Program-made: the position numbers and the translations under genes
DNA from: an uncultured Bacteroidales bacterium
Lineage (GTDB): Bacteria > Bacteroidota > Bacteroidia > Bacteroidales > Muribaculaceae
Direction: 5' to 3'
Assembly: GCA_947072905.1 (NCBI GenBank)
Contig: CAMTKF010000030.1
Span: 1 to 32,792 of the forward strand
Length of the DNA stretch: 32,792 bases
Shown: positions 1 through 32,792 of the stretch, in pieces
How the letters are laid out: every line of letters begins with the position of its first letter
Numbering within the stretch: position 1 is the stretch's first letter
Notes under the pieces: generated by a model
Database searches by the model: none
The model's input: the letters and a program-made list of their open reading frames with translations, nothing else
What the model was told of the DNA's origin: nothing

Positions 1-66
1 TCCGAAGAAATTACTACTTTTACTCATGGTTATTCATGGATTGTTTGGCGACACCAAAATAACCAT

Positions 67-106
67 TTAGGGCTGACTCCTGCAATAGGTGCCAGCCCTA
101 ATTTTT
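67..106 (+). terminator. Rho-independent terminator at the left edge
   Basis: A perfect 9-bp stem (67-75 paired with 93-101) with a further short inner stem is followed by five T residues (102-106), which is the plus-strand terminator pattern. It implies that a plus-strand gene ends just before it, outside or at the very edge of the window. Stop codons sit at 60-62 and 68-70 in two plus frames, but too little remains to identify that gene. A third plus frame runs open through the hairpin to 138, which is probably fortuitous. Confidence 0.6.
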
Positions 107-153
107 CAATCGCTCAAAAAAAGTTTAGCGGACAGTAATAGTAGATATTAGCT

Positions 154-214
154 AATAAACACACCAGCACCCGGGCGGTTGGTATTCAACCGCTCGGATG
201 CAGGTGTGTTTGTT
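154..214 (-). terminator. Long imperfect hairpin downstream of aroB
   Basis: Positions 154-181 and 187-214 form a 28-bp inverted repeat with four mismatches and a 5-nt loop. It lies about 30 bases beyond the aroB stop codon and is the only strong structure there, so it probably terminates the six-gene minus-strand operon. No long U-tract follows on the minus strand, so it may act as a 3'-end stabilising hairpin rather than a classical terminator. Confidence 0.55.
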
Positions 215-246
215 GGTGTTACCGATTATAGTTTGCTGAAAGGGGA

Positions 247-1317
247 TCAGATTCCCATAAGATCGCGGTAGATGTCGAGGGCCGATTTAACCTCATCGGG
301 TGTTGTCTGGCAGTCGGTCTTTACATCTCCAACGTCGGCAAGCAGTGTAAAGGCAATCAGGCCTTCCTGAGTATTTTTCTTATCGGCGTGCATGTATTTG
401 AGCAGCTCGGGATAGTCGTTGCAGTCTATGTCGAAAGCTCCGTAATTTTCGCGTATATAGTGTGCGAATGTATGAAGCACATCCGATGGGAATCCGAGCT
501 TGAGATGCGACAATACCAATGCCACTACAAGCCCCTGTGCCACGGCATAGCCATGTGCAATGGGCGACTTGCGCTTCAGCGCGAGCGACTCGAAGGCATG
601 CCCCACCGTATGACCCAAATTCAGTGCTTTGCGCAGCCCGGCTTCGCGGAAGTCCTGCTCTACTATGCGACTCTTGACCTGCACCGTACTCTCGATTAGC
701 GGCAGCAGTGTGTCGGCATTGAATATAGGATACACAACGCTGTAATTGAGCAGGCGGTTGAGTTCCTCGCGATTCTCAAGCAATGCGTGCTTCAGCATCT
801 CGGCATATCCCGACAGGAGTTCCTGCTGTGGCAGGGTTATAAAAAATCCGGTGGAGATAATCGTGGCCTCGGGTTCGGTAAATGTTCCAAGCTCGTTCTT
901 ATAGCCGTTGAAGTTTATTCCGGTCTTGCCGCCTACCGAAGCGTCTACAGCGCCGAGCAGCGTGGTGGGGACGTTTATCACCTTCATTCCGCGCTTGAAT
1001 GTGGCGGCTGCAAAACCTCCAAGGTCTGTCACTACACCGCCACCGACGTTTATAATAACTGAATTGCGGGTAGCGCCGGCATCTTGCAACGACTTCCATA
1101 CGGTCTGCAGGTTGTCAAGGTCTTTATTAACCTCTCCGGCCTTCACGGTGATTACTTTGGCACGTGTTGCCGACACGCTCTGCTCCAGCAGAACGGGCAG
1201 CACACACTTAGCCGTATTTTCATCTACAAGTATATATACCGGTGGATTTCCAAGGTCATCTACCAGTTTATCTATCGCCTCGCCTACAAGGTTGGTGAAT
1301 ATAAGTTTCTGAGTCAT
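247..1317 (-). CDS. aroB: 3-dehydroquinate synthase
   Basis: Converts DAHP to 3-dehydroquinate, the second step of the shikimate pathway, in the cytoplasm; family members use NAD+ and a divalent metal. The 356-residue length matches the family. Recognisable blocks are the glycine-rich VGGGVVTDLGGFAA segment, the VPTTLLGAVDASVGGKTGIN block, GYAEMLKHALL, and LNLGHTVGHAFE with the metal-ligand histidines, followed by HGYAVAQGL. It is the last gene of a minus-strand operon and starts 13 bases after the HAD hydrolase stop. The ATG start gives a normal amino terminus. aroC lies in the same operon four genes upstream. I see no truncation. Confidence in the enzyme call is high. Confidence 0.97.
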   Translation of the reverse strand: MTQKLIFTNLVGEAIDKLVDDLGNPPVYILVDENTAKCVLPVLLEQSVSATRAKVITVKAGEVNKDLDNLQTVWKSLQDAGATRNSVIINVGGGVVTDLGGFAAATFKRGMKVINVPTTLLGAVDASVGGKTGINFNGYKNELGTFTEPEATIISTGFFITLPQQELLSGYAEMLKHALLENREELNRLLNYSVVYPIFNADTLLPLIESTVQVKSRIVEQDFREAGLRKALNLGHTVGHAFESLALKRKSPIAHGYAVAQGLVVALVLSHLKLGFPSDVLHTFAHYIRENYGAFDIDCNDYPELLKYMHADKKNTQEGLIAFTLLADVGDVKTDCQTTPDEVKSALDIYRDLMGI

Positions 1318-1330
1318 ATATTGATGATTT

Positions 1331-2020
1331 TCAAAGTTGTTCTATTTTATCTAACAACTCAGAAACGTTTTTAGCACATTCCTCCATAGAATTAAATACA
1401 AAATCGGCGCCGGTCTTATACAATTCATCGCTGTGGAGCGGACCGGTGACTATTCCCACGGTGTACATTCCGGCCGAGTGCCCGGATGCAGTGCCCAAGG
1501 GCGCGTTGTCAAAAACTATGGCTTCGTCCTTGTCTACACCGGCCAGTTCAAGCCCCTTGAGATACGGTTCGGGGTGTGGTTTGCCATGAGTCACCGAAGC
1601 CGAGGTAATGCGGCGTGTGGCGGGGAATGCTCCGGGATAGTCATCATCGAGCCTTGACAGCAGTGAATTCTGTCCCGATCCTGTAACAAGCACAGTATTT
1701 ATTCCGCGGCTGCGCAGAACCTGGATAAACTCTTGTGCGAAGGGCATCACAGGTGCGCCGCCCTGAGCCACAAAATGTTTGGCTTTCAGGGCATATAAAT
1801 CTTTCTTTTCTTCTTCTGTAGCCTCACGGCCAAAGGTACGCTGTATCATCTCGTTGATTACCGATGCTCCGGTACAGCCCTCGTACAGGAAAAATTCTTC
1901 CTCACGGGCCGGGATACCGCTATCAGTCATCACGCGCATCCAGGCACGGGCGTGGTTAGGCATGGAGTCGTACAATACTCCATCCATATCTATAAGCGCT
2001 GCTTTTATCTTTCTCCCCAT
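1331..2020 (-). CDS. HAD-superfamily hydrolase, beta-phosphoglucomutase-like
   Basis: A 229-residue haloacid-dehalogenase-type phosphatase or phosphomutase. Motif I is DMDGVLYDS (residues 11-19, nucleophile Asp11 and acid/base Asp13), motif II is the VTGSG segment, a lysine lies in GKPHPEPY, and motif IV reads VFDNAPLGTASGHSAGM. Motif IV resembles the NAPLG form common in Bacteroidales homologues rather than the classical DD/ED. A cap domain sits between motifs I and II, as in the phosphatase/beta-phosphoglucomutase branch. The substrate cannot be read from sequence. Motif I is only ten residues from the start, so the ATG at 2020 must be near the true start, although it lies 65 bases inside the upstream AsmA-like frame. 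aroB follows after 13 bases. Confidence 0.88.
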   Translation of the reverse strand: MGRKIKAALIDMDGVLYDSMPNHARAWMRVMTDSGIPAREEEFFLYEGCTGASVINEMIQRTFGREATEEEKKDLYALKAKHFVAQGGAPVMPFAQEFIQVLRSRGINTVLVTGSGQNSLLSRLDDDYPGAFPATRRITSASVTHGKPHPEPYLKGLELAGVDKDEAIVFDNAPLGTASGHSAGMYTVGIVTGPLHSDELYKTGADFVFNSMEECAKNVSELLDKIEQL

Positions 2021-5000
2021 ATCTTAGGATTATTGCTGTATCTTTATTCTTTTTCTTATTTTTATTCTTCTTGTTTTTCTTTTTTTCCTTATTTGATTTT
2101 GCCTTATCTGCTTCGTCGGCAGCTGCGGGTGGCAGCGGAGCCGGAATAAGCCCTTCCTTGATGAATATCAGCGAATCGGCATGCGAGATGGTGTCTGCGT
2201 TGAGGTCGATTGTTGCAGCCGAGGGTGCAGCCATTATATTCAGGCGGGCAAAACGTGAGTTGTCAACACCGCGGCGGAACACGCTCTCTATCTGCGCCAT
2301 CAGGTTCACGCGGGTGGTATCGACAATAGGCACACTGCTGGCCACCTGGCGCTCGTTGAGCCGTGCTTTGCCCAGGCGTATCTTGTAGTCGTCAATATTA
2401 CCTTTGATATTTATGCCAAACTTGAATGGCAACGGCGACTTGAGTACAGCCACATGATAGTCGAAATTCATATTCAGGTCATTATGTCCTTGCACCCCGA
2501 GTTTGTACCTGTCGAGGTCGAATATGAACGGATATAGCTGCATCATATTGTTCTTGATGGTCATCTCGGCATTCATGTGCTTGATGATGTTGCTCTGTTT
2601 ATCCTTAAACATCAGCCACTTGCCCATTGTCTTGTATGTGTCGGGGTCGATGACCACAAGCGAGTCGCCCGATATGCGTATGGCTGCCTCGAGCGTGGGC
2701 AGCTCAAGGTTCATGGCATCGTCAATATCGCACGTGGCGGCCACATCAGCATCTATGATTCCGCCGAAGTCGCGCAACAAGGGCATTATGGAGTCTATGG
2801 CGGGCATCAGCTTGATGAACTTTTCAATGTTGAAACGTTCAACCTGCATTCCGAAACCGAATTTGATGTTTTTCATATCGGGCGACGAATACAGAGCCGA
2901 CAGGTTCACATTACCCATCTGCGACGATGCCTGCAGATTGTGCAGATTTAGAGCACCACGCGATGCCAACAGTTCGCCGCTGAAGTCATGGAACAGCATG
3001 TCGGAGTATATGATATTATGAGCCTTTAGATTCAAGCTCGCTTCTATATTCTTGGGTATCAGCAACGGGGCGAGCGAGTCGGGAGCATCAACCACAATCT
3101 TGCCCATCTCGCGCTCAAAGGCCTCATCGTCTTCCTTGGCCGCCTGTTCGAGCGAGCCAAGACTGAAGTCGGTCAATCCCTCCGACTCGCGCTTGACTGC
3201 GTATGCCGAGCCCCTGAACGTGGCACTGGCCAGTTCATTTACATCAATCGTATCGCTGAGCATCTCGAAGTTGATTTTCAACGGCGAGCGGAATCCGCGC
3301 GAAGTGAATCCCCGCTTCATGTTTGATATCTTACCGGAGATGAGGAAGTCGCTCGCTCCGAGTTTATATTGTACATTTGTGAGTACTACCGAGTCGTTGT
3401 TGAATTCGACATTGAAGTCCCTTACTCTGTTGCGTACCGGGAAGTATGGCGTATACAGCCCGGCTCGCCGAGCTTTCACATTACCCTTTATGCTCCATCC
3501 CAGCAGCATTTTACGCACAGTGCCTGATGTACCCCAGTTTATTATCTCGGCCGAATCTACCATCTGCGGATGCACACGCGGATGGCGCGCACGGCGCTGA
3601 CTCATCACGTGCCTTATGGCACGGGCATACACCGAGTCGGCCGGAATATCGGGATATGAAATCCTGATGGAATCGGCAGCACGTTCTATATTCTTGGGTA
3701 TCTTAGGGGTGTTGAGCTTGAAAGCCGAAGCATTTATATTGGCGTCTGAGATCATGAACCTCACCATAGGCGAGCCTGTAGAAATATGAGCCACGTCCAG
3801 ATCAAGGCCGAAGAGCGGACGACGGAGTTCGTTATTGAAACGGTTCATGGTAATGCGTCCATGGCCGTTGCGCATGTAGAACGCCACCGAGTCGCCCAGC
3901 ACCGTAAGGTAGAATTTACCCAGTTTGAGGTCACCGCCCATAGGCACAACTACGGTCGAATCGTGAGCAGGTGCCATATTAGCCACCCCTACCCCAAGGC
4001 TGAGATCGCTGATTTTCATGGAATATTTATCCTGCAATATCTCGGCAGAGTCCACCATGATTTTGGCGGCAAGCATAGGTGTGGAATTTATCTTCTTTTT
4101 TGTACCGAAATCAAAGCTAACATGCTTTACATCAAACATGGTGGCTGTGTCGCCCGACAGGTAATAAAAGCCGTCGAGCTTAAGGTCGCCGTTCACATTG
4201 AGCTTATGGAAGTTGTTGGTGGTGAACATCGAGGGACGGCCTTCAATGTCTACATTGGCCGTAAGACGACCTTTCATATATCCCTTGACAAGTTCTCTAA
4301 GCTGAACCGGCAGCAGGCTTATATCGGTTTTACCGGCTATTGCGGCCTTTATCAGCGGGTCGCCCGTTACCTGCGTGGCCACAAGGTTTATCATCAGGTC
4401 GGTTGCCGGGCCTACGATGCTCAGATCGCGCCCCTCAAACACGGCCCGGTCAAGGTCGTTGCCTTTAAGACTCGCAGCCAATACGCCGCTTATGTTCTTA
4501 AATCTGATTTTATCATAGCTGAATGCACCGGGCGATATGGTCAGCTCAATATCGGTATTCGGGATAGTGTCAACCGAGAGATTGAACGGCGCGGTAGACT
4601 GCACTTTAAGGTTCACGGCACACTCTGTTGAAAGCCGGCCGCCCTCAAGGCCGAATGACCTGAGGATAGAATCGGGCACGAGCGAAATCAGTTCATCAAT
4701 GCGGGTTTCTTCAATTTCAAGATTGTATTCGTTAAGTACAATGTCTTCAGTGAAATCAAGATTTACATCCACACGGCCCTTGATGAAGTTTCCAAACAAT
4801 TCAAAATCCTTCATGGCCAGCTTCATCGGTTCGTCAGGCTTCCATTTCACGGTTCCGTTTGCCCCGAAATTCAGATTTTCGAGGCTATACAGGGCAAGTT
4901 CCGGCATAGCCATGTTGCCCGATATATCCAGCGAGTAGGCCGGAGCGTCCACACCGTCTACTGCAAAAGTCTTTAGTTTAAGCTCAAGGTGCTGTCCGGT

Positions 5001-5585
5001 AGGCATATCGTAATACCTTACAGGACGCGGGCGTATGATGGCAAAGCGGTTTATGGCAATCTCAGGCACAGATACGGCAGAGGTATCGGACGAATCAGAA
5101 TCTTCGGTCTTGAAAATCATGTATCCTGCCAGATTTTCATCTACATTCAGTATATTTATACCCGGCTCAACCAGCTCTACATCATAAAGGTCGATTTTGC
5201 CACGCATCAATGCCCCTACATTTACGCCGCCTTCAAATCGTCCAAGGGTAAGCAATGTGTCAGACCATTCGGGCAGCGAATCATATTCAGCCCTGTCGAG
5301 ACGCATCATTGGCTTGGAGAGCACCGTCAGCGAGTCGAGTTCGAGCCTGAGCAAGGGCAGCTTTCCCTCCAACGACAGTTTAACCCGCTGTATCGAAACC
5401 TCAGCGTCAAGAGTTTTGTTGGCAATGCTTGTTGTGAGAGCCGTAAGGCTGTCCTCGCTTATGAGGTTTACCATACACATTACTACAGCCACAACGGTCA
5501 ATACCGCTGCCATCACCGTCCACAGGAATACCTTGAGGATGCGTCGGAGTGTTGCCATGAACCGGCTCTTAGATTCTTTTTCCAT
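1956..5585 (-). CDS. AsmA-like inner-membrane/periplasmic protein, 1209 aa
   Basis: A very large protein with one amino-terminal membrane helix (about residues 14-37). The long remainder is rich in beta-strand-like repeats typical of AsmA/TamB/YhdP-type proteins, which are thought to form periplasmic lipid-transfer bridges. I recognise the AsmA style, including the amino-terminal VKLSLEGKLPLLRLELDSL segment and many short GxLxLxNLxL-type strands. There is no enzymatic motif. The carboxyl terminus is a lysine/asparagine-rich tract of about 20 residues encoded by A-rich DNA at about 2045-2100, then about 30 residues that overlap the HAD gene. That overlap may reflect a one-base indel (see findings). 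The gene starts 2 bases after the upstream lipoprotein gene ends, so the two are almost certainly co-transcribed. A role in outer-membrane lipid homeostasis is inferred. Confidence 0.85.
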   Translation of the reverse strand: MEKESKSRFMATLRRILKVFLWTVMAAVLTVVAVVMCMVNLISEDSLTALTTSIANKTLDAEVSIQRVKLSLEGKLPLLRLELDSLTVLSKPMMRLDRAEYDSLPEWSDTLLTLGRFEGGVNVGALMRGKIDLYDVELVEPGINILNVDENLAGYMIFKTEDSDSSDTSAVSVPEIAINRFAIIRPRPVRYYDMPTGQHLELKLKTFAVDGVDAPAYSLDISGNMAMPELALYSLENLNFGANGTVKWKPDEPMKLAMKDFELFGNFIKGRVDVNLDFTEDIVLNEYNLEIEETRIDELISLVPDSILRSFGLEGGRLSTECAVNLKVQSTAPFNLSVDTIPNTDIELTISPGAFSYDKIRFKNISGVLAASLKGNDLDRAVFEGRDLSIVGPATDLMINLVATQVTGDPLIKAAIAGKTDISLLPVQLRELVKGYMKGRLTANVDIEGRPSMFTTNNFHKLNVNGDLKLDGFYYLSGDTATMFDVKHVSFDFGTKKKINSTPMLAAKIMVDSAEILQDKYSMKISDLSLGVGVANMAPAHDSTVVVPMGGDLKLGKFYLTVLGDSVAFYMRNGHGRITMNRFNNELRRPLFGLDLDVAHISTGSPMVRFMISDANINASAFKLNTPKIPKNIERAADSIRISYPDIPADSVYARAIRHVMSQRRARHPRVHPQMVDSAEIINWGTSGTVRKMLLGWSIKGNVKARRAGLYTPYFPVRNRVRDFNVEFNNDSVVLTNVQYKLGASDFLISGKISNMKRGFTSRGFRSPLKINFEMLSDTIDVNELASATFRGSAYAVKRESEGLTDFSLGSLEQAAKEDDEAFEREMGKIVVDAPDSLAPLLIPKNIEASLNLKAHNIIYSDMLFHDFSGELLASRGALNLHNLQASSQMGNVNLSALYSSPDMKNIKFGFGMQVERFNIEKFIKLMPAIDSIMPLLRDFGGIIDADVAATCDIDDAMNLELPTLEAAIRISGDSLVVIDPDTYKTMGKWLMFKDKQSNIIKHMNAEMTIKNNMMQLYPFIFDLDRYKLGVQGHNDLNMNFDYHVAVLKSPLPFKFGINIKGNIDDYKIRLGKARLNERQVASSVPIVDTTRVNLMAQIESVFRRGVDNSRFARLNIMAAPSAATIDLNADTISHADSLIFIKEGLIPAPLPPAAADEADKAKSNKEKKKNKKNKNKKKNKDTAIILRYGEKDKSSAYRYGWSIVRLHA

Positions 5586-5587
5586 TT

Positions 5588-6355
5588 CTATTCCTTAGGT
5601 CGGACGGTTATATGAAAACACGATTGCTTATACTCAAACTTCACGTAGCAGCGGCCCTGATTGCGCATATCATTCAATACCTCGGCCAACAGATTCTTCA
5701 GATCCTCAAATGTGCGTCGCGGAGCCGAAGGATCATCACAGATGAATTTTGAATAACTTATGTCGAAGGTAGTGCCGTAGGCATGAGTCGACTCCTCTGT
5801 GGCGTTGCGGTTAACGCGGCGCAGGCGTTTCACTGTGGCAGGAGTACGCAGCACACTGGTCACTTTAAGGCGATATGCTCCTCCCCCACGAGCCGCGAGC
5901 GAATCGTTGAAAGCCTTGCCAATATCGGTGAGCAGCTGCGACGCCTCCGGCACAAGAAACGGGAATGAATGTGTGAGCTCATCCAGAAAATACTCCTTGC
6001 ACGACTTCACCTCCACGAGCATCTTGTTTGTATTCAATATTTCCTCGGGCACTTTTATAGGGGTTATTCCAAGGGCCTTGGCAGCTTCGAGCTGCACGTG
6101 GTTTGAATCGTTGAAGACCTTGCGCAGCGGTCCTATGTTGTTGATACGGATACGTTGGCAGTTATCATCGGGGGCTTCATTGAGCTTCACATCGTATGGA
6201 TTATCGCTGTCGTTCAAAGACTTTAGAATCTGACTCAGCTCCTCCGACGGCTTTTCGGCACCATCTGCAAACGGTTCTTCATCGCCGCATGCTCCAAGCA
6301 TTGCAACAACCGCAGCACAAAACAATACTTTTATGAAATTATCTATAGTCCGCAT
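5588..6355 (-). CDS. DUF5715-like lipoprotein with M15/LAS-type peptidase signature
   Basis: A lipoprotein of 255 residues when started at the ATG at 6355, which gives a signal peptide ending in the lipobox LGAC. An earlier in-frame start at 6388 would overlap aroC and lengthen the n-region, so I prefer 6355. The carboxyl half carries STHAYGTTFDI (His191, Asp198 in this numbering), matching the SxHxxGxxxD zinc motif of M15/LAS peptidases, and a second histidine in CFHITVR (His248) close to the end. An arginine-rich SVLRTPATVKRLRRVNRNA segment precedes it, as in DUF5715 proteins. A periplasmic cell-wall carboxypeptidase-like role is inferred. The gene starts 10 bases after aroC and ends 2 bases before the AsmA-like gene. 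Confidence 0.82.
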   Translation of the reverse strand: MRTIDNFIKVLFCAAVVAMLGACGDEEPFADGAEKPSEELSQILKSLNDSDNPYDVKLNEAPDDNCQRIRINNIGPLRKVFNDSNHVQLEAAKALGITPIKVPEEILNTNKMLVEVKSCKEYFLDELTHSFPFLVPEASQLLTDIGKAFNDSLAARGGGAYRLKVTSVLRTPATVKRLRRVNRNATEESTHAYGTTFDISYSKFICDDPSAPRRTFEDLKNLLAEVLNDMRNQGRCYVKFEYKQSCFHITVRPKE

Positions 6356-6365
6356 CAATCGCTTC

Positions 6366-7439
6366 TTAAAATTTATGAGATTTGGCAAGCATCACGGCAT
6401 CGAGGGTACAAAGTGCCGCCATAGCCCGCACCACAGGCACTGCACGCGGCACAACGCACACATCGTGCCTGCCACGGGGATTAATAATTAACTTTTCGCC
6501 GCGCCGGTCTATCGACTCCATCGGCTGCATCAGAGTGGCTACAGGCTTAAAGGCTACATTGAAGTTAACGGGCATGCCGTTGGTGATACCGCCCTGTATA
6601 CCTCCCGAGTTATTGGCCGAGGTGGCCACACGGCCATCGGCTGTGGTAACAAACGGATCCATCACTTCCGAGCCGCGCAGGGCACAACCGGCAAATCCAA
6701 GCCCGTATTCAAATCCGTGGGCGGCATTTATCGACATCATGGCCGATGCCAGCCGCGCCTGGAATTTATCGTACACGGGTTCGCCTATGCCTGCTCCAAG
6801 CCCGCTTATAGTACAAGCCACAATTCCGCCGAGGGTATCTCCGGCCTTGCGGACTTCGGCTATCTCGTTTTGCATCATCTGCGACACCTCAGGGTAAGGA
6901 CATCTCACGGGATCGTCATATATACTGTCCTGTGAGACGTATTCAAAGCCGTCGGCTATGGCAACGCGGCCTATCCGGCGGGTGTATGCGCATATTTCTA
7001 TGCCAAGCCCCTCAAGAGCCTGCAAAGCCAATGCACCCGCAGCCACCCTCAGGGCAGTCTCGCGGGCCGATGCGCGTCCGCCGCCACGCCAGTCTCTTAT
7101 ACCGTATTTAGCCTGATAAGTGTAGTCGGCATGATTGGGCCGGAATGTATCCTTAAGGTGGTCGTAGTCAGAGCTGTGCCGGTCGGTGTTTGCTATCATG
7201 AACGCTATAGGCGTACCTGTGGTAACCCCGTTGAGCAGGCCCGAGAGAAATTGCACCTCGTCGGCTTCGTTGCGGCCACTGCCGATTTTTGTACCGGGGC
7301 GGCGCCTTGACATTTCCAAGGCAACGCGGTCAAAGTCAATTCTTACACCGGCCGGCATACCGTCAAGTATGCCCACCATAGCCCTGCCGTGGCTTTCGCC
7401 TGCGGTAGTCAGCCGCAACAACGTACCTATAGTGTTCAT
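6366..7439 (-). CDS. aroC: chorismate synthase
   Basis: Catalyses the last common step of aromatic biosynthesis, EPSP to chorismate, using reduced FMN. Family signatures are clear: TAGESHGRAMVGILDGMPAG near residue 12, RRRPGTKIGSGRNEADEVQF (residues about 46-65), the RASARETALRVAAGALA block, and RHDVCVVPRAVPVVRAMAAL close to the carboxyl end. The length of 357 residues is normal. The start overlaps the stop of ybaK by 4 bases (ATGA), indicating translational coupling. The lipoprotein gene follows after 10 bases. aroB lies three genes further on in the same direction, so both enzymes probably share a transcript. Confidence 0.97.
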   Translation of the reverse strand: MNTIGTLLRLTTAGESHGRAMVGILDGMPAGVRIDFDRVALEMSRRRPGTKIGSGRNEADEVQFLSGLLNGVTTGTPIAFMIANTDRHSSDYDHLKDTFRPNHADYTYQAKYGIRDWRGGGRASARETALRVAAGALALQALEGLGIEICAYTRRIGRVAIADGFEYVSQDSIYDDPVRCPYPEVSQMMQNEIAEVRKAGDTLGGIVACTISGLGAGIGEPVYDKFQARLASAMMSINAAHGFEYGLGFAGCALRGSEVMDPFVTTADGRVATSANNSGGIQGGITNGMPVNFNVAFKPVATLMQPMESIDRRGEKLIINPRGRHDVCVVPRAVPVVRAMAALCTLDAVMLAKSHKF

Positions 7440-7927
7440 TGCTCTACCGGAGTACTGAGGTCAGTAACAGTAGCCCCCACATAACCGATAAGGTCGGCCG
7501 GAGCCACACGCAGTTGCAGTCCGCGCACACCGGCGCTTACATATATATGCTCAAAGTCTACAGCCGTGCTGTGGAAAAAAGTGGGAAACGGTTTCTTCAT
7601 TCCTATTGGAGAACAGCCACCGCGTATATATCCCGTGAGTGGCAGCAGCTCCTTCATTGGCAGCAGCTCCACCTTCTTATATCCGGCAGCCTTTGCGGCT
7701 TTTTTCAGGTCAATCTCCTCATCGCCGGGCACCACACACACAAAGAACTTGCCGGGGCCGGCTGTGAGAACTATGGTCTTGAACACCATGGCTATATCCT
7801 CGTGCAGCTGCTCTGCCACATGACTTGCGGCGAGATTATTCTCGTCTACTTCGTAAGGAATAAGTTCGTAGGCGATTTTTGCCTTGTCGAGCAAACGCGC
7901 CACATTTGTTTTCTGGATTTTAGCCAT
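7436..7927 (-). CDS. ybaK: YbaK/EbsC-type Cys-tRNA(Pro) deacylase
   Basis: A 163-residue trans-editing protein of the YbaK/ProX family, which hydrolyses cysteine mischarged on tRNA(Pro). The recognisable parts are FKTIVLTAGPGKFFVCVVPG, with the lysine (K49 region) expected for the active site, DLKKAAKAAGYKKVELL, and the GYIRGGCSPIGMKKPFPTF block that is diagnostic of the YbaK branch. It is the first gene of the six-gene minus-strand operon, and its stop overlaps the aroC start by 4 bases. The upstream 140 bases (7928-8067) are AT-rich and separate it from the end of lptD. No convincing TAnnTTTG box was found there; TACGTTTC (minus strand, around 8017-8010) is the nearest match. Confidence 0.93.
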   Translation of the reverse strand: MAKIQKTNVARLLDKAKIAYELIPYEVDENNLAASHVAEQLHEDIAMVFKTIVLTAGPGKFFVCVVPGDEEIDLKKAAKAAGYKKVELLPMKELLPLTGYIRGGCSPIGMKKPFPTFFHSTAVDFEHIYVSAGVRGLQLRVAPADLIGYVGATVTDLSTPVEQ

Positions 7928-8067
7928 AATTCAATGTGTTTTAATTTGAATTCAGAGTCAATTTGGGGTATAGCTGACTACATTACTGATGATTACTTCA
8001 AGATTAATGCGAAACGTATTAATAATCTTAATTTTAAACTCTAAATTCTCAATTCTATAACCTTTCA

Positions 8068-10962
8068 TCAATACCAGGTGACACCGTTGCGCATCGACGA
8101 ACGCTTGTCGTACTTGAGGTCAGACAGCATGGCCGACTTCACCGCTATATTGAACGTGTAACTCTTGTACGGGCCTACCGGCACAAAAGATGCGCGCATG
8201 GCAAAGCAGTGCAGGTCGCGGCTTATATTACAGTTCATATATGCCAGCTTATGGGTGTCGAAGTTATACGATGCCGAGAACGAGAAACTCCAGTTCTTGG
8301 TTGGATTGATATTACCCGTGAAACTCAGATTCTGCGTTATTTTCGGATCATACTCCATTTTTTCCTTGTTGAAGCTGCCATAACCATAGCCTATGGAGTA
8401 GTTCACCGACAGGCTCCACGGCACAGTCCACTTGGTGTATCCGTCAGTCCCCAGCTCGGTGTCGTCATTGTTGTTATTACGGCCACCGGCTCCGCGCATG
8501 CCGTTCATCGAGTCGAAATTGTCTTCTGAGTCGGGGTTGGCATTGCCGTTCTTGTTATTATCCTTTGACGAATCTTTCTTCTTTCGTTTGAAAGTGTCGT
8601 TGTTGAAGGTATATGAGAACGATGTACCTGTAGACGAGAGTCGTCCGAAGCCCTTGCCGTTGGCTATGCGCAGCTTATTTATGCGCACGGGGTTGCCCGA
8701 GGCATTGAGTCCGTACATATATACGTCCCAAGTAGCCTGCAGGTTGAGGTTGAAGCCCTTGGTAAGACGCAGCAACAGCGATGTATTGATGTTCGACCAG
8801 TTGAGCGAGTCGGCCGCAAAGTTGTAGCTCTGGCCTATGGAGAAGTTTTCTATGAGCGAGATTTTCTTCTCGGGCACGGAGTCATTGTCGGTCTTAACCT
8901 TCATCTCAAGGTTGTTGGCCAGCTGGAACGACACTGTTCCCGACTTGCCCTCTGACGGCACGCCATACAGTCCGTTGGGATAATAGCTGTAGCGGCGCAC
9001 CTGCTCCTCGCCGTTATTGTCGATATAGCTGTATTGGCCGTAATATCCGAAGAAGCTCGAACCGAAGTCGGGTGCGCCGCTGAACGAGATTGACGGGGTC
9101 ATCACGTGGCGTATCATCGACACTTTCTTGGCCAGCGGACCTATGGGACGCCAGAAACCGTATACCTTTGTGTCCAATGACACCGACGCCTGGAAGTCGT
9201 ACACATTGTACAGACTGTAAGTGGTGTCGCATACTTCAGCCGAGGCATTGGGATCCCACTGGCGCCGTATTTTTGATGTGTACATACGGTCGGTCAGATT
9301 AATCGACGGCGTGATGTTGATGTAGTTCAGCACATTGAATGTAGCCGAGATAGGGATGCTGTGGCGCATACCGTTGCGCCAGTCCTTGATAAGGCTTTTT
9401 TTGAAAAACACGTCCTGCTGGGCGGTGAGCGAGTTCTGAAATTGACCGGAGTAGCTCATCTTGATTTTTTCATACCATTTTTCGTCGCCGGCAGCCTTCT
9501 TGCGCTTGAAGGGATAAACCTGACTCATGGTCACCGTAAGGTTGGGGAACGACACCGACAGAGTTGAGTCCTGGGTGCGCTGCGATACGTTCATAGTGGT
9601 TGAGAACGACCATTTGGACTGCGGTATGCGATAAGTGAGGTTGATGGTCGAGCTCTTGGTATTTTCGGTAAACGACGAGTTATAGTATGAATTCAGGTCG
9701 TTGCGCGAATAGCCTGAGGTGGTGAAGTTCACACTCGCCGAAAGGCTCATGTTGGGGTTGGCCTTGGAGTCCTGGCTGTGGCTCCACAGAATCTGGAAGT
9801 TGGTCTGCGAGGAATAGTCTGGCGAACCCTTTTCGCCGTATATTGACTTGAGGTACGACAGGTTGAAGTTACCCGAATATTTATATCTCTTGGCGTAGGT
9901 AGAGCGGGCGTTCACACCCCACGAGCCTTTGGTGTAGAGTTCGCCGGTGAGAGCGAGGTCTATATTGTCGCTTATTGCAAAATAATAACCGCCGTCGCGC
10001 AGATAGAAACCTCGCTGATAGTCGTCGCCGAACGACGGCACTATGATACCCGAGGCATAGCTTTCGCTGAAGGGGAAGTAGCCGAAAGGCACAGCAAGCG
10101 GAAGCGGCAGGCCGGCAAGCACCATATATGCGGGACCCGAAACCGTATTCTTGCCCGGGCGCACCTTTGCCTTGGTAAGCTGAAAATAGAAGTGCGGATG
10201 GTCGTGGTCGTCGCAGGTGGTGTATTTACCGTCTTTGATAAAGTAGTCACCGTCCTTGTTCTTCTTGGCGACACCGCCTGTAAGGTAACCCTCGCCCTGC
10301 TGTGTCACCACATTGGTAATGAAACCCTTCTGTGTCTTGAAGTTATAGCGCATTGTTGCGGCCTCATAGTCCGAGCCGCCCTGCGAGAATATGGGCTTGC
10401 CCTGTATCTCGCCTGTAGAGTCGGTCACGCCTATGGCATACACATTGTTGTTGCGCAGGTTCATCTCTATGTTGGCGGCCTCAAGCTTCATGTCGCCGTA
10501 TTCCACAGAGCTGTTACCGTACATGAAAGCCGAGTCGCGACGCACAATCACCATTGAGTCGTTTGACGAGAAGTCCACGGCCTGATCAAGGTCTACCTTG
10601 CTTGTAACCGGAGTGATATACGGCACGAATGTGTCGACTTCCATCACTATGGAGTCGCTGTCGGGAGTGCTTACTGTTATATACTCGGGCATCTGCGACG
10701 AGTCGCTGAGCATTGGCATCACAAGGGTGTCGGCTATATCGAGAGCCGCGTCAAGCAGTGGTACATCGGCCACCGGAGCAGCTTCAGCCTTTGCCGGCTC
10801 CAAAGCCGTGGCCGCGGCAGCCACAGAGTCGGGTTGGGAAAGGGTAATATCACCCTCTCCGACCTGATTGATCAGAGCACCGACCGCTCCTGCAAGCTGG
10901 GGCAGTACCGACAACGCTAATATATAGAGTAGAAATTTTCTCAACTGTGTGCGGATTGGCAA
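8068..10962 (-). CDS. lptD: LptD-like LPS-assembly outer-membrane protein
   Basis: A 964-residue outer-membrane protein: an amino-terminal signal sequence, a low-complexity Ala/Pro/Asp region, an OstA/LptA-like beta domain (about residues 135-290, e.g. VEYGDMKLEAANIEMNLRN), then a long beta-barrel full of alternating aromatic/polar strands. It fits the Bacteroidetes family annotated as putative LPS assembly protein LptD, the final element of the Lpt bridge. An Asn/Asp/Gly-rich insert (encoded at about 8440-8590) probably forms an extracellular loop. There is no ATG near the start. The frame is closed by a stop two codons upstream of a TTG at 10962, and a second TTG at 10944 also gives a good signal peptide. 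It is divergent from the MsbA-like exporter. Confidence 0.85.
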   Translation of the reverse strand: MPIRTQLRKFLLYILALSVLPQLAGAVGALINQVGEGDITLSQPDSVAAAATALEPAKAEAAPVADVPLLDAALDIADTLVMPMLSDSSQMPEYITVSTPDSDSIVMEVDTFVPYITPVTSKVDLDQAVDFSSNDSMVIVRRDSAFMYGNSSVEYGDMKLEAANIEMNLRNNNVYAIGVTDSTGEIQGKPIFSQGGSDYEAATMRYNFKTQKGFITNVVTQQGEGYLTGGVAKKNKDGDYFIKDGKYTTCDDHDHPHFYFQLTKAKVRPGKNTVSGPAYMVLAGLPLPLAVPFGYFPFSESYASGIIVPSFGDDYQRGFYLRDGGYYFAISDNIDLALTGELYTKGSWGVNARSTYAKRYKYSGNFNLSYLKSIYGEKGSPDYSSQTNFQILWSHSQDSKANPNMSLSASVNFTTSGYSRNDLNSYYNSSFTENTKSSTINLTYRIPQSKWSFSTTMNVSQRTQDSTLSVSFPNLTVTMSQVYPFKRKKAAGDEKWYEKIKMSYSGQFQNSLTAQQDVFFKKSLIKDWRNGMRHSIPISATFNVLNYINITPSINLTDRMYTSKIRRQWDPNASAEVCDTTYSLYNVYDFQASVSLDTKVYGFWRPIGPLAKKVSMIRHVMTPSISFSGAPDFGSSFFGYYGQYSYIDNNGEEQVRRYSYYPNGLYGVPSEGKSGTVSFQLANNLEMKVKTDNDSVPEKKISLIENFSIGQSYNFAADSLNWSNINTSLLLRLTKGFNLNLQATWDVYMYGLNASGNPVRINKLRIANGKGFGRLSSTGTSFSYTFNNDTFKRKKKDSSKDNNKNGNANPDSEDNFDSMNGMRGAGGRNNNNDDTELGTDGYTKWTVPWSLSVNYSIGYGYGSFNKEKMEYDPKITQNLSFTGNINPTKNWSFSFSASYNFDTHKLAYMNCNISRDLHCFAMRASFVPVGPYKSYTFNIAVKSAMLSDLKYDKRSSMRNGVTWY

Positions 10963-10971
10963 AAATCAGTG

Positions 10972-10979
10972 CAAAGTTA
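10972..10979 (-). promoter_or_regulatory. -7 box for lptD (TAACTTTG)
   Basis: On the minus strand, TAACTTTG matches the Bacteroidales TAnnTTTG -7 element. Transcription would start near 10965. That makes the TTG at 10962 nearly leaderless and gives the TTG at 10944 a leader of about 20 nt. No good TTTG -33 element lies at the usual distance. Confidence 0.5.
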
Positions 10980-11043
10980 GTAACATTTCCAATAAAATCA
11001 GCAATGTTGAACACATTTAACATGATATTAGAGAGAAATTAGT

Positions 11044-11051
11044 TAATTTTG
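11044..11051 (+). promoter_or_regulatory. -7 box for the ABC exporter (TAATTTTG)
   Basis: TAATTTTG matches the TAnnTTTG -7 consensus 20 bases before the exporter ATG, giving a leader of about 15 nt. It is divergent from the lptD promoter with about 65 bp between the boxes, so the two envelope genes share a control region. The -33 element is weak. Confidence 0.5.
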
Positions 11052-11071
11052 CACCACCAACATTATTACAG

Positions 11072-12904
11072 ATGAAAGAATTCATAAAAATACTGCGCAG
11101 GTTTGTACCACCTTATAAGAAATATTTATTTCTAAATATATTTTTTAACATTCTGGCGGCGATACTTACCCTTTTCTCATTCGCACTGATAATGCCCATA
11201 CTTGAAATGCTTTTCAAGGTGAAAGAAGCCACATACAGCTTCATGCCCATAGGCTCGGCAAATATCAAGGACGTCGCCATCAACAATTTCTACTACTACA
11301 CCCAGAGTGCCATCGAGCACTTCGGACAGTCGACTACCCTGGGTATTCTCGCAGGTGCACTTGTGATAATGACCGCACTCAAGACCGGCGCCACTTATCT
11401 TAGCTCATACTTCATTGTACCGCTGCGCTCGGGTATCGTGCGCGACCTCCGCAACTTTGTTTACGACAAAATCACCACTCTGCCCATATCTTTCTTTACC
11501 TCTGAGCGCAAGGGCGATGTGATGGCCCGCATGAGCGGCGACGTGGCCGAGATTGAGAATTCAATCATGTCGTCGCTCGACATGATGTTCAAGAATCCCG
11601 TAATGATTATCGTGTGCCTTGCCATGATGATTGCCATATCATGGCAGCTCACCGTGTTTGTATTCGTACTGCTGCCCCTTGCAGGAATGGTGATGGGCAA
11701 AGTGGGTAAGAAACTCAAACGCAAGTCGCTCGAAGGCCAGAACCAGTGGGGTGTGCTCATGGCCAACATCGAGGAAACCCTCGGCGGCCTGCGCATTATC
11801 AAGGCTTTCAACGCCGAGGAAAAGGTCAAAAACCGTTTTCACGCCGAGAACCAGGTATTCTACAGCATCTCAAACAAGGTAGCACGTCGCCAGTCGCTTG
11901 CCCACCCCATGAGCGAGTTTCTCGGCACCATAGCCATAGCCATCATACTGTGCTTCGGCGGTTCGCTCATCCTGAGCGGACGCTCGTCAATGAGCGCGGC
12001 ATCGTTTATCTACTACATGACCATATTCTACAGCATCATCAACCCGGCCAAAGATCTGTCTAAGGCGGCATATTCAATTCAGAAAGGTCTCGCATCAATG
12101 GAGCGTGTTGACAAGATTCTCAACACCCGCAATCCCATCACCGACCCCAAGCATCCCAAGCCCGTACCGCCGCTGTCAAAAGCCATCGACTACAAGGACG
12201 TAAGCTTCAGCTACGGCGACCGCGAGGTTATACACGATGTGAGCCTGCACATCCCGGCCGGCTCTACCGTAGCACTCGTGGGACAGTCAGGCTCGGGCAA
12301 GACCACGATGGCCGACCTGCTGCCGCGATTCTACGACGTAGCCCAAGGCTCTATCTCGATTGACGGCACCGACATCCGCGATTTGCGCGTGTACGACCTG
12401 CGCGAGCTTATGGGCAACGTGAATCAGGAAGCCATACTCTTCAACGACTCATTCTACAACAATATAACTTTCGGTGTATCATCTGCAACGATGGAACAGG
12501 TAGAGGCGGCCGCCCGCATAGCCAACGCCCACGAATTCATTATCAATTCCGAAAACGGCTACGACACCTGTATAGGCGACCGCGGTTGCCGCCTGTCGGG
12601 AGGTCAGCGCCAGCGTGTATCCATAGCCCGTGCCATACTCAAGAATCCGCCCATACTGATTCTCGACGAAGCCACATCGGCGCTTGACTCAGAGAGCGAA
12701 GTACTCGTGCAGCAGGCACTCGACCGACTGATGAAAGACCGCACCACCATAGTCATAGCCCACCGCCTGTCTACCATCAAGAATGCCGATATGATTTGCG
12801 TGATGAACGAAGGCCGCATCGTGGAACAAGGCACTCACGACCAACTCATGGAACTGGGTGGACACTACCGCCGCCTCGTAGAGATGCAATCCCTCGGCCA
12901 CTGA
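11072..12904 (+). CDS. MsbA-like ABC exporter (fused membrane and ATPase domains)
   Basis: A 610-residue half-transporter that probably works as a homodimer. The amino-terminal ~330 residues contain six membrane helices (ABC transmembrane type 1). The ATPase domain follows, with Walker A GQSGSGKTT (about 404-412), signature LSGGQRQRVSIARAIL (about 508-523), Walker B ILILDEATSALD and the H-loop in IVIAHRLST. This domain order and length match MsbA and related lipid or drug exporters. Divergence from an LptD-like gene makes a lipid A/LPS-flipping role attractive, but that is inference; multidrug or peptide export is possible from sequence alone. The ATG at 11072 follows a promoter box directly. 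The gene ends 10 bases before an inverted repeat. Confidence 0.9.
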   Translation: MKEFIKILRRFVPPYKKYLFLNIFFNILAAILTLFSFALIMPILEMLFKVKEATYSFMPIGSANIKDVAINNFYYYTQSAIEHFGQSTTLGILAGALVIMTALKTGATYLSSYFIVPLRSGIVRDLRNFVYDKITTLPISFFTSERKGDVMARMSGDVAEIENSIMSSLDMMFKNPVMIIVCLAMMIAISWQLTVFVFVLLPLAGMVMGKVGKKLKRKSLEGQNQWGVLMANIEETLGGLRIIKAFNAEEKVKNRFHAENQVFYSISNKVARRQSLAHPMSEFLGTIAIAIILCFGGSLILSGRSSMSAASFIYYMTIFYSIINPAKDLSKAAYSIQKGLASMERVDKILNTRNPITDPKHPKPVPPLSKAIDYKDVSFSYGDREVIHDVSLHIPAGSTVALVGQSGSGKTTMADLLPRFYDVAQGSISIDGTDIRDLRVYDLRELMGNVNQEAILFNDSFYNNITFGVSSATMEQVEAAARIANAHEFIINSENGYDTCIGDRGCRLSGGQRQRVSIARAILKNPPILILDEATSALDSESEVLVQQALDRLMKDRTTIVIAHRLSTIKNADMICVMNEGRIVEQGTHDQLMELGGHYRRLVEMQSLGH

Positions 12905-12913
12905 GGCGATGAC

Positions 12914-12939
12914 AGAGTGTGTTCACTTTAACACACTCT
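12914..12939 (+). terminator. Perfect 10-bp hairpin after the exporter
   Basis: AGAGTGTGTT (12914-12923) and AACACACTCT (12930-12939) are exact reverse complements around a 6-nt loop, 10 bases past the exporter stop. No T-tract follows, so efficiency is uncertain. Confidence 0.5.
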
Positions 12940-13024
12940 AAAATCCTGACATCCAAGGCATACCCCTGGGCACGATGACATTTATTTAGACTGACTAACT
13001 GCCTTTCGTAGAGCTAAATTGTCT

Positions 13025-13077
13025 GCATAGAAAAAGGGCTTTAACGCACTGCGAAAGTACGGTAAAGCCCTCTATGC
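13025..13077 (-). terminator. Terminator of the small lipoprotein gene
   Basis: On the minus strand a 9-bp stem (13063-13071 with 13035-13043) is followed directly by TTTT. The flanking hexamers 13025-13030 and 13072-13077 extend the pairing. It lies 19 bases past the stop of the minus-strand lipoprotein gene and faces the converging exporter gene. Confidence 0.7.
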
Positions 13078-13095
13078 GGAAAAGACAAGGTAGAA

Positions 13096-13452
13096 CTATT
13101 CGTTGTACCTATATAATTCAGCTGTAATATTATAGCATGTGCTCTGTAAACCGGGCTCTTTAACTTTAACCAGATAAACCAGTTGCGCACCGACTTTTCT
13201 ACTTTCTTCTTCAATTACTTGCATACAAGCCTCATAAGTACATTTACCATCTGGGGTTAAGCCATTTTCACCTACAACTATTGAACCGATGCGGTAAATA
13301 TTCTGTGGCAAATATTGGTTTGTCTGTATAATTGGGATATTACCTTCTGTTGGAGGGTAATATTGTTTTACATAAATTTGTTTCTTAAGGCTACAACTAC
13401 CAAGTGTTACTACGACAAGTAGCAGAGAAAGTATGTATAAAAAATTTTTCAT
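13096..13452 (-). CDS. Small lipoprotein of unknown function
   Basis: Starting at the ATG at 13452 this is a 118-residue protein with a signal peptide (MKNFLYILSLLLVVVTLGSC) ending in a lipobox, so the mature protein is lipid-anchored at the cysteine. An upstream in-frame start at 13476 would overlap the probable promoter and is less likely. The mature part resembles small Bacteroidales lipoproteins with an IGSIxVGxxG...C.YE..(V/I)...A...GA pattern: here RIGSIVVGENGLTPDGKC, then YEACMQVIEEESRKVGAQLV, and STCYNITAELYRY at the end. Three mature cysteines besides the lipidated one could form disulfides. It stands alone, with its own terminator, and is more AT-rich than its neighbours. Function unknown. 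Confidence 0.82.
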   Translation of the reverse strand: MKNFLYILSLLLVVVTLGSCSLKKQIYVKQYYPPTEGNIPIIQTNQYLPQNIYRIGSIVVGENGLTPDGKCTYEACMQVIEEESRKVGAQLVYLVKVKEPGLQSTCYNITAELYRYNE

Positions 13453-13473
13453 TTTAATAATCGAATTACAGTG

Positions 13474-13481
13474 CAAATTTA
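13474..13481 (-). promoter_or_regulatory. -7 box for the lipoprotein gene (TAAATTTG)
   Basis: TAAATTTG on the minus strand matches TAnnTTTG and lies 21 bases before the preferred ATG at 13452, which supports that start. No matching -33 element is evident. Confidence 0.45.
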
Positions 13482-13507
13482 CGATAAATTTTGAATTTGA
13501 GCCATAA

Positions 13508-13539
13508 TTTGTTTTATAATAAAATTCGCACTAACTTTG
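13508..13539 (+). promoter_or_regulatory. Orphan Bacteroidales promoter (TTTG-N20-TAACTTTG)
   Basis: TTTG at 13508-13511 and TAACTTTG at 13532-13539, separated by exactly 20 bases, form a consensus-like plus-strand promoter. Nothing is encoded on the plus strand between here and 19576, so it drives either a small RNA or nothing. Confidence 0.5.
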
Positions 13540-13545
13540 TAGTGT

Positions 13546-13591
13546 TGATTCCCGGTAGCCCCTGACTCGTCAAGCTATCGGTTTTAGTTTT
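13546..13591 (+). ncRNA. Candidate small RNA, about 45 nt
   Basis: The predicted start of the orphan promoter (about 13546) is followed at once by a hairpin: CCGGTAGC (13552-13559) pairs with GCTATCGG (13574-13581) with one G-U pair, and the run TTTTAGTTTT (13582-13591) follows. A promoter and an intrinsic terminator this close define a tiny self-contained transcript. The loop contains TGAC...GTCA, which may extend the structure. I recognise no known RNA family. It could instead be an abortive unit or a remnant. Confidence 0.35.
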
Positions 13592-13666
13592 AATATATGA
13601 CTGCAAATATAGCCATAATTCAACATATTCCAAATAATTAGATAAATTTTATTAATTTTTTAATGT

Positions 13667-13713
13667 AAAAAAATCAGGGGGAGCCGGGCTTGGTGCCGCG
13701 GCTTCCCCTGATT
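13667..13713 (-). terminator. Strong terminator of the efflux operon
   Basis: A 15-bp stem (13699-13713 with 13672-13686, one wobble pair) is followed on the minus strand by seven T residues (13673-13667). It sits 35 bases beyond the tolC-like stop and ends the five-gene efflux transcript. Confidence 0.85.
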
Positions 13714-13748
13714 CAATCTTCAGTTGTCTTTATCCTAATTTCTTTGTA

Positions 13749-15050
13749 CTATATTTTATTATCCTTGTAGAACATCAGGATTCGGTAGCGCAGCAGGTAC
13801 TCGTAATGTGCCTGTATACGGCTTACCTCGGTGCGGAACAGGTTGTTCTTGGCTTGCTCGAACTCAGCCGGGGTGGAACGTCCCAGATTGTACTTCTCGC
13901 GGGTGGCGTCGAACGACAGGCGTGTCTTCTCTAGGGTCACACCCGATGTAAGATAACGTTCGCGGGCACCTTTTGCCTGGTAATATGCCAGCTGTATATT
14001 CTTAAAAAGGTCTGACTCGCGCTGTTCAAGCTCAATTTCGGCGGCATACTTCTGCAACTTTGCTGTACGAACGCTGTTGCGTGTAGAGAATCCGTCGAAA
14101 ATAGGTATACGCAGCGAGAATCCAAGATAGGTAGACATGTTGTGGCGCATCTGTCGTGCAAATGTCTCATGGTCGAATCCGCTCACGGTGTAAAAGCTCG
14201 ATCCAACGCCGGCATTGAAGCTCAATGTGGGGATATAGCCGGCTTTGGCCACTGAGATATAGTCGGATGCCGCCTTGATACCCTGGCGTGCGCCACGTAT
14301 GCTGTTGTTTACGCTCAGTGCCTCGTTATAGATACTTTCGGGGCGTGGAATCAATGGCTCGGCATCGCCGAGAGGCAGCACATCAAAATCGTCTATTGAT
14401 GTAAGGCGCAGCAGATTTGCAAGGTTGACAAGCGCGGTGCGGGTGTCGTTCTGTGCCGACACCACCTGCAATTGGTCTTGTGCAGCCTGAGCCTCGGCGT
14501 CATACAGATCGGCCTCGGCTATCTTGCCGGCATCTGCCAGGGCTTTTTGGCGAGTGACTTCGTATGCCGAATAATCGGCCTGTGAGCGCGCACTCTCCTC
14601 CACCTCCTTGCAGTACAGCACCTGCAGGTACTGTGAGATTACGTTGAGCGTAACATTGTCTTTGGTGGATTCCTGCTCATACAGCATCTGCTGAAGCGAC
14701 GACTTGGCATAGTTGAGCCTGCGATATTCGCTCAATCCCTGAAACAGCGGCAGGTTGAAATTCACTCCCCACTGGAAATTGCTCGTATTGCGGTCGGCGT
14801 ATGTGTTTTCGGCTGTAAGACCGCGGCCGAAGTTGAAAGACTGCGATGCCGACGCATCGAGTGTAGGCAGGAAGCGGTCTTTGGCCTGTACTATTTCGAG
14901 TTCGCCACGCTTCACCTGCAACTCCTGCGACTTCACGGTGAGGTTGTTCTCTATGGCGTAGTTCACGCACTCTTCAAGGCTCCATTCGCGTGCCATGCCG
15001 CTGATGGCTGCACACAGCAATGCCGAGAATACTAATATCCTTGTTTTCAT
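13749..15050 (-). CDS. TolC-like outer-membrane efflux channel
   Basis: A 433-residue outer-membrane efflux protein with a 20-residue signal peptide (MKTRILVFSALLCAAISGMA). It has two tandem OEP repeats of alpha-helical hairpins and beta-strands: WSLEECVNYAIENNLTVKSQ opens the first, and ESIYNEALSVNNSIRGARQG opens the second. Both begin with the characteristic A...NN motif. Trimers of this family form the exit duct of tripartite pumps. It is the last gene of the operon, 6 bases after the adaptor, and is followed by a strong terminator. The substrate is not predictable. Confidence 0.92.
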   Translation of the reverse strand: MKTRILVFSALLCAAISGMAREWSLEECVNYAIENNLTVKSQELQVKRGELEIVQAKDRFLPTLDASASQSFNFGRGLTAENTYADRNTSNFQWGVNFNLPLFQGLSEYRRLNYAKSSLQQMLYEQESTKDNVTLNVISQYLQVLYCKEVEESARSQADYSAYEVTRQKALADAGKIAEADLYDAEAQAAQDQLQVVSAQNDTRTALVNLANLLRLTSIDDFDVLPLGDAEPLIPRPESIYNEALSVNNSIRGARQGIKAASDYISVAKAGYIPTLSFNAGVGSSFYTVSGFDHETFARQMRHNMSTYLGFSLRIPIFDGFSTRNSVRTAKLQKYAAEIELEQRESDLFKNIQLAYYQAKGARERYLTSGVTLEKTRLSFDATREKYNLGRSTPAEFEQAKNNLFRTEVSRIQAHYEYLLRYRILMFYKDNKI

Positions 15051-15056
15051 CTTTTA

Positions 15057-16154
15057 TCATTTAATAGAGTTGCCGCGCAATTGTGTGTCGGTAGAGAGGA
15101 CAGAATCCTTCACTTCAACCTTGATACCGTCAGATATACCGGTGACTATGGGCTTGCGGTCGAATTTCTGCTTGCCCACGGTGTCGGTCAGCACATAGAC
15201 AAATGCGCTGTCGCCGGCATATTCCACCACACTCTCCGATACGGTCATCACGTTTTCGGCCTTTTCGAGAATCACAGTGGCATTGGCGCTGTAGCCGGCA
15301 CGCAGGCTGCCGAGTTCGCCGGCGCTCAGGGCGGCCTTCACCTCAAATGTATTGGTACCGTTGTCGTCGGTAGCCATAGGTGCAATTTTCTCGATAGTGG
15401 CAGGATAGTCGCTGCCGGCTATTGCACCCACGCTTATGCGCACCGACATACCCTCGCGCAGCATATCCACCTCGGTTTCGTCAATCTTACCCTTGAAGAT
15501 AAGGTCGGTCATATCGGCAACCTTTGCTATGGTAGTACCGTCGTTGAATGTATTGGCCTGAATCACCGAAGAACCTACCTTGACGGGCACTTCGAGCACA
15601 ACACCGGTAACGGTGGAGCGGACCAGGGTGTTTGAACCTTGAGCATTAGCTGCCGAAACACCGTCGCGCACGATTGTGAGCTGATCTTGAGCCTGGGCCA
15701 GTTCCTGACGTGCATTTTCGAATGCGGCAAAGTCGGCCTCGTATTTTTCGCGGCTCTCGTATTTCTTCTCATAAAGAGCCTTGGTGCGTTCGTAGGCCAG
15801 ACGGGCCTTTTCGAGCGATATTTTTGAGATGGCCACGCGGCTCTCGGCCGACGACAGCTGCGATTCTTCGGGTATTACCTTAATCTTGGCAATGATGTCG
15901 CCGTCGTTCACATGGTCGCCGGCTTCTACCAGAATCTCGCTGATGATACCCGAGATCTGCGGTTTGATATCAATTTCATCACGCGGCTCTATCTTGCCGG
16001 TGAGTACTGTGCTTCTCTCGATGGTCTCTACCGAGGGATTGACGATTTCGAACTTTTCTTCTTTAGGACGGGAATTGATAAAAAGATAGACAAATGTGCC
16101 CACAAACACGAGGCCTACAAGCACCCAGAGGAAGATTTTGAAAAATTTTTTCAT
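15057..16154 (-). CDS. MacA/HlyD-type periplasmic adaptor
   Basis: A 365-residue membrane-fusion protein. It has one amino-terminal membrane anchor (about residues 7-27) and a biotinyl-lipoyl half-motif (GKIEPRDEIDIKPQISGIIS, then EILVEAGDHVNDGDIIAKI). A helical hairpin follows (about 100-155, rich in Ala/Glu/Lys), then the second lipoyl half (STVTGVVLEVPVKVGSSV) and beta-barrel and membrane-proximal domains. This order is that of MacA-like adaptors linking an inner-membrane ABC permease to a TolC channel. It lies between the permease gene (27-base gap) and the tolC-like gene (6-base gap), so it belongs to the same pump. Confidence 0.92.
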   Translation of the reverse strand: MKKFFKIFLWVLVGLVFVGTFVYLFINSRPKEEKFEIVNPSVETIERSTVLTGKIEPRDEIDIKPQISGIISEILVEAGDHVNDGDIIAKIKVIPEESQLSSAESRVAISKISLEKARLAYERTKALYEKKYESREKYEADFAAFENARQELAQAQDQLTIVRDGVSAANAQGSNTLVRSTVTGVVLEVPVKVGSSVIQANTFNDGTTIAKVADMTDLIFKGKIDETEVDMLREGMSVRISVGAIAGSDYPATIEKIAPMATDDNGTNTFEVKAALSAGELGSLRAGYSANATVILEKAENVMTVSESVVEYAGDSAFVYVLTDTVGKQKFDRKPIVTGISDGIKVEVKDSVLSTDTQLRGNSIK

Positions 16155-16181
16155 CGGATTATGAAGATTTCTAAGTTTTTA

Positions 16182-17441
16182 TTATTTGTCGTTCAAAGCC
16201 TCGATAGGCTTGATTTTCATCGCCTTGAGCGATGGAATAAGGCCGGCGAGCGTGCCCAGTATGATGAATATGCCCATAATGGCCATAGCCGATGTGAAGC
16301 TCATCTGGAATCGGGCTATCAGGGCCGGGTCGCCCTGATTGGTGAGATAGTTTACCAGCCCCAGCACTATTGATGCGAAGCATATACCTGCCACACCGGC
16401 CACCACCGTGAGGGCCACGCCCTCGCACAGCACCTGCACCACTATGTCGCGCGGCTTGGCACCTATGGCTCGGCGTATGCCTATCTCCTGGGTGCGTTCC
16501 TTCACTATCACCCACATTATATTGCCTATGCCTATCACACCGGCCAGCAATGTGGATGCACCTATGAACATGGCCAGCAGTCCTATGCCGGTAAACAGTC
16601 CGTCGACCTGCTCAAACATCTGTGATATGTCCATCATCCACATGGCCCCCTCGTCGGCGGGATGTATGAGATGCCGGCGGTAGATGGTGGAGCGTATGCG
16701 GGGAGCGAGGTCTGAGAGTTTATACTTGTTGTCGGCCACGTATGTGATGTAGTCTACCTTGTCGGCACGGGCAAAAGCCTTGCAGAATGTGGTCTGCGGC
16801 AGTACTGCGGCCTCATCGAGCTGACCACCAATTGTGGCTTCGCTCATATTGCCGGCCACGCCTATCACTGAATAAACCACATTGTTGATCAACACCGGCT
16901 TGCCTATGGGCGCGGGATCTGACGGGAAAATCTCATTGACTATTTTCTTGCCGAGCACCACCACCTTGCGAGCCTGGGCCACGTCGGCCTCGTTTATAAA
17001 CCGGCCGGCATACATCTTGGGCGTGGAGATTTTCACATAATCGGGACTAAGACCCTGAGCCGAGCCGGCGTAGCTGTATTTGCCGTTCTGACAGTTGGCA
17101 TCGCCCCACGACTGAAAGATGGGAATCACCGCTTCAAGTTCGGGTACTGCCTGGCGCAGACGCTCAACATCGGTGAGGTCGAGATACCACCTGCGCCCCT
17201 TGGCATTACCCTCGTAGGGCATGGTGGTGCGGCTCGCGAAAATACCGCCGCTGTTGGTGGCGAAACCGGCAAAGTTGCGTCGCAGCATATCCTCGCCGCC
17301 ACGGGCACCACCCATCAGTATGGCAAGCATGGCCACACCCCAGAATATTCCGAATCCGGTAAGGAAAGTTCGTGTCTTGTTTCTTGCAAGCGTTGCACCG
17401 ATTTCTTTCCAGTTCTCAATGTCAAAAATTGGTGTTTTCAT
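16182..17441 (-). CDS. MacB-type ABC permease, first downstream paralogue
   Basis: A 419-residue permease with an amino-terminal helix, a large periplasmic MacB_PCD domain (about residues 50-270) and a carboxyl-terminal FtsX domain of three helices. The conserved cytosolic loop ERTQEIGIRRAIGAKPRDIV joins helices 2 and 3. It lacks the ATPase domain fused in E. coli MacB; the ATPase is encoded separately at 18686-19360. It is paralogous to the permease immediately upstream (17457-18683, 15-base gap), so a heterodimeric permease is likely. The family couples ATP hydrolysis to periplasmic substrate expulsion through the adaptor and TolC. Confidence 0.92.
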   Translation of the reverse strand: MKTPIFDIENWKEIGATLARNKTRTFLTGFGIFWGVAMLAILMGGARGGEDMLRRNFAGFATNSGGIFASRTTMPYEGNAKGRRWYLDLTDVERLRQAVPELEAVIPIFQSWGDANCQNGKYSYAGSAQGLSPDYVKISTPKMYAGRFINEADVAQARKVVVLGKKIVNEIFPSDPAPIGKPVLINNVVYSVIGVAGNMSEATIGGQLDEAAVLPQTTFCKAFARADKVDYITYVADNKYKLSDLAPRIRSTIYRRHLIHPADEGAMWMMDISQMFEQVDGLFTGIGLLAMFIGASTLLAGVIGIGNIMWVIVKERTQEIGIRRAIGAKPRDIVVQVLCEGVALTVVAGVAGICFASIVLGLVNYLTNQGDPALIARFQMSFTSAMAIMGIFIILGTLAGLIPSLKAMKIKPIEALNDK

Positions 17442-17456
17442 TTTATTATGGAGAGA

Positions 17457-18683
17457 TTATTCGTAACGCAATGCCTCTACAGGTTTAACCTTCAGAGCCT
17501 TCAATGCCGGGAACAATCCGGCCAAAGCTCCGGCCACCACCAATACCGCTGTCACCTCAAAGGCTATGGCAAGGCTAACGGTAGGATTCTTAAGAAAGTC
17601 CACATCGCCTATCACCATTGTTATTACCTGAGCCACCACGGTTCCGAGCACTATTCCTATATATCCGAAGAGCACCGTTATGGCCACACTTTCGGCCAGT
17701 ATCTGCGTGAGGATTGAACGTGGCTTGGCACCGATGGCGCGCCTGATGCCTATCTCGTGGGTACGCTCGCGCACCGACACAAACATTATATTGCTTATGC
17801 CTACAACACCGGTGAGCAAGGTGAGTATGCCCAGCACCCACACGCCTATGTTGAGCATTGATATGGCTGTGGCACCCTGCAGGCTCTGGGTGAAACGGTT
17901 GTTGAGCCATAATGCCGATTCATCCTTGGGGTCGAACTCATGCACCTGCGCCAGGGTATTGCGTATGCCCTCCTCGGCCTCAAGACCATCTGCCTCAGAA
18001 GCTACATTCTGCAATCCAACGGTGATAGAACCAAGCTCGTCTTTATCGCCCGACATCATCCTGGCGGTTGTGAACGGTATAAACACATTGCGCGACCAAC
18101 GTCCCTCGGTAACACCTACGACCTTAAACGACAATCCGTTGCAGTTGACCCGCTTGCCCAAGGCGGCATCACCGCCGGGCGGAAAAAGCTGGCGTGCGTA
18201 TTCGGCAGGCAGCAGTATCACCTTGGCCTTCTGCGCCATATCATTATCGTTGAGATTGCGTCCGGCCACTATGTCGATACTCGAAATACCGGTGACATAC
18301 GACGGATACACTCCCTGATACGACGAACTCACACTCTTGGTACCGGCGGTGATATTTCCCGAGCGTCCGTATATTATGGAAGTAACCTCCTTCACATACT
18401 GAGGATGCTCATCCTCAAGCAGAGTCATATCGCGCTCCTTAAGGTCGATGCTACGGCCTATGCGGTTGCCGTGATAGGGCTTTGAAGTCATTCCGCCCCA
18501 CACGCTTATATTGGCCTGGCTGCCCGAGGCCATGTTATCCTCAAAGCTGTTGGTGATACCCCGGGCCATGCTTAGCAGCACTATCAGCATAAAGATGCCC
18601 CAGCTCACGGCAAGCCCCGTAAGAGCCGTTCGCAACTTGTTGTTGCTTATAGTCTGCAAAATTTCAGAAATCAGGTCTCTCAT
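17457..18683 (-). CDS. MacB-type ABC permease, second paralogue
   Basis: A 408-residue permease of the same architecture as its downstream neighbour: an amino-terminal helix (NNKLRTALTGLAVSWGIFML), a periplasmic MacB_PCD domain and an FtsX core with ERTHEIGIRRAIGAKPRSIL. It begins 2 bases after the ATPase stop, so translation of the two is probably coupled. The last residues (LKALKVKPVEALRYE) are the usual end of this family. It differs enough from the second permease in the periplasmic domain to suggest division of labour rather than recent duplication. Confidence 0.92.
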   Translation of the reverse strand: MRDLISEILQTISNNKLRTALTGLAVSWGIFMLIVLLSMARGITNSFEDNMASGSQANISVWGGMTSKPYHGNRIGRSIDLKERDMTLLEDEHPQYVKEVTSIIYGRSGNITAGTKSVSSSYQGVYPSYVTGISSIDIVAGRNLNDNDMAQKAKVILLPAEYARQLFPPGGDAALGKRVNCNGLSFKVVGVTEGRWSRNVFIPFTTARMMSGDKDELGSITVGLQNVASEADGLEAEEGIRNTLAQVHEFDPKDESALWLNNRFTQSLQGATAISMLNIGVWVLGILTLLTGVVGISNIMFVSVRERTHEIGIRRAIGAKPRSILTQILAESVAITVLFGYIGIVLGTVVAQVITMVIGDVDFLKNPTVSLAIAFEVTAVLVVAGALAGLFPALKALKVKPVEALRYE

Positions 18684-18685
18684 GG

Positions 18686-19360
18686 CTATTCGTCGACTAT
18701 CACACCGTCTTTGATACGTATAAGCCTGTCGGCCTGATTGCCCACTCCTGGGTCGTGGGTCACAATCACAATGGTCATACCCTCGTTGCGGTTGAGGTCC
18801 TTGAAAATATTCATCACATCGGCCGATGTGCGGCTGTCAAGCGCGCCGGTGGGCTCGTCGGCCAGAATTATCGACGGGCGCGTGATCAGCGAACGCGCTA
18901 TGGCCACACGCTGTTTCTGTCCGCCCGACAGCTCGCCGGGAAGATGATGAGCGCGGTCGGCTATGCCCATGCGTTCGAGCTGCTCCATAGCCAGGGCATT
19001 GCGCTTCTTGCGCGATACACCTTGGTAGAACAGCGGCAATGCCACGTTTTCAATCGCATTCTTATAATTAATGAGATTAAACGACTGGAATACGAAGCCA
19101 ATCATGCGGTTGCGATACTCGGCGGCACGGTTTTCGCTGAGGTCCTTAATCAAGGTACCGTCAAGATAATACTCGCCACTGTCATAATTGTCAAGTATGC
19201 CGAGAATATTAAGCAGGGTGGACTTTCCGGAACCGGAAGCACCCATAATCGACACAAGCTCTCCCCTGTTTATTTCAAGATTGATACCCTTCAGTACGTG
19301 GAGAGGAACCGCACCAAAATAGGTTTTGTTTACGTCCTTTAGACTTATCATTTTTTCCAT
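18686..19360 (-). CDS. MacB/LolD-type ABC transporter ATPase
   Basis: A 224-residue stand-alone nucleotide-binding subunit of the LolD/MacB branch. It has Walker A GASGSGKST (40-48), signature LSGGQKQRVAIARSL (144-158), Walker B IILADEPTGALDSRT (164-178) and the H-loop in VIVTHD. The EPTGALDSRTS stretch is typical of this branch. It is the first gene of the efflux operon. An ATG three codons in (19351) is an alternative start. The promoter is 85-115 bases upstream and overlaps the divergent LRR-gene promoter. Confidence 0.95.
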   Translation of the reverse strand: MEKMISLKDVNKTYFGAVPLHVLKGINLEINRGELVSIMGASGSGKSTLLNILGILDNYDSGEYYLDGTLIKDLSENRAAEYRNRMIGFVFQSFNLINYKNAIENVALPLFYQGVSRKKRNALAMEQLERMGIADRAHHLPGELSGGQKQRVAIARSLITRPSIILADEPTGALDSRTSADVMNIFKDLNRNEGMTIVIVTHDPGVGNQADRLIRIKDGVIVDE

Positions 19361-19439
19361 GATCGAAATGTCTTACGCCTATAAGACGCAAACCATCCGC
19401 AAAAGTCACATAATTTTTCAAAAAAATTTCAATTTTTAC

Positions 19440-19471
19440 TTTGACAAAACTAAAGTAAATCATTATATTTG
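19440..19471 (+). promoter_or_regulatory. Promoter of the LRR gene (TTTG-N20-TATATTTG)
   Basis: TTTG at 19440-19443 and TATATTTG at 19464-19471 with a 20-base spacer match both Bacteroidales elements. The transcript would start near 19478 and carry a leader of about 100 nt before the ATG at 19576. It overlaps the minus-strand efflux promoter almost completely. Confidence 0.75.
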
Positions 19472-19475
19472 CAAA
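19445..19475 (-). promoter_or_regulatory. Promoter of the efflux operon (TTTG-N19-TAGTTTTG)
   Basis: On the minus strand TTTG (19475-19472), a 19-base spacer and TAGTTTTG (19452-19445) match the -33/-7 pattern. The start would be near 19438 with a leader of about 78 nt to the ATPase ATG. It interleaves with the plus-strand LRR promoter. Confidence 0.6.
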
Positions 19476-19575
19476 AAAAGAACTAATTATCAGATATTTA
19501 TTAAAGATATCCATCCATATTATAGTTATTCCAAGCACTTTTGCACCCTTTATAACCTTATTATACCTGAACATT

Positions 19576-20733
19576 ATGAAAAAACTGATTGCCTTAATAG
19601 TCGGTATCATCTCTGTAAACATTGCCTTTGGCTTATGCAGGGAGGTTACAGTCACCAATGCCGGCACACTCAGCAATGAGCTTGGCGACAATCAACTGAG
19701 CGTTGACTCGCTTATAGTAAACGGTCCAATTAATGCAGAGGATTTCAAGACCATGTGGGCGGCGTCGTTCTATGGCAACCTGTCTTATATCGACATAGCA
19801 GATGCTGATGTTGAGAATAAGACTATTCCAACCCGCGCCTTCCTTGACGCCTCAGCTCAAACAGATGAAAATAAGGTCTTGATTCCTATAAAGCTTAGAA
19901 AGATTGTTTTGCCTGACGATGTTGAGACTATAGCTTTCCAGGCATTCTACAATGCTGTATATCTCGAAGAAATCAATCTACCACAATCACTCAAAAATCT
20001 TGGGCCTACAAGTTTTGCCAACTGCAAAAGCTTAAGTGTATCGCCATTGATAATCCCCGATGGCATGACATATATACCCGGCGATTGCTTTCACTGGTGC
20101 ACATCGCTGAACCAAGTAATCCTGCCCCCGGGAATAAACATGATTGACGATTGCGCATTCGCTGATTCATCAGTAAAATACATCAATCTTCCTGAGAAAC
20201 TATTCAATATATCATGGTGGGCGTTCAGAAATTCAGGACTGAAAGAGATAGTGATTCCTGAAAATTGCGAATATATAAAATCGGGTGCCTTTGACAAATG
20301 CAAAGACATGGAAATAATGGTTCTTCCATCAACTTTAAGATACCTTGAATCGTACACCTGCGCTAACCTTAAGTCTCTAAAAGCCCTCTATAGTAAAGCT
20401 TCAAAACCACCATACTGCATACAGGATGCGTTATTTGGAGAACTGGCATTCGGACACGTTGACAGTATCCCCGGCGAAAACTCTACGCCAAAGAACATTC
20501 CGGTATATGTACCCGTAGGCTCTGCTGAACTATACCGAAATGCTTCGGGATGGAATTACTTTACAAACTTCATCGAAACAAACGATTTCCCAACATCGGG
20601 CATTGAGGGAATTAAACCTGATACACCCGCTACCATCAACACAATATACGACCTGAGTGGACGCCAAGTGGCAAACCCTATACCGGGTATGGTTTATATC
20701 ATCAACGGAAAAAAGGCTCTATACTCTTTATAA
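19576..20733 (+). CDS. Secreted BspA-type leucine-rich-repeat protein
   Basis: A 385-residue surface or secreted protein. A signal peptide (MKKLIALIVGIISVNIAFGL) is followed by LRR_5/BspA-type repeats of roughly 23 residues between about 85 and 275: for example LRKIVLPDDVETIAFQAFYN, EEINLPQSLKNLGPTSFANC, KEIVIPENCEYIKSGAFDKC. A linker follows, then a short carboxyl-terminal module (IYDLSGRQVANPIPGMVYII, then NGKKAL). That tail resembles the short end domain found on many secreted Prevotella and Muribaculaceae proteins, possibly a secretion or anchoring signal. BspA proteins bind host matrix or other cells; this role is inferred. It stands alone, is more AT-rich than the flanking operons, and ends at a bidirectional terminator. 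Confidence 0.88.
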   Translation: MKKLIALIVGIISVNIAFGLCREVTVTNAGTLSNELGDNQLSVDSLIVNGPINAEDFKTMWAASFYGNLSYIDIADADVENKTIPTRAFLDASAQTDENKVLIPIKLRKIVLPDDVETIAFQAFYNAVYLEEINLPQSLKNLGPTSFANCKSLSVSPLIIPDGMTYIPGDCFHWCTSLNQVILPPGINMIDDCAFADSSVKYINLPEKLFNISWWAFRNSGLKEIVIPENCEYIKSGAFDKCKDMEIMVLPSTLRYLESYTCANLKSLKALYSKASKPPYCIQDALFGELAFGHVDSIPGENSTPKNIPVYVPVGSAELYRNASGWNYFTNFIETNDFPTSGIEGIKPDTPATINTIYDLSGRQVANPIPGMVYIINGKKALYSL

Positions 20734-20767
20734 GATAGTTTAACAATAAATATCAGCAAGTTACAAA

Positions 20768-20814
20768 AAGCAACGGCTCTGCCGGGGTATATCCCTGTGG
20801 CAGAGCCGTTGCTT
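20768..20814. terminator. Bidirectional terminator, perfect 16-bp stem
   Basis: Positions 20768-20783 and 20799-20814 are exact reverse complements. A T-rich stretch follows on the plus strand and TTTTTGTAA on the minus strand. It serves the LRR gene and the converging 58-residue ORF. Confidence 0.85.
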
Positions 20815-20834
20815 ATAGTTTTACGGTTAATTGA

Positions 20835-21011
20835 TTATTTAAGCAGCTTAAGGCCGCGCTTTTCCTCGCATTTCTCAATTTTTTTGAGACGATGATGGAT
20901 TCTGTCAAGTTCGTGCACGGCACAGATTACGGTTGCCAGTGTGGCAACATGGAGAGCTACTTTGATAATAAAATGAGTTTGATGGCGTTTCATGATTTTT
21001 TCTCTATTCAT
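20835..21011 (-). CDS. Small 58-aa protein with one hydrophobic helix
   Basis: An ATG at 21011 opens a 58-codon frame ending in TAA at 20835. The product begins MNREKIMKRHQTHFIIKVAL, continues with the helix-like segment HVATLATVICAVHELDRIHH, and ends in a highly charged tail (RLKKIEKCEEKRGLKLLK). It looks like a small single-pass membrane or membrane-associated peptide with a basic cytoplasmic tail. A second ATG at 20993 would give 52 residues. A terminator stands 21 bases past its stop in the right orientation, which supports it being real. It resembles short hypothetical proteins I have seen in Bacteroidales, but I cannot name a family. No consensus promoter was found in 21012-21130. Confidence 0.6.
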   Translation of the reverse strand: MNREKIMKRHQTHFIIKVALHVATLATVICAVHELDRIHHRLKKIEKCEEKRGLKLLK

Positions 21012-21139
21012 GGTTTTATAATTTAGTTATGAGTGTGAGCCCGCAGTGCGGACATGTATAGTAATAACACGGCGTCGGGCTCTAAAGTTGCAGAGAAATG
21101 TGTTATAAAACACTATTTGCAAAATTTCACATTAAAACA

Positions 21140-21171
21140 TTTGCCTTTCGCGAAAAATAGCATTATATTTG
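21140..21171 (+). promoter_or_regulatory. Promoter of the 2-oxoacid oxidoreductase operon (TTTG-N20-TATATTTG)
   Basis: TTTG at 21140-21143 and TATATTTG at 21164-21171, 20 bases apart, match the consensus. The bases around the -7 box (CATTATATTTGCAAA) are identical to those of the LRR gene promoter. A leader of about 70 nt precedes the ferredoxin ATG at 21251. Confidence 0.8.
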
Positions 21172-21250
21172 CAAACAAAGAAAACCTGAGCCTGCACCAT
21201 AGACAAAGGCTCTGAATACGAAATACTACTAACCTTAAAAGACTGAGAAA

Positions 21251-21487
21251 ATGGCTAAAGTAAAAGGAGCAGTCACAATAGACTCGGCCCGTTGCAAAGG
21301 ATGCGACCTTTGTGTTGTCGCCTGTCCTACCGATGTGCTGCTGCTCCAGCCCAAAGAAGTTAATGATCGCGGCTATCACTTTGCTTTTACCGCCAATCCT
21401 GACGCATGTATAGGCTGTGCCTCATGCGCAATGGTTTGCCCTGACGGTTGCATTGAAGTTTACCGTGTAACACTGCCTAACCCCTAA
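21251..21487 (+). CDS. 2-oxoacid:ferredoxin oxidoreductase, ferredoxin-like (delta) subunit
   Basis: A 78-residue dicluster ferredoxin. Two CxxCxxCxxxCP motifs are present: Cys15, 18, 21, 25 (CKGCDLCVVACP) and Cys53, 56, 59, 63 (CIGCASCAMVCP). They hold two [4Fe-4S] clusters that carry electrons from the TPP site to soluble ferredoxin. It is the first gene of a four-gene operon encoding separate delta, alpha, beta and gamma subunits, the arrangement of KorDABC and VorDBAC. The alpha-subunit gene follows after 15 bases. Confidence 0.93.
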   Translation: MAKVKGAVTIDSARCKGCDLCVVACPTDVLLLQPKEVNDRGYHFAFTANPDACIGCASCAMVCPDGCIEVYRVTLPNP

Positions 21488-21502
21488 AAAGTACTTTACG
21501 AT

Positions 21503-22588
21503 ATGGAAGAAGTAAAATTAATGAAAGGGAATGAGGCCATAGCTCATGCAGCCATCCGCTATGGCGTCGACGGCTATTTCGGCTATCCTATCACTCCCCA
21601 GTCGGAGGTGCTTGAAACCCTCGAAGAAGAAATGCCTTGGGAAACCACCGGTATGGTAGTCCTGCAGGCCGAAAGCGAAGTGGCCGCCATCAACATGGTA
21701 TACGGCGGCGCCGCATCAGGCAAGGCTGTCATGACTTCGTCATCATCGCCCGGTGTCAGCCTTAAGCAGGAAGGCATCAGCTATATCGCCGCTTCTGAGC
21801 TTCCCGCTCTTATAGTAAATGTGATGCGCGGCGGTCCCGGCCTTGGCACTATACAGCCCTCGCAGGCCGACTATTTCCAGGCCACCAAAGGCGGCGGCCA
21901 CGGCGACTATCACCTCATCGTACTGGCTCCGGCTACAGTACAGGAAATGGCCGACTTCGTTGGCCTTGGATTTGACCTCGCATTCAAATACCGCAACCCG
22001 GCCATGATTCTGGCCGACGGTATCGTAGGCCAGATGATGGAAAAGGTGGTACTCCCGCCCTTCAAACCTCGCCGCACCGATGCCGAAATCGCCGAACAGT
22101 GCCCCTGGGCCACCACCGGCAAAAACGGCCGCGGACACCGCAACGTGGTTACATCTCTCGAACTCGAATCTCCCAAGATGGAGGAAAACAACCTCCGCTT
22201 CCAGCGCACATACGCCAAGATACAGGAAAACGAAGTACGCTACGAAGAATACTTCATTGACGATGCCGAATACATCATCGTGGCATTTGGCTCGGTAGCA
22301 CGTATTTGCCTCAAGGCTATCGAGGACGCACGCGCCGCCGGTATCAAGATAGGCCTTATACGTCCTATCACCCTGTGGCCCTACCCCACCAAGCGTATCG
22401 CCGAACTATCCAAGAAAGTCAAAGGTATGCTCGTGGTTGAGCTTAATGCCGGACAGATGGTTGAAGACGTTCGCCTGGCCGTTGAAGGTCGCATTCCCGT
22501 TTATCACTTCGGCCGCATGGGCGGTATGATTCCCAACCCCGGCGAAGTACTCGATGCCCTTAAGCAAGATTTTCCTGAATTAAAATGA
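21503..22588 (+). CDS. 2-oxoacid:ferredoxin oxidoreductase alpha subunit (VorB/KorA type)
   Basis: A 361-residue alpha subunit that includes the domain I pyrimidine-binding fold and the carboxyl-terminal transketolase-like domain II. Recognisable stretches are KGNEAIAHAAIRYGVDGYFG, GYPITPQSEVLETLEEEM, the MRGGPGLGTIQPSQADYFQA block and IGLIRPITLWPYPTKRIAEL. The closest annotation I recall is 3-methyl-2-oxobutanoate dehydrogenase subunit VorB, but 2-oxoglutarate (KorA) cannot be excluded by eye. The enzyme oxidatively decarboxylates a 2-oxoacid to acyl-CoA and CO2 and can run in reverse. The stop overlaps the beta-subunit start by 4 bases (ATGA). Confidence 0.93.
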   Translation: MEEVKLMKGNEAIAHAAIRYGVDGYFGYPITPQSEVLETLEEEMPWETTGMVVLQAESEVAAINMVYGGAASGKAVMTSSSSPGVSLKQEGISYIAASELPALIVNVMRGGPGLGTIQPSQADYFQATKGGGHGDYHLIVLAPATVQEMADFVGLGFDLAFKYRNPAMILADGIVGQMMEKVVLPPFKPRRTDAEIAEQCPWATTGKNGRGHRNVVTSLELESPKMEENNLRFQRTYAKIQENEVRYEEYFIDDAEYIIVAFGSVARICLKAIEDARAAGIKIGLIRPITLWPYPTKRIAELSKKVKGMLVVELNAGQMVEDVRLAVEGRIPVYHFGRMGGMIPNPGEVLDALKQDFPELK

Positions 22589-23358
22589 ACCGCGCCATGA
22601 CTCCTGAAGAAATTATCAAAAGCGAAAATAAAGTCTATGCACGTCCCCGTCTGCTCGACGAACGCAATACACACTACTGCCCCGGCTGCTCGCACGGCGT
22701 GGTACACCGCGTGATTGCCGAACTCATCGACGAAATGGGACTCGAGGACAAGACCATTGGCGTGGCTCCTGTAGGATGCGCCGTATTTGCCTACAACTAT
22801 ATTGATGTAGACTGGGTTGAAGCTGCCCACGGTCGCGCTCCGGCCGTTGCTACCGGTCTGCAACGTCTTAACCCCGACCGCCTGGTGTTCACATACCAGG
22901 GCGACGGTGACCTCTCGGCCATCGGTACTGCCGAAACCATCCACGCAGCCAACCGCGGCGAGAACATCGCCATCATCTTCATCAACAACGCCATCTACGG
23001 CATGACCGGCGGACAAATGGCTCCCACCACCCTGCTGGGTATGAAGACAGCTACATCGCCATACGGACGCCGTGCCGACCTCAACGGCTACCCCCTGCGT
23101 ATATCAGAACTGCTCGCACAGCTCGACGGCACATGCTACGTCACCCGTCAGGCCGTACACACACCCGGCGCTGTACGCAAGACTAAGGCAGCCATCAAGA
23201 AGGCATTCCAGAACGCTCTCGACGGCAAGGGCACATCGGTCGTTGAAGTGGTATCTACCTGCAATTCCGGCTGGAAAATGTCGCCCGCCAAGAGCAACGA
23301 ATGGATGGTGGAACACATGTTTGAACGCTATCCGCTCGGCGACCTCAAAAACATTTAA
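22585..23358 (+). CDS. 2-oxoacid:ferredoxin oxidoreductase TPP-binding (beta) subunit
   Basis: A 257-residue TPP-binding subunit. It has the CPGCSHG motif (Cys32, Cys35), the thiamine-pyrophosphate and magnesium motif GDGDLSAIG (about 106-114) with the paired asparagines in INNAIYGMTGGQ (134-135), and the YGMTGGQMAPTT stretch typical of the family. Translation is coupled to the alpha subunit through a 4-base overlap. An ATG at 22597 (MTPEEI...) is a possible alternative start. The gamma subunit follows after 28 bases. Confidence 0.94.
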   Translation: MNRAMTPEEIIKSENKVYARPRLLDERNTHYCPGCSHGVVHRVIAELIDEMGLEDKTIGVAPVGCAVFAYNYIDVDWVEAAHGRAPAVATGLQRLNPDRLVFTYQGDGDLSAIGTAETIHAANRGENIAIIFINNAIYGMTGGQMAPTTLLGMKTATSPYGRRADLNGYPLRISELLAQLDGTCYVTRQAVHTPGAVRKTKAAIKKAFQNALDGKGTSVVEVVSTCNSGWKMSPAKSNEWMVEHMFERYPLGDLKNI

Positions 23359-23386
23359 TTCACTTCGAAGCGTAATATAAAACCAC

Positions 23387-23932
23387 ATGAAAGAAGAAAT
23401 TATCATTGCCGGATTCGGAGGACAAGGCGTCCTCTCCATGGGTAAAATTCTTGCTTACGCAGGACTGATGGACAACCTCGAAGTGACCTGGATGCCGGCC
23501 TATGGACCGGAACAGCGAGGGGGTACGGCAAACGTTACCGTTATCCTGTCTGACGCTCCCATCTCATCTCCCGTACTCGACACATTCGACACTGCCGTTA
23601 TCCTCAACCAGCAGAGCCTCGATAAGTTTGAAAGCAAAGTAAAGCCCGGCGGCACTCTGATTTACGACCCCTCGGGTATACACCATCTGCCCACCCGCAC
23701 CGACATCACCGTGGTGCCCGTCAACGCAATGGATGCTGCCATCGAGATGAAGAACACCAAAACATACAACATGATTCTGCTCGGCTCGCTGCTGGCTCTG
23801 CGCCCCATAGTTGATACCGAAGCCGTAGTGAAAGCGCTCCGCAAAACCCTGCCCGAACGCCATCACCACCTCATCCCCCTCAACGAACAGGCCATCGCCA
23901 AAGGCATGGAACTCTCCAAAGCCGCCCTCTGA
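23387..23932 (+). CDS. 2-oxoacid:ferredoxin oxidoreductase gamma subunit
   Basis: A 181-residue gamma subunit. It opens with the family motif IIIAGFGGQGVLSMGKILAY (residues 6-25) and has the conserved MPAYGPEQRGGTANVTVILS segment thought to engage CoA. Together with the three genes before it, it completes a four-subunit enzyme of anaerobic 2-oxoacid metabolism (amino-acid fermentation or reductive carboxylation). It is the last gene of the operon and ends 38 bases before a perfect inverted repeat. Confidence 0.93.
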   Translation: MKEEIIIAGFGGQGVLSMGKILAYAGLMDNLEVTWMPAYGPEQRGGTANVTVILSDAPISSPVLDTFDTAVILNQQSLDKFESKVKPGGTLIYDPSGIHHLPTRTDITVVPVNAMDAAIEMKNTKTYNMILLGSLLALRPIVDTEAVVKALRKTLPERHHHLIPLNEQAIAKGMELSKAAL

Positions 23933-23970
23933 CAATAACTCCTACTCAGGTAAGTATTTAATCTTACCGT

Positions 23971-24024
23971 AACTAAAATAATAATGCTACCGAAATTAAG
24001 ATCGGTAGCATTATTATTTTAGTT
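23971..24024. terminator. Bidirectional terminator, perfect 23-bp inverted repeat
   Basis: Positions 23971-23993 and 24002-24024 are exact reverse complements around an 8-nt loop. The stem base is AT-rich, giving ATTATTTTAGTT on the way out in both directions. It separates the converging oxidoreductase operon and ATPase pair. Confidence 0.85.
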
Positions 24025-24066
24025 AAAATGAGCGACTAATCGCTATACACTCAATAAAAAACAATA

Positions 24067-24828
24067 TTATTGATGATAAAGCTTCACAATATCGGGGCAT
24101 TTTTTACGTGCAACTTCTTTTGAAATATCCATGCCGTGATATTCGTTATTTCTATTTCTTCTAAATTCTACAAAAGTCTTGAACTTGGTATCGTAAGTAT
24201 AAAGAAATGTATCATCATCAACATCGCCCGGATATTCTTCATAAGCTTTTCTTAGAAGCGCTCTTGCATAATCTTCGTTATATTTGTCATACGCAGAAAA
24301 AGGCGAAACCTCTTTATTACCGTCTATGCGTTTTTCCTGATAGTGTTTAAGCTGATTCAGCTTGGGTGCATAAGACTCTATCTTTTCTTTAAAAGATAAT
24401 GCCGTTTGAGGATTAAAGTTTATAATCGTGGCATGACCTTTATCTGATGACAAAATAAAATCTTCGACATGGCTTGCAATGCCGGCATAGATTCTTTTTG
24501 CATCTTTGTGCAGATAAACAGCATATAACTGTTGTTTGGCTGTATCCCGTTCCATATCATTGCAGTCGGCCAATACATCCGGATTCAACTTGATGTAGTT
24601 TGCCTTCTTTACAGGTATGACCTCTTGTACGGGCAACTCCAGTAACCATGAAAAAAGTTCATAATCTCGGGCTATGCCCGGGCACTGAGTTAGAAACTCA
24701 CACCAATTCTCAGGAACATATATGGTAACTCCGGTCGGTAAGTCAAACAGTGAGAGTCTTTCAAATTCATTATTTCCATTGCAACCGTTTGCAATTATAG
24801 GTATATGTGGAGCAACTGCAATATTCAT
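24067..24828 (-). CDS. Unknown 253-aa partner of the AAA ATPase
   Basis: I do not recognise a family. The product is soluble-looking: no signal peptide and no membrane helix. It starts MNIAVAPHIPIIANGCNGNN, has a mixed central region with a Lys/Glu-rich stretch (about 105-185) and ends in a distinctive segment TFVEFRRNRNNEYHGMDI (218-235) with clustered Arg, Asn, Glu and His. Such a segment could be a nucleic-acid-binding or catalytic site, but no HNH, Toprim, PD-(D/E)XK or HEPN motif is evident. Its start overlaps the ATPase stop by 4 bases (ATGA), so the two proteins are made together. It is AT-rich relative to the oxidoreductase operon, consistent with acquisition. By position it is the likely effector or accessory subunit. 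Confidence 0.75.
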   Translation of the reverse strand: MNIAVAPHIPIIANGCNGNNEFERLSLFDLPTGVTIYVPENWCEFLTQCPGIARDYELFSWLLELPVQEVIPVKKANYIKLNPDVLADCNDMERDTAKQQLYAVYLHKDAKRIYAGIASHVEDFILSSDKGHATIINFNPQTALSFKEKIESYAPKLNQLKHYQEKRIDGNKEVSPFSAYDKYNEDYARALLRKAYEEYPGDVDDDTFLYTYDTKFKTFVEFRRNRNNEYHGMDISKEVARKKCPDIVKLYHQ

Positions 24829-26102
24829 TTTCTGTTTGCTTCAAGAATGGCCTTAAAATCCTGGTCTCTCGTATCCATAAAGCCGGGAGGCATAGAGCCT
24901 GTCATTCGTCCTGTATCAGACAGTGGAATTGTCTTATAAATGCTTTCGCCTGATTCGCTTATCACAAATATAAGATGTACCTTGTCGAAATCAACCACTT
25001 TCTCGGCAATGCGCCTGCGCAGTCTGGTAATGAAATGATCGCTGTGTGTTTCGGTCATTACTGCCACCTTACGTTCATTACACAAGAAAATGAAAAAATC
25101 GGCCATAGACGCCTGAATACTCGGATGCATGTGAACCTCAGGGTCTTCTACTATCATAAGCGAATTTCGCGGAGAAATACATCCTTGGGTTATAATAGGC
25201 AGTATTTGGCTTAGTCCAAAGCCCATGTGCACCAGGTCTACTTTTAAATCTTCGTTGGTTGTGACAACCACCCTATATCGTTTCCCGCTTTCTTTCACCA
25301 CATTGATGTCTTTAGCAAGGTGAAATTCATCGCAGAGCCATCTTTTTACCAAACCGATTTTGGCCAAATCATTTGAAATTTCATCCAAAATAAACCGCGT
25401 GTTCTCGCCGTCAGGAAGAATATAACCTTTCTCTACATCTGTCTGGTAAGTTCGGGCAAGAACAGGTGCCACACGAAGAGGTGCTATGTAAACTACTTTT
25501 TCCAAATAATTTACAAGGTATGATCTTGCTGCCTTTATATCCTGAAAATTATAGGTTACTCCATCTTTGCTTGCAAAGATGGGGAAGAAATTTGCAAACG
25601 AATAATCGTCCAAATGTAAGTCCTTAATGTACTCGTTATTATATCTAAGATCAAATACTTTCTTCCTTGGTCGATAAATCAAATTAAATCCGGAAGGAGA
25701 AGCTGTCTTGAAAAACTGAATATATGTAAATTCCGACAAAACACATGTATCAGGTCTCACCCTGAATGTCGCTGAAATCTCTATGTTGTTTAAGTCACCT
25801 TCAATAGGAAGTTCTTCAGCATCTACCTGGCTAAATTCTTCTTTAGATAACTTCAGGACAAATTTCATGTCCCCATTACGTTTATTATGCACAAGATCCA
25901 ACAGAGAGTTTGCATATACATATGGCCCGTCAATATTCAGCATCTCGCTCATAGAAGTCGTTAGAGTCTGCTTTAACAGCAGTAGAGCTTGTATGAGTGA
26001 ACTCTTACCACTGCTGTTAACACCGGCAAGAACGGTAAGATTGGAAACATCCACATCTACGACTTCTTCGATTGACTTAAAGTTATATACACTTAAAAGC
26101 AT
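24825..26102 (-). CDS. SMC/OLD-like AAA ATPase with DUF3696-like tail
   Basis: A 425-residue ABC/SMC-type ATPase. The amino terminus (YNFKSIEEVVDVDVSNLTVL) leads into Walker A GVNSSGKSS (27-35). A long insert follows, then a signature-like HMGFGLSQILPI (about 290-305), Walker B LMIVEDPEVHMHPS (315-328), and the switch segment TETHSDHF (350-357). The end, SMPPGFMDTRDQDFKAILEA, is the pattern I associate with DUF3696. Proteins of this class are found in many anti-phage systems (OLD, Septu, PARIS and others) alongside an effector. Here no Toprim nuclease is fused, so activity must lie in the downstream 253-residue partner or be absent. A TACCTTTG -7 box lies about 90 bases upstream. Confidence 0.85.
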   Translation of the reverse strand: MLLSVYNFKSIEEVVDVDVSNLTVLAGVNSSGKSSLIQALLLLKQTLTTSMSEMLNIDGPYVYANSLLDLVHNKRNGDMKFVLKLSKEEFSQVDAEELPIEGDLNNIEISATFRVRPDTCVLSEFTYIQFFKTASPSGFNLIYRPRKKVFDLRYNNEYIKDLHLDDYSFANFFPIFASKDGVTYNFQDIKAARSYLVNYLEKVVYIAPLRVAPVLARTYQTDVEKGYILPDGENTRFILDEISNDLAKIGLVKRWLCDEFHLAKDINVVKESGKRYRVVVTTNEDLKVDLVHMGFGLSQILPIITQGCISPRNSLMIVEDPEVHMHPSIQASMADFFIFLCNERKVAVMTETHSDHFITRLRRRIAEKVVDFDKVHLIFVISESGESIYKTIPLSDTGRMTGSMPPGFMDTRDQDFKAILEANRK

Positions 26103-26194
26103 AATAAACAGAAATTTAATTAATTAGCAAATATTCTAATATATGCTGCAAAGGGGATTTACATCCAAAATCACACAATCAGACTTTATAAATA

Positions 26195-26202
26195 CAAAGG
26201 TA
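26195..26202 (-). promoter_or_regulatory. Possible -7 box for the ATPase pair (TACCTTTG)
   Basis: TACCTTTG on the minus strand fits TAnnTTTG. No TTTG -33 element lies at the right distance, so activity may be low or need an activator. The leader would be about 85 nt. Confidence 0.35.
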
Positions 26203-26252
26203 ATAAATTTTTTCAACATATAAATTAGCACAACAAACCATTTGCTTAACGA

Positions 26253-26296
26253 GTGTTTGAATTAGAGCTTGTTTAAACAAACTCTAATTCAAACAC
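26253..26296 (-). terminator. Perfect 15-bp inverted repeat with a palindromic loop
   Basis: Positions 26253-26267 and 26282-26296 are exact reverse complements. The loop itself contains the 12-bp palindrome TTGTTTAAACAA (26269-26280), so the pairing continues almost to the tip. It lies 38 bases past the end of the sigma-factor operon and upstream of the ATPase pair, and probably terminates the former. There is no T-tract. Confidence 0.55.
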
Positions 26297-26334
26297 ACAT
26301 TTAAACAACAATCTATAATAATTTATAATCGTAT

Positions 26335-26718
26335 TTACTTTTTGCCCGAAATTGACAGGCGGGCATTGGTGAGTTCGTAGGCATTCAGAGCTATGAAGGT
26401 ACTCATAATTGCAGCCAATATCCATCCTATGATCTGATGATTGAGCATGATATCCTGAAAGCCCGGTACGGGCAGCGATACCGCAGAGAGCCGGCTGCCT
26501 ATAAGCGGGAACAGCAATGTGACTATCACACCCGCTACAAAGCCCGACAGGGCAGCCACAGCAAGAGAAATCACATTGCGGCGGCGTGCAGCCGACGCAT
26601 CTCGCTTCACTATCTCCAGAACTTCCATATTCTTTTGCAAGCGGTCTAAAAACTTATTGTCAGAAGACAGCTCAGGCTGAAAATTCAGGAATATATCTTT
26701 TAATTTATCATCTTCCAT
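26335..26718 (-). CDS. Two-TM membrane protein encoded after the ECF sigma factor
   Basis: A 127-residue protein when started at the ATG at 26718; an upstream TTG at 26733 overlaps the sigma-factor gene and is less likely. About 50 cytoplasmic residues (MEDDKLKDIFLNFQPELSSD...) precede two membrane helices (NVISLAVAALSGFVAGVIVT and MLNHQIIGWILAAIMSTFIA). The position right after an ECF sigma gene and the cytoplasmic amino-terminal domain suggest an anti-sigma-like role. It lacks the zinc-binding HxxxCxxC motif of classical anti-sigma factors. Similar short proteins follow ECF genes in other Bacteroidales, as far as I recall. The role is inferred. Confidence 0.75.
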   Translation of the reverse strand: MEDDKLKDIFLNFQPELSSDNKFLDRLQKNMEVLEIVKRDASAARRRNVISLAVAALSGFVAGVIVTLLFPLIGSRLSAVSLPVPGFQDIMLNHQIIGWILAAIMSTFIALNAYELTNARLSISGKK

Positions 26719-26722
26719 AATC

Positions 26723-27205
26723 TTAATTATCAATCGTTAAAATGCCTCGCAGATGATTGCGGCCTCGCGACAGGTGTTGTTTCACCGCACCCTCAGAAGC
26801 CTCTACTATCGCCGATATTTCTTTTATAGAATAACCTTCCATATAATACAGCAATACCGATGTGCGCTCCTTGGCCGGCAAGCGGTTCAAAGCATCATAC
26901 AAGTCCTGATATCGAAACTGCGAATCCGCGCTTTCGTTGGCCGGTATCTCACGTGCTTCCTCGTAGCTGTTGAAATTTCTGGACGAACGGCGGTTGTCGA
27001 TAAATGTATTATAGCCTATTCTGAAGATCCATGCCTTGAACTTGTCTACACCGCTTACATCATCACACGCCATGTATGCCTTGATATATGTTTCCTGTGC
27101 TATATCATCTGCGAGCTGCGAATCGCCGCAGCATAGGGCCACAAGGAAGCGTCGCAGCTCCCTTTGTGTGCCCTCTACAGCGGATTTGAATTGCCCGCGG
27201 TTCAT
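26723..27205 (-). CDS. ECF-type RNA polymerase sigma factor
   Basis: A 160-residue sigma-70 family protein with only regions 2 and 4. Region 2 is seen in LADDIAQETYIKAYMACDDV and FKAWIFRIGYNTFIDNRR. Region 4 is LNRLPAKERTSVLLYYMEGY followed by the helix-turn-helix SIKEISAIVEASEGAVKQHL. The ATG at 27205 lies 3 bases after the stop of the DUF6249 gene, and the next gene starts 4 bases after its own stop, so all three are one transcript. An ECF-like promoter ahead of the operon suggests autoregulation. The inducing signal is unknown. Confidence 0.93.
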   Translation of the reverse strand: MNRGQFKSAVEGTQRELRRFLVALCCGDSQLADDIAQETYIKAYMACDDVSGVDKFKAWIFRIGYNTFIDNRRSSRNFNSYEEAREIPANESADSQFRYQDLYDALNRLPAKERTSVLLYYMEGYSIKEISAIVEASEGAVKQHLSRGRNHLRGILTIDN

Positions 27206-27208
27206 GGT

Positions 27209-27628
27209 TTAGTCCTTGTTTTCCTTGTCGTCAACCTGCTTGCGCGACACGAAGTACACTATCAGATAGCTTATGCCCACAGCTGCCGATACGCCGCCAA
27301 ACATCAAGGGAACAGTTACCGGGTCACTGCCGAAATCATAATGTCCGCTATGGTAGTTTACCAATCCTAAGATTATAAGAGGAAGACCTGTGAGCGAGAA
27401 GATGCATCCACGGAGCAATCTGAGGTTGAGCAACTCGCGTGCCGATCTCTTGGTCTTTCTAAGCGACTCGGCAAGTTTGTCGGGGTCGGGACAGTTGTTT
27501 GATTCGATTGCCTTGATGAGCACCTGCGAGCGTTTATTGTCGCTGTTCATCACCGAGAGGAAGTATATCAATACGATTGATACCGGGAGTACCACACAAA
27601 CAAAGATGGGAACTAATACGTGATTCAT
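27209..27628 (-). CDS. DUF6249-like membrane protein
   Basis: A 139-residue protein with three likely membrane helices: residues 5-27, then LRGCIFSLTGLPLIILGLVN and PLMFGGVSAAVGISYLIVYF. A cytoplasmic basic loop (about 30-70, AESLRKTKRSARELLNLR) separates the first two. The layout fits DUF6249 proteins, which accompany ECF sigma genes in Bacteroidetes. Here it precedes the sigma gene and is first in the operon. It may take part in sensing or holding the sigma factor, but that is inferred. Confidence 0.75.
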   Translation of the reverse strand: MNHVLVPIFVCVVLPVSIVLIYFLSVMNSDNKRSQVLIKAIESNNCPDPDKLAESLRKTKRSARELLNLRLLRGCIFSLTGLPLIILGLVNYHSGHYDFGSDPVTVPLMFGGVSAAVGISYLIVYFVSRKQVDDKENKD

Positions 27629-27674
27629 GTCTTTTTATGATTTTAGAGTTTTTTGATTTAGATGTTTACTTTTT

Positions 27675-27686
27675 TGAGATATCTCA
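27675..27686. promoter_or_regulatory. 12-bp perfect palindrome (TGAGATATCTCA)
   Basis: TGAGATATCTCA is a perfect palindrome placed at the predicted transcription start of the sigma-factor operon, immediately downstream of the ECF-like -10 element. It is a candidate operator. Confidence 0.35.
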
Positions 27687-27690
27687 CAAG

Positions 27691-27720
27691 TAAGACGTGA
27701 GCTATGCAAAAAAGGTGACA
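27691..27720 (-). promoter_or_regulatory. ECF-type promoter of the sigma operon
   Basis: On the minus strand TGTCACC within TGTCACCTTTTTT (27720-27708) and CGTCTTA (27697-27691), with 16 bases between TGTCACC and CGTCTTA, resemble an ECF sigma promoter (AAC/ACC-type -35, CGTC-type -10) and not the housekeeping TTTG/TAnnTTTG pattern. Autoregulation by the encoded sigma factor is the natural reading. Confidence 0.4.
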
Positions 27721-27780
27721 TCATCAAAAAAATTTTTTCCGCACACTCTAAACTCTTCACCCTACACTCTTCACTGACAT

Positions 27781-28533
27781 CTACACTTTTCTAAAATCCT
27801 TGGCTACAACATCAAATTCCACCCCCCTGTACACCCGATTGAGTGTTCCTGAAGCTGTAAGTTCTTCAATACTTCCGGCTTCGAGCCTTCCCTGAGCGAT
27901 AGCCCATACATTTGTGGCCACCGACATGGCCGGGGCAATATCGTGGGTTGAGAGCAGCACAGTCTTGCCTTCCTTATTGGCAAGGCGACCAAGAAGATCC
28001 ATTATTTCGAAACGGCTCGATACGTCCAGAAACGAAGTAGGCTCGTCGAGTACTATCAGATTGGTATCCTGAGCTATAGCACGCGCTATCATAGCCTTTT
28101 GTCGCTCGCCGTCGCTCAACGAAGCCACAAACATCCCGATCTTATGAGCCAGTCCCACCAGCGCTATGGCATTGCCCACCACCTCGCGGTCGGCGGCCGA
28201 AAGACGACCCAAAAATCCTGAATACGGATGTCGGCCTATAGACACTAATTCCTCTACGGTAAGTCCTCCGCCACCTGTGCGGTCGGTAAGCACCAGGCTC
28301 AGCTTGCGGGCCAGGGTTGAAGGTTTGTAATCCTTTATGTCGGTGCCGTCAAGCTCAACCCTGCCGCTCAGAGCCGGTTGTGCTCCGGTAAGGGTTCTGA
28401 GCAATGTAGACTTACCGCTGCCGTTGGCACCTATCAACACCGTCACCTCACCCTGAGGCAAAGTCCCGGAAATGTCGCTTACGACCTCACGACCCGAATA
28501 ACCAACCGTCAGATTTACAGTTTTCAGAGACAT
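27781..28533 (-). CDS. FecE/BtuD-type ABC importer ATPase
   Basis: A 250-residue ATPase of the iron-chelate/cobalamin importer group. Walker A is GANGSGKST (35-43), the signature reads LSDGERQKAMIARAI (with D in place of the usual second G), Walker B is LIVLDEPTSFLD, and the H-loop is in LLSTHD. It is the third gene of the importer operon, and its ATG overlaps the permease stop by one base (TGATG), so translation is coupled. The DxGERQK signature variant is common in this subgroup. The substrate is probably a ferric chelate, heme or cobalamin. Confidence 0.92.
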   Translation of the reverse strand: MSLKTVNLTVGYSGREVVSDISGTLPQGEVTVLIGANGSGKSTLLRTLTGAQPALSGRVELDGTDIKDYKPSTLARKLSLVLTDRTGGGGLTVEELVSIGRHPYSGFLGRLSAADREVVGNAIALVGLAHKIGMFVASLSDGERQKAMIARAIAQDTNLIVLDEPTSFLDVSSRFEIMDLLGRLANKEGKTVLLSTHDIAPAMSVATNVWAIAQGRLEAGSIEELTASGTLNRVYRGVEFDVVAKDFRKV

Positions 28534-29552
28534 CAGTTGAAATAAAAAATAGAACGACGTTTAACGATGATATAAATGATAATGGGTACACCGATCACCG
28601 GAGTGATGGCATTGATTGGTATGATACCCCAGCTCGATGGAGCCACACTGAGCATCTGGCACAGGCCTCCGGTGGCCGCGCCACACAGGGCTGTGGCCGG
28701 CAGCAGTATACGATGGTTGGAGCTGCGCATGGCAAGCCGCGCTATATGCGGCACTATCAGGCCTATGAATCCTATGGGGCCGCACCATGCCGTGACTATA
28801 GCCGTAAGCACCCCCGACAGCAGCAATATGCCGTTGCGGCACGACTTGATGTTTACCCCTGCACTCTCGGCATAGCGTGTGCCCAGCAGGAGAGCATTGA
28901 GCGGCTTTATATACAGCATGGACAGGAATACACACAGCAGTGTAAGGCCGGCAAATACCGGCAGGTCGGACAGAGTGACACCGCCAAAACTGCCCATTCC
29001 CCACATCACGTATGAATGCACGCCCTCGCGGGTGGCAAAGAAATTGAGCAGTGATATGGCCGAAGATGCCAGATAGCCTATGAGCATGCCCACGATGAGC
29101 AGCATGGTTGACGAACGCACCACGCTCGACAACGCCAGCAATACGGCCATCACTGCAAATGCCCCGAAAAATGCTCCGGCCAACACAGCGGCTTGTCCCC
29201 AGAACGTGGCAGCTCCACCCAGCGCAAGCATAACTATGGCCACACCGAGACTCGAACCTGTGGATATACCGAGTATGGAGGGGCCGGCCAACGGATTGTC
29301 GAAGGTAGTCTGCATGAGCAATCCGGCTATTGCCAAGGCCGCGCCCGAGAGCAATGCCGTGACAGCCGCGGGTATTCGCGTCTCCATCACAATGTATCGC
29401 CATGATTCCTTCTGCACCTCACCGCCGAATATAGCCGACAGAACATCTTCAAAAGGTATGGATACGGAGCCGAATACTATACACCCCGTGAAGGTAAATA
29501 CGCATATCAGTATTACAATAGTAAAAACTACAGCAGTCCTGAAGCCTTTCAT
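28533..29552 (-). CDS. FecCD/BtuC-type ABC importer permease
   Basis: A 339-residue polytopic permease of the FecCD/BtuC family with about ten membrane helices. Typical landmarks are TRIPAAVTALLSGAALAIAG, LMQTTFDNPLAGPSILGIST, the AWCGPIGFIGLIVPHIARL coupling loop, and the carboxyl-terminal GVPIIIYIIVKR. It probably forms a homodimer with two FecE-type ATPases. It begins 19 bases after the binding-protein gene stop. The family transports siderophores, heme or vitamin B12 across the inner membrane. No TonB-dependent receptor is encoded next to it. Confidence 0.93.
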   Translation of the reverse strand: MKGFRTAVVFTIVILICVFTFTGCIVFGSVSIPFEDVLSAIFGGEVQKESWRYIVMETRIPAAVTALLSGAALAIAGLLMQTTFDNPLAGPSILGISTGSSLGVAIVMLALGGAATFWGQAAVLAGAFFGAFAVMAVLLALSSVVRSSTMLLIVGMLIGYLASSAISLLNFFATREGVHSYVMWGMGSFGGVTLSDLPVFAGLTLLCVFLSMLYIKPLNALLLGTRYAESAGVNIKSCRNGILLLSGVLTAIVTAWCGPIGFIGLIVPHIARLAMRSSNHRILLPATALCGAATGGLCQMLSVAPSSWGIIPINAITPVIGVPIIIYIIVKRRSIFYFN

Positions 29553-29571
29553 CTACTCACGTCTATAAAAA

Positions 29572-30690
29572 TTACTCAAGCGGACGGAAGAAATGGAGTA
29601 CAGAGTCGCCGCCGCACTCATTGGTGTGGAATATATTTACCATGTCGCTCAGAATCAATTCGGGATGGAAAGCTGCAGCATTGAAGTACGGCTTGTCGAC
29701 AGTATTGCACACATATACATTATTGGGGAATGCCCTGAAAGCCTTGGCATGAGGCACCTCGGCCAGCAGCGACTTGCTGTCAATATCCTTGGCATCCTTT
29801 ATCAGCCAGTATTCGGCCTCATCGGCTGCGTCGATCACCGAAGACACATCTTGCGGTATAGAACCGCATTCCTTGGTCTTTACCCAGGGATATGTAGCAC
29901 CGGCATCGCTTATCATGGTGGCCATGTAGCTGCCGCCACCAGGCACATACCACACGCCGGATATGGGTTTTTCAGTGATTATAAGCGGCTCTTCGTCGCT
30001 TTTGTTGGCACACACACGCAGGCGCTGATACTTTTCGCTCACCTGCTGATAAATGCGCAGAGCCTCGTCAAACTTACCGTAAATCGCACCGATAAATACC
30101 AGCCACTCAGCACGGCCAAGCGGGGTCGATTCAAGGTAATCTGTCATCAGAATCATCGGTACGCCTATTTTCTTGAGTTCGTTATAGCCCTCACCTTCAA
30201 AAGGCGTCACCACTATGCCGTCGGCATTAAGATCTATTATTTTTTCTATATCAGGAGCGAGACTCGAACCGATATTTTTGATTTTACCTTCATTAACGGC
30301 ATCAAGCACAGGGTCGCCGGCAGGATAATATGAGACATCGGCTACACCGGCTACACCGCTCAGCATGCCAAGTTCGTTTATACCGGCTGTATGGACAGAA
30401 GATGATACAACACTGCGCTGCAACGGTGCTTTGATCACAACACATCCCTCGGGAATGTTTTTAGGTTCAACACCCGAATCAACTATGGCATACGTGGCCA
30501 GCGCCACTGAATCCTCGGGATTGGCGCGCACCTCGGCATATAGGAAATCACCGCAGTCAACCAGCCTGAGCAAGTTGGCATCAACAGTAATATCCGTACC
30601 CTCAAACTCAGTATCGGCAGTGCGGTCTATCTTACATGAAACGCCGCCTAAAACCACTGCGAGAAGTATTAAAAGCAATGTATTTCTCAT
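29572..30690 (-). CDS. Metal-chelate ABC importer substrate-binding lipoprotein
   Basis: A 372-residue lipoprotein. The signal peptide (MRNTLLLILLAVVLGGVSC) ends in a lipobox, and a class III (BtuF/FepB-like) binding fold follows. Visible landmarks are VVIKAPLQRSVVSSSVHTAG, NLNADGIVVTPFEGEGYNEL-like segments around 150, and PYFNAAAFHPELILSDMVNI near the end. It is the first gene of a three-gene importer operon with a strong housekeeping promoter. In this order it resembles Bacteroides BtuFCD-like or siderophore importers. No cobalamin riboswitch was seen in the short leader, which weakly argues against B12. Confidence 0.88.
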   Translation of the reverse strand: MRNTLLLILLAVVLGGVSCKIDRTADTEFEGTDITVDANLLRLVDCGDFLYAEVRANPEDSVALATYAIVDSGVEPKNIPEGCVVIKAPLQRSVVSSSVHTAGINELGMLSGVAGVADVSYYPAGDPVLDAVNEGKIKNIGSSLAPDIEKIIDLNADGIVVTPFEGEGYNELKKIGVPMILMTDYLESTPLGRAEWLVFIGAIYGKFDEALRIYQQVSEKYQRLRVCANKSDEEPLIITEKPISGVWYVPGGGSYMATMISDAGATYPWVKTKECGSIPQDVSSVIDAADEAEYWLIKDAKDIDSKSLLAEVPHAKAFRAFPNNVYVCNTVDKPYFNAAAFHPELILSDMVNIFHTNECGGDSVLHFFRPLE

Positions 30691-30708
30691 GAATCTGTCA
30701 TTTTTCTA

Positions 30709-30739
30709 CAAAATTAATCAATTCATAATATTCTGCAAA
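30709..30739 (-). promoter_or_regulatory. Promoter of the importer operon (TTTG-N19-TAATTTTG)
   Basis: TTTG (30739-30736), a 19-base spacer and TAATTTTG (30716-30709) on the minus strand fit the consensus. The start would be near 30702, giving a leader of about 12 nt, too short for a riboswitch. The -33 element lies inside an inverted repeat at 30727-30753. Confidence 0.7.
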
Positions 30740-30753
30740 GCCTCTGCAATATT
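30727..30753. promoter_or_regulatory. Inverted repeat over the importer -33 element
   Basis: AATATTcTGCA (30727-30737) and TGCAATATT (30745-30753) are complementary apart from one extra base, and they flank and partly cover the TTTG -33 element. The position suits a repressor site, for example for metal control. The sequence is not an obvious Fur box. Confidence 0.35.
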
Positions 30754-30852
30754 GACACAACATTGCACTTACATTGTACCACGTCTGACTCTAATTTGTC
30801 AATAAGTGCCGGACGCAGCTCCCTCAGCGGTCATAAGAGCGTGCTTTTACCG

Positions 30853-31380
30853 TCAGATGTTACGGAAAACGTTTTCCTGAATATCAAACGAATATTCATT
30901 CTCGCTCACTGTGCGGGTGTCGATTTCATATACACGACCGTTTTTAAATTCTATCTCTTCTACATTTTTCTGAAGATGCAGTTTCTTGAGTTCCTTAAAG
31001 GCTTTTGAGGGCAAAACGTCCTTCACCACCTTTTCGCTCAGAGGTGCGGCATCATCCGAAGCCTCGATAGATGTCAACTGACCGGCGGCATTGAAATCCA
31101 TATCCACACCGTTGGCAAGCTCAACGTCGTAGCTGTTGTCCATGAATTCACGTTCCACCTTCACCACCTTTACATTTTTATAATGGCGGTTTACAAATTC
31201 GCGGGCGAGTTCAGGTAATTGTGAATATTGAGCCGAACCTGCCACCACCGGACCGGGATTTGCACCGTATCGGCGGGCGATTGTCTCGGCTTCATTGCCT
31301 GTGGGTACTACATTCTGTGCCATTACCGGCATAAACATGGCTGCTGCAGCCAATGCTATCATTATCTTTTTTGTTGTCAT
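30853..31380 (-). CDS. PepSY-like periplasmic protein
   Basis: A 175-residue secreted protein. A signal peptide (MTTKKIMIALAAAAMFMPVM, then AQ) is followed by a region with QYSQLPELAREFVNRHYKNV, typical of the PepSY_like (PF11396) family, then VKVVKVEREFMDNSYDVELA, and a second copy of the pattern (LPSKAFKELKKLHLQKNVEE, then IEFKNGRVYEIDTRT). These proteins occur in the periplasm of Bacteroidetes, with little functional data. No operon partner: it lies between the importer promoter and the DUF3990 remnant. The ATG at 31380 is clear from the signal peptide. Confidence 0.88.
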   Translation of the reverse strand: MTTKKIMIALAAAAMFMPVMAQNVVPTGNEAETIARRYGANPGPVVAGSAQYSQLPELAREFVNRHYKNVKVVKVEREFMDNSYDVELANGVDMDFNAAGQLTSIEASDDAAPLSEKVVKDVLPSKAFKELKKLHLQKNVEEIEFKNGRVYEIDTRTVSENEYSFDIQENVFRNI

Positions 31381-31435
31381 AATTCCAAACTTTTAAATTT
31401 TGACTGTTTAGAAATTAACAACTCATATAAGAAAA

Positions 31436-31490
31436 GGTTGCAGACATGCAATAAATCCAAGAAACTGTTTAAATTCACTCTTGGGCAACC
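31436..31490. repeat. Nested inverted repeats upstream of the PepSY gene
   Basis: GGTTGC (31436-31441) pairs with GCAACC (31485-31490), and CCAAGA (31457-31462) pairs with TCTTGG (31479-31484). On the plus strand ATATTTTTAAC follows, like a weak terminator. It could mark the lost start of the DUF3990-type locus or the leader of the PepSY gene. Confidence 0.35.
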
Positions 31491-31531
31491 ATATTTTTAA
31501 CGTATTTGTTTCATATATGTGAAACATTTCA

Positions 31532-31539
31532 TATATTTG
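31532..31539 (+). promoter_or_regulatory. -7 box ahead of the DUF3990 remnant (TATATTTG)
   Basis: TATATTTG matches TAnnTTTG and lies just upstream of the truncated frame. The only TTTG upstream (31505-31508) is 23 bases away, slightly too far. Confidence 0.4.
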
Positions 31540-31558
31540 CGTAAAATTGTAGATATGA

Positions 31559-31831
31559 AATCTGAAGATTAAAATATTTGAAAATCCTTCAGAAGAATGG
31601 GCTATGTTTGTTATGATGAACCGCAGTGAAGATATTTCCCACCCGGCTCACGATTATGACATAGTCATCGGGCCGATAGCTGACGATTCTGTCTCAATGT
31701 CTTTCCGGCTTTATCAAGATGGATATATATCAATTTATGAGTTGGTAAATAGATTGGAGTACAAAGAGTTGAGTACACAATTTTTCTTTCATAACGCCTC
31801 CGCCATCAAATTTTTGAAACGTATTGATTGA
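31559..31831 (+). pseudogene. 5'-truncated DUF3990-like gene
   Basis: The frame runs from just after a TGA at 31556 to TGA at 31829-31831 (90 codons). Reading upstream of the ATG at 31604 continues the family pattern: LKIKIFENPSEEWAMFVMMN, then HDYDIVIGPIADDSVSMSF, LYQDGYISIYELVNRLEY and TQFFFHNASAIKFLKRI. I recognise this as the carboxyl half of DUF3990, a putative ADP-ribosyltransferase-like toxin family. The amino-terminal half, with the catalytic region, is absent, and there is no ATG at the point where homology starts. A short protein from 31604 could still be made. A frameshift or deletion is more likely than a functional short gene. Confidence 0.65.
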
Positions 31832-31833
31832 CT

Positions 31834-32061
31834 ATGGAAAAAGATAAAATATTTAAATTCCTGCTTGATGCTATCTCCACTGACATTATTGGATGGCTGA
31901 TGCGAGACAATAAGCTGTCGCTCAGCGAAGCTATATCTACATGGTATAATTCCGAAACATTTGAAAAAGTATCAGAACCACAAACGGGAATGTATATAGA
32001 AAGCCCTGCCTATAACTATGAGTTTTTAAAAAGAGAATTGCATACAGGAATATTCAAATGA
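31834..32061 (+). CDS. Small protein partner of the DUF3990 locus
   Basis: A 75-residue soluble protein starting at the ATG 2 bases after the DUF3990 frame stop. Its pattern is IIGWLMRDNKLSLSEAISTW, then YNSETFEKVSEPQTGMYIES and YNYEFLKRELHTGIF. I associate this with a small family often encoded beside DUF3990 and DUF3791 genes in gut anaerobes, possibly an antitoxin or immunity-like component; that association is from memory. The frame is intact while its neighbour is truncated. An ORF prediction starting at TTG 31828 would only add two residues. Confidence 0.72.
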   Translation: MEKDKIFKFLLDAISTDIIGWLMRDNKLSLSEAISTWYNSETFEKVSEPQTGMYIESPAYNYEFLKRELHTGIFK

Positions 32062-32077
32062 TAGACTATGTATAGCA

Positions 32078-32554
32078 TTACTTCGTAATACTGTCTATCG
32101 CTGCTATGCGCGATTTAAGCTGTTTCTCGGCGTATGGCATACCGTCTACAATCAGCAGTTGCTGCCTTAGCACAGTGTCTATCATCTGCAAACTTTCTAT
32201 CAGGCGTTTCTCGCGGGCCGGGTCTACAGGGTTTGGCATTGCCGGTTGCGCTTTTTGTGCCGTGGCCTGCGCCTCGCGCAGCGACTTCAGAGCCTCGATA
32301 TACGCGCAACCCATTTTGTCGTCAGACTCCCTGCCCTCATTGGCTATAGATTCAAGCGAGTCGGCGGCCGCCATCAGTTCATTTACACGTGCAGCGATTG
32401 AGTCGTTGAGAGCCGCTTCTTTTTTCTCACGGCTCATACGCTCCCATTCGTCAGCAAAAAAATAAGAAGCCGCAGCTCCAAGACAAATTACAAATATAAG
32501 GATGAATGCTTTCTTCACAATTAAATATTCTAATATTATTTCAACAAATGACAT
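32078..32554 (-). CDS. Membrane-anchored coiled-coil protein, unknown
   Basis: A 158-residue protein with one amino-terminal membrane helix (AFILIFVICLGAAASYFF, about 16-33). A periplasmic or cytoplasmic helical domain rich in Ala/Glu/Lys/Arg (about 34-158) looks like a coiled coil. I do not recognise the family. The ATG at 32554 is supported by a TAACTTTG box 20 bases upstream; a GTG about 12 codons further in is an alternative that would give a short signal-anchor. It converges on the small plus-strand DUF3990 partner gene with only 16 bases between stops. Confidence 0.75.
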   Translation of the reverse strand: MSFVEIILEYLIVKKAFILIFVICLGAAASYFFADEWERMSREKKEAALNDSIAARVNELMAAADSLESIANEGRESDDKMGCAYIEALKSLREAQATAQKAQPAMPNPVDPAREKRLIESLQMIDTVLRQQLLIVDGMPYAEKQLKSRIAAIDSITK

Positions 32555-32573
32555 AATTTGCCAATACCACCCA

Positions 32574-32581
32574 CAAAGTTA
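32574..32581 (-). promoter_or_regulatory. -7 box for the coiled-coil gene (TAACTTTG)
   Basis: TAACTTTG on the minus strand, identical to the lptD box, lies 20 bases before the ATG at 32554. A second -7-like TATATTTG occurs at 32663-32656. Neither has a good -33 element. Confidence 0.4.
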
Positions 32582-32716
32582 AAGAAATTTGTTTGAATAA
32601 TTCTTCTTTAGGAATTAAAAAACGAGGGTGTTATCTACACAACAAGCGTAAAACACAAATATACCTGCCGTAGTACAAATTGCCGTTTTTTTCTGTTTTT
32701 AATGTAATTGAAAAAT

Positions 32717-32792
32717 AAGAGGGTGTTTCATAACGATTGTTAATTTGTGGGAAGTCTGTTTAGGAGCATTGCCACACCTGCAATAATAACCA
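32717..32792 (-). mobile_element. Probable end of an insertion sequence (partial)
   Basis: On the minus strand a frame enters from beyond the window and ends in TAA at 32742-32740 with the residues VIIAGVAMLLNRLPTN, resembling the end of IS5-type transposases (hydrophobic, then NR/RR). Directly after it, around 32717-32738, comes GAGGGTGTTTCATAACG (read on the plus strand), which looks like an IS terminal repeat. Only about 75 bases are visible. A membrane transporter tail is the alternative reading of the 16 residues. Confidence 0.35.

Follow-up and report, generated by a model that had tools for sequence, protein, structure and literature searches.

Several described anti-phage systems couple an ATPase to an effector. 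In PARIS (AriA-AriB), the ATPase likely restrains the effector, serving as sensor and antidote in one. The closest described relative of the locus presented here is Menshen, which comprises NsnA, NsnB and NsnC, and of which we take NsnA to be the DUF262 protein. In the parts of Mariano and Blower (PMC10952713) that deal with Menshen, resistance is abolished by mutation or deletion of the DUF262 gene, and one component contains an OLD-type Toprim domain. The ptuXYZ system of Gerdes 2025 has the layout of Menshen, a name absent from that paper (PMC11980606), where the PIN-like part of PtuZ is described as lacking catalytic residues. We infer that Menshen and ptuXYZ are one system.

The window, meaning the whole stretch of 32,792 nucleotides that was analysed, comes from a 2.69 Mb genome in 94 contigs (99.9% complete). 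Two genes on its reverse strand are of interest. The first (24825-26102) encodes a 425-aa ABC/SMC-type, NsnB-like ATPase (AAA_15/AAA_21), and the second (24067-24828) encodes a 253-aa partner, the probable effector, which ends in an NsnC-type tail module. As the original prediction held, the stop of the ATPase gene overlaps the start of the partner gene by 4 bases (ATGA, 24825-24828, reverse strand), and a 4-base overlap is also present in the related loci L003 and L059. The pair was equally correctly described as more AT-rich than its surroundings. Among the 25 genes scored out of 28 listed open reading frames, the pair genes are lowest in both GC (0.375 and 0.397) and GC3 (0.327 and 0.385), as against 0.425-0.566 and 0.435-0.685 in the other 23. 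The next lowest GC among the scored genes, 0.425, belongs to a gene for a BspA-type leucine-rich-repeat protein at 19576-20733 (LRR_5, 3.9e-47).

Two inverted repeats were reported between 23900 and 26400 (arms of at least 12 nt, spacing of at most 60). The hairpin at 23970-24025 separates the pair from the convergent oxidoreductase operon, has 24-nt arms (23970-23993/24002-24025) with 100% complementarity, and is probably a two-way terminator. The hairpin at 26248-26301 lies between the upstream gene and the ATPase gene, with 27-nt arms (26248-26274/26275-26301) that are 89% complementary. Since the upstream gene (26335-26733), on the same strand, stops ahead of it, this hairpin probably terminates that gene rather than bounding the pair. 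Of the proposed isolation of the pair between hairpins, both hairpins are thus real, but the second is more likely part of the neighbour. A terminator scan gave 3 sites, neither of the flanking hairpins being among them. One flank is occupied by a three-gene 2-oxoacid:ferredoxin oxidoreductase operon, and the other by an ECF sigma factor and a FecCD/ABC transporter. Co-location with a defence island was not seen among the 10 neighbouring proteins submitted to PADLOC at 1e-10: 8 were without a match, and the remaining 2 are ABC-transporter ATPases that match the mad3, mad8 and AriA models through the common ATPase domain. The pair is real and rare, a two-gene cassette that was probably acquired.

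All motifs of the ATPase are intact in the translation (reverse strand), namely Walker A GVNSSGKS (residues 27-34, 26001-26024), the ABC signature GFGLSQ (residues 294-299, 25206-25223), Walker B LMIVEDP (residues 315-321, 25140-25160) and the H-loop ETHS (residues 351-354, 25041-25052). Pfam assigns AAA_15 (1.2e-24) and AAA_21 (1e-14), and the view of the protein as a defence-type ATPase is supported. The DUF3696-like tail ascribed to it lacks direct support, as Pfam returns no DUF3696 match at E<=1 and the annotation occurs only on the relative L011. Only 71 residues follow the ETHS H-loop, so there is no room for a Toprim nuclease domain, and Pfam returns no Toprim match; membership in OLD/Gabija GajA was rejected on these grounds. 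Septu (PtuA with the HNH protein PtuB) was also rejected, with the PtuA model at 16 bits against a cut-off of 500 and no HNH match in Pfam for the partner.

The best PADLOC model for the ATPase is Menshen NsnB (1.1e-55, 188 bits), followed by PDC-M55A and HEC-03B. However, a score of 188 bits is not enough to class it as an NsnB: on the same profile, values of 168, 188, 234 and 258 bits are reached by ATPases whose partners are unrelated (L009, L011, L012, L013), and the score was rejected as proof of Menshen. By the same calibration, three ATPases beside DUF262 reach 304-366 bits, and the 11 Menshen-group ATPases (L047-L057, with L053 lacking a DUF262 match) reach 260-372 bits. In a tree of 29 ATPase rows, the 14 Menshen-group rows make up one side of a 100/98 branch, and the window and L003 fall outside it. 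Within this group, 13 of 14 have a match to a DUF262 profile, which was built from three of the group's own loci and of which 5/5 tested cases are PF03235; L053 is placed there without one. The window and L003 group together at 100/100 and are joined to L014 and L059 at 88/95, below the tool's star. With 6 open forks, deep forks among them, and long branches flagged by the tool, only the position of the window ATPase outside the Menshen clade is firm from this tree.

The partner comprises a fast-evolving N-terminal part (residues 1-184, 24277-24828, reverse strand) and a C-terminal tail module (residues 185-253, 24070-24276, reverse strand). Pfam, NCBIfam and PHROGs return nothing significant for it. 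In PADLOC, it matches a single model at E<=1, NsnC PDLC03909, across residues 185-250 (1.4e-6), which leaves the N-terminal part unmatched, and the L003 partner matches the same model (2.1e-6) over the same C-terminal stretch. The original prediction had found no resemblance to known partners, a view overturned by this tail, which is common to Menshen NsnC. PARIS offers the likeness of an AAA_15-type ATPase and an effector in two genes, but the partner has no AriB match at E<=1, and the ATPase scores 95 bits on AriA versus 188 on NsnB. Membership in PARIS was rejected, as NsnC is the partner's only match.

In the structure model, pLDDT is below 50 across residues 1-169, and the tail, with the signature YD...fV.F...N.YHG..I, takes the form helix-three strands-helix. 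Its best structural match by Foldseek, over about 66 residues, is the CdiA toxin of Cupriavidus taiwanensis (5T87); the fold comparison re-examines the list that Foldseek itself returned, so the absence of other folds from it carries no information. Profile alignments place the signature D...fV.F...YHG in both the tail and 5T87. There is moderate support for the tail having the fold of a contact-dependent-inhibition (CDI) toxin domain. Unlike the CdiA toxin, the domain in the window ends a 253-aa protein, with no CdiA carrier and the ATPase as its sole adjacent partner gene.

The pair is sparsely distributed. Searches with the partner protein return only its own genome, both among 146 relatives and among 395 phylum genomes, and a family-wide tail-profile search does the same (1/168). 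The ATPase search in 245 relatives gives a match at 1e-20 in only 4 genomes, its own included. Among 29 pattern stretches from genome contigs, a single relative was found, L003 of Muribaculaceae bacterium Isolate-037, in which the ATPase is 61% and the partner 47% identical to those of the window. This recurrence, with the identical 4-base overlap, bears out the predicted conservation of a two-gene module. The neighbours of L003 include, by eye, a Rng-like gene and transporters; a small gene on the opposite strand encodes a winged-helix protein (HTH_24 in Pfam). Between the window and L003, the tail is 66.7% identical versus 36.7% for partner residues 1-150, and the ATPase 40% across residues 101-200 versus about 67% for the rest. 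Such a pattern would fit an enzyme core that stays fixed and a sensing or contact surface that changes, though a comparison of two sequences is no proof.

In 395 phylum genomes, the NsnC family gives 4 matches: one in its own genome, one in G315 (L004/L017), and two N-terminal ones that fall in long proteins (L006 and L007; one of 871 aa, the other an open frame of 907) and were dropped as chance-like. Profile A3 in 393 order genomes gives 8 matches at E<=0.01, being its own, L014 (G621), L025 (G097), L026 (G671), L027 (G096, a contig-end fragment) and three weak ones; L022-L024 (E 0.001-0.009) were likewise dropped as chance-like, L006 being the one inspected among the five dropped hits. The NsnB family is matched in 17 of 198 class genomes, and the tail occurs in just one of 18 further loci read, L059 (G949). 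Scanning viral contigs with A1 and A2 gave 92 and 149 pattern stretches but no relative. By tblastn, the partner had no match in plasmids or phages, and the NsnC-type proteins from L008, L004, L026 and L025 had none in plasmids. Partner homologues occurring without the ATPase, a point on which the original prediction turned, are absent from the complete cases: in 7/7 (window, L003, L014, L059, L025, L026, L017) the tail protein directly follows an NsnB-type ATPase, a figure that is not an unbiased rate, as the cases were partly found by searching either member.

In L025, L026 and L017, a Pfam-confirmed DUF262 gene (PF03235) directly precedes NsnB, and these loci also hold a type I restriction R subunit (L025), a D12 adenine methylase (L026), and a cytosine methylase with an HNH_2 gene (L017). 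The tail is absent from all 11 Menshen-group loci L047-L057 among open reading frames of at least 60 aa; a partner frame of at least 239 aa is present in 9 of the 11, with none that size in L053 and L055. Across the PADLOC runs on relatives, 18 different NsnC models were matched. Because Menshen-group ATPases also pair with NsnCs having other tails, the tail is one of several exchangeable NsnC endings. The ending of the L047 NsnC (185-282; gene 6111-6965) also forms the C-terminus of a CARF_DUF2103 protein (5.8e-13), a similarity that links a Menshen effector with CRISPR ancillary proteins. The endings of L048 and L057 are presumably RelE-like and PLD-like, as judged by eye from their motifs.

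The loci L014 and L059, from different families, each have an operon in which NsnB and NsnC are accompanied by an HSP90-like ATPase (HATPase_c_3) and by a radical-SAM protein, and which could represent a separate multi-gene defence system. In L059 (594-9670), NsnB is preceded by a second HSP90-like gene, and this in turn by a 582-aa gene; the mad8 match of the latter (1e-7) was set aside as uninformative, since the window's ordinary ABC-transporter ATPases match mad8 too. In L014 (1-6589), the contig begins within the gene before NsnB, which has no Pfam match and by eye resembles the end of an HSP90-like gene. These operons have the nearest ATPase lineage, the same partner tail, and no DUF262 in the stretches read, but their HSP90-like and radical-SAM genes are missing in the window and L003.

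Other arrangements were also encountered. An NsnB-like ATPase directly followed by a partner without the NsnC tail occurs in L012 (P2-EC5 ORF555/ORF333), L013:2424-5370 (a Klebsiella P2-like phage) and L011:5374-7775 (a Pseudoalteromonas megaplasmid), all candidates for two-gene defence cargo with other effectors. In L015:4585-8825 and L016, another ATPase lineage is preceded by a large gene, AAA-like by eye, and followed by a partner of about 311 aa. In L009, the same gene as in L015, the best PADLOC model is PDC-M55A, and the ~311-aa partner has no PADLOC match at 1e-20.

The site of the pair was compared within the genus, where the oxidoreductase gene is present in 46 of 49 genomes, using 30 loci, 29 of them in addition to that of the window. 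At 1e-3, none of the 29 contains the gene upstream of the pair, the sigma factor or the next membrane gene of the window, though two of the 29, L082 and L090, extend only 593 and 142 bases behind the oxidoreductase gene; at 1e-10, these genes are also absent from 10 longer stretches. Because these upstream-side genes are not found behind the oxidoreductase gene elsewhere, no clean empty site is demonstrable among the 29 loci. The same-genus loci read do not agree in what lies beyond the operon. In L097:2548-4201, from the sister species G034, an AbiEi/AbiEii toxin-antitoxin pair (Pfam) stands just behind the oxidoreductase operon, in the pair's place in the window, which is a weak hint of a defence island.

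In both Menshen and the window pair, the ATPase precedes an NsnC-type protein whose C-terminal module is the same, and the genes are closely spaced or overlapping. They differ in that the window ATPase lies outside the Menshen clade, the partner N-terminus is unmatched, and there is no adjacent NsnA/DUF262 gene (none between 23932 and 26335). PF03235 also has no match in the whole genome, with control matches in 8/14 genomes. The need for DUF262 and the Toprim domain in Menshen speak against the pair using Menshen's mechanism, because it has neither; therefore, some other trigger must be assumed. The pair is a lineage beside the NsnB-NsnC core of Menshen.

A Menshen system that recently lost NsnA and survives as a dying remnant would account for the NsnC-type tail, the NsnB-type ATPase and the genome without a DUF262 match. 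We regard this as very unlikely, however, as the pair is intact without an adjacent DUF262 gene at two separate loci, and the ATPases of both lie beyond the 100/98 branch, nearest to other DUF262-free pairs (a joint below the star, with deep forks open). Two overlapping genes of low GC and sporadic occurrence with a toxin-like tail could also be a plain self-maintaining toxin-antitoxin pair, with the ATPase as antitoxin and no phage trigger. An antitoxin of this size, with a complete set of ABC-ATPase motifs, would be unusual, and the DNA methylases, type I restriction subunit and DUF262 at the loci of related NsnB-NsnC pairs point to defence, making this reading quite improbable.

It is unlikely that the tail is a docking or sensing domain, with the N-terminal part (PIN-like in PtuZ) as the catalytic effector. 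The better conservation of the tail between the window and L003 and its constant place next to NsnB-type ATPases are in keeping with docking, but Menshen ATPases work with other NsnC tails (0/11 loci with this one), one alternative tail also occurs in a CARF protein, and the best structural match of the tail is a toxin. Additionally, the PIN-like part of PtuZ is described in PMC11980606 as devoid of catalytic residues. The partner is most likely the effector, as originally predicted, because one constant type of ATPase goes with exchangeable NsnC endings.

A defence-like ATPase-effector pair is the best reading. Specifically, the pair is probably a two-gene relative of Menshen with only the NsnB-type ATPase and the NsnC-type partner, in which the ATPase holds the toxin-like tail until a phage cue. 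The overlapping genes are probably translated together, and the ATPase would bind the co-translated partner and keep it silent. On sensing some phage product or DNA state, it would free or activate the tail. The tail is most likely a nuclease, probably an RNase, and would halt growth ahead of phage multiplication. As in PARIS, the ATPase would serve as both sensor and antidote, with no dedicated immunity gene. More tentatively, we entertain a minimal two-gene immune system, in which the ABC-type ATPase is phage sensor and antidote, a CDI-type interbacterial toxin domain is re-used intracellularly as an abortive-infection effector, and the NsnB-NsnC core has been joined separately to DUF262 or to HSP90-like ATPases, or to neither.

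If true, the two genes would be the smallest working unit of the Menshen-like family, and the question of what NsnA adds would become directly testable. Judging from the sister operons, in which HSP90-like ATPases occur, the core of NsnB and NsnC seems to combine with other sensor-like genes. A CDI-type toxin fold would be tied to intracellular phage defence, with the ATPase doing the work of an immunity protein.
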